64,000 nt of DNA from Aquirufa aurantiipilula (GTDB lineage: Bacteria > Bacteroidota > Bacteroidia > Cytophagales > Spirosomataceae), in the NCBI RefSeq assembly GCF_019923745.1, contig NZ_JAANOG010000001.1, positions 248,001 through 312,000 on the forward strand. The letters run 5' to 3'. Below are positions 1-64,000 of the stretch, in pieces. How positions within the stretch are numbered: the first letter of the stretch is position 1; each line of letters begins with the position of its first letter. The notes under the pieces were generated by a model. It worked only from the letters and a program-made list of their open reading frames with translations, ran no database searches and was not told where the DNA came from. The translations under genes and the position numbers were made by a program.

Positions 1-921
1 GATAAGCCATTTGTTTTGTTGATTCCTAAAGGTGCTAGTTTTGAAACAGTTTTAGATACCTTGGACAAACACAAATTGGTCAGAGACCAATTAAGTTTTC
101 GTTTTTTGGCTAAAGTATTATCCTATCCAGAGCGCGTTAAAGCGGGTCGTTATTTAATTTATTCTGAAACAGGAAATTTTGAATTACTCAGAAAATTAAG
201 AAATGGTCGACAAGATGCGATTCGTCTAGTGATTAATACTTTCCGGTTAAAAGAAGATTTAGCGGGTAAATTATCTAAGCAATTACCTTTTGATTCAAGT
301 TTTATCTACAAGCAATTAGATTCTAATGCCTATGTGGGTCAATTCGGATTTAACAAAGAAACCGTTCCTTGCTTGTTTATTCCTAATACTTATGAAATCC
401 TTTGGACTTCTTCCTTTGAATCTTTCATGTCAAAGATGAGCAAAGAGTATACTAAATTTTGGACTAAAGAAAGAAAAGATAAGGCTCAAAAATTAGCTTT
501 AAGTCCTACAGAAGTGGGTATTTTAGCTTCTATTGTGGAAGGCGAAAGTAAAAAATCAGATGAACAATCAAGGATAGCTGGTGTTTATTGGAATAGATTA
601 AAAACGGGTATGCCTTTGCAAGCCGATCCAACCATTGTATTTGCCTGGAAGGATTTCACGATTAAGCGTGTAACAGGTAAATACACAGCCATCAGTTCTC
701 CTTATAACACATATCGGTTAACTGGACTTCCTCCAGGGCCGATCTCGATCCCTTCTCCTCAAGTTATTGATAAGGTGTTAAGTCTGGAAAAGCATAGCTA
801 CTTGTATTTTTGTGCCAAGGAAGATTTTTCTGGTTACCATTCTTTTGCTAGCACATACGAAGAGCATATGCAAAATGCTAAAAGATACCAAAGTGCATTA
901 GATGCCTTAAAAATTAAATAA
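1..921 (+). CDS. mltG: Endolytic murein transglycosylase MltG (5' end outside window)
   Basis: MltG (YceG family) cuts nascent glycan strands in the periplasm and so ends peptidoglycan polymerisation. The reading frame is open from base 1, so the N-terminal membrane anchor lies upstream of the window and the TTG at 16 is not the true start. The YceG-like domain fills what is visible. The motif VEGES carries the presumed catalytic Glu (codon 538-540), followed by a conserved stretch with YWNRL and PLQADPT, and later GLPPGPI. The stop is 1 nt before the next gene, so the two are probably co-transcribed. Identification is firm; only the N-terminus is missing. Confidence 0.93.
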   Translation, partial: DKPFVLLIPKGASFETVLDTLDKHKLVRDQLSFRFLAKVLSYPERVKAGRYLIYSETGNFELLRKLRNGRQDAIRLVINTFRLKEDLAGKLSKQLPFDSSFIYKQLDSNAYVGQFGFNKETVPCLFIPNTYEILWTSSFESFMSKMSKEYTKFWTKERKDKAQKLALSPTEVGILASIVEGESKKSDEQSRIAGVYWNRLKTGMPLQADPTIVFAWKDFTIKRVTGKYTAISSPYNTYRLTGLPPGPISIPSPQVIDKVLSLEKHSYLYFCAKEDFSGYHSFASTYEEHMQNAKRYQSALDALKIK

Positions 922-922
922 G

Positions 923-1327
923 ATGTATAGTCACGCAGTAACTTATCGAGTTTGTTATGCCGATACGGATCAAATGGGATATGTTTACTATGGTAACTAT
1001 GCTCGTCTATTTGAAATTGCAAGAGTAGAGACCTTGCGAAGTTTGGGAGTTAGTTATAAGGATTTAGAGGATCAACAAATTGGTTTACCGGTATATGAGA
1101 ATTATTCCAAATTCTTAGCCCCAGCTTATTACGATGAGCTATTGACTATTGAATGTACTTTATTGTCTTTACCCCAAGTTCGAATTCAATTTTCTTATCG
1201 AATATTGAATTCTAAACAAGAATTGATCCATGAAGGTAAAACCACTCTAGTTTTCATGGATATGAAACGACAAAAAATGGTGAAGGCCCCCTATTATTTA
1301 TTGGAGGTTTTGAAGCCATATTTTTAA
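923..1327 (+). CDS. Acyl-CoA thioesterase, 4-hydroxybenzoyl-CoA thioesterase (YbgC) family
   Basis: A 134-aa single hotdog-fold protein, the usual length for the YbgC/FadM-like family that hydrolyses acyl-CoA thioesters in the cytoplasm. The N-terminal motif YADTDQMGYVYYGNY holds the family's catalytic Asp (about residue 16) and the conserved Tyr-Gly-Asn-Tyr around the start of the hot-dog helix. The gene lies 1 nt after mltG and 1 nt before the YihY gene, which indicates one operon. The exact acyl substrate cannot be read from the sequence. In proteobacteria YbgC sits with tol-pal; there is no such context here. Confidence 0.85.
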   Translation: MYSHAVTYRVCYADTDQMGYVYYGNYARLFEIARVETLRSLGVSYKDLEDQQIGLPVYENYSKFLAPAYYDELLTIECTLLSLPQVRIQFSYRILNSKQELIHEGKTTLVFMDMKRQKMVKAPYYLLEVLKPYF

Positions 1328-1328
1328 T

Positions 1329-2279
1329 ATGAAAAAAAGTATACTCCGTGAACTTAAACTTATTTGGAAAGAACTGGAGGAACACTATGTCCTAGCCAGA
1401 ATTCTAAGTATTCTTTATCAAAAGATATTTCAATTTGATATAGATGTACGCGCTGCAGCTGTTGCATACAATTTCACCTTAGCCTTTTTTCCAGCGATTA
1501 TATTTCTTTTTTCTCTTTTAGCCTACTTACCCATTGATCATTTGGATGTCAAAATGATTGGTTTTTTAAAGGGTTCTATCCCTAAAAGTATGTTAAAAGA
1601 TTTATCTGAATTGGTGGTTGAGTTGGTGAGTAATAAAAGGGGAGGAGTACTATCTTTTGGATTTATTTTGGCACTTTATGCCTCTACTAGCGGTATCATG
1701 GCATTAATAAGGTCATTTAACTTAACCTATAAAACCAATGAAAACCGCGGTTATATCAAAGAAAGGGTGATTGCAGTGGCGTTGAACTTTTTATTAACCT
1801 TTGTGCTCATTACCGCTTTTTTGGTTTTTATCGTGGGGAATTTAATCGTTCATAGTTTAGCCAATCGAGGTTTAATCAATTATGACTTTACCTTTTATTT
1901 TATCAAAATTTTAACCTATTTCGTCATATTCTCCGTATTCTTTTTAACAATTTCCATCATTTATTTTTATGCCCCAGCCATTCATAAACGTTGGAAATTT
2001 TTTAATGCTGGGTCTATTACAGCTTCTATTTTAACGATTTCCATTACTAACGTATTCTCTTATTATTTAGTCAATTTTGCTAGTTACAATAAGGTGTATG
2101 GTTCCATTGGTTCCTTAATTGCTCTGATGGTTTGGTTATACTTTTTCGCACTTATTTTGTTGGTTGGTTTTGAAATAAACGCCAGTATAGATCAAGTTAA
2201 AATTGAGGATAATGAACAAGAGCCAAATGATTTCTTTTTCCCACCTTCTCGACTAAAAAATGGAAGCTCAATTGATTAA
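1329..2279 (+). CDS. YihY/BrkB family inner-membrane protein
   Basis: A 316-aa protein with about six hydrophobic helices (near residues 45-65, 105-125, 150-175, 195-220, 225-250, 255-280), matching the YihY/BrkB (former RNase BN) family. The N-terminal RAAAVAYNFTLAFFPAIIFL stretch and the later YGSIGSLIALMVWLYF stretch are family hallmarks. The molecular function of the family is not settled; the old nuclease name is an error of attribution. The C-terminus is charged and cytoplasmic in appearance. The last 20 nt overlap the next gene, so translation is probably coupled. Confidence 0.85.
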   Translation: MKKSILRELKLIWKELEEHYVLARILSILYQKIFQFDIDVRAAAVAYNFTLAFFPAIIFLFSLLAYLPIDHLDVKMIGFLKGSIPKSMLKDLSELVVELVSNKRGGVLSFGFILALYASTSGIMALIRSFNLTYKTNENRGYIKERVIAVALNFLLTFVLITAFLVFIVGNLIVHSLANRGLINYDFTFYFIKILTYFVIFSVFFLTISIIYFYAPAIHKRWKFFNAGSITASILTISITNVFSYYLVNFASYNKVYGSIGSLIALMVWLYFFALILLVGFEINASIDQVKIEDNEQEPNDFFFPPSRLKNGSSID

Positions 2280-2886
2280 AATTTACGAGAAGAATAATTC
2301 TGCTGCGCTCATTGAACAAGTGGTTCAGGTATTGAATAAGAATGGCGTGATTATTTATCCGACTGATACGATGTATGCGTTGGGTTGTTCCATACAATCT
2401 CCGCAAGCTATTGCTCGTATTTGTGAAATCAAGCAAATAAAGCCCACTAAAAATAGATTTTCTTTCATCTGTGCGGATTTGAGTTCCATTGCGAATTTTG
2501 CCAAGGTAAGTGATTTCGCCTTTAAGACTTTAAAGCGCTATTTACCAGGACCTTACACCTTTGTTTTGCCAGCTAGTTCTAAAGTTCCTGCTGTATTAGT
2601 TCAAGGCAAGAAAACGGTGGGAATTCGTATTCCAAACTATTTACCAATTTTAGAGATTGTAAAAGCTCTAGGTCATCCTTTATTGACAACAACGCTTCCC
2701 CAAGAAGGATTGGATATAGAAGATTATACAGATCCAAGTTTGATATTTGATACGTATAAAAGTAAGGTTGATTTAGTGCTGGATGGTGATTTTGGAGGTT
2801 TATTACCTTCTAGCGTGATTGATTTACAAGACGACGAAACAGAGGTAATTCGAGAAGGTGCTGGAGATTGCTCGGACTTTCTTTAA
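2260..2886 (+). CDS. Sua5/YciO/YrdC family L-threonylcarbamoyladenylate synthase-like protein
   Basis: A 208-aa single YrdC-like domain. Family members make threonylcarbamoyl-AMP from threonine, bicarbonate and ATP for the t6A modification of ANN-decoding tRNAs. Visible motifs are IYPTDTMYALGC (about residues 30-41), KNRFSFIC, and a KRYLPGPYTFVLPA stretch with the conserved PGP. The length fits the short YciO/YrdC type without a Sua5 C-terminal domain, so a YciO-like relative with a different job cannot be excluded. The start lies inside the YihY gene, and the 3' end overlaps the convergent acyltransferase by 4 nt. Confidence 0.82.
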   Translation: MEAQLIKIYEKNNSAALIEQVVQVLNKNGVIIYPTDTMYALGCSIQSPQAIARICEIKQIKPTKNRFSFICADLSSIANFAKVSDFAFKTLKRYLPGPYTFVLPASSKVPAVLVQGKKTVGIRIPNYLPILEIVKALGHPLLTTTLPQEGLDIEDYTDPSLIFDTYKSKVDLVLDGDFGGLLPSSVIDLQDDETEVIREGAGDCSDFL

Positions 2887-3755
2887 TTCCATTTAATCGA
2901 AATCTGCTCTGGTTTTTTATGTTTCCATCTTCGATGAGACCATAAATATTGTTCAGGAAATTTGATGATTGATTTTTCTAATCTTCTGGCAAAGCGCTCA
3001 ATGATTTCTCCATTGGGTAAATTTTCAAAACTTGGTTCAGCCAAAAGTTCATATGTCATGGAATAATATCCTCTTTTTTTGCGAATTAATTCAGCAAAAA
3101 CTACGGGATATTGATATTCTCTTGCAAAGCGTTCCATGCCAGTAAAAAAGGCTGTATCTTGATTCAAAAAGCTAGTCCAATAGGCCGATTCCGGCTTTTG
3201 AGGTGCTTGGTCAGCTGCTAAACAAATGACTCTGGGTATCTTTTTTCGATCTCTGGTTAAAATAACAGATTCACGTTTTTCCATTAAAACGATATTCCCA
3301 AATTTTTGACGAACTTGTTTACTAAACTCGTTGAAAGCAGGATTATTTAATTTTTGATAGACGATATCATTGGTGTTTTTAGTTAAAGCTAAGCGGTGAA
3401 TCGCCCATTCCCAATTGCCTTGATGACCTGCTACTAAAATTACCGGTATTCCTTGGTTCAGGTAGTTTTGGACAATTTCAGGATTATTTAATTCAACGCG
3501 CTTTAGTACTTGACTTTCCGTTAATGAAACACCTTTAAAAAATTCCAATAATTGGTCAGTCAAATAACCATAAAATTGAAAGGCGATTTGATTGATTTCT
3601 TTTACTGATTTTTCAGGGAAGGAGCGACTTAAATTTTCCAGAATAACCTTTTTACGGTAAGAAATTAAACCATAAAATATCCATTTTAACGTATTAGCTA
3701 ATCCGTAAAGGATAAATAGGGGAAATCGACCTAGCAGCTTGAAGAAAAACATCAT
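2883..3755 (-). CDS. LpxL/HtrB-type lipid A acyltransferase
   Basis: A 290-aa member of the LpxL/LpxM/HtrB acyltransferase family, which adds secondary acyl chains to lipid A at the inner membrane. There is one hydrophobic N-terminal segment (about residues 3-30). The HX4E catalytic motif is seen as H111-QGNW-E116, followed by the downstream Asp-Gln-Ala-Pro motif (ADQAPQKPESA) typical of the family. Two Met codons stand together at the start and either could be used. Related proteins acylate other lipids, so the acceptor is inferred; lpxB elsewhere in the window supports lipid A. Confidence 0.82.
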   Translation of the reverse strand: MMFFFKLLGRFPLFILYGLANTLKWIFYGLISYRKKVILENLSRSFPEKSVKEINQIAFQFYGYLTDQLLEFFKGVSLTESQVLKRVELNNPEIVQNYLNQGIPVILVAGHQGNWEWAIHRLALTKNTNDIVYQKLNNPAFNEFSKQVRQKFGNIVLMEKRESVILTRDRKKIPRVICLAADQAPQKPESAYWTSFLNQDTAFFTGMERFAREYQYPVVFAELIRKKRGYYSMTYELLAEPSFENLPNGEIIERFARRLEKSIIKFPEQYLWSHRRWKHKKPEQISIKWN

Positions 3756-3818
3756 TTGAAATCTGAAGTAATTGGCTTTAATCTATTAATTTTACAAATA
3801 TCCGATTAATTTTTGGGA

Positions 3819-4430
3819 ATGCGTATTGAGATCCACTATTTACCCAGTATAGAATATTTTACCCTACTTCTTTCTCAGGAGCAAGTTCAATTCGAAGTCC
3901 ACGAACATTTTCAAAAGCAAACCTATCGAAATAGAGCATTGATTTTAGGTGCTAACGGAGTAGAAACATTAACAGTTCCCATTCAGCATGTGCATTCTGG
4001 AAAAATGTTGATGAAAGATGTTCGCATTGATTATGACCAAAACTGGCTTAGAATTCATCAAGGCGCTATTCAGGCTGCCTATGGAAAAGCGCCATATTTC
4101 GAATATTTTGAGCCATATATATGGTCAATTTTTGCGAAAAAATTAAATTTTTTAGTAGATTTAAATATTGAATACTTGGAATTGTTTGGACGAATTTTAG
4201 GTAAAAAATGGAATTATTCTCTTTCAGAATCGTTTGAAATAGAAGATAAAGATGTATTTTGGAATCATATCCTAGCCAAGCAAGATTGGCGAGAAAGAAA
4301 TGTTTATCAGGAATTGGCTTATCCTCAATGTTTTGGTAATACATTCCAACCAAACTTATCCGTGTTGGATTTGTTAATGAACCAAGGCAGGGATGCAAAT
4401 TTGATTTTAAATCAATTGAACAAAAAATGA
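3819..4430 (+). CDS. WbqC family protein
   Basis: A 203-aa soluble protein of the WbqC-like family. Conserved features seen are the N-terminal LPSIEYF (family: hYLPwieYf), a YRNR...GANGVETLTVPI segment, an IDYDQNW stretch and Tyr-rich YGKAPYFEYF. WbqC members occur near O-antigen and lipid genes but their reaction is not firmly established. ATG at 3819 is preferred to the upstream in-frame TTG at 3813, because the conserved LPS motif starts only a few residues later. Divergent from the acyltransferase at 3755 with about 60 nt between. Confidence 0.78.
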   Translation: MRIEIHYLPSIEYFTLLLSQEQVQFEVHEHFQKQTYRNRALILGANGVETLTVPIQHVHSGKMLMKDVRIDYDQNWLRIHQGAIQAAYGKAPYFEYFEPYIWSIFAKKLNFLVDLNIEYLELFGRILGKKWNYSLSESFEIEDKDVFWNHILAKQDWRERNVYQELAYPQCFGNTFQPNLSVLDLLMNQGRDANLILNQLNKK

Positions 4431-4474
4431 ACAAATAGAACGGTGTTCTTGTTCTCGGCATAAAAATAAATTAT

Positions 4475-7021
4475 ATGGAGGCTAAGTTTTCAAATAAAGT
4501 GAAAGAAGTGATTTCTCTAGCAAGAGAAGAGGCCTTACGTTTAGGACATGATTACATTGGGACTGAGCACCTGATGCTAGGAATGATTCGTGATGGAGAA
4601 GGTCCAGGTATTGATCTATTATTAAAGTCTGGTGTTTCCTTAGATCAGTTAAGGCAAAGTATCGAACATTCAACGGCTTCTACGAGTCGCTCATCTTTTG
4701 ATAAGCAAAATATGTTGAACATACCTTTGACCAAGCAAGCGGAAAAGGTGTTGCGTTTGACCTATCTAGAAGCAAAATATTTCAAAACCAATTTAGTTGG
4801 TACGGATCATTTATTGATGGCCATTTTACGAGATGAGGACAATGTTGCCACGCAAATTTTAGAAAAATACCAGGTTTATTACGATTTAATCAAGGAAATG
4901 GTTGAGTTTCAAAATGGGGCTGGTCAGGAAAATTCTCCTAAGTCAAGTTCAGATACAGACGATAATGATGATGACAGTCGCTTGTATTCCTCTGGTTCAG
5001 GTGGATCTACGGGCTCTGGTTCAGCGTCTTCAGGAACTAAAAGTACAGAGAAAAGTAAGACTCCTGTATTAGATAATTTTGGTCGTGATTTGACAAAAAT
5101 TGCCGAAAATGGCAAATTGGATCCTATTGTAGGTCGTGAAAAAGAAATTGAGCGCGTTGCTCAAATCTTGTCGCGTCGTAAGAAGAATAATCCGATTTTA
5201 ATTGGAGAACCTGGTGTAGGTAAAACGGCAATTGCTGAAGGATTAGCGCTGAGAATCATTCAAAAGAAAGTTTCTCGCGTCTTATTTGGTAAGCGAGTGG
5301 TAACGCTTGATTTAGCTTCTTTGGTGGCAGGTACAAAATACCGTGGTCAGTTCGAAGAGCGAATGAAGGCGGTAATGAATGAATTAGAAAAATCGACGGA
5401 TGTTATTTTATTCATTGATGAATTACATACCATTGTTGGAGCTGGTGGGGCATCGGGTTCCTTGGATGCTTCTAACATGTTTAAACCTGCTTTAGCGAGA
5501 GGGGATATACAAGTTATTGGAGCTACAACCTTAGATGAGTACCGCCAGTATATTGAAAAAGACGGTGCTTTGGCTCGTCGTTTCCAAACGGTAATGGTGG
5601 ATGCTACTACTGTGGATGAAACCATTGAGATTTTACATAATATTAAGGACAAATATGAAGAGCATCATCATGTAATTTATACTCCTGAATCAATTATTTC
5701 TGCTGTAAAACTTTCAGATCGCTATGTTTCAGATCGATTCTTGCCAGATAAAGCAATCGATGTAATGGATGAAGTGGGAGCTCGAGTACACATTTCCAAC
5801 ATTAATGTTCCTGCAGATATTGTTGCTTTGGAATCTCAAATTGAAATTGTCAAGAAAGAGAAAAATCAAGTAGTAAAATCACAGAAATATGAGGAAGCCG
5901 CTCAATTACGTGATCGTGAAAAGAAATTAATTGATCAATTAGAGCAGGCCAAAAATATTTGGGAAGAAGAATCTAAAAAGCAAAAATTCACTGTTACGGA
6001 AGAACATGTAGCAGAGGTAATAGCTCAAATGACAGGTATTCCAGTGAACCGAGTAGCGGCTAAAGAAGGAGAGAAACTGTTATTAATGGAACAAGAAATG
6101 TCCAAGCATGTTATTGGACAAGGAGATGCCATCAAAAAATTAGTTAAAGCCATACAACGTACGCGTGTAGGTTTAAAAGACCCTAAAAAACCTATTGGGT
6201 CTTTTATTTTCCTAGGGCCTACGGGGGTTGGTAAAACTGAAATGGCCAAGGTTTTAGCTTCTTACTTATTTGATAAAGAAGATGCTTTGGTACGTATTGA
6301 TATGAGTGAATACATGGAGAAATTCAGTGTATCTCGCTTGGTTGGAGCGCCTCCAGGATATGTTGGTTATGAAGAAGGAGGTCAATTAACAGAAAAAATT
6401 CGTAGAAAGCCATATTCTGTGGTGTTGTTGGATGAAATTGAAAAAGCACATCCTGATGTGTTCAATTTGTTACTTCAGGTATTGGATGATGGTATTTTAA
6501 CGGATGGTTTAGGCAGAAGAGTTGATTTTAGAAATACAATTATCATCATGACATCCAATATTGGGGCACGTGATTTGAAAGATTTTGGGTCTGGAATTGG
6601 ATTCTCTACTAAATCGAGAATGGATAATATTGAAGAGCATGCAAAATCAACGATTCAAAATGCGTTGAAGAAAGCTTTTGCTCCTGAGTTTATTAATCGT
6701 TTGGACGATATTATTGTATTTAATTCATTAGAACGAGCAGATTTACATCAAATCATCGATTTAATGTTGATTAAATTAAAAACTCGTTTGAGCAATTTAG
6801 GATATACGGTAACTTTGACAGACAAAGCCAAGGATTATATTGCTGATAAGGGATACGATCCACAATATGGAGCTAGACCTTTGAACCGTGCTATTCAAAA
6901 ATACTTGGAAGATCCATTAGCTGAAGAGATTTTAAAAGGACCTTTAGCGGAAAATGAAATTATCGAAGCAGATTTTGAAGAGGGCGCAACAGAAATAGTT
7001 CTAACAAGAAAAACCAATTAA
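4475..7021 (+). CDS. clpC: ATP-dependent Clp protease ATP-binding subunit ClpC
   Basis: An 848-aa Hsp100 unfoldase that feeds proteins to ClpP. Domains in order are: two Clp-N repeats (1-145), a Ser/Gly/Asp-rich linker (about 150-185), AAA domain 1 with Walker A GEPGVGKT and Walker B VILFIDE, a UVR motif in the middle region ([15 protein letters not shown]), AAA domain 2 with GPTGVGKT and [11 protein letters not shown], and the C-terminal ClpB D2-small domain. The UVR motif and the IGF tripeptide (GIGFSTK), which docks ClpP, separate it from the disaggregase ClpB. The linker is unusually Ser/Gly-rich. It stands alone 44 nt after wbqC; an AGAAC-GGT-GTTCT type repeat lies at about 4437-4449. 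Confidence 0.96.
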
Positions 7022-7039
7022 AAAGATTAAATCATTTGT

Positions 7040-7786
7040 ATGAAATTAGTTGAAAACAAGGTTGTATTAGTAACAGGAGCATCTAGAGGTATTGGTCGTG
7101 CCATTGCTACCTCATTTGCAAAATCGGGTGCTAATGTGGCCTTTACCTATCTGTCTTCCGTAGAAAAAGGTGAAGCACTTGAAAAAGAATTAGCTGCTTT
7201 TGGAATACGTGCTAAAGGATATCGTTCGGATGCGTCACAGTATGTAGAATCAGAGGAGTTAGTGAATTCAGTTTTAGAAGATTTTGGCTCCATTGATGTA
7301 TTAATCAATAACGCAGGTATAACGCGTGATGGTTTGTTGATGCGTATGAGTGAAGAACAATGGGATGAGGTAATTCGGGTCAATCTGAAATCTGTTTTCA
7401 ATTTAACGAAGGCTGTTATTAAGCCCATGATGAAAGCTAAGTCGGGTTCTATCATTAATTTAACTTCTATTGTAGGTATAAAAGGAAATGCTGGTCAAGC
7501 TAATTATTCAGCTTCAAAAGCAGGTATTATTGGTTTTACAAAGTCAGTAGCCTTGGAATTAGGATCAAGAAACATTCGTTGTAATGCCATTGCTCCTGGT
7601 TTTATCGAAACAGAAATGACAGGGGAACTGAATGAAGCAACAGTTGATGAATGGACTAAAGCTATCCCATTGAAAAGGGGTGGTCAGGCAGAGGAAGTAG
7701 CTAATGTTTGCTTATTTCTAGGTTCTGAACTATCATCTTATGTGACAGGTCAAGTATTACAAGTTGATGGGGGTCTTTTAACTTAA
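7040..7786 (+). CDS. fabG: 3-oxoacyl-[acyl-carrier-protein] reductase FabG
   Basis: A 248-aa short-chain dehydrogenase, the usual length for FabG, which reduces beta-ketoacyl-ACP with NADPH in fatty acid elongation. Seen are the Rossmann motif TGASRGIG (12-19), NNAGITRDGLLMRM (90-103), catalytic S143, Y156 and K160 (YSASK), IAPGFIETEMT, and the C-terminal GQVLQVDGG. The match in the TRDGLLMRM region argues for FabG rather than a general SDR. The stop codon shares its last base with the start of the following VWA-like gene. Confidence 0.92.
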   Translation: MKLVENKVVLVTGASRGIGRAIATSFAKSGANVAFTYLSSVEKGEALEKELAAFGIRAKGYRSDASQYVESEELVNSVLEDFGSIDVLINNAGITRDGLLMRMSEEQWDEVIRVNLKSVFNLTKAVIKPMMKAKSGSIINLTSIVGIKGNAGQANYSASKAGIIGFTKSVALELGSRNIRCNAIAPGFIETEMTGELNEATVDEWTKAIPLKRGGQAEEVANVCLFLGSELSSYVTGQVLQVDGGLLT

Positions 7787-9600
7787 TGCATCCTATTCTC
7801 TTGAATTTATGGCTAAGCTCAGTTCCCCTTTGGGTGGGATTGAGCTTATCTTTTTTAACAGGATTAGGGTATTATTGGTTTCAACTCGGAAATCAGAATC
7901 TTCGTATTTTCACCGGATTGCAGGCCTTTTTAAGAGGGCTCTTTTTAGTCGGAATAGTACTTTGTTTTTTCCCATGGAAAATAACAGTTGAAGAATCAAA
8001 AAATCTTCCATCTAAGGTTCTATTGATATTGGATGATTCTCAATCAATGAATCAGCCTCATTTTGCTGATTTTATTCAAGATATTTATCAGGAACTTAAA
8101 AGTAAGCATCAAACTTCGAGTGAGTTTAAATATGTAGGCTTGAATAATCCTATTTCTTCGATTAAAGAAATAATTCCTCGTGGGACTGTTTCTTCTTGGG
8201 CTAAGGTGCAAGAGTTAATTCGAAAAGAAAGTAAGGGTTACCAATTAGCTCAGGTTTATTTTGTATCAGATGCTCAATTGAGTGATTTAGAGAGTCCCAT
8301 TCATCGAGGTCCTAAAATTCATGTAGTTCCATTTGGTAAAGAGAAAGTCCAAGAGGAAATTGGATTGAATTTCCCTACAAAAACATTGATTTCAGTCCCA
8401 GGAGAACAAATTCATGTGCCAATTTCTGTTTGGTCTAACCTTAGTTCAAAACAAAAGTCACCGAATATTCAAGTGTTGTTAGATGGAAGGATAATTCAAA
8501 CGTTGAAAGCCCCTAATGGCATTTGGAAAGCTTTTCAACAAGTTGATTTAGCGTTAAGTGAAAATAAAATAGGGAAGCATAAGGTACAGGTAAGAATAGA
8601 AAATAATGCAAGTGTCGCTCAAGGATTTACTTGGGTTATTCAGGAATTTCAGGCTTCTGTAGAGGCATTTGCCATGGCGCCCAATCCTAATTTAGGTGTT
8701 ATTAATCGGGTTGCAGAAGATGCTAAAATCAAACTGCATTGGAATTTTGGTTCTATGGCGACAGATCTACCTAAATCGGATAATTATTTGTTTTACGGAG
8801 TGCTTCCAAAAGATCTACCCAAGGATAAGTCTGTTTGGTATGTCAATATTCCATCTGAATTAAAGAAAGATTGGCCTCAGTTTGAAGAATTTACGCATAT
8901 TGGAAATTATTTTTCTAGTGTTTGGAAGAAGAATTCAGAGCAAAGAACTAGCTTATTAAGTTCAAATACTTCACTATGGAAGGAACAAATGGCTGAGATG
9001 AAGAATACGGGTTCTTATCAGCTATTGGATTCTAGTTTACACGAATTGTTTAAGATTAGTTTTTTGCGACAAGCAGATGATTTAGTTTCTGTCGAATTAG
9101 CGAATTCGCAGATTTCCTTAGGAGAGGAGCTCGTTTTTGAGGTCAGACAATTGAATCTTGATCTTGTACAAGCAAAAAATGTGCAAATGCAGTGGAATAT
9201 ATCAAGTTCACAATCAGCAAAGCAATTTGTTCGTCCTCTGATTGAGGCACACCAGATTGTGACTTATAAGCCTAATATGGCTGGAAAATATCAATATCAA
9301 GCCAAATTAACGTATCAAGGAAAGGAATTGGAATTTAATGGAGAATTTCTAGTTGACGATAGTAATCCTGAAAAGGAAATTGGTCGAAATAATGCTGCCT
9401 TACAAGTTTTAGCTCATCATGAAAATGTGGATATTTTAGAGGCAAAAGAAATAAAAAATCAAGTTGTTAATACTAATGAGCTAATAAATGAAGTTAGCTT
9501 AAAGGAAATCAATGTATGGGAATGGCCCTATTTTGGGGTTTTGATGTTACTAATTTTGGGATTGGAATGGGTTATTCGAAAGAGTTTAAATCAATTATGA
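7786..9600 (+). CDS. Membrane protein with VWA-like domain
   Basis: A 604-aa protein. Two hydrophobic helices at the N-terminus (about 12-30 and 46-63) are followed by a von Willebrand A-like segment with a MIDAS-like D83-D-S85-Q-S87, a long beta-rich periplasmic part, and a C-terminal helix (about 577-595, FGVLMLLILGLEWVI) ending in a basic tail. The layout resembles Bacteroidota BatA/BatB-like VWA membrane proteins, but I do not recognise a specific family. Start and stop are coupled to neighbours (TAATG with fabG, ATGA with DUF4403), so the last two genes are probably translated together. Function unknown. Confidence 0.7.
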   Translation: MHPILLNLWLSSVPLWVGLSLSFLTGLGYYWFQLGNQNLRIFTGLQAFLRGLFLVGIVLCFFPWKITVEESKNLPSKVLLILDDSQSMNQPHFADFIQDIYQELKSKHQTSSEFKYVGLNNPISSIKEIIPRGTVSSWAKVQELIRKESKGYQLAQVYFVSDAQLSDLESPIHRGPKIHVVPFGKEKVQEEIGLNFPTKTLISVPGEQIHVPISVWSNLSSKQKSPNIQVLLDGRIIQTLKAPNGIWKAFQQVDLALSENKIGKHKVQVRIENNASVAQGFTWVIQEFQASVEAFAMAPNPNLGVINRVAEDAKIKLHWNFGSMATDLPKSDNYLFYGVLPKDLPKDKSVWYVNIPSELKKDWPQFEEFTHIGNYFSSVWKKNSEQRTSLLSSNTSLWKEQMAEMKNTGSYQLLDSSLHELFKISFLRQADDLVSVELANSQISLGEELVFEVRQLNLDLVQAKNVQMQWNISSSQSAKQFVRPLIEAHQIVTYKPNMAGKYQYQAKLTYQGKELEFNGEFLVDDSNPEKEIGRNNAALQVLAHHENVDILEAKEIKNQVVNTNELINEVSLKEINVWEWPYFGVLMLLILGLEWVIRKSLNQL

Positions 9601-10877
9601 GGTATTTATTTGTTGGTCTATTGGCATTTTTAAGCATTTCTTGTCGCAAAGATGTGCTGCTGCCATCCAAACCAGCTGTTTATCAAGAAAAATTTACTCC
9701 ATTAACACCTAGTTTTACGCAAGTCGACTTTGAGTTTAATTATGATACTTTGCAAAAGTGGATGCAATTGCGTCCAGGGAAAACATTATTTAAAACGGGG
9801 ACAGATGAATCCATTGTTGGCTTTCCTTTGCAAGTAAATTTATTGAATTCTGTAAAAATTCAAGGAAATAATGATAAAACGTTAAACCTGAAATTACCTA
9901 TTAGTTTTACCGCTGAACCTAGTTTAGCTGGTTTTTCGGCGGGTAAGGTAAATGGTCAAATGGATGTAACTGTTCAAGCGGATGTTTTGACCAAGCCAAT
10001 TAATGCCTTGTCTGTTCAGCAAATTAAATATGCATACCAATGGAAAGAAAAGCCTAGTTTACGTGTAGCAGGATTTGGTGTAAATGTGTCATCTGTCATA
10101 GATCGACTCTTAGCTAGTAAACAGGAGCAATTGACAAGCCAATTAACCTCTCAGATTAATCAATCACTTCAGGTGACTAATTTGGAAAAAATGTTGAGTA
10201 AGGCAATTCACAGTATGCCCGTTGCTGATTTTTTGTTGCATCCTACGGTTAATCAAATAGCACTGGATAAATTCATTTTAGGGACTAATTCAATTCGTGG
10301 AACGGTTTTTGTTAATTCTTCCTTGGTTTTTACTAATGTGTTTGATAATCGAGTGTTACAACAAAATGCCATTAAATTGATTTCTAACACGCCATCCTTG
10401 TCTGAATCAGGGGCTCCATTTTCTGTGCAATTAAGCTGGGAATATCTGAGGTCAATGGTGGAGACACAAATGAGAAATGCTACCAAACAAGTTAATTTAA
10501 CTTTGACATTACAGACAACAGATACTCGATGGATACATTGTACAATTGTTGGATATAAAGGAAAGGAGAGTTCATTTAGTTTTGATTTTATTCCTGTTTT
10601 ACTGGAAGATAATAAAATGAGTATTCGCTTGGTTTCAAAGGAATTATCAGGCCTACGTTTTCCGTCGAAATTATTTAAAAAACAGGTCGTTAACAGATTG
10701 GAAAGGAATTTGAATCAATTTAATATTGACCCTATGCTGTTTATTGATCGTTCTAAATGGATGAATTCAGGGATGATTGAATCTGATATCAATATTCGTT
10801 TGGATAGTTTGCTTTGGAATCAAGAAGTCTTGAATGTACAAGGTAAAATCCAGGGTAAATGGTTGATAAGGAAATAA
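9597..10877 (+). CDS. DUF4403 family lipoprotein
   Basis: A 426-aa protein beginning with a lipoprotein signal (MRYLFVGLLAFLSIS-C16). The body resembles the DUF4403 family of Bacteroidota: several repeated beta-rich segments, with a ...KVNGQMDVTV... stretch and a helical SQLTSQINQSLQ stretch in the middle. The function of the family is unknown to me; the fold may be a lipid- or small-molecule-binding barrel (inference). The ATG at 9597 is chosen because it forms an ATGA overlap with the previous stop and starts a clean signal peptide; the frame stays open 27 codons further upstream, without a signal. The promoter of rnpB lies at its 3' end. Confidence 0.72.
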   Translation: MRYLFVGLLAFLSISCRKDVLLPSKPAVYQEKFTPLTPSFTQVDFEFNYDTLQKWMQLRPGKTLFKTGTDESIVGFPLQVNLLNSVKIQGNNDKTLNLKLPISFTAEPSLAGFSAGKVNGQMDVTVQADVLTKPINALSVQQIKYAYQWKEKPSLRVAGFGVNVSSVIDRLLASKQEQLTSQLTSQINQSLQVTNLEKMLSKAIHSMPVADFLLHPTVNQIALDKFILGTNSIRGTVFVNSSLVFTNVFDNRVLQQNAIKLISNTPSLSESGAPFSVQLSWEYLRSMVETQMRNATKQVNLTLTLQTTDTRWIHCTIVGYKGKESSFSFDFIPVLLEDNKMSIRLVSKELSGLRFPSKLFKKQVVNRLERNLNQFNIDPMLFIDRSKWMNSGMIESDINIRLDSLLWNQEVLNVQGKIQGKWLIRK

Positions 10878-10889
10878 ATACTACCTTTG
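10863..10889 (+). promoter_or_regulatory. Promoter of rnpB
   Basis: TTG at 10863-10865 and TACCTTTG at 10882-10889 match the Bacteroidota -33/-7 consensus (TTTG, TAnnTTTG) with a shortened 16-nt spacer. The predicted start, 5-7 nt later, coincides with the first base of the RNase P RNA P1 helix. It overlaps the last codons of the DUF4403 gene. Confidence 0.65.
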
Positions 10890-10893
10890 TTAC

Positions 10894-11255
10894 AGAGAAA
10901 ATAAATCGTCTTATCGCTTTTTTAAAGAGGAAAGTCCGAACAACAAAGAGCATCGTGCTTCCTAACGGGAAGGGAGATTATTCATAATCTTACAGATAGT
11001 GCCGCAGAAAATTACCGCCTTTCGGGGTAAGGGTGAAAAGGCGAGGTAAGAGCTCACCGCTATTTTGGTGACAAAATAGGCATAGGTAAACCTCACGAGT
11101 TGCAAGATCAAATAGGCTGGCTGTCGAAAGACAAAAGGGTTGCTCGTCCGATGTCAGCGGGTAGATTGCTAGAGGTGAACAGTGATGTTCATCCAAGATA
11201 AATGATAAGAAGGCTTTATAGCTTACAGAATTCGGCTTATAGATTTATTTTCTCT
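10894..11255 (+). ncRNA. rnpB: RNase P RNA (bacterial type A)
   Basis: This is the catalytic RNA that trims tRNA 5' leaders. The universally conserved 5' block GAGGAAAGTCCGAAC is at 10927-10941, and the matching 3' block ACAGAATTCGGCTTAT at 11225-11240. The ends are set by a perfect 14-bp P1 helix pairing 10894-10907 with 11242-11255. The about 362-nt length is normal for type A. No open frame in it is credible as protein. It lies between the DUF4403 gene and rpsP with its own promoter. Confidence 0.96.
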
Positions 11256-11266
11256 ATTTCTTTTAC

Positions 11267-11297
11267 TTGGAAATTCTATCCAAAATCATTAATTTCG
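11267..11297 (+). promoter_or_regulatory. Promoter of the rpsP-rimM-trmD operon
   Basis: TTGG at 11267-11270, exactly 19 nt of spacer, then TAATTTCG at 11290-11297. The second box differs from TAnnTTTG at one base. The predicted transcript starts near 11303, leaving a leader of about 45 nt. Confidence 0.6.
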
Positions 11298-11316
11298 CAA
11301 ACATTTTTATAAACTC

Positions 11317-11333
11317 GAGGGACGAGATCCCTC
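11317..11333 (+). promoter_or_regulatory. Hairpin in the rpsP 5' leader
   Basis: GAGGGA (11317-11322) pairs with TCCCTC (11328-11333) around a CGAGA loop. It lies between the predicted transcription start and the rpsP ATG and has no U-tract, so it is more likely a leader structure than a terminator. Its role is unknown; ribosomal protein feedback is one possibility. Confidence 0.45.
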
Positions 11334-11348
11334 ATAACCCAACAAATA

Positions 11349-11987
11349 ATGGCTGTTAAAATCAGACTAGCGCGTCGTGGACGCAAGAAATTGGCAATTT
11401 TTGACTTAGTTGTAGCAGATGCTCGTGCACCTCGCGACGGTCGTTTTATTGAGAAAATTGGTACGTATAACCCAAATTCAAATCCTGCTACTATCGTCTT
11501 GAACGATGCACAAGCACTTAAATGGGTGATGAATGGAGCTCAACCAACGGATACAGCAAAAGCAATTTTGTCTTACCGTGGTATTTTATACAAGAAACAC
11601 TTACAAGTAGGTGTGATTAAAGGTGCTATTACACAAGAGCAAGCAGACGCTAAGTTTGAAGCTTGGAAAACAGAAAAAGAGACTAAGATTCAAACTAAGT
11701 CTACTAACATCCAAGATTCTAAAGATAAGTCTAAAGCTACTCGTTTAGCAGCTGAAGCTAAGGTTTCTGCCGCTCGTGCTGAAGTTATTGCAGCAAAAAA
11801 TAAAGTAGAAGATGAGGCTTTAGTAGCAAGTGTTGTAGAAGCTATCAATGAAAGTGATGATGATGCAGCTGAAGAAGTAGATGAAACTGTTGTAGCTGAA
11901 GTAGCTGCAGAAGAGGCTCCTGCTGCTGAAGAAGCACCAGCAACAGAAGAAGCTGCTCCTGAAGCAGAAGCTCCTGCTGCAGAATAA
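11349..11987 (+). CDS. rpsP: 30S ribosomal protein S16 with long acidic tail
   Basis: Residues 1-80 are a clear bS16 ([20 protein letters not shown], then [13 protein letters not shown]), a 30S assembly protein. The protein is 212 aa against about 80-90 in most bacteria. The tail has a Lys/Ala-rich helical part (about 120-160) and then an Ala/Glu/Pro repeat to the end. Extended S16 is usual in Bacteroidota, although this tail is long. First gene of rpsP-rimM-trmD; a strong terminator between rpsP and rimM would favour more S16 than downstream enzymes. Confidence 0.96.
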
Positions 11988-12002
11988 TTTTTAAATTCAT
12001 TT

Positions 12003-12046
12003 AAAATCATACAAATTTGATATTCAGATTTGTATGATTTTTTTTT
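12003..12046 (+). terminator. Intrinsic terminator after rpsP
   Basis: A perfect 14-bp stem pairs 12003-12016 with 12028-12041 around an 11-nt loop, and the 3' arm runs into nine T. It sits between rpsP and rimM, so it probably gives partial read-through into rimM-trmD. Confidence 0.8.
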
Positions 12047-12052
12047 GTACCT

Positions 12053-12586
12053 ATGGCAGCAACAGAATATTTTGAATTAGGGACGCTTTCTAAACCACAT
12101 GGTATCAAAGGGGCCTTTCACGTTTATTTAGATGTGGATGATCCAGAGGAATATGAGGATTTAGATGCTGTATTCCTTCAACTCGGAAATGAAATGGTTC
12201 CCTATTTTATCACCGATTTGCAAATAAGATCCAACCTGAACTTGATGAGTTTAGAGGGGATTGAAACGGTGGATGCTGCCAAAGAATTGGTTGGAGTCAA
12301 ATTATTTTTACCGGTTTCGATGTTGCCCAAGTTAAAGGATAATCAATTCTATTATCATGAAATTGTGGGATATCAAGTAGTTGATAAAAATCATGGGACC
12401 TTAGGAACGGTAAAAGAAGTTTATTCCACAGGAGCCCAAGATGTATTGGTTATGACTTATCAATCGAAAGAAGTATTAATTCCGTTAATGGATGAAATCA
12501 TACCTAAAGTCGACAAGAAGAATAAATTGATACATAGTATTTTACCCGATGGCCTTTTAGAAGTTTATTTAGATGATGCGAATTGA
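12053..12586 (+). CDS. rimM: Ribosome maturation factor RimM
   Basis: A 177-aa protein, the standard RimM length. It binds S19 in the 30S head and helps 16S processing. The N-terminal RimM domain has [16 protein letters not shown] (about 7-22); the C-terminal PRC-barrel has [13 protein letters not shown] and [10 protein letters not shown]. The start is 6 nt after the rpsP terminator's T-run, so translation depends on read-through or a promoter I cannot see. It overlaps trmD by 14 nt. Confidence 0.93.
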
Positions 12587-13250
12587 TATCATATCGGTTG
12601 TACCAGCATTGATGCAAAGTTTTTTTGAGCATTCAATTTGTAAACGAGCCAGTCAAGCGGGTTTGGTATCCATACATTTGCATGATTTACATGATTATTC
12701 CTCTAAGAAATTTAGACAAGTAGATGATTATCCATTTGGAGGAGGAGCGGGTATGGTGATAGCGGTAGAACCTCTTTCTACTTGTTTGGATAATTTAATG
12801 TCAGAAAGAACATATCAAGAGATCATATTTCTTACGCCGGATGGAGAAACCTTTCAACAAGGTTTGGCGAATCAATTGAGTATGGCCGAGAATCTTTTGT
12901 TTATTTGTGGCCATTACAAAGGTATTGATGAGCGAATTCGAGAAAAATATGTCACCAAAGAAATATCTATTGGTGATTATGTCTTGTCTGGTGGTGAAAT
13001 TGCAGCTGCGGTTTGTGCAGATGCCATCATTCGTTTGATACCTGGTGCCATAAGTGATGAAAGTTCAGCGCTCACCGATTCGTTTCAAGATGGATTATTA
13101 GCTCCTCCAGTTTATACACGTCCTGCAAGTTTTAAAGGGATGGATGTACCTGAAGTATTATTATCAGGTCACGAAAAGAAAATTGAGGCTTGGAGAAATG
13201 AGCAATCAGTAAAACGAACACAAGCTAGAAGGCCTGATTTATTACAATAG
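12573..13250 (+). CDS. trmD: tRNA (guanine-N1)-methyltransferase TrmD
   Basis: A 225-aa enzyme that makes m1G37 in tRNAs using S-adenosylmethionine, preventing +1 frameshifts. It belongs to the trefoil-knot SPOUT class. Motifs seen are [12 protein letters not shown] at the start, [11 protein letters not shown] (with the conserved Gly run), [14 protein letters not shown], and [10 protein letters not shown] in the knot. Two consecutive ATG codons (12573, 12576) precede the conserved N-terminus; the second may be used. It overlaps rimM, supporting translational coupling. Confidence 0.95.
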
Positions 13251-13252
13251 AT

Positions 13253-14176
13253 ATGCAGAAAAAAGGTACTATGAGCATGCCAGCTATCATTGCCTTAGGC
13301 GTGCTATATCTTATTTGGGGTTCTACATTTTTAAGTGTGCGGATTTTAATTGATTATTTTCCTCCCTTGTTTATATCCTATGGTCGAAATTTCACGGCTG
13401 GTTCTTTATTATTGCTTTGGTCTATTTTAGGGAAGCATTGGGTGAAAATGCCAAGAAAACACTTTCAGGTGCATGTGATGGCCGGTTTATTGTTTATTAC
13501 CATCAATAATGCCTCTTTGGCCATAGCTAGTGCCATCGTTCCTTCTGGATTTTCGGCTGTTTTTATGGCACTAGGTCCTTTACTTCTAGTAATCTTTTTT
13601 TGGCTTGAAGGAGTTAAGCCTAGTTTTAAAAAGATGATAGCCACCTTATTAGGACTTATCGGTATCGTATTGATGAGTTCCCAAAAAGGTTTATCCATTC
13701 CAGGGAAATCTGATGAGTTTTATATTGGGATTTCTCTTCTCTTGGGCGCTGCTTTAGCTTGGAATATTGCCGTATTTCGTGTTCAATCCACCAAAGCTAA
13801 TAGCTATCATTTTACCCAAGTATGTGCTATTCAAATGATTTCAGGTAGTATACCTTTGATTTTCATCAGTACTCTTAAAGGGGATTTGGCATTATTGCAT
13901 TTTGATCAAGTTCCCATGAATGCCTGGGCTGTATTCCTGTATTTAACATTGATTGGATCCTTAGCCGGTTTTTCTATTTTTGGTTATTTGTCCAAAGAAT
14001 GTGATGCAGCTACAGTAGCAACATTTACCTATGTGAATCCTGTAGTTGCTTTGATTTTGGGTAATTGGGTTTTAAATGAAGAGCTACATCCCATTTTATT
14101 ATTTGCCAGTTTTTTCATACTATTGGCAGTCGTTTTAATTACTACCGATAAAACTAAACCTGTTATTAAGTCATGA
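13253..14176 (+). CDS. EamA/DMT family transporter
   Basis: A 307-aa membrane protein with ten predicted helices in two EamA repeats (about 10-140 and 155-300). It has the typical start LGVLYLIWGSTFLSVR and a second-repeat ending ATFTYVNPVVALILGN. Members of this drug/metabolite superfamily (YedA, RhaT-like) usually export amino acids or other metabolites; the substrate is unknown. It follows trmD by 2 nt and overlaps the esterase by 4 nt (ATGA), so it may be transcribed from the rpsP operon. Confidence 0.85.
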   Translation: MQKKGTMSMPAIIALGVLYLIWGSTFLSVRILIDYFPPLFISYGRNFTAGSLLLLWSILGKHWVKMPRKHFQVHVMAGLLFITINNASLAIASAIVPSGFSAVFMALGPLLLVIFFWLEGVKPSFKKMIATLLGLIGIVLMSSQKGLSIPGKSDEFYIGISLLLGAALAWNIAVFRVQSTKANSYHFTQVCAIQMISGSIPLIFISTLKGDLALLHFDQVPMNAWAVFLYLTLIGSLAGFSIFGYLSKECDAATVATFTYVNPVVALILGNWVLNEELHPILLFASFFILLAVVLITTDKTKPVIKS

Positions 14177-15078
14177 AAAAAATCGTACTGATTCTTTTAT
14201 CCATTGTTAACTTATCTTTTTGTCTAATGGCTCAAGGTCCCCAAGCTCTTTATCCAGGAGCAGTTCCCAATTACATTGATGGTCCAAACGAGCAAAATTT
14301 AGCCGTTACGAATGGAATTTCTAGAATAGCAAAAGTAACTATACCAACCTATCAATTTTATTCAGCAGGCCCAGGTGCTAATAAACCATGCGTCATAGTT
14401 TGTCCTGGTGGCGGTTATGGAATTTTAGCTTCATCACATGAAGGTTCTGATATTGCAAAAAAATTCAATGAAAAAGGAATCCATGCATTAGTACTTTTTT
14501 ACCGTTTGCCAGATGCAAAAAGACAAATTGATAAGCGTATAGCCCCTTTGCAAGATGCTCAACAAGCCATTCGTGTAACTCGTCAGCATGCTGCTGAATG
14601 GGGGATAGACCCGAAGAAAATTGGTATCATGGGCTTTTCAGCAGGAGGACATCTTGCAGCTAGTGTAGCCACTCATTTTAATAAGGATTATACGGGAATG
14701 AATGATGGAGCTAATTTGCGTCCTGATTTTCAAATATTATTATACCCAGTTATTAGTTTTCGTTCTTTTGGGCATCAAGGCTCAGCCAAGAATTTAATTG
14801 GGCCAGAGATGACTGCTGAGGATTTGCATCTGTTTTCTAATGAAGAACAAGTGACTTCCCAAACACCACCTGCTTTTTTAGTGCATGCAGCAGATGACAA
14901 AGCGGTTCCAGTAAAAAATTCTTTATTGTATGTGGAAAAACTAAGCGACCTTAATATTTCCAGTGACTTACATGTTTATGCCAAAGGCGGACATGGTTTT
15001 GGTCTAAATAATAAAACTACAAGCGACGATTGGTTTGAAAGTTTAGTTAAATGGTTTAAAACTCAATCTTTACTTTGA
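14173..15078 (+). CDS. Secreted alpha/beta hydrolase (esterase, BD-FAE-like)
   Basis: A 301-aa protein with a signal peptide (cleavage near residue 20, CLMA-QG). It has the alpha/beta hydrolase core: oxyanion-hole PGGGY (78-82), nucleophile S156 in GFSAG, an Asp in HAADDKAVPV, and a final His in GGHGFG. The pattern is that of carbohydrate (acetyl-xylan/feruloyl-type) esterases found in Bacteroidota, so it probably removes acyl groups from sugars in the periplasm (inference). The last 16 nt overlap the convergent permease gene. Confidence 0.82.
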   Translation: MKKIVLILLSIVNLSFCLMAQGPQALYPGAVPNYIDGPNEQNLAVTNGISRIAKVTIPTYQFYSAGPGANKPCVIVCPGGGYGILASSHEGSDIAKKFNEKGIHALVLFYRLPDAKRQIDKRIAPLQDAQQAIRVTRQHAAEWGIDPKKIGIMGFSAGGHLAASVATHFNKDYTGMNDGANLRPDFQILLYPVISFRSFGHQGSAKNLIGPEMTAEDLHLFSNEEQVTSQTPPAFLVHAADDKAVPVKNSLLYVEKLSDLNISSDLHVYAKGGHGFGLNNKTTSDDWFESLVKWFKTQSLL

Positions 15079-16472
15079 TTTCTTTTCATTACATAATAGA
15101 AAGGCACGCCTGAAAGCACAAGACCTAATCCTATGGTCGAAGAAAGTGTTTTTACATATAATAAATTGGCTGAAATGGCCACGAGGATTATTAGGTAAAT
15201 AGCTAATAATAGTTTGTTGGAATTACTTAATAATCCTTTGGAAATCTTTTCCTTATACAAGGATAATACTGTCAAGAAATAGAAAAGTAAGATTGCAAAG
15301 ACCGTAAAGTCCAATAAGGTACCGTAACCCCCTGAGAAACATAAGAGTATTGCCCAAACTCCTTGAATAACAAGAGAATAGGAGGGTGCGCCGTTTTTAT
15401 TTAAATAGGCAGCTTTAGCAAAAAATAGTTTGTCTTTTGCCATAGCTTCAAAAAGTCGGCCACCAGCCAATATAATACCATTATTACATCCAAAAGTTGA
15501 TATCATAATAAATACAGCCATTAAGGTAGCTCCTATAGTTCCAAATACACTTTGGAGTGCAGCTGAGCCTAGTCTGTCCTGACTAGCAAACATGATACCT
15601 CGTTCATAAGCTGTGGAACCATTGGGATCACCATCTAAAGGTAAAATACCTAAATAAGCTATGTTGGTTAAGATATAGAGAAGACATACTAGCGCAGAAC
15701 CATATACCAAGCCTTTTGCAATTGTTTTTTGTGGATCTTCAAAATCTTGGCTAGCAAAGGTGACATTGTTCCAGGCGGATGAAGAAAATAAAGGACCAAT
15801 CATGGCAACGCCGAATAAACTAGCTAATGTGAATGTATCGATTGGGATTAACTGCTGACTGGAAGTATCAAACATTTTTACTTCTCTAAAAAATTGATCA
15901 AAATGCAACCAATCATTTTGAAAGCCAACATAAAAACCAATGAAGATTAAAACGATGATAGCTCCAATTTTGGTGAATGTAAATAGGTTTTGAATGAATG
16001 AGGCAAAGGATATTCCTTTTAAATTGAAGTAAGTAAGTAGTGCGATTAAAGCTGCTGCTAAAAGTTGTTGACTATTGATGTAATTAAATAAAACAGCATT
16101 TTCATTAATCACATTAGGAAACAAAAAGCCAGTATACTTAGCAAAAGCTACGGCAACAGCTGCAATGGTCCCTGTTTGTATAACAAGAAATGTTGTCCAT
16201 CCGAATAAAAAACCCGTCATGGGGGAATAAGCTTCTTTTAGATAGATGTATTGTCCGCCAGTTTGGGGAAAAAGAGTCGAAAGTTTACCGTAGGCATAGG
16301 CTCCAGTGATAGTTAAAAAACTGGTTAGTATCCAGGTTCCCAGCCACATATATGGACTGGATATTTGTCGGGCTACTTCTGAACTTACCAAGAAAATACC
16401 TGAGCCTATCATGGATCCCATGACCAGCATAGAGGCGTCCAAGGTGTTTAATTTTTTAATTTGTTGATTCAT
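15063..16472 (-). CDS. APC family amino-acid permease
   Basis: A 469-aa membrane protein with about 12 helices. It begins with the APC hallmark DASMLVMGSMIGSGIFLVSSEVA, then has YAYGKLSTLFPQTGGQYIYLKEAYSP and, mid-protein, a GPLFSSSAWNNVTFASQDFEDP stretch like the LAT/SteT group. The likely role is amino-acid uptake or exchange at the inner membrane; the substrate is unknown. The 5' end faces the operator block at 16547-16612 and the sigma-factor gene, so that block might also control this permease. Confidence 0.86.
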   Translation of the reverse strand: MNQQIKKLNTLDASMLVMGSMIGSGIFLVSSEVARQISSPYMWLGTWILTSFLTITGAYAYGKLSTLFPQTGGQYIYLKEAYSPMTGFLFGWTTFLVIQTGTIAAVAVAFAKYTGFLFPNVINENAVLFNYINSQQLLAAALIALLTYFNLKGISFASFIQNLFTFTKIGAIIVLIFIGFYVGFQNDWLHFDQFFREVKMFDTSSQQLIPIDTFTLASLFGVAMIGPLFSSSAWNNVTFASQDFEDPQKTIAKGLVYGSALVCLLYILTNIAYLGILPLDGDPNGSTAYERGIMFASQDRLGSAALQSVFGTIGATLMAVFIMISTFGCNNGIILAGGRLFEAMAKDKLFFAKAAYLNKNGAPSYSLVIQGVWAILLCFSGGYGTLLDFTVFAILLFYFLTVLSLYKEKISKGLLSNSNKLLLAIYLIILVAISANLLYVKTLSSTIGLGLVLSGVPFYYVMKRNQSKD

Positions 16473-16546
16473 TTTGTTAGGAAAACTTAAAAATAGTCAA
16501 TTTTTAGTTTTTGGTATTTTTTTGGTAGAAATATTAATTAGTTCAT

Positions 16547-16586
16547 TTTTTGACCCAGTTTTTCCTTTTTTTTTGAAGGTCAAAAA
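16547..16586. promoter_or_regulatory. 9-bp inverted repeat TTTTTGACC/GGTCAAAAA
   Basis: TTTTTGACC at 16547-16555 is repeated in inverted form at 16578-16586 with a T-rich 22-nt spacer. It directly abuts the double palindrome at 16589. Half-sites of this form suggest a second DNA-binding protein, or a looped RNA structure in one transcript; neither can be decided here. Confidence 0.5.
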
Positions 16587-16588
16587 TT

Positions 16589-16612
16589 GTAAACGTTTAC
16601 GTAAACGTTTAC
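16589..16612. promoter_or_regulatory. Tandem LacI-type operator palindromes
   Basis: Two abutting copies of the perfect palindrome GTAAACGTTTAC (16589-16600 and 16601-16612), so the whole 24 bp is itself palindromic. An AAACGTTT core centred on CpG is typical for LacI/PurR-family operators. It lies in the 264-bp gap between the permease (minus) and the sigma/SusCD genes (plus). No LacI-family gene is present in the window. No other copy was seen by eye. Confidence 0.7.
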
Positions 16613-16736
16613 GGAAAAAAATTAAAGATTTTCATTGAATTATTATAATTCCTATATCTATATTGGTTTCACTCATGAAATAAAATGGAGTAAAATTTAA
16701 TTACTACTTACAATAGTCCAATTAATCAGAATACCA

Positions 16737-17306
16737 ATGAAACAAAGCATTAATGAGGTGGAAGTTTGGGATCAATTCAGAAATGGAAACCATCAAGCCT
16801 TTACTTGTCTTTATCAGCATTTTGTACAGCCTTTATATTCGTATTCCATGGGGATAACTAGTGATAAGGAATTAATCAAAGATTGTTTGCATGATTTATT
16901 TGTAGAACTATGGAAAAATCATGCTAGCCTAGGACCGACTACTAGCGTGAAATTTTATTTGATGGCTTCTATTAAGCGTAAGTTAGTACGTCACTTAGAT
17001 GGCCAATTAAAAAATGCTCAGCATCATGCTAATTATTATTTGGAAACTGCTGATAGAGATAATAGCCAGGAATATATGATGATTCGAATGGAAGATGAAT
17101 TAGCAACCAACAAACAATTATCTCAGTGCTTGTTGAAATTAAGTAAAAGACAAAGAGAGGCAATCTCCTTAAAGTTTTATCATAATATGGATACGGATCA
17201 AATCAGCCAATCCATGAAAATCAATCCACAATCTGTGTACAATTTAATATTTGGTGCTTTACGTCAAATGAAAGAATTGATGGTGTATGAAAATGTAGCT
17301 TTTTAA
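16737..17306 (+). CDS. ECF-type RNA polymerase sigma factor
   Basis: A 189-aa sigma-70 family protein of the ECF group. Region 2 is about residues 15-80 (FTCLYQHFVQPLYSYSM, then DCLHDLFVELWKN), and region 4 about 120-180 (LSKRQREAISLKFYHNM, then DQISQSMKINPQSVYN helix-turn-helix). In Bacteroidota such genes are commonly followed by a FecR anti-sigma gene and SusC/SusD; here there is no FecR, only a 64-codon ORF. It probably drives transcription of the downstream susCD genes or a distant set. The operator block lies 125 nt upstream. Confidence 0.9.
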   Translation: MKQSINEVEVWDQFRNGNHQAFTCLYQHFVQPLYSYSMGITSDKELIKDCLHDLFVELWKNHASLGPTTSVKFYLMASIKRKLVRHLDGQLKNAQHHANYYLETADRDNSQEYMMIRMEDELATNKQLSQCLLKLSKRQREAISLKFYHNMDTDQISQSMKINPQSVYNLIFGALRQMKELMVYENVAF

Positions 17307-17320
17307 ATGAAAATGAGTAA

Positions 17321-17368
17321 AAAGTATTTTTTATTTACTTTACATAGTAATTGTACAAAAAATACTTT
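17321..17368 (+). promoter_or_regulatory. Long hairpin between sigma gene and 64-codon ORF
   Basis: AAAGTATTTTTT (17321-17332) pairs perfectly with AAAAAATACTTT (17357-17368), and the loop holds a smaller TTACT/AGTAA helix. The 3' arm ends 2 nt before the ATG of the small ORF. It may end the sigma transcript, protect an mRNA end, or control initiation of the next frame. Confidence 0.55.
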
Positions 17369-17370
17369 AA

Positions 17371-17565
17371 ATGATACATAAAAATGGAAAGGATCAACGA
17401 AACTTAAGCCAGTTAATGCGTATACGCATTAGTAAATTTTTAATTCGATTTTCTAGAAATACCTGGAACCAATCTAGAAAGTCTAACAACCCTAAGGTCC
17501 AGTTAACTCCTGATGAGAGCAAGGCATTATGGAGTCGGATACAAAATACTTTGCACTCTTATTAA
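17371..17565 (+). CDS. Small basic protein of unknown function, 64 aa
   Basis: It is placed where a FecR anti-sigma gene would normally stand, with 18 nt to susC. The N-terminal half is basic (several Arg/Lys, SKFLIRFSR); the C-terminal end LTPDESKALWSRIQNTL looks like an amphipathic helix. The latter faintly resembles the helix that precedes the membrane segment in FecR proteins, so this could be a remnant or a miniature sigma-binding protein, but similarity is too weak to claim. No membrane segment or signal. It may also be a non-coding leader of susC. Confidence 0.4.
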   Translation: MIHKNGKDQRNLSQLMRIRISKFLIRFSRNTWNQSRKSNNPKVQLTPDESKALWSRIQNTLHSY

Positions 17566-17583
17566 CTTATTATTTTAGAACAA

Positions 17584-20500
17584 ATGAGAAAAAAATTACT
17601 TTCAAAGTTCCTATTAAGCATGATATTTGTTTTTTTGGGAATTCAATTGTTTGCTCAAGATCGTTCCATCTCAGGAAAAATTACTTCTGCTGAGGATGGT
17701 TCGGGGATACCTGGAGTATCTGTTTTAATCAAAGGAACAAAAACAGGTACTTCTTCTGATGCTAATGGAAATTTTAAAATTTCTGCATCTTCTTCAGCTG
17801 TATTGGTTATTTCTTCAGTTGGTTATTTGCCGCAGGAGGTTCCTGTCGGTTCCAAGACTCAAATTGACGTTAAACTTACGGCAGATAATACTTCATTAAG
17901 TGAAGTTGTAGTTGTGGGTTATGGTACTCAGAAAAAGAGTCAAATGACTGGAGCTATTTCATCTGTTGGTGCTAAAGAAATTTCTGAATTGCCTGTTACC
18001 AATGCTCGTCAAGCTTTACAAGGTAGAGCGGCTGGTGTTGATGTGGTTCAACCTGGTTCTAAGCCTGGTGCGGGTCCACAAATCCGTATTCGTGGTAGAA
18101 GATCTTTCAATGCTTCCAATGATCCTTTGTATGTAGTAGATGGTATTCCTTTATCAGGAGGTATTGATGATATTAATCCATCTGATATTACATCGATGGA
18201 AGTATTAAAAGATGCTTCTGCTACAGCTATTTATGGTTCTAGAGGTGCAAATGGTGTAGTTATTATTAGTACAAAAAGAGGAAAAGCTGGTAAAACAGTA
18301 GTTTCAGTAGATTCATATTATGGTGTAAATCAGCAGTTGGGTACTATTCAAGTAATGAATGGTGCTGAATTTGCTGAATATAAGCGTGAATCTCGTCGTG
18401 CTGTGGGACAATATCCACTTGGTGCGGGTACTGCTACTGATGATGCTAAGATTTTTGAACCACGCGAATTAACTAGTATAGCTACTGGTAGAAGTACAGA
18501 TTATGTAGGAGGTATGTTGCGTGCAGGTGCTATTCAAAGCCATCAAGTTTCTGTATCTGGAGGGTCTGAGAAAACTACTTTTAATATTTCTGCCAATTAT
18601 TTCAATGATATTGGTGTAGTTAAGATGCAAGATTTTACACGTTATACTTTCCGTGTAAACCTAGATCATCAGATTAATGACAAGATTAAGATTGGTTTAT
18701 CTACTTTAGTGGTCAATAGTTTGCGCAATGGTGAAAACTTAAATATTTTGGGAGGTGCCATGCAGGAAAACCCTTTGGGAGAGCCTTATGATGCTAATGG
18801 TAATTTAGTGTTTCTTCCAACCAATGATGGTTTAAGAACGAACCCATTTTCTGAAATTGTTCCAGGTGCCAACATTGATGAAAATAAACGTTTTAGAACA
18901 TTCAACAGTCTTTATGGCGAATGGAATATTGCTAAAGGTTTGAAATATCGTGTAAATTTTGGTCCAGACTTAACTATTGGCCGTGCCGGTAGATTTATTG
19001 GTGCATTTACCAATAATAACCGTGGTGGTAATGCTAACGGAAGTATTAGTGAGCAGTTCTTATTTAATTGGACTTTGGAAAATGTGATCACTTATAACCG
19101 TAAGTTTAAAGATGTACACAACTTGAATTTTACAGGTTTACAATCTATTCAACGTGATCGCGATGAGCGTACTTCAATTTCTGTAAATGGTATTCCAGCT
19201 GAATCGGAATCTTATCACCGTTTAGGAGATGCTAGTCAGATTACTGGTGCTAATACGGATTTAATTGAATGGACATTACTTTCCTACATGGGTCGTTTGA
19301 ATTACGATTATAAAGAAAAGTATTTAATTACTGCGACTTTACGTGCTGACGGTTCATCTCGTTTTGGTGCGAATACTAAATTCGGACTTTTCCCTTCGGT
19401 AGCGGTTGGTTGGAATATGTCAGAAGAGCCTTTTATCAAGGATATCACTGCCATTGATCAGTTGAAATTACGTGCAAGCTGGGGAGCCATTGGTAATCAA
19501 GCGATTACGCCATATCAAACACAGGCTTTGTTGGGTAGAACCGCTTATGCATGGGATAATGCGGCAGCCTATGGTTACCGTCCAAATACCATCGGAAACC
19601 CAGATTTGCGTTGGGAAACATCTACTACGAAAAACGTAGGTTTAGATTTTAGTTTCTTGCGTGGAAGAATTTCGGGTACAGCTGAATATTATGTAACCAA
19701 TACAACTAATTTATTGGCTCCTCAGCCACTTCCAACTTCGATTGGTTTTGGTGGATTCACTACTAACGTTGGAGAAACTCAAAATACGGGACTTGAATTG
19801 ACTTTGTCTTCTGTCAATGTTGACAAAGGAGGTTTTAATTGGACAACTGATTTAATTTTTAATAGAAATAGAGAATCAATTATTGAATTAGCAAACGGAA
19901 AAGTTGATGATGTCGGAGCGGGTCGTTTTATTGGACAACCTTTAAGTGTATTCTTTGACTACAAAAAAATCGGTATCTGGCAAACTTCAGAAAAAGATGA
20001 GGCTGCTAAATACGGTGATAAAGTAGGTCAAATCAAAGTTCAAGATTTTAATAATGACGGAAAAATTAACGCAGATGATCGTCAAATTTTAGGATCTGCT
20101 GTGCCTTCGTTTACTGCTGGATTAACTAACCGTTTCTCCTACAAAGGATTTGATTTATCTTTCTTTGTTTTCGCTCGTGTTGGACAAATGATTCGTAGCC
20201 GTTTTCATGATAACGTGAATCAATTGGCTGGTCGTTACAACAACTTATCATTGAATTATTGGACACCTAATAATCCAACTAATGAGTTCCCTCAACCTGT
20301 TGTAACACAAGAATTCCCTAAATATGGTAGTGCTTTGACCTATTTTGAAGGATCTTTCTTTAAGATTAGAAACATCAATATTGGTTACAATATTCCTGAA
20401 TCAGTAGCTAAAAAATGGAAGATGGAAAGCATTCGTGTATATGCAAGTATCCAACAACCTTTGATTTTAGCTGAGTACCGTCAGAAATACAAGGGTATTG

Positions 20501-20610
20501 ACCCTGAAACTTATGTTGATGGTGAGCAAGGAGTTGGCGGTGGTGAGGTAAATACCAACGTTTCACCGGCAACTAGTGTATTAACATTCGGTGTAAATCT
20601 TAAATTTTAA
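17584..20610 (+). CDS. SusC/RagA family TonB-linked outer-membrane transporter
   Basis: A 1008-aa outer-membrane barrel that imports ligands captured by its SusD partner using TonB energy. Signal peptide to about residue 24 (QLFA-Q); carboxypeptidase-regulatory-like beta domain about 27-100 (SISGKITSAEDGSGIPGVSV); TonB box EVVVVGYGTQ (about 107-116); plug domain about 120-225 with PLYVVDGIPLSG; then the 22-strand barrel ending in ...VLTFGVNLKF with a terminal Phe. It lacks the N-terminal STN domain used for signalling to FecR/ECF pairs. The substrate is not evident. Confidence 0.95.
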   Translation: MRKKLLSKFLLSMIFVFLGIQLFAQDRSISGKITSAEDGSGIPGVSVLIKGTKTGTSSDANGNFKISASSSAVLVISSVGYLPQEVPVGSKTQIDVKLTADNTSLSEVVVVGYGTQKKSQMTGAISSVGAKEISELPVTNARQALQGRAAGVDVVQPGSKPGAGPQIRIRGRRSFNASNDPLYVVDGIPLSGGIDDINPSDITSMEVLKDASATAIYGSRGANGVVIISTKRGKAGKTVVSVDSYYGVNQQLGTIQVMNGAEFAEYKRESRRAVGQYPLGAGTATDDAKIFEPRELTSIATGRSTDYVGGMLRAGAIQSHQVSVSGGSEKTTFNISANYFNDIGVVKMQDFTRYTFRVNLDHQINDKIKIGLSTLVVNSLRNGENLNILGGAMQENPLGEPYDANGNLVFLPTNDGLRTNPFSEIVPGANIDENKRFRTFNSLYGEWNIAKGLKYRVNFGPDLTIGRAGRFIGAFTNNNRGGNANGSISEQFLFNWTLENVITYNRKFKDVHNLNFTGLQSIQRDRDERTSISVNGIPAESESYHRLGDASQITGANTDLIEWTLLSYMGRLNYDYKEKYLITATLRADGSSRFGANTKFGLFPSVAVGWNMSEEPFIKDITAIDQLKLRASWGAIGNQAITPYQTQALLGRTAYAWDNAAAYGYRPNTIGNPDLRWETSTTKNVGLDFSFLRGRISGTAEYYVTNTTNLLAPQPLPTSIGFGGFTTNVGETQNTGLELTLSSVNVDKGGFNWTTDLIFNRNRESIIELANGKVDDVGAGRFIGQPLSVFFDYKKIGIWQTSEKDEAAKYGDKVGQIKVQDFNNDGKINADDRQILGSAVPSFTAGLTNRFSYKGFDLSFFVFARVGQMIRSRFHDNVNQLAGRYNNLSLNYWTPNNPTNEFPQPVVTQEFPKYGSALTYFEGSFFKIRNINIGYNIPESVAKKWKMESIRVYASIQQPLILAEYRQKYKGIDPETYVDGEQGVGGGEVNTNVSPATSVLTFGVNLKF

Positions 20611-20634
20611 CTATTATTTCAAATATAGATAGAT

Positions 20635-22311
20635 ATGAAAAGCTTTAAATTATTTAAAAAAATAAGTTTTTTAGCAAATTTAGGATTGATTGGAACTTTA
20701 GGATTAGGTTTACAATCTTGTAATGATTTGCTAACAGAAAATGTTGTTTCGCGTATTGGTAATGATTATATCAATACAGCCAAAGGATTGAATGATGCAA
20801 CTAGTGCTGCTTATTCCACCATGAGATCATGGTATGGAACAGAGCGCGGTATGAATTTAACAATTTTTGGTACGGACTCTTACACTAATGGTGCTGATGG
20901 TAGCTGGAAATTTATGAATACGTACACAACGGATTTTGATACCAGAAATGGTTTATTGGCTGAAATTTGGAATGATTTTTACCAAGGTATCAACACTTGT
21001 AATGCCATTATTGAACGTGCTCCTACAGTAACAGGTTTGGCTGAAAGTGTTAAGAAGCAGCGTGTTGCAGAAGCTAAATTTATTCGTGCTCATCATTATT
21101 TCATTTTCACCCAATTATTTGGAGGTGTGGATCTTCGTTTAAAAGAAACATTGGCTCCTACGAAAGTTGTGAAAAGAAGTACTGTTGCCGAACAATACGC
21201 GCAAATTATCAAAGATTTGAATGAGGCTATCCCAGATTTAGAAAATAAATCTAGATCCGCTGATTATGGTCGTGCCACTCGCGCAGCTGCGGAGCATCTT
21301 TTAGGAAGGGTTTATTTAACCAAGGCTACTTCATCTGCTAAAGCTGGAGATGATTATGCCAAGGCAATCGCCAATTTTAAAAATGTGATAGCTAACTATG
21401 GATTAACTTTATTACCCAACTTCGCGGACGTCCACAAGCAAGGAAACGAAATGAATAATGAGGTAATTTGGTCAATTCAATATACCAGAGATCCATTAAC
21501 TAATGCAGGTGGAAATAATGCCCACGTATTTTTTGGTATGGAGTATGATGTATTACCAGGAATGCAAAGAGATACGGAAAATGGTCGTCCATTTAAGCGT
21601 TATATGCCAACGAAATATACTTTAGATGTTGTTTTTAACAACAGAGATGTGGATAGTCGTTATAAGAAAACATTTAAGGATACATACTACTCTAACAAGC
21701 CAGGTACATATAATACGAGCTTTGATTTAACGAAAAAGACAGTTACGTTTGCTTTGGGTGATACGGCTATTTTCTTACCAGGTTATGAAATGTCTGACTC
21801 TGAACGTGCCAAGAAGAAATATCAAGTATTAGTGCCTTCACGTTATGATGAGCGTATTTTCCCTGCCATTAATAAGCACTTTGATGGAGGCCGTGTGGAT
21901 AGAACGCAGTTTGAAGGTGGTCGTGATTTTATTGCTTTCCGTTTAGCTGATACGTATTTAATGTTAGCAGAAGCTCAATATTTTTCTGGCCTAAAAGCTG
22001 ATGCTGCGGCTAATTACAACATCATACGTCGTCGTGCTGCATGGCCCGGAAAAGAAAATGAAATGGTGGTTAAAGCGGATGATTTAAACATCGAATTCGT
22101 TATGGATGAGCGGGAGAGAGAATTAATCGGTGAACAATCCCGTTGGTTGGATTTAGCTCGTTGGGGTAATTTGATAGATCGTGTTAAAAAATACAATCCT
22201 CAAGCAGCACCATTTATTAAAGCTCACCATGTGTTAAGACCTATTCCTCAATTACAAATTGACCGAGCAGAAGGTACTTCCACAGGATTCCCACAAAATC
22301 CAGGCTATTAA
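20635..22311 (+). CDS. SusD/RagB family nutrient-binding lipoprotein
   Basis: A 558-aa surface lipoprotein that caps the SusC barrel. The lipobox is GLGLQS-C29. A RagB/SusD N-terminal helical region (about 40-250, with RAHHYFIFTQLFGGVDLRLKE) is followed by the C-terminal domain (FRLADTYLMLAEAQ, DERERELIGEQSRWLDLARWG, then LRPIPQLQIDR). All are family hallmarks. It follows susC by 24 nt, so the two form one unit. The terminator at 22335-22368 follows. Confidence 0.95.
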   Translation: MKSFKLFKKISFLANLGLIGTLGLGLQSCNDLLTENVVSRIGNDYINTAKGLNDATSAAYSTMRSWYGTERGMNLTIFGTDSYTNGADGSWKFMNTYTTDFDTRNGLLAEIWNDFYQGINTCNAIIERAPTVTGLAESVKKQRVAEAKFIRAHHYFIFTQLFGGVDLRLKETLAPTKVVKRSTVAEQYAQIIKDLNEAIPDLENKSRSADYGRATRAAAEHLLGRVYLTKATSSAKAGDDYAKAIANFKNVIANYGLTLLPNFADVHKQGNEMNNEVIWSIQYTRDPLTNAGGNNAHVFFGMEYDVLPGMQRDTENGRPFKRYMPTKYTLDVVFNNRDVDSRYKKTFKDTYYSNKPGTYNTSFDLTKKTVTFALGDTAIFLPGYEMSDSERAKKKYQVLVPSRYDERIFPAINKHFDGGRVDRTQFEGGRDFIAFRLADTYLMLAEAQYFSGLKADAAANYNIIRRRAAWPGKENEMVVKADDLNIEFVMDERERELIGEQSRWLDLARWGNLIDRVKKYNPQAAPFIKAHHVLRPIPQLQIDRAEGTSTGFPQNPGY

Positions 22312-22334
22312 TGTCAATTTGATTTTGTTATTTT

Positions 22335-22368
22335 GTAAAATTCCGAGGAGTCATTCTCGGAATTTTAC
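22335..22368 (+). terminator. Hairpin after susD
   Basis: A 13-bp perfect stem pairs 22335-22347 with 22356-22368 around an 8-nt loop (GAGTCATT). The T-run after it is short. It probably reduces read-through from susCD into the DUF6807 gene and thereby sets relative levels. Confidence 0.65.
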
Positions 22369-22383
22369 TTTAAACTTATTTTT

Positions 22384-23433
22384 ATGAAAAAATTATTTTT
22401 AATTCTATCAACTTGCCTTGCCTTTCAGGTAAGTGCTCAAAACCAGTCGGTTAGCTTTAAGAAAAACGATGCTGAGAAGAAAATTGATGTCTTAGTTGGC
22501 GGTAAATACTTCACATCTTACTTTTTCCCTGGAGAAGCCATTTTGAAAAAAGCGGTTCTTTTTCCTATTCTTAGTGCAAAAGGAAGTACCATTACTCGTG
22601 GTTATCCTGTAGCTATTCGTCCGGGAGAGCGTACAGATCACCCGCACCACGTGGGGATGTGGTTAAATTATGAGGATGTCAATGGTTTTGACTATTGGAA
22701 TAATTCCAATAATATTTCAGATGGAATGAAAAGCCATAAATTTGGAACCATAGTTCATGAGCAAGTATTGAACATGAAACCAGGTAAAGAAAAAGGAGAA
22801 TTAGCCGTGTCTGCGACTTGGATAGATAGTGATGGAAAAGGAGCCAAAGTATTAGCTGAGAAAACTTCCTATGCTTTTTCAGGTACTTCTGATGTACGTG
22901 TTATTGATAGAATTACCACTTTAACAGCCTTAGCTGAAACAGTGTTATTTAAAGATGTTAAAGATGGAATGTTTGCTATTCGTGTAGCTCGTCAATTAGA
23001 GATACCTTCTAATAAACCCGATATTTTCACGGATGCACATGGTGTAGAGACTAAGGTGCCAGTATTGGATAATACAGGTGTAAGTGGCGATTATGAAAGT
23101 AGTGAAGGAATTACAGGTGAGAAAGTTTGGAGTACACGTGCTAAATGGATGAATTTGAAAGGAGTTTTGGATAATCATCCTATTAACATTGCTATTTTAG
23201 ATCACCCTGCCAACGTAAGTTATCCAAGTTATTGGCATGCTCGAGGCTATGGATTATTTGCAGTAAATCCATTAGGTGCCAAAGTATTTAGTAATGGAAA
23301 GGATGAACGAAATTTGACTTTGAAAAAAGGGGAATCCGTTACTTTTAGATATAGAACAGTCATTGCGGATAAGCAATTGACTAAGGATGTTTTAGATAAG
23401 ATGCAAGCAGATTTTGCGAAGCAAGTAAAATAG
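22384..23433 (+). CDS. DUF6807 (PmoA-like) family secreted protein
   Basis: A 349-aa protein with a signal peptide (cleavage near residue 18, QVSA-Q). It matches the family annotated as PmoA or DUF6807 in Bacteroidota and Planctomycetota. The His-rich motif RTDHPHHVGMW and the later YWHARGYGLFAVNPLG are characteristic. The name PmoA is misleading; it is unrelated to membrane methane monooxygenase as far as the sequence shows. The family often sits with sugar-oxidoreductase and SusCD genes, so a role on a carbohydrate is inferred. Reaction unknown. Confidence 0.8.
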   Translation: MKKLFLILSTCLAFQVSAQNQSVSFKKNDAEKKIDVLVGGKYFTSYFFPGEAILKKAVLFPILSAKGSTITRGYPVAIRPGERTDHPHHVGMWLNYEDVNGFDYWNNSNNISDGMKSHKFGTIVHEQVLNMKPGKEKGELAVSATWIDSDGKGAKVLAEKTSYAFSGTSDVRVIDRITTLTALAETVLFKDVKDGMFAIRVARQLEIPSNKPDIFTDAHGVETKVPVLDNTGVSGDYESSEGITGEKVWSTRAKWMNLKGVLDNHPINIAILDHPANVSYPSYWHARGYGLFAVNPLGAKVFSNGKDERNLTLKKGESVTFRYRTVIADKQLTKDVLDKMQADFAKQVK

Positions 23434-23459
23434 ACTATTTCTATTTCACGAAAAATCTG

Positions 23460-23495
23460 TATTTTTGCAGCGTATCAGGGGCTCTTTGAGCCCCT
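23460..23495 (+). promoter_or_regulatory. Promoter -7 box and leader hairpin of the beta-CASP gene
   Basis: TATTTTTG at 23460-23467 fits TAnnTTTG; the -33 box is weak. Downstream, AGGGGCTC (23477-23484) pairs with GAGCCCCT (23488-23495) around TTT, 14 nt before the ATG at 23510. The hairpin could end the upstream transcript or be a stable leader of this mRNA. Confidence 0.55.
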
Positions 23496-23509
23496 ATTTA
23501 TTTGATTTT

Positions 23510-24934
23510 ATGAAGCTACAATTTTTAGGTGCGGCCAAACAAGTGACAGGAAGTATGTATTTACTTGAATTGGAAGATGGCTTTAAGATTTTGATTGATT
23601 GTGGTACAGATATGGAGCGGGAGATTGATTTCGATGAGCCCTATGAAAGCAAAGCATTTTTTCCATTTGATGCCTCTCTAATAAATTTAGTCATTCTTAC
23701 TCATGCCCATATTGACCATTCAGGTAATATCCCTATGTTGTATCGTGAGGGTTACGAAGGCCAAGTACTTTGTACGCCACCTACTGCTGAGTTAGCAGAA
23801 TTACTTTTAATGGACTCTGCCAATTTGCATTTAAGAAAACTAAAGGCAGCTCAAGGGGAAAGTCGTAAGAAACATAAGCAAATGGATCGCCTTTTACGCA
23901 AAGGAGATCTTTATTTACAGAAGGACGTAGAACATTCGGTCAATCATTTTATAACAATTCCTTTTAGCAAGAAATTCAGAGCTACGGATAATTTAGAAAT
24001 CACCTTTATTCCTGCTGGTCACTTATTAGGAGCTGCGCACGTACATTTAGGTATTACTGAAAATGGAGTTAAGAAAACCCTTGGATTCAGTGGAGATATT
24101 GGAAGGAAAAATTATCCTTTGCATATAGATCCTCAGACTATGCCTGCTTGTGATTATTTGGTTTGTGAAACTACCTATGGTAATCGTATCCATGAAGACA
24201 AAGAAAGTACAAAGAAGGCTTTAGGTGATATCATTAAAGCAACTTGTATTGATAAACCCGGAAGACTAATCATACCTGCATTTTCAGTAGGTCGAACCCA
24301 AGCAGTGCTATATACACTCAATCGATTGATCGAAGAAGATCATTTTCCTGCTATTCGTGTATTTACAGATAGTCCAATGGGAAAAAGTTCAACTCGAATT
24401 TATACCAAATATTCATCTTACTTGAATCAAGAAGCTAGAGAATTTCAAGCGGATTATGATGAATTATTCGACTTTGATAATTTGAAATTCTTGCAGACAG
24501 AGAAAGAAAGTAGAGCAATTAAAAATTACCATGAACCATGTATCATCATTTCTTCTTCAGGAATGATATCCGGTGGGAGGGTAGAGACACATATTGCCGA
24601 TAATATATCCAATACCTATTGTACCATTTTGTTGATTGGTTATGCGGCTGAAGGTACTTTGGGTAGACAGTTATTAGCTGGAACCGACCATATTCAAGTA
24701 CGAGATCGTGAATATAAAGTTTATGCTCAAATACGTAAAATTGATGTTTTCTCTGGTCATGCTGATAAACTAGGTCTATTGGATTTCATGAAAGTTCAGA
24801 ATCCATCAACACTTAAAAAAGTGTTTCTTTCACATGGTGAAGAAGAAAGTATGGTAGAATTCAAAGAAGAGTTAACAAATTTGGGATATCAGGATGTTAT
24901 TTTGCCTGAAAAGAATCAAACTTTCATTCTTTAA
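23510..24934 (+). CDS. Metallo-beta-lactamase/beta-CASP family ribonuclease-like protein
   Basis: A 474-aa protein of the MBL fold with beta-CASP insert and Zn-dependent metabolism (RMMBL) domain, related to archaeal and bacterial CPSF-like nucleases. The metal motif is HAHIDH (65-70); others are AGHLLGAAHV, SGDIGRKNYPL, CETTYGNR, and the later SSSGMISGGRVETH and FSGHADKLGLL. RNA processing is the likely function, the exact substrate unknown. ATG at 23510 is chosen because the in-frame extension to 23465 runs through the promoter and leader hairpin. Confidence 0.87.
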   Translation: MKLQFLGAAKQVTGSMYLLELEDGFKILIDCGTDMEREIDFDEPYESKAFFPFDASLINLVILTHAHIDHSGNIPMLYREGYEGQVLCTPPTAELAELLLMDSANLHLRKLKAAQGESRKKHKQMDRLLRKGDLYLQKDVEHSVNHFITIPFSKKFRATDNLEITFIPAGHLLGAAHVHLGITENGVKKTLGFSGDIGRKNYPLHIDPQTMPACDYLVCETTYGNRIHEDKESTKKALGDIIKATCIDKPGRLIIPAFSVGRTQAVLYTLNRLIEEDHFPAIRVFTDSPMGKSSTRIYTKYSSYLNQEAREFQADYDELFDFDNLKFLQTEKESRAIKNYHEPCIIISSSGMISGGRVETHIADNISNTYCTILLIGYAAEGTLGRQLLAGTDHIQVRDREYKVYAQIRKIDVFSGHADKLGLLDFMKVQNPSTLKKVFLSHGEEESMVEFKEELTNLGYQDVILPEKNQTFIL

Positions 24935-24967
24935 TTGATAATTTTACAATTGAAATTAACATCTACT

Positions 24968-25924
24968 ATGAGAACATTATTAGAATTTGAAAAGCCAATT
25001 GCTGAATTAGAGCATAAGTTGATAGAAATGCGCAAATTAGCAATTGAAAATAATGTCGATGTCACTGCTACAGTACAATCATTGACAGAAAAAATTCTAG
25101 AATTGAAAAAAGAGACATTTTCTAATTTAACTCGTTGGCAACGTGTTCAATTATCCAGACATCCTGATCGCCCTTATACTTTTGACTATATTGAGAAAAT
25201 GTGTGAAGAGTTCATCGAGATTCATGGTGATCGCTCGGTAGCAGACGATAAAGCCATGGTAGGTGGTTTTGGGAATATTGACGGGGAGTTTTCCGTGATG
25301 TTTATTGGTCAACAAAAAGGTCGTAATACCAAACAAAGACAGTATCGTAATTTTGGTATGCCCAATCCTGAAGGTTATCGCAAAGCTTTGCGCCTCATGA
25401 AAATGGCGGAGAAATTCAATAAGCCTATTGTATGTTTGATTGATACTCCAGGTGCATTTCCAGGCTTAGAAGCAGAAGAAAGAGGGCAAGGTGAAGCTAT
25501 TGCTCGAAATATTCGCGACATGTTTATGTTGAAAGTGCCTGTTATTTGCATCATCATTGGTGAAGGTGCATCAGGTGGGGCTTTGGGTATAGCGGTTGGA
25601 GATCGTGTCTTAATGATGGAAAATACCTGGTATTCGGTAATTTCTCCTGAATCTTGTTCTTCTATTTTATGGAGATCTTGGAACTATAAGGAACAGGCTG
25701 CTGAAGCATTGAAATTAACAGCCAATGATATGGAACAAAATGGTTTGATTGATGGAATTATTCCTGAGCCATTAGGTGGAGCACATTTAGATCCAGAAGC
25801 AGCTGCGGCAAAAATGAAAGCAGTCATCAAAGAAGAGTTGAAAAAGCTTTGTGCTATGGATACTCGTGCAAGAATTGATGCACGTATAGATAAGTACGGT
25901 AAAATGGGTGTTGTTGTAGAATAA
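24968..25924 (+). CDS. accA: Acetyl-CoA carboxylase carboxyltransferase subunit alpha
   Basis: A 318-aa AccA, the usual length, which together with AccD moves the carboxyl group from biotin to acetyl-CoA to make malonyl-CoA. It starts [17 protein letters not shown], has [39 protein letters not shown], and [15 protein letters not shown] (oxyanion Gly pairs). The upstream TTG at 24935 is rejected because homologues begin at [10 protein letters not shown]. It lies 33 nt after the beta-CASP gene and 5 nt before the HAD gene. Confidence 0.96.
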
Positions 25925-25929
25925 GCATT

Positions 25930-26568
25930 ATGTCTTTAAGCAAGCCATCCCTTCTATTTGATTTAGGTAATGTGCTTTTGCCCATAGATTTAAACAAGAC
26001 GTACCAAGCTTTTGCTGATTTATCAAGTAAATATTCTGCTGAGGAAGTAAAGGAATTGACTCATAGTCAATCACTTTGGGCAGCATATGAAAGTGGTTTA
26101 CAAAGCGACAATGAGTTTCGAGATTATCTTAGGGAATCCTTAGATTTATCCTGTACGGATGGTCAATTTGATCAAGCATTTTCTTCGCTCTTGTTGGATT
26201 TTCATCCAGGTGTGTATGCATGGTTGGAAAATTTGTCACATCAATATCCACTATTTCTATTGAGTAATACGAGCGCTATCCATGCTCAACATTTCACACA
26301 AGTCCCTTTAGGGCCCAAAGGAGAGAATTTATTTTCCTTGTTTCAAAAAGTATATTTTTCATTTGATTTAGGCATGATAAAACCAGATGAAAACATTTAT
26401 CACCACGTTCTTCAAGATTTATCGTTAAAACCAGAAAATCTTGTTTTTTTTGATGATAATTTTCATAATATTGAATCAGCAAAACGAGTAGGCATTGATG
26501 GAGTGCTCATTAATCCTTCGTGTTCTTTAAAACAAATTGACTCCTATTTATTGCAATTATGCTCATAA
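25930..26568 (+). CDS. HAD family hydrolase (YihX-like)
   Basis: A 212-aa haloacid-dehalogenase superfamily phosphatase with a helical cap (subclass I). Motif I is FDLGNVLLPID, where the second Asp position of the usual DxD is replaced by Asn as in YihX-type glucose-1-phosphatases; motif II LLSNTSA; motif III Lys in MIKPDENIY; motif IV FFDDNFHNIESA. The substrate is a small phosphorylated metabolite, not identified. It overlaps the acyltransferase start by 10 nt, so the two are coupled. Confidence 0.82.
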   Translation: MSLSKPSLLFDLGNVLLPIDLNKTYQAFADLSSKYSAEEVKELTHSQSLWAAYESGLQSDNEFRDYLRESLDLSCTDGQFDQAFSSLLLDFHPGVYAWLENLSHQYPLFLLSNTSAIHAQHFTQVPLGPKGENLFSLFQKVYFSFDLGMIKPDENIYHHVLQDLSLKPENLVFFDDNFHNIESAKRVGIDGVLINPSCSLKQIDSYLLQLCS

Positions 26569-27119
26569 AATCTGCATTGTTCGACTTATTCTTTAAGGGA
26601 ATGGGTTGGGAAATGAAAGGAAATATTCCGAGAGATATTCCTAAAAGTATTGTTATCGTTTGCCCGCACGCAACCTGGGTTGATTTTCCTATTGGATTAG
26701 GTGTTCGATCCTTATTGAAAATGAAAATCTATTTTTGGGGCAAACAAGAACTTTTCAAAGGTGCTTTTGGTTGGTTATTTCGCTGGTTAGGTGGATACCC
26801 TGTTGATAGATCAAAAAATCAAAATTTAGTAAGTGCTATTGTCGATATATATCAAGCAAATACCTATTTCCATGCCGCCTTGGCACCTGAAGGTACACGA
26901 AAAGATGTTCAAGAATTAAAAACTGGATTTTATCACATTGCAGTCCAAGCAAATATTCCTATCATCATGGTAGGTTTTGATTATGTAAATAAATGGGTTC
27001 ATATCAATGATCCATTTTATCCAAGTGGAGATTTTGAGGTAGATAAAAAAGTAATTGCGAATTATTATGCTTCAATTCCTGGTACTCAAAAATCCTGGAT
27101 TAAAAACTACTTAGCTTGA
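26559..27119 (+). CDS. PlsC-type 1-acylglycerol-3-phosphate acyltransferase
   Basis: A 186-aa LPLAT-superfamily protein, short as in many Bacteroidota. The HX4D catalytic motif is H37-ATWV-D42; the second block is APEGTRKDVQELKTGFYHIA with the EGTR motif that binds the phosphate of the acceptor; then IPIIMVGFDY. It acylates lysophosphatidate or a similar lipid at the inner membrane (inference on acceptor). Its 3' end overlaps convergent lpxB by 13 nt. Confidence 0.82.
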   Translation: MLIKSALFDLFFKGMGWEMKGNIPRDIPKSIVIVCPHATWVDFPIGLGVRSLLKMKIYFWGKQELFKGAFGWLFRWLGGYPVDRSKNQNLVSAIVDIYQANTYFHAALAPEGTRKDVQELKTGFYHIAVQANIPIIMVGFDYVNKWVHINDPFYPSGDFEVDKKVIANYYASIPGTQKSWIKNYLA

Positions 27120-28213
27120 TTAGCCGAAGTAGATTCAAATATCAATTTAGCGGTTTTTTTCGATGCTCCAGCAGGACCAATGATTTGGGCTAACTCATCG
27201 TATAGTTTCAATTGATTTTGCTTAGTAATAGAGTTTGGCTCAAGTAATTGTTTAAGCTTAATGGATATATGAGATGCGGTAAATTTAGATTGTATCATTT
27301 CAGGGACAGCTTCTTTACCTAAAATGATGTTAACCAGTGATATGAATTTAATCTTCACAAGCAGTTTTGCTAAGGAGTAAAATAGCCAATCTGTTTTATA
27401 CACTACGATTTGAGGAATTTTAAAGAGGGCTGTTTCTAAGGTAGCGGTTCCTGAAGTAACAATGGCTACTTGAGATACATGTAGTAAATTATAGGTGTCA
27501 TCGTAAATGACATTTAATTGATAAAACTCGTAAATCGATTTCCATTCTTTTAGTCCTGCCACATAAAAGTGTAAATCGGGAAATTGTGCTTTTAATTCCT
27601 GAAAAACGGGCAAAGCAGCTGTTATTTCTTGTTTTCTACTCCCCGCTAATAAAGAAATACATGGTTGTTGAATGGAATTTTCCTCGGTAAAACGTGGATC
27701 AGCTTGAAAGCTATCAATGGAATCTTTCAAAGGATTTCCCACATAATGAGTGGATATTCCATGTTCTTCAAATAATGTCTTTTCAAATGGAAAAATAACA
27801 TACAATTGATCAATCCATTTTTTGATTACCTCTACTCGGCCTTTATTCCATGCCCAAACTTTGGGGGCAATGTAAAACTGGGTGTGAAATCCTTGTAATT
27901 TGGCAATTCTAGCCGCTTTTAAATTAAATCCACCATAATCAATGAATATGATGGTATCTGGCTGAAAATCATGTATTTGCTTTTTGAATTTTTGGAATAA
28001 ACCTTTCAATTTTTGAATGTTCTGTAAAACACCCAATAATCCCATGATGGCAAGTTCTTTATGATGGATAAGTAATTCTGCACCAGCTTCTTGCATATCA
28101 TCGCCACCCCAAGCTTGAATACTTGCAGAAGGATCCAAAATCAACAATTCCTTGATTAATTTGGAACCGTGTAAATCGCCTGATTTTTCTCCTGCTAGTA
28201 TAAAATACTTCAT
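27107..28213 (-). CDS. lpxB: Lipid-A-disaccharide synthase
   Basis: A 368-aa GT19 enzyme that condenses UDP-2,3-diacylglucosamine with lipid X to make the tetraacyl disaccharide of lipid A. It begins with FILAGEKSGDLHGSKLIKEL, the GEXSGD signature, has IFIDYGGFNLKAARIAK, YIAPKVWAWNKGRV, and LLAGSRKQEI, and near the end SGTATLETALFKIPQIVVYK. Length matches the family. The gene starts 1 nt from the pterin synthase stop on the same strand, making a two-gene unit. Confidence 0.95.
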   Translation of the reverse strand: MKYFILAGEKSGDLHGSKLIKELLILDPSASIQAWGGDDMQEAGAELLIHHKELAIMGLLGVLQNIQKLKGLFQKFKKQIHDFQPDTIIFIDYGGFNLKAARIAKLQGFHTQFYIAPKVWAWNKGRVEVIKKWIDQLYVIFPFEKTLFEEHGISTHYVGNPLKDSIDSFQADPRFTEENSIQQPCISLLAGSRKQEITAALPVFQELKAQFPDLHFYVAGLKEWKSIYEFYQLNVIYDDTYNLLHVSQVAIVTSGTATLETALFKIPQIVVYKTDWLFYSLAKLLVKIKFISLVNIILGKEAVPEMIQSKFTASHISIKLKQLLEPNSITKQNQLKLYDELAQIIGPAGASKKTAKLIFESTSANQAK

Positions 28214-28636
28214 TTATATTTCTCCGTAATATTCTACTGAGTTTTTGTTGGTTTCTACCAAATGGATTTTGTGTAATTGCGCACTAGAGGATGATTCTTG
28301 AATTTTTGGAGCTAATATCTTCCAAAATTCCATGACCAAGTTTTCACAACTGGCTAATTTACCCGTCATGAAATCTACATCCAAATTGAGGTTTTTGTGA
28401 TCAACCTTATCAATAATTTCTTTTTTAATCAGTTTTCCCAATTCCTTTAAATCAAACACAAATCCAGTCTCTGGATCCGGATTTCCTTTTACCGTAACGA
28501 TTAATTCAAAATTGTGACCATGCCAATTTTTGTTGGCACAAGGGCCAAATACTTCTTCATTCTTAGCTTCTGACCAATTGGGATTATAAAGCCGATGAGC
28601 GGCATTAAAATGTTCCTTGCGGATGACGTAAACCAT
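28214..28636 (-). CDS. 6-pyruvoyl-tetrahydropterin / 6-carboxytetrahydropterin synthase family
   Basis: A 140-aa protein of the PTPS/QueD family (T-fold). Zinc ligands are H14 (NAAHRL) and H39, H41 (HGHNFEL); the catalytic Cys is C33. Cys and the HGH motif are separated by five residues, as in animal-type PTPS, whereas classical E. coli QueD has three. The pathway, queuosine or tetrahydropterin, is therefore left open. It is first in a unit with lpxB and lies downstream of a palindrome-bearing promoter at 28680-28708. Confidence 0.85.
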   Translation of the reverse strand: MVYVIRKEHFNAAHRLYNPNWSEAKNEEVFGPCANKNWHGHNFELIVTVKGNPDPETGFVFDLKELGKLIKKEIIDKVDHKNLNLDVDFMTGKLASCENLVMEFWKILAPKIQESSSSAQLHKIHLVETNKNSVEYYGEI

Positions 28637-28679
28637 TGTTTTCAGTTGTTTAAAGTGAGGGTGTTCTGGGAAAACAATA

Positions 28680-28708
28680 GCAGAATCACCATTAATTCTG
28701 CAAAGGTA
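28680..28708 (-). promoter_or_regulatory. Promoter with operator-like palindrome, pterin synthase/lpxB
   Basis: On the minus strand TACCTTTG (28708-28701) is a perfect -7 box. The palindrome GCAGAAT-N8-ATTCTGC (28680-28701) overlaps its last base and the expected start site, a good place for a repressor. Alternatively it forms a hairpin at the very 5' end of the mRNA. Confidence 0.5.
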
Positions 28709-28731
28709 TGGAATGCTATTGGGATTCTACG

Positions 28732-28739
28732 TAAATTTG
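28732..28739 (+). promoter_or_regulatory. Promoter -7 box of hldD
   Basis: TAAATTTG matches TAnnTTTG 29 nt before the hldD ATG. No clear TTTG is found 19 nt upstream, so this is a weaker call. Confidence 0.45.
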
Positions 28740-28768
28740 AGGGCTAAATCTATATAATCTATTTAATT

Positions 28769-29734
28769 ATGATCATTGTTACAGGAGCTGCTGGATTCAT
28801 TGGTAGTTGTTTAATTCAAAAATTGAACGAGTTAAATTTCAATTACATTATCGCAGTAGATGATTTTTCTTTGGAGGAGAAAAACAAAAATTTAATTGGT
28901 AAAAAAATCAAGGAAAGAGTTGAAAGAACTCAATTTTTCACATGGCTTGATTCAAATTTTAGGGAGGTGGAGTTTATCTTTCACATTGGTGCGCGTACCG
29001 ATACAACTGAATTTGATAAGGCGATCTTTGACGATTTAAATGTGCAATATTCTAAGGATATTTGGAATCGTTGTGTCGAGTATCAAATTCCATTGGTATA
29101 TGCTTCCTCTGCTGCCACTTATGGATTAGGAGAATTGGGATATGATGATGATGAAAGTAAAATTCCAGGTTTAAAGCCATTAAATCCGTATGGAGATTCT
29201 AAAAATGACTTTGATATCTGGGCTTTACAACAAGAGAAAAAACCCTTTTTCTGGGCTGGATTGAAGTTTTTTAATGTATATGGTCCGAATGAATACCATA
29301 AGGGTCGTATGGCTTCTGTTATTTGGCATGCTTTCCGGCAAATTAATGAAAAGGGGAGTCTAAATTTATTTAGATCTCATCGTCCAGATTATGGTGACGG
29401 GGAACAAATGCGAGATTTTATTTATGTAAAGGATTTAATAGATGTATGCATATTCTTTATGGAACATCGCAAAAATTCGGGTATCTATAATTTAGGTACA
29501 GGTATTGCCCGTTCCTTCAATGATTTGGGTAAATCAACATTTGCAGCGATGGGTAAAGAAGCGCAAATTAATTACATTGATACACCTATTGATATCCGCG
29601 ATAAATATCAATATTTTACTGAAGCTAATATGTCAAAATTGCGCAATATTGGTTTCACTCAGCCTTTTCACACCTTAGAAGACGGTGTAAAAGATTACGT
29701 TCAAAATTATCTACTTAAGAAGGCTTATTGGTAA
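28769..29734 (+). CDS. hldD: ADP-L-glycero-D-manno-heptose 6-epimerase
   Basis: A 321-aa short-chain epimerase that turns ADP-D-glycero-manno-heptose into the L-form for the LPS inner core. The NADP-binding motif TGAAGFIGS is at 5-13. Others are FHIGARTDTTEFD, ASSAATYGLGELGYDDD, NPYGDSKNDFD (Tyr and Lys of the active site), and FFNVYGPNEYHKGRMASV, all specific to HldD (RfaD). Length is normal. The 3' end overlaps the convergent glycosyltransferase by 20 nt. Confidence 0.94.
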   Translation: MIIVTGAAGFIGSCLIQKLNELNFNYIIAVDDFSLEEKNKNLIGKKIKERVERTQFFTWLDSNFREVEFIFHIGARTDTTEFDKAIFDDLNVQYSKDIWNRCVEYQIPLVYASSAATYGLGELGYDDDESKIPGLKPLNPYGDSKNDFDIWALQQEKKPFFWAGLKFFNVYGPNEYHKGRMASVIWHAFRQINEKGSLNLFRSHRPDYGDGEQMRDFIYVKDLIDVCIFFMEHRKNSGIYNLGTGIARSFNDLGKSTFAAMGKEAQINYIDTPIDIRDKYQYFTEANMSKLRNIGFTQPFHTLEDGVKDYVQNYLLKKAYW

Positions 29735-30698
29735 TTTTTTTATAGGCTTCTTCTATAAATCCTTGGCCATAAGCAATTAACTGTACGTTAGCTGCCAAAA
29801 GGCCAAGGATTGCTATGTATAAGTTTTTGGTTTGAATGAATGCATCTATAAAAATACCAAACCAATAGACAAGGAGAAAGCTAGAGAGGCATATTCCTAT
29901 GCTTGGGAGTAGTAATAAGCTAAAGCCGACAATCAGTATTCCAATCAAATAACAAGCAGGGAAAAAGTGTACCCATTTCAATTCTTGTGGAAAAAACCTT
30001 GAGATATTAATTCTAGCCCGGCCAAAGAAATGTAATTGCTTATAAAATTGGACAAAATTGGTTCTTCTTTTATGGTATATAAAGGCATTAGGTAATAATG
30101 CAGATGTAAAACCTAAAGACAAACATCGAATACTAAATTCAATGTCCTCACCCATGCGAGTGATTTTGAAACCACCTGTGGCTTCCCATACTTTTCGGGA
30201 AATACCCATGTTAAAGCTTCTGGGATGAAATTGTCCACCTATATTCTTTTCTTTACCCCGTATACCTCCCGTGGTGAATAGGCTTGTCATACTAAAACTG
30301 ATGGCTTTTTGAATGGGAGTGAAGCTAGGATGGTCTTTGTCTGGACCTCCGAATAAATCTATATTTTTTACGCTAATTCCTTTTTCTACTTCTTCTAAAT
30401 AATTGGCTTCAAGCAGTGCATCTGAATCTAAAATAACAAAAAAATCACCTTTAGCTCTTTCAAATGCATAATTTCGAGCGAAACCTTGTCCTCCGTTTTC
30501 TTTAAAATAATAAGCAATATCTAGTCGATTGACATATTTATTGACTATTTCTGAGGAAGAAATTTGTGAGCCATCTTCTACAACAATTACTTCAAAATGA
30601 GAATACTCCTGCTGCAGTAAACAGTTTAGTAGTTCATCCAATTCTTGTGGACGATTATAGACAGGAATAATAACACTAAAGAAAGTTCCTTCTTTCAT
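29715..30698 (-). CDS. Family 2 glycosyltransferase with C-terminal membrane helices
   Basis: A 327-aa GT2 enzyme. The GT-A domain begins SVIIPVYNRPQELDELL (about 8-24), has EVIVVEDGS, a nucleotide-sugar/metal DSD-type motif in VILDSDALLEANYL, and GEDIEFSIRCLSLG (ED base). The last 90 residues hold two or three hydrophobic helices, so the enzyme sits on the inner membrane. The acceptor is unknown; position beside hldD suggests LPS or another envelope polysaccharide (inference). Confidence 0.86.
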   Translation of the reverse strand: MKEGTFFSVIIPVYNRPQELDELLNCLLQQEYSHFEVIVVEDGSQISSSEIVNKYVNRLDIAYYFKENGGQGFARNYAFERAKGDFFVILDSDALLEANYLEEVEKGISVKNIDLFGGPDKDHPSFTPIQKAISFSMTSLFTTGGIRGKEKNIGGQFHPRSFNMGISRKVWEATGGFKITRMGEDIEFSIRCLSLGFTSALLPNAFIYHKRRTNFVQFYKQLHFFGRARINISRFFPQELKWVHFFPACYLIGILIVGFSLLLLPSIGICLSSFLLVYWFGIFIDAFIQTKNLYIAILGLLAANVQLIAYGQGFIEEAYKKITNKPS

Positions 30699-30724
30699 AC
30701 AGCTAAGAGCTTTTAAAGCTGTTA

Positions 30725-32017
30725 TTAGGCCACAAGTGTTTTTTTCAAAGCTATTCTACTAGCTTGTAAAATATGGTCTAGGTGTGATTGATCAAGCGCG
30801 GCTGATAAAAACCAAGATTCAAATTGAGATGGAGGTAAGTACACACCTTGGTTCAACATTTCTCTGAAATACACACCAAATTTAGCTGTATCCGAGGTTT
30901 TAGCATCACTGAAATTTTTCACTACTTTGCTAGTGAAGAATAATGTGAACATGGATCCTATTTGGTTAACAAATCCTTCAATCTGTAATTCTTGCAATTG
31001 CTGGCGAATTCCATTAGCTAAAAATTCTCCTTTTTTATTTAATTCTTGATAAACTTCAGGGTTCTCTGTGATTAAATTCAACATTGCTAATCCAGCCGAA
31101 GTGGCTAATGGATTACCAGAAAGCGTACCTGCTTGATATACCGGTCCAGCTGGAGCAATCAGGTTCATGATTTCTGCTTTTCCTCCATAAGCACCAACTG
31201 GTAAACCTCCACCTATGATTTTACCGAGGGTTGTTAAATCGGGTTGGATATGCGTAAGGCCTTGGTAACCTGATGAAGAAAGTCTAAAACCTGTCATCAC
31301 CTCATCAAAGATTAATAAACTACCATTTGCCTGACACAATTTTTGAATACCTTCTATAAAACCTGGCTCTGGAATTACCAATCCCATATTACCAACAACT
31401 GGCTCCAGGATTACTGCTGAAATATCATTAGGATTGGCGTTAAATAGATTTTCTAATGACGCTAAATCATTATAAACAGCAGTTAAGGTATCTTTTGCAG
31501 TTGATACGGTAACACCCGGGCTATCAGGAGTACCTAAGGTTGCAACGCCTGATCCAGCTGCAATTAAAAAGGAGTCTCCATGTCCATGATAACATCCTTC
31601 AAATTTGATAATTTTATCTCTTTTGGTATAAGCTCTAGCCAATCGAATAGCGGCCATTGTCGCTTCTGTACCAGAATTCACCAATCTCACTTTTTCAATG
31701 GAAGGAATCATGGAAACGATTTTTTCCGCGATTAAAACTTCATTATAAGAAGGAGCGCCAAAAGAAAATCCATTGGATAGGGCTTGACGAACAGCATTTT
31801 CAATACTTGGATGCGCTTGTCCAAATAGCATAGGTCCCCAAGAACCTATCAGGTCGATATATTCTTTTCCATCCACATCTTTAAGGTAGGCACCTTTCGC
31901 TGATTGAATGAATAGGGGTGAACCTCCTACTGATTTAAATGCTCTTACTGGAGAATTAACTCCACCAGGAATAACTTCTTGTGCACGTTCAAAATAGGAA
32001 GCACTTAATGAACCCAT
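30725..32017 (-). CDS. hemL: Glutamate-1-semialdehyde 2,1-aminomutase
   Basis: A 430-aa PLP enzyme that makes 5-aminolevulinate in the C5 haem pathway. Conserved parts are IPGGVNSPVRAFKSVGG near the start, RLVNSGTEATMAAIRLAR, FEGCYHGHGDSFL, LIFDEVMTGFR, and the PLP lysine region TLGKIIGGGLPVGAYGG. The NSPVRAF and YHGHGDS motifs distinguish it from acetylornithine-type aminotransferases. It is 2 nt from yidC on the same strand, probably co-transcribed. Confidence 0.96.
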   Translation of the reverse strand: MGSLSASYFERAQEVIPGGVNSPVRAFKSVGGSPLFIQSAKGAYLKDVDGKEYIDLIGSWGPMLFGQAHPSIENAVRQALSNGFSFGAPSYNEVLIAEKIVSMIPSIEKVRLVNSGTEATMAAIRLARAYTKRDKIIKFEGCYHGHGDSFLIAAGSGVATLGTPDSPGVTVSTAKDTLTAVYNDLASLENLFNANPNDISAVILEPVVGNMGLVIPEPGFIEGIQKLCQANGSLLIFDEVMTGFRLSSSGYQGLTHIQPDLTTLGKIIGGGLPVGAYGGKAEIMNLIAPAGPVYQAGTLSGNPLATSAGLAMLNLITENPEVYQELNKKGEFLANGIRQQLQELQIEGFVNQIGSMFTLFFTSKVVKNFSDAKTSDTAKFGVYFREMLNQGVYLPPSQFESWFLSAALDQSHLDHILQASRIALKKTLVA

Positions 32018-32019
32018 GA

Positions 32020-33837
32020 CTATTTCTTCTTCTTAGTATTGTTGTTTTTTTGATCCTTTTGATTCTCTTCAATAGCTTTCATTTGAGTTTGAAGGTACTG
32101 TGAGAATCGTGATTTTTTAGCTCCACCTCCGGCCGCAATTTTCTTGCGATTTTCATCCAAAAGTCGTTTGATTTTATCTTCATCCACAAATTTGCGAATT
32201 GCTAATTGTTGTCCGATAGTTACCAAGTTGGATACGAAATAGTAAAAACTCAAACCCGCAGGGAAGGAGTTCATGACAAACATGAAAATCACTGGCGTTA
32301 CGTATGCCATCATTTTCATATTGATGGGTTGTCCTGGTTGATCAGGTGTAATTTGGTTGTTATAGTAACCGTATGCCAATTGAGACAAGGTCATCAACAA
32401 ACAGAATAAACTTACATGTGATCCATAAAAAGGAATAGCAAAGGGTAAATCCAAAACAGAGTCAAAAGTAGAAAGGTCATTTGCCCACCAGAAAGACTCT
32501 TGTCGCAGGTTGATTAAGTTGGGAAACAACATAAATACCGCCATAAGCACTGGCATGGTAGCTAAAACAGGCACGCAACCACTTAAAGGATTGACACCCA
32601 CTTCACCGTATAATTTCATGGTTTCTTGTTGTACACGTGCAGCATCATCTCCGATTTTTTCTTTGATAGCTGCAATTTCTGGCGCTAAAATCCTAGTTTT
32701 AGCCATGGACACATAAGACTTATAAGTCAATGGTAATAAGGCGGTTTTGATGATTAAAACCAACAAAACAATTAATAGACCGTAATTGGAAACGATACTT
32801 TCCAAGAAATCAAATAAAGGAACAAATACATACCGAGTTATGGGTAATAAGAAGTCATAACTTAGTTTGACATTTTTACCAAAAGACGGCGCTACTTGTT
32901 TGATGATGGAATAATCGTTTGGTCCAAAGTAAAATTTGAAACTAGATTTTCCTTGAAGTAAATCTTGTGAAGAAGCAACAATATTGGCATCCAAAGTTTT
33001 GATGTTCAATGAATCATTCAAATTGGGTGTGCTACTCAATGCTGCTTTTTGAAATTGGAATCCTTGAGGAATTAAACCAGCAATGAAATATTTCTTTTTG
33101 AAAGTAACCCAATCCAATTTTGAGGTAATGTTTTCGGCTTCATTAGCTGATGGATTTTCCGATAAATAATCGAATTCCTCGTCCTCGTGCAACAAATAAT
33201 TGATGGTTGCTTTTCTTTCTTCTGCAATATCCTTTTCTGTTTGGTGGATATTTTCCTTCCAGTGGATTTGATATTCAGCTCCTAAATCACTTCCTAATGC
33301 TTTTGCATCAATTGCATAATTCAGTTCAAATCCTTCCTTAGCTAGACTATACGTTTGCTTGATGATTTTTCCATTCGTTAATGTGCTAGCAAACTCGATA
33401 CTTTCACCAGACTTATTTACTTGATACATCAAGTCACTAAGTTTAACTTTTTTGCCTGAGATAGGTAGTTCTACATCAAATTGGTCTTTTTTGGCATCAA
33501 ATAATTTCAAACCAGCTTTTAGCCCTTGGTTATAATTTTTGTAGGATTCGTAATTCTTTAAGGTTACTGAAACGATCTTTCCACCATAATTACTTAATTG
33601 AACGGAGATGTCTTTGTTTTCTAATACAAAGGTTTCTTCTTTAATAGCAGCTATCGCTGTATCCAATTTTGCTACTGAGGGAATAGCCTTTGACACTAAA
33701 GAATCCACTTTAGGTCCTTTTGAACTTGCTTTAACACTGGTTTCACTCTTAATCGGTTCTTTGGGAGCAAAGAAGTATTGATAGCCTAATAACATGGCTA
33801 AAATCAATACAATACCAGTAACTGAATTCCTATCCAT
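32020..33837 (-). CDS. yidC: Membrane protein insertase YidC
   Basis: A 605-aa insertase of the Gram-negative type. It has an N-terminal helix (about 5-22), a large periplasmic beta domain (about 60-330), and the conserved 60KD_IMP core with five helices (about 350-555). The core has the hydrophilic groove Arg in KSYVSMAKTRILAPEI, and later NPLSGCVPVLATMPVLMA and MMAYVTPVIFMFVMNSFPAGLSFYY. A basic C-terminal tail ends in Lys repeats that could contact the ribosome. It is co-directional with hemL and pyrG. Confidence 0.96.
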   Translation of the reverse strand: MDRNSVTGIVLILAMLLGYQYFFAPKEPIKSETSVKASSKGPKVDSLVSKAIPSVAKLDTAIAAIKEETFVLENKDISVQLSNYGGKIVSVTLKNYESYKNYNQGLKAGLKLFDAKKDQFDVELPISGKKVKLSDLMYQVNKSGESIEFASTLTNGKIIKQTYSLAKEGFELNYAIDAKALGSDLGAEYQIHWKENIHQTEKDIAEERKATINYLLHEDEEFDYLSENPSANEAENITSKLDWVTFKKKYFIAGLIPQGFQFQKAALSSTPNLNDSLNIKTLDANIVASSQDLLQGKSSFKFYFGPNDYSIIKQVAPSFGKNVKLSYDFLLPITRYVFVPLFDFLESIVSNYGLLIVLLVLIIKTALLPLTYKSYVSMAKTRILAPEIAAIKEKIGDDAARVQQETMKLYGEVGVNPLSGCVPVLATMPVLMAVFMLFPNLINLRQESFWWANDLSTFDSVLDLPFAIPFYGSHVSLFCLLMTLSQLAYGYYNNQITPDQPGQPINMKMMAYVTPVIFMFVMNSFPAGLSFYYFVSNLVTIGQQLAIRKFVDEDKIKRLLDENRKKIAAGGGAKKSRFSQYLQTQMKAIEENQKDQKNNNTKKKK

Positions 33838-33853
33838 AAGATATATCTAAATA

Positions 33854-35560
<1,707 letters not shown>

Positions 35561-35604
35561 TTAATCCTATTTTTATTTTATCTTGCATTCTAAACAGTTT
35601 TTTC

Positions 35605-38600
35605 ATGTTAGCCCCCTCTTTACAACTTTTTTCTGCTTCTGCAGGGTCAGGTAAAACTTATACCTTAACCTTAGAGTACATTAAGTTGTCATTGCATGAA
35701 GTGGAGCCTCGTGGATATTTTCGTCGAATTTTAGCTGTCACATTTACGATTAAAGCAGCTGAAGAAATGCGTTCAAGAATTATTCAAGCTTTATCGGGTA
35801 TTTCGGCCTATCCATCATTTATTGGATTTACTGAAAAAGATAAATCGGATGCGATAGATTTATTAAATAGAATTCAACAAGATTTAAGCAAACAAGGTAT
35901 AGAATTGAGTCTGGATGAATTGTCCACTCGTTCTTTAATTACCTTACAGCAAATACTCCAAGATTACGGATTATTTTCCGTCATGACGATTGATGCCTTT
36001 GTTCAAAGGTTGAGTAGTTCATTTGTGGAGGAACTTCATTTGCCAAGCCAATTTGAAGTGATAATGGATATTCCATCTTTGATGAATGATTTGATGGATC
36101 AATTATTGGATAAGGTCAATCAATCTGGAGATCCTGTTTTAACGGATTTAGTTCTTTCTTTTGCGCGCCAAGAAGTAATTGATGGCCGAAATTGGAATCG
36201 GATACGTCAAAGCTTAATTGATTTCTTGAGGATTTCTTTTGATGAAAATTACTTTGGGATAAAGCATGAAATGGATGCTTTCTCCATGTCTGATTTTTTA
36301 CAAATTGAATTACAATTGCATACCAAAATACAAGCAGTTGAGGAGCAAGTTGGAGAGATTTCGAAGCAAATAATGTATCTAATTGATTCTATTGCTATTC
36401 AAGATTCAGATTTAACAGGTGGAGCAAATGGCCCTATACATACTTTTCGAAAATTTGTACAAGGTCAAAGTTTTTTAGAATCGAATAAATACGTCAAGTT
36501 ACGTAATGCGATAGATCAAAATAAGTGGCATGCTGCAAAAGTAGATCCGATTACTAAATCCAATATTGAGGCTATTTCAGATCAATTAACTGATTTAGCG
36601 AGGGAATTTGTTGAATTGTATGATGAAGAGATTTCTCGTTATTTATTATTTAAATTAATAGCCAAAGATTTAAAGAAAATTGCCCTTATTTCTTCAATAA
36701 ACCAGGAATATCAAGTTTATCAGCATGAACAATCTAGTATTTCTATTTCTGAATTTGCTAGACGAATAAATGAAATTATTTCCCAAGACCCAGTACCCTT
36801 TATCTATGAAAAGCTTGGGGATCGATATTTCCATATTTTAATTGACGAATTTCAAGATACCTCTATTTTACAGTGGAAAAATTTTATGCCTTTATTGGAA
36901 AATACGGTATCCTTAGGAAAACGAAATTTATTGGTAGGTGATGCTAAGCAATCTATTTACAAATTTAGAGGTGGCGAAGTGGGTTTAATAGCTTCATTAA
37001 CTTCGCAAAATCCTGCTTTAATCGGAGATAAAATTGCTCAATCAGAATTTGACCAAGTTCGTTTTGATTATTTAATTCAACAAATTCAATTAAATGAATT
37101 AGCCTTTAATTACCGAAGTGCACCTGAAATAGTGGAATTTAATAATGCACTATTCACTTGGATTTCAAATCAACCAAACTATCAAAGTTTGTGTGCGCTC
37201 TTAGAACCTGTGTATGGTCATCGGATGACCCAAATCCCACAAGTTTCAACCAATAAGTTATCGGGTCAAGTAGATGTATTGGTCTTTAAAAAACCTGTCA
37301 TTACCTCTGATAATAAAGATGTAGAAGCCAAATGGATGTTGCAAAATGTGCTAAATTTAATTGAATATAATGTATCCAAAGGTTTTTGTCTTGGTGATAT
37401 CTCCTTATTAACAAGGAAAAATAAAGATGCTAAATTTTTAGCTTTGCAGTTAAAAGAAGCAGGTTATCCTGTTATTTCTGCTGATTCCTTATTGGTCTAT
37501 TATTCTTCTTTAGTCTCTTTCATTTTGGCATTATTAAAAATGAAAGTTGATTCACAAAAACCTCTATTATTATTTGAAGCTGCTTATGCGTTAGCTGATA
37601 TTCATGGTAAAGAAATATCTTTGGAAGCTTTGAAATTTTTACAAGATCATAGTAAAAAATCTGATTTACAGTTGGTTATGAATCAGTATATTCAAGAATT
37701 TTATGGTATTCAAATGAATGCCATTTGGGAGGAGGATAGTTTTTTTGATGTTGTATATCATAGCATTGGAATTTTTGATTTATTTAATCAAGCTGAAGGA
37801 TCGGAGTACATATTAAAATTGTTGGATATTATTCAAGATTTTACGTTGAAAAATGCATCTACCATTTCTGATTTTTTAGATTATTTTGATTTAAACAAAC
37901 ATAGTTTTAGTATTTCTTGTCCAGAAAATGTGGATGCTATTACCATCACTAGTATTCATAAATCCAAAGGTTTAGAATACCCCGTAGTTATTTTACCATT
38001 TGCATCTTGGTCGCATCAGGCTGGAGAGCGTGATAAGATTTGGTATAAACTTGACATTGAAGAAGAAGCATTTCAATTAAATGAAAAGGGTACTTTACCT
38101 CATTTTTATGCTCGAGCAAATGCCAATGACGTGGATGCCTTTCCAAGTTTAGTGATTCAAAAACAACAAGAACGAGATGCCATATTTTTGGATGCACTGA
38201 ACATGTTGTATGTGGCCAGTACACGTGCAAAGCAACACCTTCATATATTATTTTCAGAACCGAATCCAGATTCCCACGCCAGAACAAAAACTATATTTGA
38301 ACAGTCTATTGGTAAATTATTGAAGGATTATTTGCAATCTTTTAAACCAAAGGCTGATGATTTGCCTTCATTTGTCGAAGAAGAATATCATGAACATTCA
38401 GCTTATTATTTGATTAGCCAATCAGAGAAATTTATTACCAAGCCTAATTTGACAAATTCTGAAATTCATATCAATTTACCCTTAGATGCGAAGACATCCA
38501 GAAAACCACTATTAAGAGTTAAATCTGCCCAATCTGATTTATATACTTTAGCTAAAGAAAAGAGAGAATTGGGTGAAATTATTCACAAGCAATTAGAAAA

Positions 38601-38931
38601 TTTAAAATCTTTTGAGGACGTACAACTAAAAGATGTGTTACCTGAAATTGTGGAATTGCTTGAAATTGATGAAATAAAGCAATTTTTTATTCCAGGAGAG
38701 TTATTCATCTCGGAGGAAGATATATTGTTGCCAGATGGAAATGTCATTCGACCAGACCGCGTTGTTAAAAAGAAAGAATCTTTGATTGTGGTGGATTATA
38801 AAACGGGTAAAAAGGAAGAAAAACATCTTACTCAGGTTAATTCTTATTGTGAAGCTTTAAGAAAAATGGGTTATGTAGATGTCCAAGGAGCCATTATATA
38901 TACCGTGAACAAAGAAGTGACTTATGTGTAA
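35605..38931 (+). CDS. UvrD/AddA-like helicase-nuclease
   Basis: An 1108-aa SF1 helicase with a C-terminal PD-(D/E)XK-type nuclease, the layout of AddA/RecB, used for double-strand break processing. Walker A ASAGSGKTYT is at 11-20; Walker B is LIDEFQDTS (about 413-421), followed by GDAKQSIYKFRGGE; motif V-like ITSIHKSKGLEYPVV; motif VI MLYVASTRAKQHL. Nuclease residues are RPDRVV and VVDYKTGKK near the end. AddB or a RecC-like partner is not next to it: pyrG is divergent and NlpC/P60 follows with an 8-nt overlap. Confidence 0.88.
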   Translation: MLAPSLQLFSASAGSGKTYTLTLEYIKLSLHEVEPRGYFRRILAVTFTIKAAEEMRSRIIQALSGISAYPSFIGFTEKDKSDAIDLLNRIQQDLSKQGIELSLDELSTRSLITLQQILQDYGLFSVMTIDAFVQRLSSSFVEELHLPSQFEVIMDIPSLMNDLMDQLLDKVNQSGDPVLTDLVLSFARQEVIDGRNWNRIRQSLIDFLRISFDENYFGIKHEMDAFSMSDFLQIELQLHTKIQAVEEQVGEISKQIMYLIDSIAIQDSDLTGGANGPIHTFRKFVQGQSFLESNKYVKLRNAIDQNKWHAAKVDPITKSNIEAISDQLTDLAREFVELYDEEISRYLLFKLIAKDLKKIALISSINQEYQVYQHEQSSISISEFARRINEIISQDPVPFIYEKLGDRYFHILIDEFQDTSILQWKNFMPLLENTVSLGKRNLLVGDAKQSIYKFRGGEVGLIASLTSQNPALIGDKIAQSEFDQVRFDYLIQQIQLNELAFNYRSAPEIVEFNNALFTWISNQPNYQSLCALLEPVYGHRMTQIPQVSTNKLSGQVDVLVFKKPVITSDNKDVEAKWMLQNVLNLIEYNVSKGFCLGDISLLTRKNKDAKFLALQLKEAGYPVISADSLLVYYSSLVSFILALLKMKVDSQKPLLLFEAAYALADIHGKEISLEALKFLQDHSKKSDLQLVMNQYIQEFYGIQMNAIWEEDSFFDVVYHSIGIFDLFNQAEGSEYILKLLDIIQDFTLKNASTISDFLDYFDLNKHSFSISCPENVDAITITSIHKSKGLEYPVVILPFASWSHQAGERDKIWYKLDIEEEAFQLNEKGTLPHFYARANANDVDAFPSLVIQKQQERDAIFLDALNMLYVASTRAKQHLHILFSEPNPDSHARTKTIFEQSIGKLLKDYLQSFKPKADDLPSFVEEEYHEHSAYYLISQSEKFITKPNLTNSEIHINLPLDAKTSRKPLLRVKSAQSDLYTLAKEKRELGEIIHKQLENLKSFEDVQLKDVLPEIVELLEIDEIKQFFIPGELFISEEDILLPDGNVIRPDRVVKKKESLIVVDYKTGKKEEKHLTQVNSYCEALRKMGYVDVQGAIIYTVNKEVTYV

Positions 38932-39436
38932 AAGAATTCTTGGCGTAGGATTGTTAGTCATTTTGGTATCTTCCTGTTCTGTTTGGAAAAAGACCATTCG
39001 ATTTCTTGGGATATCCAAAGCTCAAATTGAAAATAACTATACGCTTAGTGAAGTAGATCAACTCATTCAAACAGGCTTGGCCTACAAGGGAGTACCTTAT
39101 CGAACTGGAGGAATTGATCGAAAAGGGATGGATTGTTCAGGTCTATTGTTTCGTATCTATTCGGACCAAAATTTTCAAATACCAAGGTTATCAAAGGATC
39201 AAGCACAATTTGGATTGCCTATTTCTATTCAAGAAGCTCAAGTAGGCGATTGGATTTTTTTTGCCACTAATAAATCAAAAGTTATTAATCATTCTGGTAT
39301 CATTACTCAGATAAAATCTGCCAATGAGGTCTATTTTCTTCATTCAAGCACGTCTAAGGGAGTGCGAGAAGATAATTTGTATACCAAATATTGGCTCGGA
39401 AGTTATGTAAAAATGATACGTCCGTTTAAAAATTAA
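38924..39436 (+). CDS. NlpC/P60 family lipoprotein peptidase
   Basis: A 170-aa C40 cysteine peptidase that cleaves peptidoglycan stem peptides outside the inner membrane. The lipobox is VILVSS-C18, so the protein is lipidated. The domain runs about 45-168: VPYRTGG, the catalytic Cys in GMDCSGLLFRIY (C71), and the His in NHSGIIT; a polar third residue is probably in FLHSSTSKGV. The Spr/MepS-like length suggests a D,L-endopeptidase. It overlaps the helicase gene by 8 nt. Confidence 0.88.
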   Translation: MCKRILGVGLLVILVSSCSVWKKTIRFLGISKAQIENNYTLSEVDQLIQTGLAYKGVPYRTGGIDRKGMDCSGLLFRIYSDQNFQIPRLSKDQAQFGLPISIQEAQVGDWIFFATNKSKVINHSGIITQIKSANEVYFLHSSTSKGVREDNLYTKYWLGSYVKMIRPFKN

Positions 39437-39438
39437 TG

Positions 39439-39477
39439 GAAGCTTGAAGGATAAAAGCTTCGCTTGATGTATTTTTG
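39439..39477 (+). promoter_or_regulatory. Hairpin and promoter -7 box before the polyamine genes
   Basis: GAAGCTT (39439-39445) pairs with AAGCTTC (39455-39461) and may end the NlpC transcript. TATTTTTG at 39470-39477 fits the -7 consensus and lies 20 nt before the next ATG; the nearest TTG upstream gives a 23-nt spacer. Confidence 0.45.
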
Positions 39478-39497
39478 CATTCTTTTTAAATAAAACT

Positions 39498-40712
39498 ATG
39501 TCGAAAAAGGTAATTATAATCGGTGCAGGTGGAGTTGGAAATGTGGTGGCAAAGAAATGCGCAATGAATCCTCAGGTTTTTTCAGAAGTTCTCTTGGCTT
39601 CTAGAACTTTGTCAAAATGTGATGCTATCGCAAAAGAGGCAAAAGAAATAGGACTTCCTATTTCGATTAAAACTCGTCAAGTGGATGCAGATTCTGTACC
39701 CGAATTAATAAAATTGTTCACAGAGGAAAAACCTTTCATGGTAATCAATGTGGCATTGCCTTATCAGGATTTAACGATTATGGATGCTTGTTTAGCCACA
39801 GGTGTACATTATTTGGATACGGCAAATTATGAGCCTAAAGATGAAGCTAAGTTTGAATATTCTTGGCAATGGGCATATCAAGAAAGATTTAAGGAAGCTG
39901 GATTGATGGCCTTATTGGGTTGCGGATTTGATCCTGGTGTTACGGGAGTATATACTGCCTATGCCAACAAGCACTATTTTGATGAGATGCATTATTTGGA
40001 TATCATTGATTGTAATGCAGGTGATCATGGTAAGGCATTTGCTACCAATTTTAATCCAGAAATTAATATTCGTGAGATTACTCAAAAAGGTAAATACTGG
40101 GAAAATGGTCAATGGGTTGAAATTGATGCTATGTCCATTCACAAACCAATTGAATATCCCAATATTGGACCTAAGGAATCATATCTGTTATACCATGAGG
40201 AATTGGAGTCTTTAACTAAAAACTTTCCTACTTTAAAACGTGCTCGTTTTTGGATGACCTTTGGACAAGCTTATCTTACTCATTTGGAGGTATTGCAAAA
40301 TGTAGGTATGACTTCTATTCAACCAATTAAATTCAATGGTATGGATATAGTACCGCTTGAATTCTTAAAGGCGGTTTTACCGGAACCAGGTACTTTGGGA
40401 GAAAATTACTCTGGACAAACTTCCATTGGATGTCAAATTAAAGGTATCAAGGACGGCCAAGACGCAACATATTACGTGTATAACAATTGTCACCATGCAG
40501 AATGTTATAAAGAGGTCCAAGCGCAAGGAGTTAGTTATACGACTGGAGTTCCTGCTATGATTGGAGCTAGTTTAATGATCCAAGGAGATTGGATGAAAGC
40601 AGGTGTTTATAATGTGGAAGAATTTAATCCTGATCCATTTATGGAGATGTTGAATATTCACGGCTTACCGTGGCATGAATTGCACAATATCACACTTCCT
40701 CATGAGTATTAG
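39498..40712 (+). CDS. Carboxynorspermidine dehydrogenase (saccharopine dehydrogenase family)
   Basis: A 404-aa oxidoreductase with the NAD(P)-binding motif IGAGGVGNVVAKK (8-20). Its family joins aspartate semialdehyde to a diamine by reductive condensation to give carboxy(nor)spermidine. Conserved parts seen are LDTANYEPKDEAKFEY, LLGCGFDPGVTGVY, and IDCNAGDHGKAFATNFNPEINIREI cut here as separate short motifs (DCNAGDHG; FNPEINIRE). The next gene is nspC, whose product decarboxylates this product, so the assignment rests on both sequence and context. Confidence 0.85.
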   Translation: MSKKVIIIGAGGVGNVVAKKCAMNPQVFSEVLLASRTLSKCDAIAKEAKEIGLPISIKTRQVDADSVPELIKLFTEEKPFMVINVALPYQDLTIMDACLATGVHYLDTANYEPKDEAKFEYSWQWAYQERFKEAGLMALLGCGFDPGVTGVYTAYANKHYFDEMHYLDIIDCNAGDHGKAFATNFNPEINIREITQKGKYWENGQWVEIDAMSIHKPIEYPNIGPKESYLLYHEELESLTKNFPTLKRARFWMTFGQAYLTHLEVLQNVGMTSIQPIKFNGMDIVPLEFLKAVLPEPGTLGENYSGQTSIGCQIKGIKDGQDATYYVYNNCHHAECYKEVQAQGVSYTTGVPAMIGASLMIQGDWMKAGVYNVEEFNPDPFMEMLNIHGLPWHELHNITLPHEY

Positions 40713-41850
40713 GCCTCAAACAGTTTACCCAACTATACCGTCTCCCTGTTTTGTTTTGGAGGAGAACTTGTTGTTGAATAATTTAAGGTTACTTCAAAGA
40801 GTTCAACAAGAAGCCGGTGTTGAGATTATATGTGCATTAAAGGGTTTCTCGTTTTACCATGAATTCCCTTTGGTAAGGACTTATTTAGCTGGTGCTACGG
40901 CTAGTTCCTTACATGAGGCGCGTTTAGCATTTGAAGAAATGAAAGTTAAGTGCCATGTATATTCACCTGCTTATTTAGAAAAAGAGTTTGAAGAATTAAC
41001 TTCTTATACTAGCCACTTATCGTTTAATTCACTGAATCAATATCAGCAGTTTTATCATAGAGCTTCGCAAAAAGGTATTTCATGCGGCATTCGTATTAAT
41101 CCTGAATATGCTGAGGTAGAAACAGATATGTATAACCCCTGCGTTCCTGGGTCGAGGTTAGGAATTCGTCGATCGGATTTAGGTGAATCATTGCCAGAAG
41201 GAATTGAGGGTTTACATTCACACACTTTATGTGAAAATGATTCTTTTGTTTTGGAAAGAACCTTGGCTGTAATAGATGAGAAATTCGGAGATTTATTACC
41301 GCAAATTAAATGGTTAAACCTTGGAGGTGGACATTTGATTACTCGTGCTGATTATCAAGTAGATCACTTGATTCAGGTATTAACAAGCTTTAAAGCCCAA
41401 TATCCTAATTTATCCATCATATTAGAACCTGGTTCAGCGGTGGGTTGGCAAACTGGATTTTTAAAGTCAACTGTACTGGATATAGTACATTCAGCAGGAA
41501 TAGATGTGGCTATATTAGATGTATCTTTTGCAGCACATATGCCAGATACGCTAGAAATGCCTTATAAACCAAGAATTCGTTATGCGAATTCAGAACCTGT
41601 ATCAGGTAAGCCGACCTATCGTTTTGGAGGTATGACATGCCTTGCAGGAGATTATTATGGTGATTATTCTTTTGAGGAACCCTTGAAAATAGGGGATGAG
41701 ATCATATTAGAAGATATGATTCATTATACTATGGTAAAAACAACTACTTTCAATGGTGTTAATCTGCCTAGCATAGGTAAACTAGATACAGATCAAAACT
41801 TTGTACTATTCAAAAGTTTTGAATATGAATCATTTAAAGATCGCCTGTAA
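40702..41850 (+). CDS. nspC: Carboxynorspermidine decarboxylase
   Basis: A 382-aa PLP-dependent alanine-racemase-fold decarboxylase of the NspC type, releasing CO2 from carboxy(nor)spermidine to give a triamine. The N-terminal PLP lysine is in ICALKGFSFY (about residue 43), with GIRINPEY, GLHSHTLCE, WLNLGGGH and EPGSAV in the barrel, and GGMTCLAGDYYGDY at the second domain. ATG at 40702 gives an 11-nt overlap with the upstream gene and matches the family start; the longer frame from 40675 adds nine residues without conserved content. Confidence 0.88.
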   Translation: MSIRPQTVYPTIPSPCFVLEENLLLNNLRLLQRVQQEAGVEIICALKGFSFYHEFPLVRTYLAGATASSLHEARLAFEEMKVKCHVYSPAYLEKEFEELTSYTSHLSFNSLNQYQQFYHRASQKGISCGIRINPEYAEVETDMYNPCVPGSRLGIRRSDLGESLPEGIEGLHSHTLCENDSFVLERTLAVIDEKFGDLLPQIKWLNLGGGHLITRADYQVDHLIQVLTSFKAQYPNLSIILEPGSAVGWQTGFLKSTVLDIVHSAGIDVAILDVSFAAHMPDTLEMPYKPRIRYANSEPVSGKPTYRFGGMTCLAGDYYGDYSFEEPLKIGDEIILEDMIHYTMVKTTTFNGVNLPSIGKLDTDQNFVLFKSFEYESFKDRL

Positions 41851-41910
41851 ATTATCAGTTTCCTGAATTTATTAGGAAGATAAAATCAATAAATTTTGAT
41901 TGGTTTCACT

Positions 41911-41945
41911 TAGATTTGTCAAATTTTGAAAATTTGACAAATCTA
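41911..41945. terminator. 35-bp perfect palindrome between nspC and tRNA-Ala
   Basis: Two 17-bp arms (41911-41927 and 41929-41945) are exact reverse complements around a single G. It lies between convergent nspC and tRNA-Ala and would make a strong hairpin in both transcripts. There is no T-run beyond it, so it is a likely but unproven bidirectional terminator. Confidence 0.6.
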
Positions 41946-41977
41946 TCGAGTGAGTTAAACTTTGAACAAGTTTGGAG

Positions 41978-42051
<74 letters not shown>

Positions 42052-42100
42052 GTTTATGGATTGCAAATGTCATGATTTTTAATGGAAATTGCAATATGGC

Positions 42101-42622
42101 TTAGAAATTAACCCGAACGCCTATGCCACCTTGAACGTGGAAAAAGAAAGGATTAGGAGCTATTTCATTATAAAAACCAATTTCTCCAAAGAAGGATAAA
42201 TTAGGAGCATCTACCGGGAAAAATTCAATACCGCCTACAGCAGCAGCACCAAATCCACCATTACTTGTTGGTGTGGTACTACCTTTGGCATATAAATCTC
42301 TGGATGTATACTGCGGGCCGAAACCGTAGTAGGTATGAATATCTGAATTAACTAAAGTTGGATGATGCCATAAATACAAAGCGTTCATGGTAAATCCAAT
42401 GTTCTTAAAGGTGCCATCTTTATAATTTCTATCGGTACCCCACAATCCGCCGTATGCGCCAATATTTACCTCTACAGCATTAACACCATTGCTTAAATAC
42501 TTACGAGCCATAAAGCCCCCTGGTTCCCCAATTCTGAAACCAGATGCCCATTCTTGTATTTGCCCAGAAGCTAGCGTAGAAAGACAAGAAAACAATAAAA
42601 TGAATAGGCTCTTTTTAAACAT
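42101..42622 (-). CDS. Small outer-membrane protein, unknown function
   Basis: A 173-aa protein with a signal peptide (cleavage near residue 20, LASG-Q). The mature part is rich in Gly, Tyr and alternating hydrophobics and ends RVNF with a terminal Phe, as do outer-membrane barrels; about eight strands would fit. I do not recognise a named family. It lies 4 nt after hisC on the same strand and could be read from the his operon, although a functional link is not evident. Confidence 0.65.
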   Translation of the reverse strand: MFKKSLFILLFSCLSTLASGQIQEWASGFRIGEPGGFMARKYLSNGVNAVEVNIGAYGGLWGTDRNYKDGTFKNIGFTMNALYLWHHPTLVNSDIHTYYGFGPQYTSRDLYAKGSTTPTSNGGFGAAAVGGIEFFPVDAPNLSFFGEIGFYNEIAPNPFFFHVQGGIGVRVNF

Positions 42623-42626
42623 ATAG

Positions 42627-43676
42627 TTAAGAATAAAATTCTTGCATTTTTTGTACTAATACTTGGTTTTCCTCAGCTAAACCAACGGTAATTCGTATGG
42701 AGCTTTCGCATAAAATCACATTCGAACGATTTCTAGTAATGACTTGCTGTGAAATTAAATAATCAAATAATTCTTGGGTCTTTTCCAATTTTACCAAAAT
42801 AAAATTAGCATGCGATGGAAAAATACGAATCACCTGTGGAATTGCTTCCAACTTTGAAATTAACGTATTTTTTGCATGATTTATTTGTTGAATCGAATTA
42901 ATTAAAAAATCTCTGTTCCTTAAAGCCGCTAAAACCAATGCTTGTGTGGCTCCACCAATATTATAGGGAGGCTTGATTTTATTTAAAATCTGAATAATTT
43001 GCGGGTGAGCAAATGCCATTCCCAATCGTAAAGATGCCAATCCATAAGCCTTGGAAAGTGTTTGCATAACTATTACTTGGGGAAATTTACCCAATTCTGT
43101 AATGAAACTTGGTTCATCGGAGAAATCGATATATGCTTCATCTATAATGACGAAACCTTGTTGGAAATTTTCAATGATTTGATAAATATCACTTCGATTG
43201 ATTTTATTTCCAGTTGGATTATTGGGCGAACAAATGAATATAATGCGGGTATTATCTTGAACAGATTTCAAAATTTGATCTACTTGCAATTGGTAATCTT
43301 CCGTAAGTGCAACTGAAATTATATTTACGTTATTAATCGATGCACTCACCTCATACATTCCATAGGTGGGAGGACACAAAATAATAGAATTTTCCTGCCC
43401 TGCACACGTCATGCGAATGATTAAGTCAATAGCTTCATCCGATCCATTTCCGATAAATATTTGGTCTACTGGAATTTGTTTTATTTTGGATAATTCCTCT
43501 TTGATTTCCCATTGCATAGGATCTGGATAGCGATTCCAGTTTTCCGAAAGGGGAGAACCCAATGGATTTTCATTCGCATCTAAAAATACACCTTCTTTTC
43601 CTTTAAATTCATCTCTTGCAGATGAATAAGGTTTCAAATTCCAAATATGTGGTAAGATGATGGATTGATAATTCAT
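42627..43676 (-). CDS. hisC: Histidinol-phosphate aminotransferase
   Basis: A 349-aa class I/II PLP aminotransferase of histidine synthesis. It has the N-terminal DANENPLG (phosphate/substrate contact), IFIGNGSDEAIDLIIR, ICSPNNPTGN, the Asp in FVIIDEAYIDFS, and the PLP lysine in TLSKAYGLASLRLG. Length and all motifs fit HisC. The start overlaps the hisD stop by 4 nt (ATGA type). The gene order hisG-hisD-hisC continues without the remaining his genes in the window. Confidence 0.95.
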   Translation of the reverse strand: MNYQSIILPHIWNLKPYSSARDEFKGKEGVFLDANENPLGSPLSENWNRYPDPMQWEIKEELSKIKQIPVDQIFIGNGSDEAIDLIIRMTCAGQENSIILCPPTYGMYEVSASINNVNIISVALTEDYQLQVDQILKSVQDNTRIIFICSPNNPTGNKINRSDIYQIIENFQQGFVIIDEAYIDFSDEPSFITELGKFPQVIVMQTLSKAYGLASLRLGMAFAHPQIIQILNKIKPPYNIGGATQALVLAALRNRDFLINSIQQINHAKNTLISKLEAIPQVIRIFPSHANFILVKLEKTQELFDYLISQQVITRNRSNVILCESSIRITVGLAEENQVLVQKMQEFYS

Positions 43677-44944
43677 GAACGTATATTTAATCGAATCGCT
43701 ACGGCATTGGCATGCGCTTGCAACGATTCAGCCTCTGCCATTTCTATGATACTTTGACCTAAAACTTCTAATCCAGCTTGACTAATACTTTGAAGTGTGA
43801 TTTTCTTTTGAAAACTGGCTAAATTAACCCCAGAATAAGCTTTAGCAAATCCGTTAGTTGGTAATGTATGATTGGTGCCTGAGGCATAGTCACCTGCTGC
43901 TTCAGGAGTAAAATTTCCTAAAAAGATAGAACCAGCATTCACAATGTGATCAGCAAAATCTTCTGGTTGATTACAAGCTAATATTAAATGCTCTGCCGCA
44001 TATTCATTCAAAAGTTGAATGGCCTCTTGTCTATCTTGAACCAAAATTGCTTTAGAATTAGTAAGGGCTTGTAATGCTAAATCCTTCCTATCTAATAATT
44101 GTACTTGTTTTTCAAGTTCTTCTTGTGTCTTTTCTATAAATGTCTCTTCCAAAGCCACTAAAAATACTTGTGAATCTACCCCATGTTCAGCCTGCGATAA
44201 TAAATCTGCGGCCACATAAGCTGGATTGGCAGTTGAATCAGCATATACAGCTACTTCAGATGGACCTGCTGGCATATCAATGGCTATACCTTTGTGGTTA
44301 GCATACATTTTAGCGGCAGTTACATATTGGTTACCTGGTCCAAATATTTTAAATACCTTAGGTATGGATTCTGTACCAATAGCCATGGCAGCCACTGCTT
44401 GAGCTCCACCTACTTTGGCCATTTTAGTAACCCCACACAATTGAGCAGTATAAAAAATGGCGGGATGGACAGCAGGAGTACATAATACAATTTCTTTACA
44501 ACCGGCTATTTGAGCTGGAATTGCCAACATCAAAATTGTAGAAAATAAAGGAGCTGTACCTCCAGGGATATATATGCCCACTTTTTCAATGGGGCTAGCC
44601 TTTTGCCAACAAATTACGCCTGGGCTAGTTTCAATTTTTTGTGATACAAACTGCTGTGATTCATGAAAAGTATGAATATTGTTATAAGCTTGTTGTATTG
44701 CCTTTTTTAGTGAATCAGGAACCTGATTGGCCAAGGTGTGTATTTCTTGTTCCGAGTATAGAATTTCCTGAATTTCTCTTTTTTCAAATTTCAACGTTAA
44801 ATCACGTAAAGCCTGATCTTGTTGATTTTCAACTTGAGCGAATATCCCTTCAATGATTTGATCCAAAGATTGAGCATCAAGGCTGGGTCTTTGACAAATT
44901 TGTACAAAGGTGTCTACAGAAGGATATTTAATAAAAGGAATCAT
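43673..44944 (-). CDS. hisD: Histidinol dehydrogenase
   Basis: A 423-aa zinc- and NAD-dependent enzyme for the last two steps of histidine synthesis. Motifs seen are VGIYIPGGTAPLFSTILMLA, PEVL-like region replaced by AMAIGTESIPKV, KIFGPGNQYVTAAK, DMPAGPSEVAVYAD, LLSQAEHGVDSQ (with His/Glu zinc ligands), and GDYASGTNHTLPT near the end. Length is standard. It lies 1 nt after hisG, so hisGDC form one transcript. Confidence 0.96.
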   Translation of the reverse strand: MIPFIKYPSVDTFVQICQRPSLDAQSLDQIIEGIFAQVENQQDQALRDLTLKFEKREIQEILYSEQEIHTLANQVPDSLKKAIQQAYNNIHTFHESQQFVSQKIETSPGVICWQKASPIEKVGIYIPGGTAPLFSTILMLAIPAQIAGCKEIVLCTPAVHPAIFYTAQLCGVTKMAKVGGAQAVAAMAIGTESIPKVFKIFGPGNQYVTAAKMYANHKGIAIDMPAGPSEVAVYADSTANPAYVAADLLSQAEHGVDSQVFLVALEETFIEKTQEELEKQVQLLDRKDLALQALTNSKAILVQDRQEAIQLLNEYAAEHLILACNQPEDFADHIVNAGSIFLGNFTPEAAGDYASGTNHTLPTNGFAKAYSGVNLASFQKKITLQSISQAGLEVLGQSIIEMAEAESLQAHANAVAIRLNIRS

Positions 44945-44945
44945 A

Positions 44946-45809
44946 CTAAAGAATCATTTTCTCAATTGGTAATACTAATATCCCTTGTGCACCAGCTTCA
45001 CGCAAGGACTCAATGATTTCCCAGAAATCATTTTCAGAAATAACAGAATGTAAAGAATACCAACCTTTTTCCGCTAATGGAACACGGGAAGGCGATTTCA
45101 TGCCTGGTAATAAGGCAATGATTTTATCTAAATTCTTTTCTTCCGCATTTAATACTACATATTTGGCATTTTGACCTCTTTGTACAGAATCAATTCGAAA
45201 AGTAAGTTTATCTAATATACTTTTCTTTTCAGCAGATAAAGATTTATTTGAAATTAATACAGCTTGACTTTTAAACACTTCAGCTACTTCTTTTAATCCA
45301 TTGCTTAAAAGTGTTCCTCCAGTAGAAACTATATCACATATTCCCTCTGCTAAACCAATGCTTGGTGCTATTTCTACAGAACCAGAAATCTCATGTGTAT
45401 GTGCAGTTACTCCTTTTGACTTTAAAAAAGTATTGGTCAAGTTAGGGTAGGAGGTCGCAATATTTTTCCCTTCAAAATAACTTAGATCAGTATATACCTC
45501 ATTTCTAGGTATTGCTAGTGATAAACGACATTTTGAAAAGCCTAATTCCTTAACAATTTCTACATCCTTACGATTTTCTTCCAATACATTCAGTCCAATA
45601 ACACCCAAATCTGCTACGCCATCCTCTACATATCCTGGAATATCATCGTCGCGAAGGAACAAAAATTCAATAGGGAAATTGCTAGATATCGAACGTAATT
45701 TTGAACCACCCGATTCAAACTTAATTCCACACTCTTTAAATAATTTCAATGAATCGTCACTTAGTCGTCCCGATTTCTGTACTGCGATTCTTATGTTGGT
45801 ATTGCTCAT
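44946..45809 (-). CDS. hisG: ATP phosphoribosyltransferase, long form
   Basis: A 287-aa HisG, first enzyme of histidine synthesis. It is the long form: catalytic region about 1-210 (IRIAVQKSGRLSDDSLKLF, DLGVIGLNVLEE, EIAPSIGLAEGICDIVSTGGTL cut as short motifs EIAPSIGL and DIVSTGGTLL) plus a C-terminal ferredoxin-like regulatory domain (about 215-287, LLPGMKSPS). The C-terminal domain binds histidine for feedback inhibition, so no HisZ is needed. It leads hisGDC, behind the hairpin at 45831-45860. Confidence 0.94.
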   Translation of the reverse strand: MSNTNIRIAVQKSGRLSDDSLKLFKECGIKFESGGSKLRSISSNFPIEFLFLRDDDIPGYVEDGVADLGVIGLNVLEENRKDVEIVKELGFSKCRLSLAIPRNEVYTDLSYFEGKNIATSYPNLTNTFLKSKGVTAHTHEISGSVEIAPSIGLAEGICDIVSTGGTLLSNGLKEVAEVFKSQAVLISNKSLSAEKKSILDKLTFRIDSVQRGQNAKYVVLNAEEKNLDKIIALLPGMKSPSRVPLAEKGWYSLHSVISENDFWEIIESLREAGAQGILVLPIEKMIL

Positions 45810-45830
45810 ATTCGTATTTTTCCTAAAATA

Positions 45831-45860
45831 GACAAGCCCCGAAATTTTCGAGGCTTGCCA
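45831..45860 (-). terminator. Hairpin between pyruvate dehydrogenase E2 and hisG
   Basis: On the minus strand GGCAAGCC...GGCTTGTC form a stem of about 13 pairs with one mismatch around a short AT loop (plus coordinates 45831-45860). It follows the E2 stop by 10 nt. The T-rich run after it (TCTATTTTA) is modest, so partial read-through into hisG is possible. Confidence 0.6.
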
Positions 45861-45870
45861 TTATTTTTGT

Positions 45871-47487
45871 TTAGATAAACATCTTAATGGGATCCTCTAG
45901 ATACTGTTTTAATGTAAGTAAAAACGCAGCACCTGTTGCACCATCTACCACGCGATGGTCGCAGGTTAATGTTAACTTCATGATATTAGTGGCATAGAAT
46001 TGACCATTTTTCACACCCACTGTTTCTTTAATACCTCCAACAGCCAAAATACATGATTCTGGTGAGTTGATAATAGAAGTAAACTGGTCGATTCCAAACA
46101 TACCTAAATTGCTGACAGTAAATGTATTACCTTCCCAATCTTTAGGTTGTAATTGCTTGTTTTTAGCTTTTCCTCCCAATTCTTTCGCCTCTGCAGAAAT
46201 CTGTGCAATAGATTTTTCACTTGCAAAACGAATAACAGGTACTAATAAGCCATCTTCTACAGCTACAGCCATTCCAATATGCACATGCTTATTTACACGG
46301 ATTCGATCTTCCATCCAATAAGAATTTACTTTAGGATGTTTTACTAGAGATAATGCTACTGCTTTGATAACCATATCATTAAATGAAATCTTAACTGGTA
46401 AAACTTCATTCATGCTTACTCTAGCTTCCATAGCTTTATCCATGTTGATTTCCATGGTTAAATAAAACTCAGGAGCACTGAATTTTGATTCTGACAAACG
46501 ACGAGCGATTGTCTTACGCATTTGACTATTTGGAATATCTTCGAAACTCTCTTCACCTGATACAAAGTTGCCTGTGGCTCCTCCAGCACTAGGTTTATAG
46601 TTTTCGACATCGGATTTGGTAATTCTACCACCATCACCTGTTCCTTGTAACCAATTTAAATTGATATTTTTTTCTTTAGCTAATGCTTTAGCTAGGGGAG
46701 ATGCTTTAATTATACCTCCTTTAGAATCAGCTTGGATTCCTGATGGAGCAGCTTTTGATTCAGTAACTTTTGGTGCTTCCTTCACAGGAGCAGATGCAGC
46801 AACAGCTACTGGAGTAGCAGGTGCTGGTGCGGCTACTGGAGCAATAGCTTGTTGTAAGAGTGGTTGGAAATCCGTACCTGGTTCTCCGACAATCATGATA
46901 ATGCCGTCTACAATGACGCCTTCACCTTCTTTTGCTCCAATGTATAAAATGGTACCATCTTCATAGTTTTCTAATTCCATGGTAGCCTTGTCTGTTTCAA
47001 CCTCAGCAATAATATCACCTGATTTTACAACATCACCTACTTGCTTTAACCATTTAGCAATGACACCTTCCACCATGGTATCACTCATTTTAGGCATTCT
47101 TACTGCTTTGGCAGGTATAGAACTCAAATCTACTGCTGGTGCAGCAGGAGCGGCAGCTATTGTTTCAGATGCTACAGGTGCAGGACTTGCTTCTACTGCT
47201 GTGGCAGGTGCAGCTGGAGCCCCAGCCAATAAACTTGAATAATCTTCTCCTGGAGTTCCAACGATGGCAATAATCCCATCTACAGGAACAGCTTCTCCAA
47301 CTTTAACTCCGATATATAATAATGTTCCATCCTCGTAATTCTCTAATTCCATCGTTGCTTTATCGGTTTCCACCTCAGCTATGATATCACCAGACTTGAT
47401 TACATCACCCTCTTTCTTTAGCCAATTAGCGATTACACCTTCAATCATGGTATCGCTCATCTTGGGCATTCTAATTACTTCAGCCAT
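45871..47487 (-). CDS. Pyruvate dehydrogenase complex E2 (dihydrolipoamide acetyltransferase) with two lipoyl domains
   Basis: A 538-aa E2 core protein. Two lipoyl domains (about 1-80 and 127-205) have nearly identical sequence, with the lipoylated Lys in ETDKATMELEN at K43 and K167; Ala/Pro-rich flexible linkers follow each; a peripheral-subunit binding domain (about 258-295, KASPLAKALAKEKNI); then the catalytic domain with DHRVVDG near the C-terminus. It transfers acetyl groups to CoA. E1 and E3 genes are not adjacent. A 2-oxoglutarate or branched-chain E2 is less likely, because two lipoyl domains and this core fit the PDH type. Confidence 0.9.
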   Translation of the reverse strand: MAEVIRMPKMSDTMIEGVIANWLKKEGDVIKSGDIIAEVETDKATMELENYEDGTLLYIGVKVGEAVPVDGIIAIVGTPGEDYSSLLAGAPAAPATAVEASPAPVASETIAAAPAAPAVDLSSIPAKAVRMPKMSDTMVEGVIAKWLKQVGDVVKSGDIIAEVETDKATMELENYEDGTILYIGAKEGEGVIVDGIIMIVGEPGTDFQPLLQQAIAPVAAPAPATPVAVAASAPVKEAPKVTESKAAPSGIQADSKGGIIKASPLAKALAKEKNINLNWLQGTGDGGRITKSDVENYKPSAGGATGNFVSGEESFEDIPNSQMRKTIARRLSESKFSAPEFYLTMEINMDKAMEARVSMNEVLPVKISFNDMVIKAVALSLVKHPKVNSYWMEDRIRVNKHVHIGMAVAVEDGLLVPVIRFASEKSIAQISAEAKELGGKAKNKQLQPKDWEGNTFTVSNLGMFGIDQFTSIINSPESCILAVGGIKETVGVKNGQFYATNIMKLTLTCDHRVVDGATGAAFLLTLKQYLEDPIKMFI

Positions 47488-47506
47488 TATCTTATTTTTA
47501 AAAATT

Positions 47507-47538
47507 CAAAATTAAGCTTTAGAAGCCTGTTTCGAAAA
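47507..47538 (-). promoter_or_regulatory. Promoter of the E2 gene
   Basis: On the minus strand TTTTC (47538-47534), a 19-nt spacer, and TAATTTTG (47514-47507). The -7 box is perfect and the -33 box has one mismatch. It lies 20 nt before the start codon. Confidence 0.6.
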
Positions 47539-47559
47539 CTATTATGTAAAAATATTTGA

Positions 47560-49347
47560 TTAATCTAATTTTAAAACTGCCATAAATGCTTCTTGTGGGA
47601 TTTCTACGTTACCTACTTGTCGCATTCTCTTTTTACCTTTCTTCTGCTTTTCTAACAACTTCCTTTTTCGAGATATATCACCACCATAACATTTAGCTAA
47701 TACGTCTTTTCTTAAAGCTTTAACCGTTTCACGGGCTATGATTTTTTGACCAATTGCTGCTTGAATAGCTATTTCAAATTGTTGACGAGGTAATAATTCA
47801 CGCAATTTCTCACACAAACGTTTTCCCCAATCGTAAGCTTTATCCCGGTGAACAATGGCAGATAATGCATCTACCTTTTCTCCATTTAACATGATATCTA
47901 ATTTGACCATGTTACCTGGCTCATATCCTTTGTATTCATAATCCAAAGACGCATAGCCTCTGGAAATGGTTTTTAGGCGATCAAAAAAGTCAAATACTAC
48001 TTCCGACAAAGGCATATCAAAAGTGAGTTCTACTCGGTCGGTGGTCAAATAAATTTGATTAATTAAGATTCCACGCTTATCCATACAAAGACTCATAATC
48101 ACACCAGTATATTCTGATTTAGTGATGATTTGAGCTTTTATATAAGGTTCCTCAATGATGTTAATCAAATTGGGTTCTGGTAAATCACTTGGCGCCGATA
48201 CCCACAATTCCTCATTGGCTGTGGTTAGTACTTTAAATTTTACTGAAGGAACCGTTGTAATTACGGTCATATCAAATTCACGTTCCAATCGTTCCTGCAC
48301 AATTTCCATGTGCAACATGCCCAAGAATCCACAACGGAATCCAAAGCCCAAAGCCATGGAAGTTTCTGGTTCCCAAACTAAAGAAGCGTCATTTAACTGC
48401 AACTTCTCCATGGCATCTCTCAAATCTTCAAATTCCGATGTTTCTACTGGATAAATACCAGCAAATACCATCGGTTTTACTTCTTCAAATCCTTGAATGG
48501 CAGATTTACATGGATTGGCTACATGTGTTATGGTATCACCCACTTTTACTTCTTTTGCCTCTTTGATACCTGAAATAAGATAACCTACATCCCCTGTTTT
48601 AATGATGGACTTAGGTTCTTGCTCTAATCCCAATGTTCCAATTTCATCAGCAAAATATTCTTTACCCGTATTAATGAATTTCACGCGGTCTCCTTTGCGA
48701 ATTTCACCATTATAAACACGGAATATAACTTCAATTCCACGATATGAGTTAAAAGTAGAATCGAAAATCAAGGCTTGTAATGGTTCCTCAGGATTTCCTT
48801 TTGGAGCAGGAATTCGCGTAACTACCGCATCTAATATATCCTGAATACCAATTCCTTCTTTTCCTGAAGCATGAATGATATCTTCTTTTTTACATCCAAT
48901 TAAATCAATGATTTGGTCCGAAACCTCCTCTGGCATTGCGCCAGGTAAATCTATTTTATTCAACACTGGAATAATTTCCAAATCATGATTGATGGCCAAA
49001 TATAAATTAGAAATAGTCTGAGCTTCAATACCTTGAGAAGCATCTACTATAAGTAGTGCACCTTCACATGCTGCAATAGACCTAGAAACTTCATAAGAGA
49101 AATCGACGTGCCCCGGAGTATCAATTAAATTAAACGTATAAATTTCTCCATCCTTGGGATATTGCATCTGGATGGCATGAGATTTAATGGTAATGCCACG
49201 CTCTCTTTCTAAATCCATATCATCCAAGAGCTGATTCATCATATCACGCTTTTGGACCGTATTCGTGAATTCAATTAATCGATCGGCCAAGGTACTTTTT
49301 CCGTGATCAATATGGGCGATGATGCAAAAATTACGAAGGTTCTTCAT
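47560..49347 (-). CDS. lepA: Elongation factor 4 (LepA)
   Basis: A 595-aa ribosome-associated GTPase. G1 is [15 protein letters not shown]3 DTPGHVDF, G4 NKIDLPGA, followed by domain II, an EF-G-like domain IV-less arrangement, and the LepA-specific C-terminal domain with [20 protein letters not shown] cut as CYGGD and [17 protein letters not shown]. That signature separates it from EF-G and BipA. Length is standard. The gene has its own promoter at 49480-49507. Confidence 0.97.
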
Positions 49348-49479
49348 TTATGTTAATATATGTTTTACCTAGAAATGGAATTATTGTATTAAATTCTTAT
49401 TCAAGGCAATTGGAATTCATAAGTATCATGAGATTCCGTCTAATTTATTTCATTAATGGGAAAGCATATTTCCATCTTA

Positions 49480-49507
49480 CAAATATAGTTAAGAGGAAGG
49501 TGGCAAA
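49480..49507 (-). promoter_or_regulatory. Promoter of lepA
   Basis: On the minus strand TTTG (49507-49504) and TATATTTG (49487-49480) with a 16-nt spacer, the same shortened spacing as at rnpB. The leader would be about 130 nt. Confidence 0.5.
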
Positions 49508-49521
49508 CCACATACAAGACT

Positions 49522-49548
49522 ATTTATTCGTGCTTTAATCGAATAAAT
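49522..49548 (-). terminator. Hairpin after the aminopeptidase P gene
   Basis: ATTTATTCG (49522-49530) pairs with CGAATAAAT (49540-49548), 13 nt beyond the pepP stop. It has no T-run, so it may instead stabilise the mRNA 3' end. Confidence 0.45.
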
Positions 49549-49561
49549 GGTATTTAATATT

Positions 49562-50857
49562 TCAGTATTTCGATTGCATGATGGATTCAATCTCCTCCCA
49601 TTCAATTGGGATGTGTTTCATTAAATTGTCAGTACCAGTTGAAGTAATTAACAAATTGTTTTCCAAACGAATTCCCAATCCTTCTTCTCGTATATAGATA
49701 CCTGGTTCACAAGTTAAAACCATCCCAGCTTCAAAAGGTTTGTATTTATCCCAAACATCGTGGACATCTAATCCTAAATGATGTGCTACTCCATGCATGA
49801 AGTATTTTTTAAATAATGGGGCATTTTTATCTTGTTTCTCGACATCGGCACGAGAAAAAAGACCTAAGTCAATTAATTTCCCCTCCATATATCGTTCTAC
49901 CTCTTTCTGATAATCTACCCAGTAAATGGATGGCCGCATTAATTGACTGGCAAAATTCAAAACATCATGAACCGCCAAGTATACTTGTTTTTGCCTTGGG
50001 CTAAACTTTCCATTAACCGGTATCGTTCTGGTCATGTCGGCATTGTAATTACCGTATGCAGCACCCACATCCAATAAAATCAAATCGCCATCCTGACAAA
50101 CTCCTTTATTTTCAATATAATGCAATACGCATGCATTGGCACCAGAGGCAATAATAGGAGTGTAGGCAAAACCATCTCCTTTTAATCGAATAAACTCGTG
50201 TATAAATTCTGCTTCAATCTCGTATTCAGTAACACCCGGTTGTGTGAATTCCAAGACTCTTCTGAAAGCGGATTCCGTAATATCAACGGCCTTTTGCATG
50301 GCCTTAATTTCGTCTGCCTCCTTTTTCATGCGAATTGTATTCGTAATAGGAGCTAGACGCTTGTAGGTATGGGTAGGGTATTTGGCTTGTAATGATTTAG
50401 TAAAGCGTGCATTCTGTGTTTCCACAGTTGAACTATTACGGATATGTTCATTATCCACCAAATAAATGTTCTCAACGGTATAAATCAATGTTTGTAAAAT
50501 AGCCTCAAATTGTTGAGTCCATTGTATGTTTTTAATACCTGAAATATGTTGTGCTTCCTCTTTGGTGAATTTATGACCTTCCCAAATGGATATTAATTCC
50601 GATGTTTCTCTTACAAAGGCTATTTCTTTTAAATGCTCTTCAGGGGCATCAGGATAAAGTAAAAGAATAGTTTCTTCTTGATCTAAACCTGATAAATAAA
50701 ATAAATCCGAATTTTGCTTAAAACCCATGCTGCCATCTGCGTTGGTCGGCATGATATCATTGGAACAAATTAGCACAATGGATTTAGGAGCTAATTGCGA
50801 TATTAATTTCTGGCGGTTGTTGATGTACAGCTGAGCTGGAGGTGTATCGTATCTCAT
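49562..50857 (-). CDS. Xaa-Pro aminopeptidase (aminopeptidase P family)
   Basis: A 431-aa M24B metallopeptidase removing N-terminal residues before proline. The N-terminal creatinase-like domain (1-170) has SDLFYLSGLDQEETILLLYP (cut as YLSGLDQEE); the pita-bread catalytic domain has VLHYIENKG, LLDVGAAYGNYNADMTRT (two metal Asp), HGVAHHLGLDVHD (His), TCEPGIYIREEGLGIRLENN (two Glu, cut as EPGIYIREE). The start at 50857 (MRYDTPPAQ) leaves a 4-nt gap to the methyltransferase; the longer frame would overlap it. Confidence 0.9.
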   Translation of the reverse strand: MRYDTPPAQLYINNRQKLISQLAPKSIVLICSNDIMPTNADGSMGFKQNSDLFYLSGLDQEETILLLYPDAPEEHLKEIAFVRETSELISIWEGHKFTKEEAQHISGIKNIQWTQQFEAILQTLIYTVENIYLVDNEHIRNSSTVETQNARFTKSLQAKYPTHTYKRLAPITNTIRMKKEADEIKAMQKAVDITESAFRRVLEFTQPGVTEYEIEAEFIHEFIRLKGDGFAYTPIIASGANACVLHYIENKGVCQDGDLILLDVGAAYGNYNADMTRTIPVNGKFSPRQKQVYLAVHDVLNFASQLMRPSIYWVDYQKEVERYMEGKLIDLGLFSRADVEKQDKNAPLFKKYFMHGVAHHLGLDVHDVWDKYKPFEAGMVLTCEPGIYIREEGLGIRLENNLLITSTGTDNLMKHIPIEWEEIESIMQSKY

Positions 50858-50861
50858 GATA

Positions 50862-51626
50862 TTATTTGCGGCATAAATATATAATTTCACCAAGCGGTAA
50901 AGCCATTTTTTTACTTTCTTCTATCCCTATCTTTTCAATTAAATGGATTGGACTTACTTGAAATCCTGACTTTTCTAATTGTGTGCCATAATCCCGACCA
51001 TAAATACGTAAGTGGTCATCTTGTAAAAAATGAATCTCTCTTTCTTTTGGATCTGTAATACTAGCATCTTCATAAGTAGTGGCTAAGTCCAATCTTTGTG
51101 GACTTTGGCATAAAGCGAATCCATCAGGTTTTAAAACGCGACGAATTTCTTGCATACAACGCACATCATCGCGAACATGTTCTAATACGTGATTGCAAAA
51201 TACCACATCAAAACTATTGTCTTCAAAGGGAATATCATGCAAATCCATTTTTACTTTGGCTAAAGGAGATTCAATATCTGCAGTGATGTAATTTTCCCCT
51301 AATAATTTTTCAAAACGATCAATGAAACAATATTCTGGAGCAATATGTAATACTTTAGGTTGACTTTGGAAAAAATTGGTTTCTTTCTGTAAGAAAAGAA
51401 ACATTAAACGATGTCTTTCTAAACTAAGACAAGATGGACAAAGGGCATTTTCTCTTGGATGCAATCTTCCATATGGCAGAAACTTAGAAAAATTTTCTTG
51501 ACAAACAGGGCAGTGGACTTTATTTCCCTTAAGGAAAATACTATATAATTTCAACAATTGATGGGCTACCAATTGAATGTATTTTCTAGGAATATTACGT
51601 AAAATCCAACTAATAAGGTATTTCAT
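50862..51626 (-). CDS. Class I SAM-dependent methyltransferase with zinc-ribbon-like N-terminus
   Basis: A 254-aa protein. Two CxxC pairs (VHCPVCQENF and ALCPSCLSLERHR, about 35-70) suggest a zinc site, before a Rossmann methyltransferase domain with VLHIAPE, ITADIESPLAKVKMD and VVFCNHVLEHVRDD, RRVLKPDGF. Targets are not evident. The start at 51626 is chosen because the longer frame to 51671 runs through the terminator of the next gene. It precedes pepP by 4 nt and the two are probably co-transcribed. Confidence 0.8.
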   Translation of the reverse strand: MKYLISWILRNIPRKYIQLVAHQLLKLYSIFLKGNKVHCPVCQENFSKFLPYGRLHPRENALCPSCLSLERHRLMFLFLQKETNFFQSQPKVLHIAPEYCFIDRFEKLLGENYITADIESPLAKVKMDLHDIPFEDNSFDVVFCNHVLEHVRDDVRCMQEIRRVLKPDGFALCQSPQRLDLATTYEDASITDPKEREIHFLQDDHLRIYGRDYGTQLEKSGFQVSPIHLIEKIGIEESKKMALPLGEIIYLCRK

Positions 51627-51631
51627 AGGAT

Positions 51632-51668
51632 AAAAAAAGGGAAGGTGTTTTCTAAGAAAAACCTTCCC
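51632..51668 (-). terminator. Intrinsic terminator after the DUF1080 gene
   Basis: On the minus strand GGGAAGGT (51668-51661) pairs with ACCTTCCC (51646-51639), and seven T follow (51638-51632). It lies 20 nt beyond the DUF1080 stop and just before the methyltransferase ATG at 51626. Confidence 0.8.
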
Positions 51669-51687
51669 CAAAATAATGAATTAAATA

Positions 51688-52443
51688 TTACATTTCACGA
51701 ATCCAGATGTTACGGAAACTAACTGGATTGCCATGATCTTGCAAGCTGATAGGGCCTGCACCATGAACTGGATTTTTAGGTTGACCAATATACTCCGTAG
51801 TACCCTGGATCTTTGTATGGTTTTGTACAACAACTCCATTATGTATAACAGTTACATAAGCTGGGGTATCAATTCCTCCATTGATGGTGAATTTCGGAGC
51901 CGTATAAATGATATCATAGGTATTCCATTCTCCCATTGGTGAAGTGGCATTGACCAATGGGGCAGATTGCTTGTAAATACTACCTGCCTGTCCATTTCGG
52001 TAACTTCTATTTTGGTATGAATTTAACACCTGAACCTCATACATTCCTTGCATGAAAATACCGCTATTTCCTTTTCCTTGACTTTTTAAAGTTTCAGGTT
52101 CTATAGGAGAACGCCATTCAATATGCAATTGGTAATTGGTGAATTTTTGTTTAGTAGAAATATTTCCAGCCCCTTTTACAACGGTCATGGCACCATCTTC
52201 TACCTTCCATTTAGCTGGACTGCCATCTTTTACAGTTTCCCAATTATCTAAACTTTTACCATCAAATAATATAATGGCATCTGAAGGGGTTTTACCTGGA
52301 CTTACAACGCGAATTTCAGGATCCCAAAATTCTGTTTTGTCTGGTTTGGTTGGATTCTCTTCAACGAATCTGTGGTCTTGTGCTTGTAAGCTAAATACAC
52401 CGGCTGCTAAAATAGCGGTGCAAATGAAAGTAATTTTTTTCAT
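51688..52443 (-). CDS. DUF1080 (3-keto-disaccharide hydrolase-type) secreted protein
   Basis: A 251-aa protein with a signal peptide (cleavage near residue 21, SLQA-Q). The DUF1080 concanavalin-like beta sandwich spans about 50-250, with AIILFDGKSLDNWE near the start, LHIEWRSP, GNSGIFMQGMYEVQVLNS (cut as GNSGIFMQG) and ISLQDHGNPVSFRNIWI at the end. Family members act in 3-keto-glycoside breakdown in Bacteroidota. DUF6807 in this window may belong to the same type of pathway, but the two genes lie 28 kb apart. Confidence 0.85.
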   Translation of the reverse strand: MKKITFICTAILAAGVFSLQAQDHRFVEENPTKPDKTEFWDPEIRVVSPGKTPSDAIILFDGKSLDNWETVKDGSPAKWKVEDGAMTVVKGAGNISTKQKFTNYQLHIEWRSPIEPETLKSQGKGNSGIFMQGMYEVQVLNSYQNRSYRNGQAGSIYKQSAPLVNATSPMGEWNTYDIIYTAPKFTINGGIDTPAYVTVIHNGVVVQNHTKIQGTTEYIGQPKNPVHGAGPISLQDHGNPVSFRNIWIREM

Positions 52444-52485
52444 GAATAATGGATTTAGAAAATCAAATTACAGCAATTTTTGGAT

Positions 52486-52511
52486 AAAAAAAAACCGGTG
52501 AATACCGGTTT
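52486..52511 (-). terminator. Intrinsic terminator of the 47-aa gene
   Basis: On the minus strand AAACCGG (52511-52505) pairs with CCGGTTT (52498-52492) around a 6-nt loop, and a run of nine T (52494-52486) follows. It lies 20 nt beyond the stop codon of the small gene. Confidence 0.88.
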
Positions 52512-52530
52512 CTCTTTACTGAAATAATGC

Positions 52531-52674
52531 TTATTTAGCGAAACTTGCTTTGATTTCTTCTACATCTACCAATTTGATAATCGGTCTCTGCTTTAAAATT
52601 TTGATAGCAGATACTTTATTATTCGCTACTGCGTGATTTCTTCTGTCTTTACGTTTTAGTCTAGTTACGGCCAT
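52531..52674 (-). CDS. Small basic protein of 47 aa, ribosomal-protein-like
   Basis: A 47-codon frame reading MAVTRLKRKDRRNHAVANNK at the start and ending EEIKASFAK. It is very basic in its first half (seven Lys/Arg in the first 12 residues), then alternates hydrophobic and Lys residues (VSAIKILKQRPIIKLVDV). Composition and length resemble a small ribosomal protein; a Bacteroidota-specific ribosomal protein is a reasonable guess, unverified. A near-perfect TTTG-N19-TATTTTTG promoter (52695-52725) and strong terminator (52486-52511) flank it, so this is a real, probably highly expressed monocistronic gene. Confidence 0.8.
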   Translation of the reverse strand: MAVTRLKRKDRRNHAVANNKVSAIKILKQRPIIKLVDVEEIKASFAK

Positions 52675-52694
52675 GTCTTGATAAATTTGGTGTG

Positions 52695-52725
52695 CAAAAA
52701 TACGAAATATCGTTTATTAATCAAA
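52695..52725 (-). promoter_or_regulatory. Strong consensus promoter of the 47-aa gene
   Basis: On the minus strand TTTG (52725-52722), exactly 19 nt, then TATTTTTG (52702-52695). Both boxes match the Bacteroidota consensus. The leader is about 15 nt. Confidence 0.82.
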
Positions 52726-52743
52726 TAATAAGCCTCGATTAAT

Positions 52744-52751
52744 TAAATTTG
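52744..52751 (+). promoter_or_regulatory. Promoter -7 box of hisS
   Basis: TAAATTTG fits TAnnTTTG and lies only 12 nt before the ATG at 52764, which would give a nearly leaderless mRNA. No clear -33 box is seen. Confidence 0.4.
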
Positions 52752-52763
52752 TTTTTTGAAATT

Positions 52764-54122
52764 ATGCAAAAGCCCAGTAACGCAAGAGGTACAAGAGATT
52801 TTGGTCCAAAAGAAATGGCCAAAAGAAATTATGTTTTCAACATCATTAGGAAACATTTTGAACAATTTGGTTTTCAAGCCATAGAAACTCCAGCCATAGA
52901 AAATTTGTCTACTTTGACAGGAAAATATGGAGATGAAGGAGATCAATTATTGTTTAAAATTCTTAATTCTGGAGATTATCTATCCAAATTAACTGAACAA
53001 GATTTTCAAGAAGGTAGTAAAAAATTTACGTATAAAGTTAGTGAAAAAGGTTTACGTTATGATTTAACTGTACCATTTGCGCGCTTTGTTTCCATGAATC
53101 GTAATGATTTGGCTTTCCCTTTTAGACGCTACCAAATCCAACCCGTTTGGAGAGCAGATAGACCTCAAAAAGGTCGTTATCGTGAGTTCTATCAATGTGA
53201 TGCAGATATCATAGGTTCCAATTCCTTATTGAATGAAGCCGAATTAATCACTTTATTTCAAGCCATTTTTAATTCCTTGAACCTAAAAGCTAACTTAGTT
53301 ATTAATTCTAGGAAGGTATTAGCTGGCGTTGTGGATGTTTTAGGGATGAATAAGCATTTTGTTGATTTTGCTGTTGCTATTGATAAATTGGATAAAATAG
53401 GTTGGGAGGCAGTAGCTAAAGAATTACTTGAAAAAGGATTTACTGTTGATCAATGCGCTGTTCTGGCTGATTTGATTGTATTTGAAGGGAATAACTTAGC
53501 CAAGATTGATAAATTAACTACTTTCTTTAACGGTAATACCCAAGGATTAGCAGGTTTGAAAGAAATTGAAGATGTATTAGGGTTTATTCAGCAAAATGGA
53601 TTTGTCAATACCAACATCATCTTCGATTATCGACTGGCTCGTGGTTTAAGTTATTATACAGGTTTAATATTTGAAGGTAAAGCAATCGATATTCCATTTG
53701 GTTCTATTGCAGGGGGTGGAAGGTATGATAACCTGACAACGGATTTTGGTCTTCCCAATATGTCGGGTGTAGGTTTGTCATTCGGTATAGAACGCATGAT
53801 TGATGTCATGGATGCCTTACATCTTTTCCCTGAAATACCGTTTAGTGGTTCAAAAATTTTGTTTGCTTATTTTGATGAGGCAGGCCAAAGTCAGGCTTTT
53901 CAATATGTAAATGAATTGCGTAAACATGGAATTCCTTCCGAAATTTATCCAGAAATTGCCAAAATCAAGAAGCCTTTTGAGTTTGCCGATAAAAAACAGA
54001 TTCCATATGTGGCTGTTCTTGGAGAGCAAGAAATGGCTCAAAACAAAATGAATCTCAAAAATATGGTGAGTGGTGAGCAACAATTACTCAATCTTCAAGA
54101 GCTCATTGATACATTGAAATAA
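52764..54122 (+). CDS. hisS: Histidyl-tRNA synthetase
   Basis: A 452-aa class II aminoacyl-tRNA synthetase. Motif 1 begins at ARGTRDFGPKEMAKRNYVF; motif 2 is FRRYQIQPVWRADRPQKGR (cut as FRRYQIQPVWR) with its Arg; motif 3 and the histidine-specific stretch are in LARGLSYYTGLIFE and GGGRYDNL, followed by GVGLSFGIERM. The C-terminal anticodon-binding domain spans about 350-452. ATG at 52764 (MQKPSNARGTRDF) is preferred over the longer frame from 52749. It is divergent from the 47-aa gene. Confidence 0.96.
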   Translation: MQKPSNARGTRDFGPKEMAKRNYVFNIIRKHFEQFGFQAIETPAIENLSTLTGKYGDEGDQLLFKILNSGDYLSKLTEQDFQEGSKKFTYKVSEKGLRYDLTVPFARFVSMNRNDLAFPFRRYQIQPVWRADRPQKGRYREFYQCDADIIGSNSLLNEAELITLFQAIFNSLNLKANLVINSRKVLAGVVDVLGMNKHFVDFAVAIDKLDKIGWEAVAKELLEKGFTVDQCAVLADLIVFEGNNLAKIDKLTTFFNGNTQGLAGLKEIEDVLGFIQQNGFVNTNIIFDYRLARGLSYYTGLIFEGKAIDIPFGSIAGGGRYDNLTTDFGLPNMSGVGLSFGIERMIDVMDALHLFPEIPFSGSKILFAYFDEAGQSQAFQYVNELRKHGIPSEIYPEIAKIKKPFEFADKKQIPYVAVLGEQEMAQNKMNLKNMVSGEQQLLNLQELIDTLK

Positions 54123-54123
54123 A

Positions 54124-54153
54124 AAAAAGGCTAGTTGAAAGACTAGCCTTTTT
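54124..54153. terminator. Bidirectional terminator between hisS and pgi
   Basis: AAAAAGGCTAGT (54124-54135) pairs with ACTAGCCTTTTT (54142-54153) around a 6-nt loop. A/T runs on both sides let it work for both converging genes. Confidence 0.9.
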
Positions 54154-54172
54154 CATTGAATTACTGCTACAA

Positions 54173-55819
54173 TTATCTCCAAGCCTTAAATTGATTGATC
54201 AATCCATTGGTTGAACTGTCGTGGCTTTGGACGTTTTCCTCATTTTCCAATTCAGGTAAAATGGAATTGGCTAATTGTTTCCCTAATTCTACTCCCCATT
54301 GGTCATAACTAAATATATTCCAGATTACTCCTTGTACAAAAATTTTGTGTTCATACATAGCGATTAAAGCACCCAATGTACTTGGATTTATTTCTTTAGC
54401 TAAAATTGAATTGGTAGGCTTATTTCCTTCAAAAACCTTGAACGGAGCTAATTTTTCAATTTCAGCTTCGTTTAAACCAGCTTTAGTTAACTCTGATTTC
54501 ACTACGTCTAAAGATTTTCCATTCATCAATGCTTCCGTTTGTGCAAAGAAGTTAGACATCAAAAGTGTATGATGATTTCCTATGGGATTATGAGTTTTCG
54601 CAGGAGCGATAAAATCCGCAGGAATCATTTGTGTACCTTGATGAATCAATTGATAAAAGGCATGTTGACCGTTGGTTCCTGGTTCTCCCCAAATGACTGG
54701 ACCAGTAGCGTAATTAACACGTTTACCAGTTCTATCCACTGTTTTACCATTGGATTCCATATCCCCTTGTTGGAAATAAGCTGCAAAACGATGCATGTAC
54801 TGATCATAAGGCAAAATCGCTTGCGTAGGAGTATTCCAGAAATTCACATACCAAATTCCCAATAGGGCTAAAATAACGGGTGCATTAGCTTCTAGTGGAG
54901 TATTGGCAAGATGCACATCCATTTCATGCGCTCCTGATAATAATGATTCAAAATTGTCATAGCCAATGGATAAACAAATTGATAATCCGATCGCGGACCA
55001 AAGTGAGTATCTACCGCCCACCCAATCCCAGAATGCGAACATATTGGCAGAATCAATACCGAACTTTTCTACTTGCGTTTTATTGGTGGATAAGGCAACA
55101 AAATGCTTAGAAACGGCTGTTTCATCTTGAGCAGTTTTCAAGAACCAATCTCTCGCTGTAAAAGCGTTGGCCATGGTTTCTTGTGTAGTAAATGTTTTGG
55201 AGGCGATTAAGAATAATGTAGTTTCTGGATTTACTTTTTTTAAGGTCTCAGCAATATGAGTTCCGTCTACATTACTTACAAAGTGTACATTCAAGTGAGT
55301 TTTGTAAGGCTTAAGGGCTTCTGTCACCATTACGGGACCTAAGTCAGATCCACCAATACCTATGTTCACAACATCTGTGATACTTTTATTGGTATATCCC
55401 TTCCACGCTCCCGAAATCACTTGTTCAGTGAATTCCTTCATGTGGGCTCTTACTCCATGTATATCCGCATTTATATCAACTCCGTGTAATAATTGCTTTT
55501 GCCCTTTAGGTTTTCTTAAAGCTGTATGTAATACCGCTCTACCTTCAGTTTGATTTATGGCTTCTCCAGCTAATTGAGATTGAATAGCAGACTCCAATTG
55601 ACATTCCTTCGCCAGTTCAATTAAATGCTTGAAAGTATCTTCATCTAGGATATTTTTTGAATAATCGATGAAAATATCCTGAAAGTATAAACTGTATTTA
55701 TGTTGTCTTTCACTATCAGCTTGAAATAAGGCTGAAATAGAACTGGATTCTAAGCGTTTTTTATCAGTTAATAGCTTTTGGTAGGCAGTGGTTTGGGTAA
55801 AATTAATCGTGGATAGCAT
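54173..55819 (-). CDS. pgi: Glucose-6-phosphate isomerase
   Basis: A 548-aa enzyme interconverting glucose-6-P and fructose-6-P, of the long E. coli-like type. Motifs seen are [43 protein letters not shown] (Lys), [18 protein letters not shown] (cut as [10 protein letters not shown]), [14 protein letters not shown] (Gly-Glu-Pro-Gly, with catalytic Glu/His), and a C-terminal Lys in [13 protein letters not shown]. The gene is 5 nt from the GH25 gene on the same strand. Confidence 0.96.
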
Positions 55820-55824
55820 AATAT

Positions 55825-56610
55825 TTATTTGATTAGCATGGACTCAAAATCTGAATGATCACCCAAAAATACATTATAATCCCAAGATTTGGAATTCCCT
55901 TCTAGCTTCCCTTGCTTGCTATATTGCCAAAAACGCAGATTATCGGCGTTTACAATAGTATTGGATTCATAGCTCGCTAACCATAAAGGGAAATCAGTAA
56001 ACTCCTCATTATTAAATAAATCAGAGTACATACGAGTGTTGGTATATAAGATGGGTTTGGTATGGTAGTGGTTAGTCAAATAATCTAAAAAAGCTTTAAT
56101 ATCTTTTCTGATTTTGGGATGACTTACTCGATTAGTTACTTCAATATCACAAACTGGAGGGAGGTCACCTTCTTGAAGTTTAACCATTTTACAAAAGTTT
56201 CTTGCTTGTTCTATTGGATCTCTTGTTGGAATATAAAAATGATAGGCTCCAGCTATCAATCCTTTTTGTTTAGCCTTGCGCCAATTAATTTCAAAATTGG
56301 GATCTTGTAAACTTCGACCTTCAGTAGCTTTAATAAACACAAATTTTAAAGAAACCGTGTCAAAAATTTCTAACTCACTTAGGTGGTTCCATGGCACAAT
56401 TCCATTGTGATGAGACACATCAATACCATGAATTAAATGTTTTTGTGGTACTTTTATTTGAATAGCTTCACTGTAGGAAAATTGATGTCCTTCATCCTCT
56501 GTTAAGGAATTTATATAGGAAAAAAGAATCCAGCAAAAGCTAAATACTACTAATAGGCTAACAATAAGCTGGATTCTTTTTTTCTTCAATTTTTTGGTTG
56601 GAATAACCAA
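55825..56610 (-). CDS. GH25 family lysozyme-like glycoside hydrolase
   Basis: A 261-aa protein with a short basic N-terminus and one membrane helix (about 13-32), then a GH25 muramidase domain (about 60-260). It starts [14 protein letters not shown], with the active-site D-x-E in PPVCDIEV, and later FIKATEG, GAYHFY and [18 protein letters not shown]. The enzyme hydrolyses the glycan backbone of peptidoglycan and would sit on the periplasmic face of the membrane. It may be read together with pgi. Confidence 0.88.
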
Positions 56611-56622
56611 ATTTACAAAATC

Positions 56623-57258
56623 TTATAGATTTGGCTGCGGTGTTTTTCTTAAATAAGGCTTCACTGTTGTAAATCCTTTTGGGAATTTAGTCACGGCTTC
56701 TTCATTTGAAACAGCTGGAGTGATGATAACATCCTCCCCATTCACCCAATCAGCTGGAGTAGCTACCTGATAGTTAGCTGTTAATTGCAAAGAATCTATG
56801 ACACGCAAAATTTCTGTGAAATTTCTACCAGTAGATGCTGGATAAGTCAGAGTCAATTTGATTTTTTTATCAGGTCCAATAATGAATACTGATCGAACTG
56901 TTGCTTTTTCTGAAGCATTTGGGTGAATCATATCATATAGCAAAGCCACTTTCTTCTCCGGATCTGCAATGATGGGGAAGTTGACTTGTACATGATTTAC
57001 TTCTTCGATATCTGGAACCCATTTGTTATGTGAATCCAAACTATCAACAGAAATAGCAATAGCCTTGACACCTCTTTTGCTAAATTCTCCGTTCAATAAT
57101 GCTGTTTTTCCTAACTCAGTAGTACAAACAGGAGTAAAATCAGCAGGGTGACTAAAAAATAATACCCATGAATTTCCAATCCATTCGTGAAAATTTATAG
57201 GTCCTTGGGTTGTTTCAGCGCTGAAATCTGGCGCAATATCTCCTAATCTTAATGACAT
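56623..57258 (-). CDS. 1-Cys peroxiredoxin (Prx6 type)
   Basis: A 211-aa AhpC/TSA family peroxidase. The peroxidatic Cys is C45 in SHPADFTPVCTTELG; the Arg of the active site lies in ATVRSVFIIGPDKKIKL. There is no second conserved Cys, so it uses an external thiol. The C-terminal 1-cysPrx domain (about 150-205, TPADWVNGEDVIITPA) places it in the Prx6 group. It probably has its own promoter below the terminator at 57316-57344. Confidence 0.92.
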   Translation of the reverse strand: MSLRLGDIAPDFSAETTQGPINFHEWIGNSWVLFFSHPADFTPVCTTELGKTALLNGEFSKRGVKAIAISVDSLDSHNKWVPDIEEVNHVQVNFPIIADPEKKVALLYDMIHPNASEKATVRSVFIIGPDKKIKLTLTYPASTGRNFTEILRVIDSLQLTANYQVATPADWVNGEDVIITPAVSNEEAVTKFPKGFTTVKPYLRKTPQPNL

Positions 57259-57315
57259 AATGATAGGTGTTTATGGTGAATTATCTACCGAATTTATAGA
57301 CTAATTATCAAATAA

Positions 57316-57344
57316 AAAAGCAATCCTAAAATAGAATTGCTTTT
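57316..57344 (-). terminator. Terminator of the tRNA-like RNA transcript
   Basis: On the minus strand AAAAGCAATTCT (57344-57333) pairs with AGGATTGCTTTT (57327-57316, one G-T pair) around a 5-nt loop, with six T at the end. It lies about 44 nt below the tRNA-like RNA and ends a transcript of about 250 nt. Confidence 0.75.
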
Positions 57345-57387
57345 AACATTACACTTCATCAACAAACTAAAAACCAAATAATAAAAA

Positions 57388-57533
57388 TGCTGTAGGAGAA
57401 GGATTCGAACCTCCAAGGTGCGGTTAGCCATATCGCAGAACTGATTTAGTGGTCAACCCATTACGCTACGTTTATCCCGAACTCACCACCCCCGAGACAG
57501 GAGGGCACGTCTGCCAATTTCATCACCCTACAG
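57388..57533 (-). ncRNA. Atypical tRNA-like RNA, 146 nt, with very long variable region
   Basis: On the minus strand the ends form a 7-bp acceptor helix (TGTAGGG with TCCTACA, extended by one C-G pair) and a good T arm (GGAGG-TTCGAAT-CCTTC). After the acceptor come T8-G9 and a leucine-like D arm (TGATGAAATTGGCAGAC), then a stem CCCTC/GGGGG with loop CTGTCTC; the nominal anticodon would be GTC, but position 37 is a pyrimidine, unusual for a working tRNA. The region between this stem and the T arm is about 70 nt, closed by GGTG/CACC and containing a GGTT.../...AACC hairpin. CCA is not encoded. A near-ideal promoter upstream and a terminator downstream show that it is expressed. I do not recognise an existing RNA family. 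Confidence 0.72.
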
Positions 57534-57567
57534 TGAAATAATATTTACCTTTGTAATTATTATGTAA

Positions 57568-57599
57568 CAAAATTATAAATCATTTTTAATTTTTCAAAA
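57568..57599 (-). promoter_or_regulatory. Strong consensus promoter of the tRNA-like RNA
   Basis: On the minus strand TTTTG (57599-57595), exactly 19 nt, then TAATTTTG (57575-57568). Both boxes fit the Bacteroidota consensus. The start would be near 57561, giving a leader of about 28 nt for RNase P removal. Confidence 0.82.
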
Positions 57600-57622
57600 T
57601 AATTTAAAGAAATTATAATTTT

Positions 57623-57654
57623 TTTGAGTAATTTTTAAAAATAATATCAATTTG
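57623..57654 (+). promoter_or_regulatory. Promoter of the Lrp/AsnC gene
   Basis: TTTG (57623-57626), 20 nt, then TCAATTTG (57647-57654; one mismatch). It ends 11 nt before the ATG, so the mRNA would be nearly leaderless. It is back-to-back with the tRNA-like RNA promoter. Confidence 0.5.
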
Positions 57655-57665
57655 TTGAAAATATT

Positions 57666-58130
57666 ATGGATAAAAAATTTGATCTAGACCCTTTAGACTA
57701 TAAAATTTTAGAAATTTTAGTGAGTGATTCCAATCTGCCATATACTGAAATTGGACAACGTTTAGATGTTTCAGGGGGTACAGTGCATGTACGAATGAAA
57801 AAAATGGAGGCTTTGGGCATAGTTAAAGGGGCACAACTTTTAATAGATTATTCCAAAATCGGTTGGGATATAACCGCTTTTCTAGGCATCTATTTAGACA
57901 AAAGCTCTTTGTATGAAGACGTCGCCAAACAATTGGAGAAAATACCAGAAGTGGTCAATATTCATTATACGACAGGTATTTACTCTATTTTTGCTAAAAT
58001 TATTTGTCGAGATACTCAACATTTACGAGAAGTTCTCCACGATAAAATTCAACGTGTTACCGGCATACAACGTACCGAAACATTTATCTCATTGGAAGAG
58101 AGTTTAATTAGAAATACACCTTTATTTTGA
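57666..58130 (+). CDS. Lrp/AsnC family transcriptional regulator
   Basis: A 154-aa regulator with an N-terminal helix-turn-helix (about 8-60: LDPLDYKILEILVSDS, then YTEIGQRLDVSGGTVHVRMKKM cut as LDVSGGTVHVRMK) and a C-terminal RAM/ligand-binding domain (about 70-150). Family members respond to amino acids. The target is unknown; sufB follows by 81 nt and the divergent tRNA-like RNA is upstream. Whether it controls either is open. Confidence 0.9.
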   Translation: MDKKFDLDPLDYKILEILVSDSNLPYTEIGQRLDVSGGTVHVRMKKMEALGIVKGAQLLIDYSKIGWDITAFLGIYLDKSSLYEDVAKQLEKIPEVVNIHYTTGIYSIFAKIICRDTQHLREVLHDKIQRVTGIQRTETFISLEESLIRNTPLF

Positions 58131-58135
58131 GTTAT

Positions 58136-58150
58136 TTAGAATAGTTCTAA
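58136..58150. promoter_or_regulatory. Inverted repeat TTAGAA-TAG-TTCTAA upstream of sufB
   Basis: A perfect 6-3-6 inverted repeat, 32 nt above the sufB -7 box at 58182-58189. Its place at about -45 to -60 suits an activator or repressor site. No T-run follows, so a terminator is unlikely. Confidence 0.4.
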
Positions 58151-58181
58151 TTAAATGCTTACAAAACTAAATTTTGCTTTG

Positions 58182-58189
58182 TAATTTTG
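58182..58189 (+). promoter_or_regulatory. Promoter -7 box of sufB
   Basis: TAATTTTG fits TAnnTTTG 22 nt before the sufB ATG; the -33 position has only a partial TT match. Confidence 0.5.
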
Positions 58190-58211
58190 TATTTCTATAG
58201 AAACAAAGGTT

Positions 58212-59660
58212 ATGGCAGAAAAGGTAGATGATATTTTACAGGAAGTAACCACTTCCGATTATAAATACGGTTTTGAATCTCATTTTGATACAGATGAGGC
58301 ACCTATTGGTTTAGATGAAAGCACCATTCGATTTATTTCTGATAAAAAGAATGAACCTGAATGGATGTATGAATGGCGTTTGGCAGCCTTTCGCTATTGG
58401 AAAACTCTCCAAGAGCCTACGTGGGCTAATGTATCCTATAAACCCACCGATTATCAGGCTTTAAAATATTATTCTGCACCCAAGCCTAAAAAACAATTGA
58501 ATTCTTTGGACGAAATTGATCCAGAACTTCGAAGAACTTTTGAGAAATTGGGAATTTCGTTGGATGAACAAAAGCGTTTATCTAATGTGGCAGTAGATGC
58601 TGTCATTGATTCCGTTTCTGTAGCTACAACTTTTAAAGAAACCTTAGCAGAAAAAGGTATTATTTTCTGTTCTATTTCAGAAGCTGTGAGGGAGCATCCT
58701 GAACTTATCAAAAAATATTTAGGAAGTGTTGTTCCAGTTAAGGACAATTACTTTGCTGCCTTAAATGCTGCTGTATTTTCTGATGGTTCTTTTTGTTATA
58801 TTCCAAAGGGCGTTCGTTGTCCTATGGAGCTTTCCACCTATTTCCGTATTAATGCAGCCGGAACGGGTCAATTTGAACGTACCTTGATTGTTGCGGATGA
58901 AGATTCCTATGTTAGTTATCTAGAAGGTTGTACCGCACCAATGCGTGACGAAAATCAATTACACGCCGCAGTGGTAGAAATATTCGTACATGCAGGAGCA
59001 GAGGTGAAATATTCTACAGTTCAAAACTGGTATCCAGGAGATAAAGATGGAAAGGGAGGTATCTACAACTTTGTAACAAAACGTGGTATTTGTGATGGAG
59101 CACATGCTAAATTATCTTGGACACAAGTAGAAACAGGATCGGCAGTTACCTGGAAGTATCCTTCAGTTATTCTTAAAGGAGATTATTCCATTGGAGAATT
59201 TTATTCTGTTGCCGTTACGAATAATCACCAACAAGCTGATACTGGCACTAAAATGATTCACTTAGGTAAACATTCTAAATCAAGAATTGTATCTAAAGGA
59301 ATATCTGCTGGTGTTTCCCAAAATTCATATCGTGGTTTAGTTCAAGTAGCAAAACGGGCAGATTCTGCTAAGAATTATTCTCAATGCGACTCACTTTTAT
59401 TGGGCGACCGCTGCGGAGCACATACATTTCCTTATTTAGAAGTAAAAAATAATACTGCTTCAGTAGAACATGAGGCTACTACTTCTAAAATTGGTGAGGA
59501 TCAAATTTTCTATTGCAACCAAAGAGGCTTATCTACAGAAACAGCCATTGCTTTAATTGTCAATGGTTATGCCAAAGAGGTTTTAAATCAATTGCCGATG
59601 GAGTTTGCCGTTGAGGCCCAAAAATTATTGGCTATTTCACTTGAAGGTTCAGTAGGTTAA
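58212..59660 (+). CDS. sufB: Fe-S cluster assembly protein SufB
   Basis: A 482-aa SufB, normal length, scaffold of the SufBC2D complex that builds Fe-S clusters. Characteristic parts are [35 protein letters not shown] (cut as [14 protein letters not shown]), [36 protein letters not shown], and [14 protein letters not shown] near the end, holding conserved Cys, His and Glu. Surprisingly, the next gene is convergent, so sufC, sufD and sufS are not downstream of it. Confidence 0.96.
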
Positions 59661-59661
59661 T

Positions 59662-60531
59662 CTATTTAATACCTCCCGAGTGTATACATACCAAAGTACT
59701 TCCTTCCGGGAAGTACTTTTTTTTGAGTAAATCATACACTCCATACATCATTTTACCTGTGTATGTGGGTTCAATGGGTATATTTTGTTGATTTTGAAAT
59801 GCCTCACAGAATTCCATAAGTTCCTTAGGATTGGAAGCATATTTCCCAAATACATAATCTTTGGTTAAATGTAGTTGGGGGAGGTCTAATTGAAGTTCCT
59901 GTATATGGTATTCAATTTCATTTTCATTGTTCAAACATAATATGCCTATTGTATTGAACTTTGAATATTTAGCTAAACCTAATATTGTAGTTCCGGTACC
60001 TACGGCACTTATTAGATAGTTCGTTTGAATGTTTTCTTGAATTTCTTGAACCAATTCTTTCATTCCTAAAATGCCAGTAAGGGAATAACCGCCTTCTGGG
60101 ATGATCCAATAGTCTTTTTCATGATACGTTGCAGGGATTTCTTTCTTTCGGTAATAAGTTCTATCCACAAAATGTAATTCCATACCCCAAGATTTCATTT
60201 GTTTCAAATATGGATTACTTTCCCAGGTTAGTTCCTCCCCTCGAACAATACCTATGCATGGAATTTGTAAGATATGAGCCACATAGGCTAGGGCATATAA
60301 ATGGTTAGAGTAAGCTCCTCCGAAACTAATAATTCCCTTTTTGGGATTATCTTGGGCGATACGGATATATTCCTTTAATTTGCGCCACTTATTGCCAGAA
60401 ACGGTGGGATGTATCAAATCATCTCGCTTGAAAAATAAACGTATGTTTTGTTCATTCCAAAGAGGATCAAACAATTCAACGACCGGTGAAGGTATTTGTA
60501 AATAGTTTTTTTCAAAAGCAGATATGTCCAT
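59662..60531 (-). CDS. PLP-dependent ACC deaminase / D-cysteine desulfhydrase family enzyme
   Basis: A 289-aa beta-family PLP enzyme (tryptophan synthase beta fold). The PLP lysine is in VSGNKWRKLKEY (SGNKWRK); later GGAYSNHLYALAYV, the phosphate loop SAVGTGTTILG, and the end STLVCIHSGG. The family covers ACC deaminase, D-cysteine desulfhydrase and relatives; the residues that separate them cannot be judged with certainty. The start at 60531 is chosen because the longer frame would run 77 nt into rluD. Start codons still overlap rluD by 8 nt. Confidence 0.82.
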   Translation of the reverse strand: MDISAFEKNYLQIPSPVVELFDPLWNEQNIRLFFKRDDLIHPTVSGNKWRKLKEYIRIAQDNPKKGIISFGGAYSNHLYALAYVAHILQIPCIGIVRGEELTWESNPYLKQMKSWGMELHFVDRTYYRKKEIPATYHEKDYWIIPEGGYSLTGILGMKELVQEIQENIQTNYLISAVGTGTTILGLAKYSKFNTIGILCLNNENEIEYHIQELQLDLPQLHLTKDYVFGKYASNPKELMEFCEAFQNQQNIPIEPTYTGKMMYGVYDLLKKKYFPEGSTLVCIHSGGIK

Positions 60532-61567
60532 AGATAATGAAATAGATCCCATTGAGAGTGAAGATGATTTGTTCGAACATTTCAATTTCACGGTTGACAA
60601 AGGTCAACAATTACTTAGAATAGATAAATACCTACTTCTAAAAATTTCGAATGCTACCCGCTCTAAAATTCAATCAGGAATAGAAGCTGGATCTGTTAAG
60701 GTAAATGGACTAAATATTAAGTCGAATTACAAGGTTAAGCCCTTAGATGAAATTGTAGTATCCTTTTCTCATCCACCTAGAGATAAAGATATAGTAGCCG
60801 AAAATATACCCTTAGATATCATCTTTGAAGACGAGGAGTTAATTTTAGTAAATAAACCTTCAGGTATGGTAGTCCATCCTGCACATGGAAATTGGGAAGG
60901 AACCTTGGTAAATGCATTACTATATCATTGTCAGCATTTACCAGGAAAAGGAGATATTCGTCCAGGTTTAGTGCATCGAATAGATAAAGACACATCAGGA
61001 ATTTTAGTAGTCGCTAAATCTGAATTTTCCTTAAATCATCTTGCTAGACAATTTTTTGATCATACCATTGATCGAACTTACTATGCGATTTGTTGGGGTG
61101 TACCCAAAGAAAGTAAGGCAACATTACGTGGTAAAATAGATCGAAGTCCTCGTGATCGAAAAGTCATGATGATGTTTCCAGAAGATGCTGAACATGGGAA
61201 ACTCGCTATTACACATTATGAGGTAATGGAATCCTTTGTTTTTTGTTCTTTGGTAAGATTTAATTTGGAGACGGGAAGGACCCATCAAATTCGTGCTCAT
61301 GCAGCTTCTATCGGACATCCATTATTGTCAGATGCTGCCTATGGAGGAGATAAAATAAGGTATATGAGTTCGATTGCTAATTTTAAAACATTTGCAGCGA
61401 ATTTAATGAAGTTATGCCCAAGGCAAGCTCTTCATGCATTTTCCCTTGGCTTTGATCATCCAAAAGCAAATGAGCGCATCTATTTTGAACAGGATTTCCC
61501 TGAAGATATGAGAGAAGTTTTATACCGATTAAGAGAAGTAACCAATCATGGAGCAAATAGAAATTAG
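60524..61567 (+). CDS. rluD: RluA family pseudouridine synthase (RluD-like)
   Basis: A 347-aa rRNA pseudouridine synthase. An N-terminal S4 RNA-binding domain (about 25-85, LRIDKYLLLKISNATRSKIQ cut as RIDKYLLLK) precedes the catalytic domain: NKPSGMVVHPAHG, then the active-site Asp in VHRIDKDTSGILVVAK, and GRTHQIRAHAASIGHPLLSD (cut as TGRTHQIRAH). RluD in E. coli modifies helix 69 of 23S rRNA; the target here is inferred. It overlaps the GNAT gene by 20 nt. Confidence 0.9.
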   Translation: MSIDNEIDPIESEDDLFEHFNFTVDKGQQLLRIDKYLLLKISNATRSKIQSGIEAGSVKVNGLNIKSNYKVKPLDEIVVSFSHPPRDKDIVAENIPLDIIFEDEELILVNKPSGMVVHPAHGNWEGTLVNALLYHCQHLPGKGDIRPGLVHRIDKDTSGILVVAKSEFSLNHLARQFFDHTIDRTYYAICWGVPKESKATLRGKIDRSPRDRKVMMMFPEDAEHGKLAITHYEVMESFVFCSLVRFNLETGRTHQIRAHAASIGHPLLSDAAYGGDKIRYMSSIANFKTFAANLMKLCPRQALHAFSLGFDHPKANERIYFEQDFPEDMREVLYRLREVTNHGANRN

Positions 61568-62000
61568 GAAAGCAGGATTAGAAGATGTTCCTGCTATGTA
61601 TAGCTTAGTGAAGGAATTAGCTTTATTTGAAAGGGCTCCGGACGAAGTAAGCTCAAGTTTAGAAGATTACATACAAAATGGCTTTCAGGAGAATCCAATT
61701 TTTGCTTCTAACTTAATATTCTATCAAGGAAATTTAGCAGGCTTTTCCCTTTGGTATTATCGATTTTCGACTTGGAAAGGCAAACGCTTTTATCTAGAAG
61801 ATTTATTCATTAAGGAAGAATATCGTTCTTTGGGATTGGGTAAAATGCTTTTGGACGAAGCTGTATTAGAAGCTAAAAGAATGAATTGTACAGGAATGAT
61901 GTGGCAAGTGCTCGATTGGAATGAGCCTGCTATTCAGTTCTATCAAAAATATGGCGTCAAATTTGATGCTGGTTGGTTAAATGTGCATTTGGATTTATAG
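61548..62000 (+). CDS. GNAT family N-acetyltransferase (SSAT-like)
   Basis: A 150-aa single-domain acetyltransferase. It starts EIRKAGLEDVPAMYSLVKEL with LALFERAPDEV, the spermidine/spermine acetyltransferase (SAT1)-like form, then YLEDLFIKEEYRSLGLGKML (acetyl-CoA loop R-x-x-G-x-G region, cut as YRSLGLGKML). Length fits. Substrate could be a polyamine, diamine or another small amine; the window also encodes the carboxynorspermidine pathway, but 20 kb away. Confidence 0.83.
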   Translation: MEQIEIRKAGLEDVPAMYSLVKELALFERAPDEVSSSLEDYIQNGFQENPIFASNLIFYQGNLAGFSLWYYRFSTWKGKRFYLEDLFIKEEYRSLGLGKMLLDEAVLEAKRMNCTGMMWQVLDWNEPAIQFYQKYGVKFDAGWLNVHLDL

Positions 62001-62014
62001 TCCAAATGCACATT
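61980..62014. terminator. Bidirectional hairpin after the GNAT gene
   Basis: A 14-bp perfect stem (61980-61993 with 62001-62014) with a 7-nt loop covers the GNAT stop codon and lies 5 nt before the stop of the convergent sugar transporter. No T-run; likely terminates both genes. Confidence 0.65.
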
Positions 62015-62018
62015 CCCA

Positions 62019-63326
62019 TTAATGGATAATAATTTGTTTTTCAATATCTTCCAACGATGCCCCTTTTGTTTCAGGCATAAGGAACATGACATAGAAGAAT
62101 TGGCAAACCATCATAATGCCAAATAGGCTGAAAATAAATGTTCCACCAAAATTTTCTGTAAGAATAGGGAAGAAATTAGCTACTAATGCGGCTAATAACC
62201 AATGGGTTAATGAACCCCAGGCCATTCCAGATGCTCTAACTGAATTAGGGAAAATTTCAGATATAAATACCCATATCACTGATCCTTGACCTATCGCATG
62301 TGAAGCTATGAAAAGGAAAATATAAATAGGAACTAATGCATAGGATTCTTGATAGAATGAGAAAGCGATTAGTCCTAAAGAAATGATATATCCAACGGAT
62401 CCTATATACATTAGAATTCTTCTTCCAATTTTGTCTATAAAATACCATCCTAACAAGGTAAATAATAAATTAGCCACCCCAATTCCAGCAGTAGATAATA
62501 AGGCACTTTCTTTCCCTAGACCAGTTAATTCATAAATTCTTGGGGCATAATAGATGATTGCATTAATGCCTGACATTTGATTGAAAAACGCGAAGAGAAA
62601 GGAGAGGAGTAATGGGGTGAAAAACTTTTTCGAAAACAAGTGCTCCTTTTTTACTTGTGCCTTAGCATTGTCTAAAATTCGTTTTAATGTTCCTTCTGGA
62701 TCTGGATCCGCTAATGTTAATACTTTCAATGCTCCCGCTTGATCATTACGTTTTAGGAGCAAGAACTGAGGAGTTTCTGGAGTGAAAAGAATTAAGAATG
62801 AGAACAATAAACTTGGGATAGCCACCATTCCTAACATATATCGCCAATCGTCATCGCCTCCTTGAAGTAAATAATTGGAAATATATGCTAATAAAATACC
62901 CAAAACGACATTCAATTGAAAGGAAATTACCAATTTACCACGATGTTGTGGAGGTGCTATTTCAGAAATATAAATAGGTGCTACAACCGATGATGCACCA
63001 ATACCTAAGCCACCTAAGAAGCGAAACAACATAAATAGATTCACATCTGTGGCCAATGCAGCTCCAATGGAAGAAATAAAGAAACTAATGCCTATCCATA
63101 ATAGAGTTTGCTTTCTACCAAATTTATCAGCAGGGATACCACCTAAAGCTGCACCAACTACTGTACCGTATAATGCGGTAGCCACGGCTAATCCATGCGT
63201 CCAACTATCCAAATGCCATAATTTTTGAATGGCTAATTCTGCTCCAGAGATAACAGCTACGTCAAGACCAAACAACATTCCACCTAAACCCACGGTGATA
63301 GACCAAAATATGACATGTTTATTCAT
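62019..63326 (-). CDS. MFS sugar porter (sugar/proton symporter-like)
   Basis: A 435-aa transporter with 12 helices. The family signatures are GLGGMLFGLDVAVISGAE at the start, GGIPADKFGRKQTLLW, FRFLGGLGIGASSVVAPIYISE (cut as GGLGIGASSVVAPIY), IAPPQHRGKLV, PETPQFLLLKR in the central loop and PETKGASLEDIEKQ at the end. This fits XylE/GalP-type proton symporters of monosaccharides. The gene faces the GNAT gene; a second MFS gene is 67 nt upstream on the same strand. Confidence 0.93.
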   Translation of the reverse strand: MNKHVIFWSITVGLGGMLFGLDVAVISGAELAIQKLWHLDSWTHGLAVATALYGTVVGAALGGIPADKFGRKQTLLWIGISFFISSIGAALATDVNLFMLFRFLGGLGIGASSVVAPIYISEIAPPQHRGKLVISFQLNVVLGILLAYISNYLLQGGDDDWRYMLGMVAIPSLLFSFLILFTPETPQFLLLKRNDQAGALKVLTLADPDPEGTLKRILDNAKAQVKKEHLFSKKFFTPLLLSFLFAFFNQMSGINAIIYYAPRIYELTGLGKESALLSTAGIGVANLLFTLLGWYFIDKIGRRILMYIGSVGYIISLGLIAFSFYQESYALVPIYIFLFIASHAIGQGSVIWVFISEIFPNSVRASGMAWGSLTHWLLAALVANFFPILTENFGGTFIFSLFGIMMVCQFFYVMFLMPETKGASLEDIEKQIIIH

Positions 63327-63393
63327 ACAAAATGAAATAGAATTTATATATAAATTAAAGATAATTAATTACTCGAAAAATTCAATATTTTAC

Positions 63394-64000
63394 TTATTCT
63401 TTGTCTAAGGCAAATTTGCTAATACCACTAGCTAAAGCTCCTAATATGATAAGAAGTATTAATGCTTGTTGAAGACCAAAGTATTCAGAAAGAAAGCCTA
63501 TTACAACAGGTCCTAGAATAAAACCGATATAAGCGATAGTAGAAACCGCTGCTATAGCCATGGCCGGTGAGGTATCTCTCGTATTTCCAGCTTGTGAATA
63601 TATCATGGGCACTATGGTGGAAATACCTAAGCCAGTTATAAAACAGCCCAAAATTAACACATGAACTTGAGTGAAAAACACGGTGATACTCATTCCTGCT
63701 GCAATTAATATTCCGTTGAACATCAGAATGTTTCTGATAGAAATATGTTTGGCAACCCAATCTCCCAGGAAACGCCCAATCACCATAGAAAAAGCAAATG
63801 ATGAAAAACCAATGGTGAAAGAATAGCCTTGTAAATCAGGTAATTGCTTAAAATAGAGACTAATCCAGTCAGCCATAGCTCCTTCACAAAGCATTCCACA
63901 AAAAGCTATAAATGAAAGTATTAAGAGGTAATTATTAATTTTAAATTTAGCTTGAACCACCTCGCTATTGGAATCCAAATTTTTACTATCGGCTAATAAA
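63394..64000 (-). CDS. MFS transporter, C-terminal half (5' end outside window)
   Basis: The frame is open through the right edge, so the apparent TTG start at 63978 is not real. About 200 residues are visible, holding roughly six helices and ending ISKFALDKE. GRFLGDWVAKHISIRNILMFNG (cut as GRFLGDWVAKH) is the MFS loop motif in the second half. The family looks like YbjJ/FucP-related transporters, but only a half is present, so substrate and exact family stay open. It precedes the sugar porter by 67 nt on the same strand. Confidence 0.82.
   Translation of the reverse strand, partial: LLADSKNLDSNSEVVQAKFKINNYLLILSFIAFCGMLCEGAMADWISLYFKQLPDLQGYSFTIGFSSFAFSMVIGRFLGDWVAKHISIRNILMFNGILIAAGMSITVFFTQVHVLILGCFITGLGISTIVPMIYSQAGNTRDTSPAMAIAAVSTIAYIGFILGPVVIGFLSEYFGLQQALILLIILGALASGISKFALDKE

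Follow-up and report, generated by a model that had tools for sequence, protein, structure and literature searches.

What function could be served by a gene whose product is shaped like a tRNA, carries an exceptionally long variable region and presents an anticodon loop that seems unsuited to decoding? Such a gene lies in the window analyzed here, the whole 64,000-nt stretch of Aquirufa aurantiipilula DNA (contig NZ_JAANOG010000001.1, positions 248,001 to 312,000). The original prediction, made from the letters alone, described a dedicated tRNA-like RNA at 57533 to 57388 of the minus strand that might be a non-decoding regulator, an aminoacyl donor or a tRNA with an insertion in its variable arm. 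Position and strand were reproduced in this study, which delimits a 144-nt RNA on the minus strand (57532-57389), running from U1 to C74 and comprising all four tRNA helices together with the long variable arm. Its match to the family covariance model reached 127.7 bits, a score obtained with a model that contains the close relative L002. It is near certain that this is a real, conserved RNA gene, and conservation together with covariation supports its description as a dedicated tRNA-like RNA. It represents a widespread RNA family missed by both ARAGORN and Rfam.

All parts of the RNA described below lie on the minus strand. The acceptor stem is formed by the 5' strand TGTAGGG (57526 to 57532) and the 3' strand TCCTACA (57391 to 57397), with U1-A72 and G2-C71 each present in 97 of 97 distinct copies. 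The acceptor helix of the earlier description was confirmed as seven covarying base pairs, starting from T57532-A57391 (U1-A72), whereas its eighth pair, C57533-G57390, is not conserved: opposite the G, relatives have C, T or A and in a single case G. The 3' end consists of G73 and an encoded C74 (57389 to 57390); because the CAGC end motif was used to cut the copies, the constancy of G73-C74 partly reflects how they were delimited. A C after position 73 is, by eye, likewise encoded in 30 of the 30 listed tRNAs of the same genome. The D arm (57507 to 57523) proved in the alignment to be of the leucine type, with GG at positions 18-19, and the anticodon arm CCCTC-CTGTCTC-GGGGG (57489 to 57505, covariation helix 3) retains its 5-bp stem and the loop CTGTCTC (57494 to 57500), both as originally described. 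The T arm GGAGG-TTCGAAT-CCTTC (57398 to 57414), with the TTCGAAT loop noted before, is supported by alignment and covariation; its stem is bulged in 20/97 copies, and the two unpaired nucleotides before it are a leucine-like trait.

Across the family, the total length of the RNA ranges from 110 to 195 nt. The variable arm consists of a 4-bp stem, a bulge of 3-4 nt, a 3-bp stem, an internal loop of the form GAUAAA/CUAA and a variable upper part. Its closing V1 stem (covariation helix 4) pairs GGTG (57484 to 57487) with CACC (57417 to 57420) and covaries, in agreement with the closure proposed earlier, and the 3-bp helix (covariation helix 5) pairs CGG (57477 to 57479) with CCG (57421 to 57423). 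The internal loop has GATAAA on its 5' side (57471 to 57476; some form near the start of the insert in 93/97 copies) and CTAA on its 3' side (57424 to 57427; 95/97 copies). Above it, a helix of variable length (57428 to 57470) carries the element GGGTTGACCAC, with GGNNGACCAC found in 51/97 copies. The hairpin GGTTgaCCA/TGGctAACC that had been drawn within this region was abandoned, since TGGCTAACC holds the 3' sides of the internal loop (GAUAAA/CUAA) and of the covarying 3-bp helix (CGG/CCG).

To evaluate this structure, 107 distinct sequences were fitted to a covariance model built from 13 copies chosen out of 65 distinct ones. In this alignment, 96.5% of cells were paired, 21 of 29 pairs changed on both sides, and such both-side changes amounted to 462 cells compared with 98 in shuffles; sliding the pairing partner removed most of the signal. 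All five structure measures lay beyond each of 500 shuffles. The earlier alignment of the 13 copies, made from sequence only and serving as the basis of the drawn structure, gave the same picture, with four of the five measures beyond all 500 shuffles and the count of pair types reached by 4/500. Covariation across relatives, which the original prediction had named as possible support for the extra region, is found there in the V1 stem and the 3-bp helix. Two helices are weaker, namely the 3-bp helix, paired in 89.3% of cells, and the base of the upper helix, where 72.0% of cells pair in the two modelled pairs. Single-sequence folding energy gave no signal (z 0.13); the evidence for the structure comes from conservation and covariation.

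Standard annotation overlooks this gene. ARAGORN made no call for the window RNA and overlapped none of 299 family hits in the fetched loci, yet it reported 157 other genes in those same loci; the 299 hits include repeats of one gene, with 272 distinct starts among 300 when the window is counted. Rfam 15 returned nothing over the gathering threshold at 57389-57532, with no RF00005 match there even at E up to 10, and likewise no match at the copies in L272, L222, L063 and L039. Assignment to a known family, which would have spoken against the original proposal, was thus not obtained, and literature searches, limited by licence, found no description of this RNA family. A search of the own genome with the RNA gave a single match (E 0.001). 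Like tmRNA, the window RNA has tRNA-like ends, but it keeps its D and anticodon arms and matches no tmRNA family in Rfam, so tmRNA was dropped, as anticipated. An intron in the anticodon loop was also discarded, as the loop is intact and the insert sits in the variable region. Elsewhere in the window, a class A RNase P RNA with an AU-rich outer helix occupies 10898-11255 of the plus strand.

The family extends far beyond one species, spanning genus, family, order and phylum. A covariance search of 392 sampled genomes of the phylum Bacteroidota identified the RNA in 42 at 88 bits or more, members being read from the result table at E below 1e-20: 14 of 15 in the own order, 25 of 90 in the rest of the class, and 3 of 287 elsewhere, all of one family. 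Scores were bimodal, with members at or above 88 bits and the next matches at or below 66 bits; the four next matches read by eye comprised three tRNA-Leu genes and a short variant in genome G071. At closer range, a DNA search covering 99 genomes, namely the own genome and 98 relatives, revealed close copies across the genus and homologues across the family and order, with tandem arrangements among them. Elsewhere too, copies may stand in tandem; L035 has six and L214 five. Combined with a model search of 29 doubtful genomes, the DNA search gave carriers among 30/37 congeners, 19/23 other family members and 25/38 genomes in other families of the order, one of the 25 having its copy in two pieces at contig ends. 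The seven congeners without the RNA are 62-87% complete, and among the 13 of 38 genomes lacking it in other families of the order, one has the short variant. That variant (L272, 1501-1577, minus strand; genome G071) has no variable arm and, by eye, keeps U1-A72, U35, C36, U37, C38 and G73; its loop reads CTATCTC, with A34, and ARAGORN names it tRNA-Asp (atc). All counts treat G071 as a non-carrier.

A pattern scan of public genomes matched at least 120 stretches, and among the matches listed are Chitinophaga, Ferruginibacter, Saprospiraceae, Spirosoma, Dyadobacter, Algoriphagus, Cyclobacterium and an Ignavibacteriales bin. Phages also carry the RNA, at 17 loci comprising 16 viral contigs from the pattern scan and one 636-kb uncultured phage record. 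At 15/17 of these loci the fetched stretch includes a further tRNA gene, and several of them contain a large tRNA array. The phage DNA search returned one long match, to the 636-kb record, and nine short matches in the T-arm region, and a plasmid search gave no match. A further oversized (150 nt) leucine-type tRNA-like gene, at L224 7682-7831 (minus strand) in a phage tRNA array, scored 47.8 bits and falls outside the family.

The gene is flanked by signals that would define a single transcript. The predicted promoter TTTTG-N19-TAATTTTG (57599-57568, minus strand), which we take to be of the Bacteroidota type, and the predicted terminator (57344-57316, minus strand) were both found again in the sequence, in agreement with the original prediction. 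Across copies, TANNTTTG occurs at most 130 nt upstream in 32/51, compared with 4.5 expected from mononucleotide shuffles. Between the RNA and the terminator lies a conserved 27-nt 3' trailer element, GGTTTTTAGTTTGTTGATGAAGTGTAA (57349 to 57375, minus strand), which recurs once in each of eight relatives searched with 0-2 mismatches. The own genome holds a second GGTTTTTAGTTTGTTGATGAAGTGTAA copy (L295, about 3248-3312), consisting of a 23-nt core with its own terminator-like hairpin and situated far from any tRNA-like RNA found. The element may be a trailer-derived small RNA and is treated here as a separate small-RNA-like element. In addition, some copies of the own family, such as L033 and L038, show by eye an inverted repeat, GTCAAGTT...AATTTGAC, between promoter and RNA, for which a leader hairpin or an operator are candidate readings.

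Another set of observations concerns the anticodon loop. As the pattern-scan loci, both public and viral, were selected with GTCTC fixed, loop counts use only the 97 distinct copies from similarity searches with the whole RNA, loop included. Over the analysis as a whole, one hit cut by a contig end, 8/218 hits without the expected end and 1/250 distinct copies that could not be parsed were dropped. Position 37 is a pyrimidine in 97/97 copies (U in 95, C in 2, a purine in none), consistent with the earlier remark that this loop does not suit normal decoding, and U33 is present in 79/97 and lost in 18/97, the window copy having both U33 and U37. The RNA is thus very probably non-decoding, as one of the original proposals held. 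In contrast to these losses, U35, C36 and C38 are each kept in 97/97 copies and G34 in 92/97. The own genome also encodes a normal tRNA-Asp with the loop CTGTCAC and G1-C72, and the window RNA is therefore not a missing Asp decoder.

The kept positions are those expected of a substrate for AspRS. According to PMC9976931, G73, G34, U35, C36 and C38 are strong Asp determinants and G2-C71 is a minor one; the same paper attributes to U1-A72 the acceptance of Asp-tRNA-Asn as a substrate by GatCAB, and names G1-C72 together with U20a as the antideterminants that protect Asp-tRNA-Asp. The window RNA carries the five strong determinants and has U1-A72, in 97/97 copies, in place of the G1-C72 of tRNA-Asp; by simple counting, a U at 20a occurs in 0/249 parsed copies, as would suit a GatCAB substrate. 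Judged from these positions, the RNA appears to combine marks for Asp charging with a mark for amidation, with decoding features lost. Some observations count against Asp charging: G34 is absent in 5/97 copies and in L272, and G1-C72, which E. coli AspRS also uses to place the 3' end according to PMC9976931, is missing, raising the doubt that U1-A72 may weaken AspRS recognition. A further point against is the long variable arm, which could clash with AspRS, given that class II synthetases dock on the side of the tRNA where the variable loop lies.

If the RNA is a substrate for amidation, GatCAB should accompany it. Its presence in carriers was judged from GatB. A first set of 40 carriers and 40 non-carriers, hand-chosen for spread, was examined for GatB, AsnB, GlnRS, AsnRS and the AsnC orthologue, and a second set of 70 genomes took in the other 19 carriers of the phylum search together with the 51 non-carriers of the class that the first set had not included. 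Stand-alone GatB was present in 59/59 tested carriers (40/40 in the first set and 19/19 in the second), compared with 0/51 non-carriers in the second set. In the class outside the own order, it was found in 25/25 carriers versus 1/65 non-carriers, the single exception (G139) lacking GlnRS, and the association held within families (f23, 8/8 carriers versus 0/3 non-carriers; f24, 12/12 versus 0/2). In genomes possessing both GlnRS and AsnRS, GatCAB should not be needed for translation; among them, stand-alone GatB occurs in 27/27 carriers versus 4/24 non-carriers (Fisher 1.4e-10; this test and the other co-occurrence counts are uncorrected for phylogeny). Conversely, the RNA is present in 27/31 such genomes with stand-alone GatB and in 0/20 without it. 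The four counterexamples (G046, G112, G188 and G360) have GlnRS, AsnRS and GatB, with no RNA copy found. As expected, GatB occurs in each of the 29 genomes that lack GlnRS. Stand-alone GatB was also seen in 20/40 first-set non-carriers, 16 of which have no GlnRS. Every one of the 40 first-set carriers possesses AsnRS. AsnB exceeded the cut-off in 35/40 carriers versus 29/40 non-carriers and was rejected as a discriminator; its frequency in carriers also implies that free Asn can often be made otherwise.

Over-long GatB frames, ranging from 876 aa (cut by a contig end) to 1127 aa, were found only in non-carriers (6/6 among 150 genomes: G050, G055 and G057 in the first set, G249, G296 and G473 in the second), and in these six genomes GatB takes no other form. 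In each of the four that were scanned (G057, G055, G296 and G249), the frame joins GatB to an entire bacterial AspRS in a protein of about 1100 aa. The fusion is thus proven at L288, L289, L347 and L348, while L290 ends inside the gene and the call at L349 relies on length and motif. Beside the fusion of G057 lies a GatA-like gene scoring 434 bits, below the cut-off of 481. These findings suggest that the RNA and the GatB-AspRS fusion are two solutions to one task. They also provide a directly testable answer to the puzzle of why some bacteria with GlnRS and AsnRS retain GatCAB, since in the sampled Bacteroidota stand-alone GatB there goes with the RNA. The Bdellovibrio work (PMC4206432) reports 68 genera that keep GatCAB despite GlnRS and AsnRS. 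It also lists 18 genera, including some Bacteroidetes, that possess AsnRS, GlnRS and GatCAB but lack an Asn synthetase, a setting in which such a carrier would be useful.

A second genetic association concerns the neighbouring gene. Divergent from the RNA lies a gene for an AsnC-like regulator (57666 to 58130, plus strand), whose product has E. coli AsnC (2cg4) as its best solved relative at E 7.5e-31, the next structure standing at 1.1e-20. The NCBIfam AsnC model is also the best family (E 6e-46), but its 156 bits fall below the cut-off of 227. The AsnC-like gene is upstream and divergent in 105/161 cellular loci, rising to 110/161 after a translated search; the 161 include one locus twice (L056 and L105) and a pair, L053 and L150, that judging by length may stem from a single contig. 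It was not found beside the RNA in 51/161 loci, 12 of which offer less than 600 nt upstream. An AsnC orthologue of at least 52% identity, a threshold set after the list was seen, occurs in 39/40 carriers versus 3/40 non-carriers, one of the three being G071 with its short variant; a fourth non-carrier, G062, has an orthologue at 48%. The orthologue is also kept in G075 and G100 despite absence of the RNA. Beyond the regulator, a SufB-like gene (named by eye) is found in 30 loci, and some carriers have the regulator at a site away from the RNA, indicating that the AsnC-like regulon may be wider. The neighbours of unlinked AsnC genes were read in 15 genomes, of which G062, G075 and G100 lack the RNA and G071 has just its short variant. 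Clear SufB- and SufC-like genes were seen in one of the 15, G093, and no asparagine gene was recognised by eye beside the unlinked regulator.

Based on these observations, we propose that the RNA is a dedicated non-decoding tRNA paralogue that would be charged with aspartate by AspRS, a step suggested by its retention of G73, G2-C71, G34, U35, C36 and C38. GatCAB would then turn Asp-RNA into Asn-RNA, as suggested by U1-A72 in place of G1-C72. The RNA would be kept off the ribosome by U37, a dispensable U33, the long variable arm and, in some members, the bulged T stem; we infer that decoding had to go because, with its GUC anticodon, the RNA would misread Asp codons once it carried Asn. The Asn would be released or passed on, the RNA acting as a carrier for tRNA-dependent asparagine production, and the divergently transcribed AsnC-like regulator would control it. 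To our knowledge, no release step for Asn is known. On the identity positions, charging with Asp is likely and amidation by GatCAB fairly likely; the two combined outside translation, leaving the fate of Asn aside, form a reading for and against which we see equal weight. That the RNA serves asparagine supply is a plausible yet tentative suggestion. More tentatively still, it may represent an RNA coenzyme for amino-acid biosynthesis, in which Asn is made from Asp on a non-decoding RNA by AspRS and GatCAB under an AsnC-type switch, phages carry their own copies in tRNA arrays, and lineages losing the RNA may fuse GatB to AspRS. If the charging is true, this would be a tRNA for metabolism, combining the identity rules of two enzymes with decoding removed.

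The same positions could also be read differently. An Asp-charged RNA, amidated or not, might act as an aminoacyl donor, with a transferase moving the amino acid to lipid, peptidoglycan or protein; the Asp determinants and U1-A72 support this earlier suggestion as a possibility, the tandem copies fit a bulk donor, and the T-stem bulge could fit weak EF-Tu binding. Nevertheless, no transferase family was recognised by eye among the 30 largest neighbour groups, and a donor by itself predicts neither the GatB link nor the AsnC neighbour, which leaves this reading unlikely. Somewhat more doubtful is a riboregulator or scaffold that would bind AspRS, GatCAB or the two together, adjusting or assembling them without being turned over as a substrate, and for which the GatB-AspRS fusion can substitute. 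Such a role would fit the restriction of over-long GatB frames to non-carriers and the conserved internal loop of the variable arm, and PMC9976931 describes yeast AspRS binding an anticodon mimic in its own mRNA. The complete acceptor end with C74 and the lineage without a variable arm (L272) argue instead that the 3' end matters.

Charging by enzymes other than AspRS, or a place in ordinary translation, accounts for less of the evidence. SerRS uses a long variable arm and G73 (PMC7609411), and a seryl-accepting tRNA-like RNA could be recruited in this way. This reading is very improbable and was dropped as the main one. SerRS is not known to read the anticodon, so the fixation of U35, C36 and C38 would be left unexplained; L272 has no such arm, and the unpaired pair of nucleotides ahead of the T stem is of the leucine type. 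A tRNA-Asp isoacceptor that decodes in spite of an oversized variable arm would be in keeping with a loop that differs from CTGTCAC at one place and with phage copies near tRNA genes, but the invariant pyrimidine 37, the loss of U33 in part of the family and the normal tRNA-Asp of the genome speak against it; a decaying pseudogene, the other form of this reading, is ruled out by the strong covariation, and we hold the two together to be hardly credible. The plain description as a tRNA with an insertion leaves the Asp identity set, U1-A72, the AsnC-like neighbour and the GatB link unexplained. The proposed Asp-charged, GatCAB-amidated carrier would bring these features together.

Comparison with known systems places the RNA between several precedents. 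Its body resembles tRNA-Leu, sharing the class II architecture and D arm; it differs in having G73 for A73, U1-A72 for G1-C72, a new anticodon loop and the length range of its family. The Bacillus cereus pseudo-tRNA tRNAOther (PMC3399842) is likewise a tRNA-like RNA described as non-translational; going by these descriptions, tRNAOther flanks a genomic island of B. cereus, whereas the window RNA spans several orders and is linked to GatB and AsnC. With the GatCAB route of tRNA-Asn and tRNA-Gln, it shares the U1-A72 mark, Asp-type charging elements and GatB in every tested carrier. Unlike the tRNAs of that route, it is a separate RNA with a long variable arm and an Asp-type anticodon unsuited to decoding, in genomes that, throughout the first set of carriers, possess AsnRS. 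Some staphylococcal tRNA-Gly serve the cell wall and, as proposed here, exemplify a dedicated tRNA outside translation, although amino acid, structure and genetic context differ from those of the window RNA. Finally, the arrangement of the locus recalls asnC-asnA of E. coli, where AsnC is an asparagine-responsive activator of asnA. In both cases an AsnC-type gene is divergent from its partner, across a gap of 151 bp there and 133 bp here, the partner being asnA (asparagine synthetase A) in E. coli and the RNA gene in the window.
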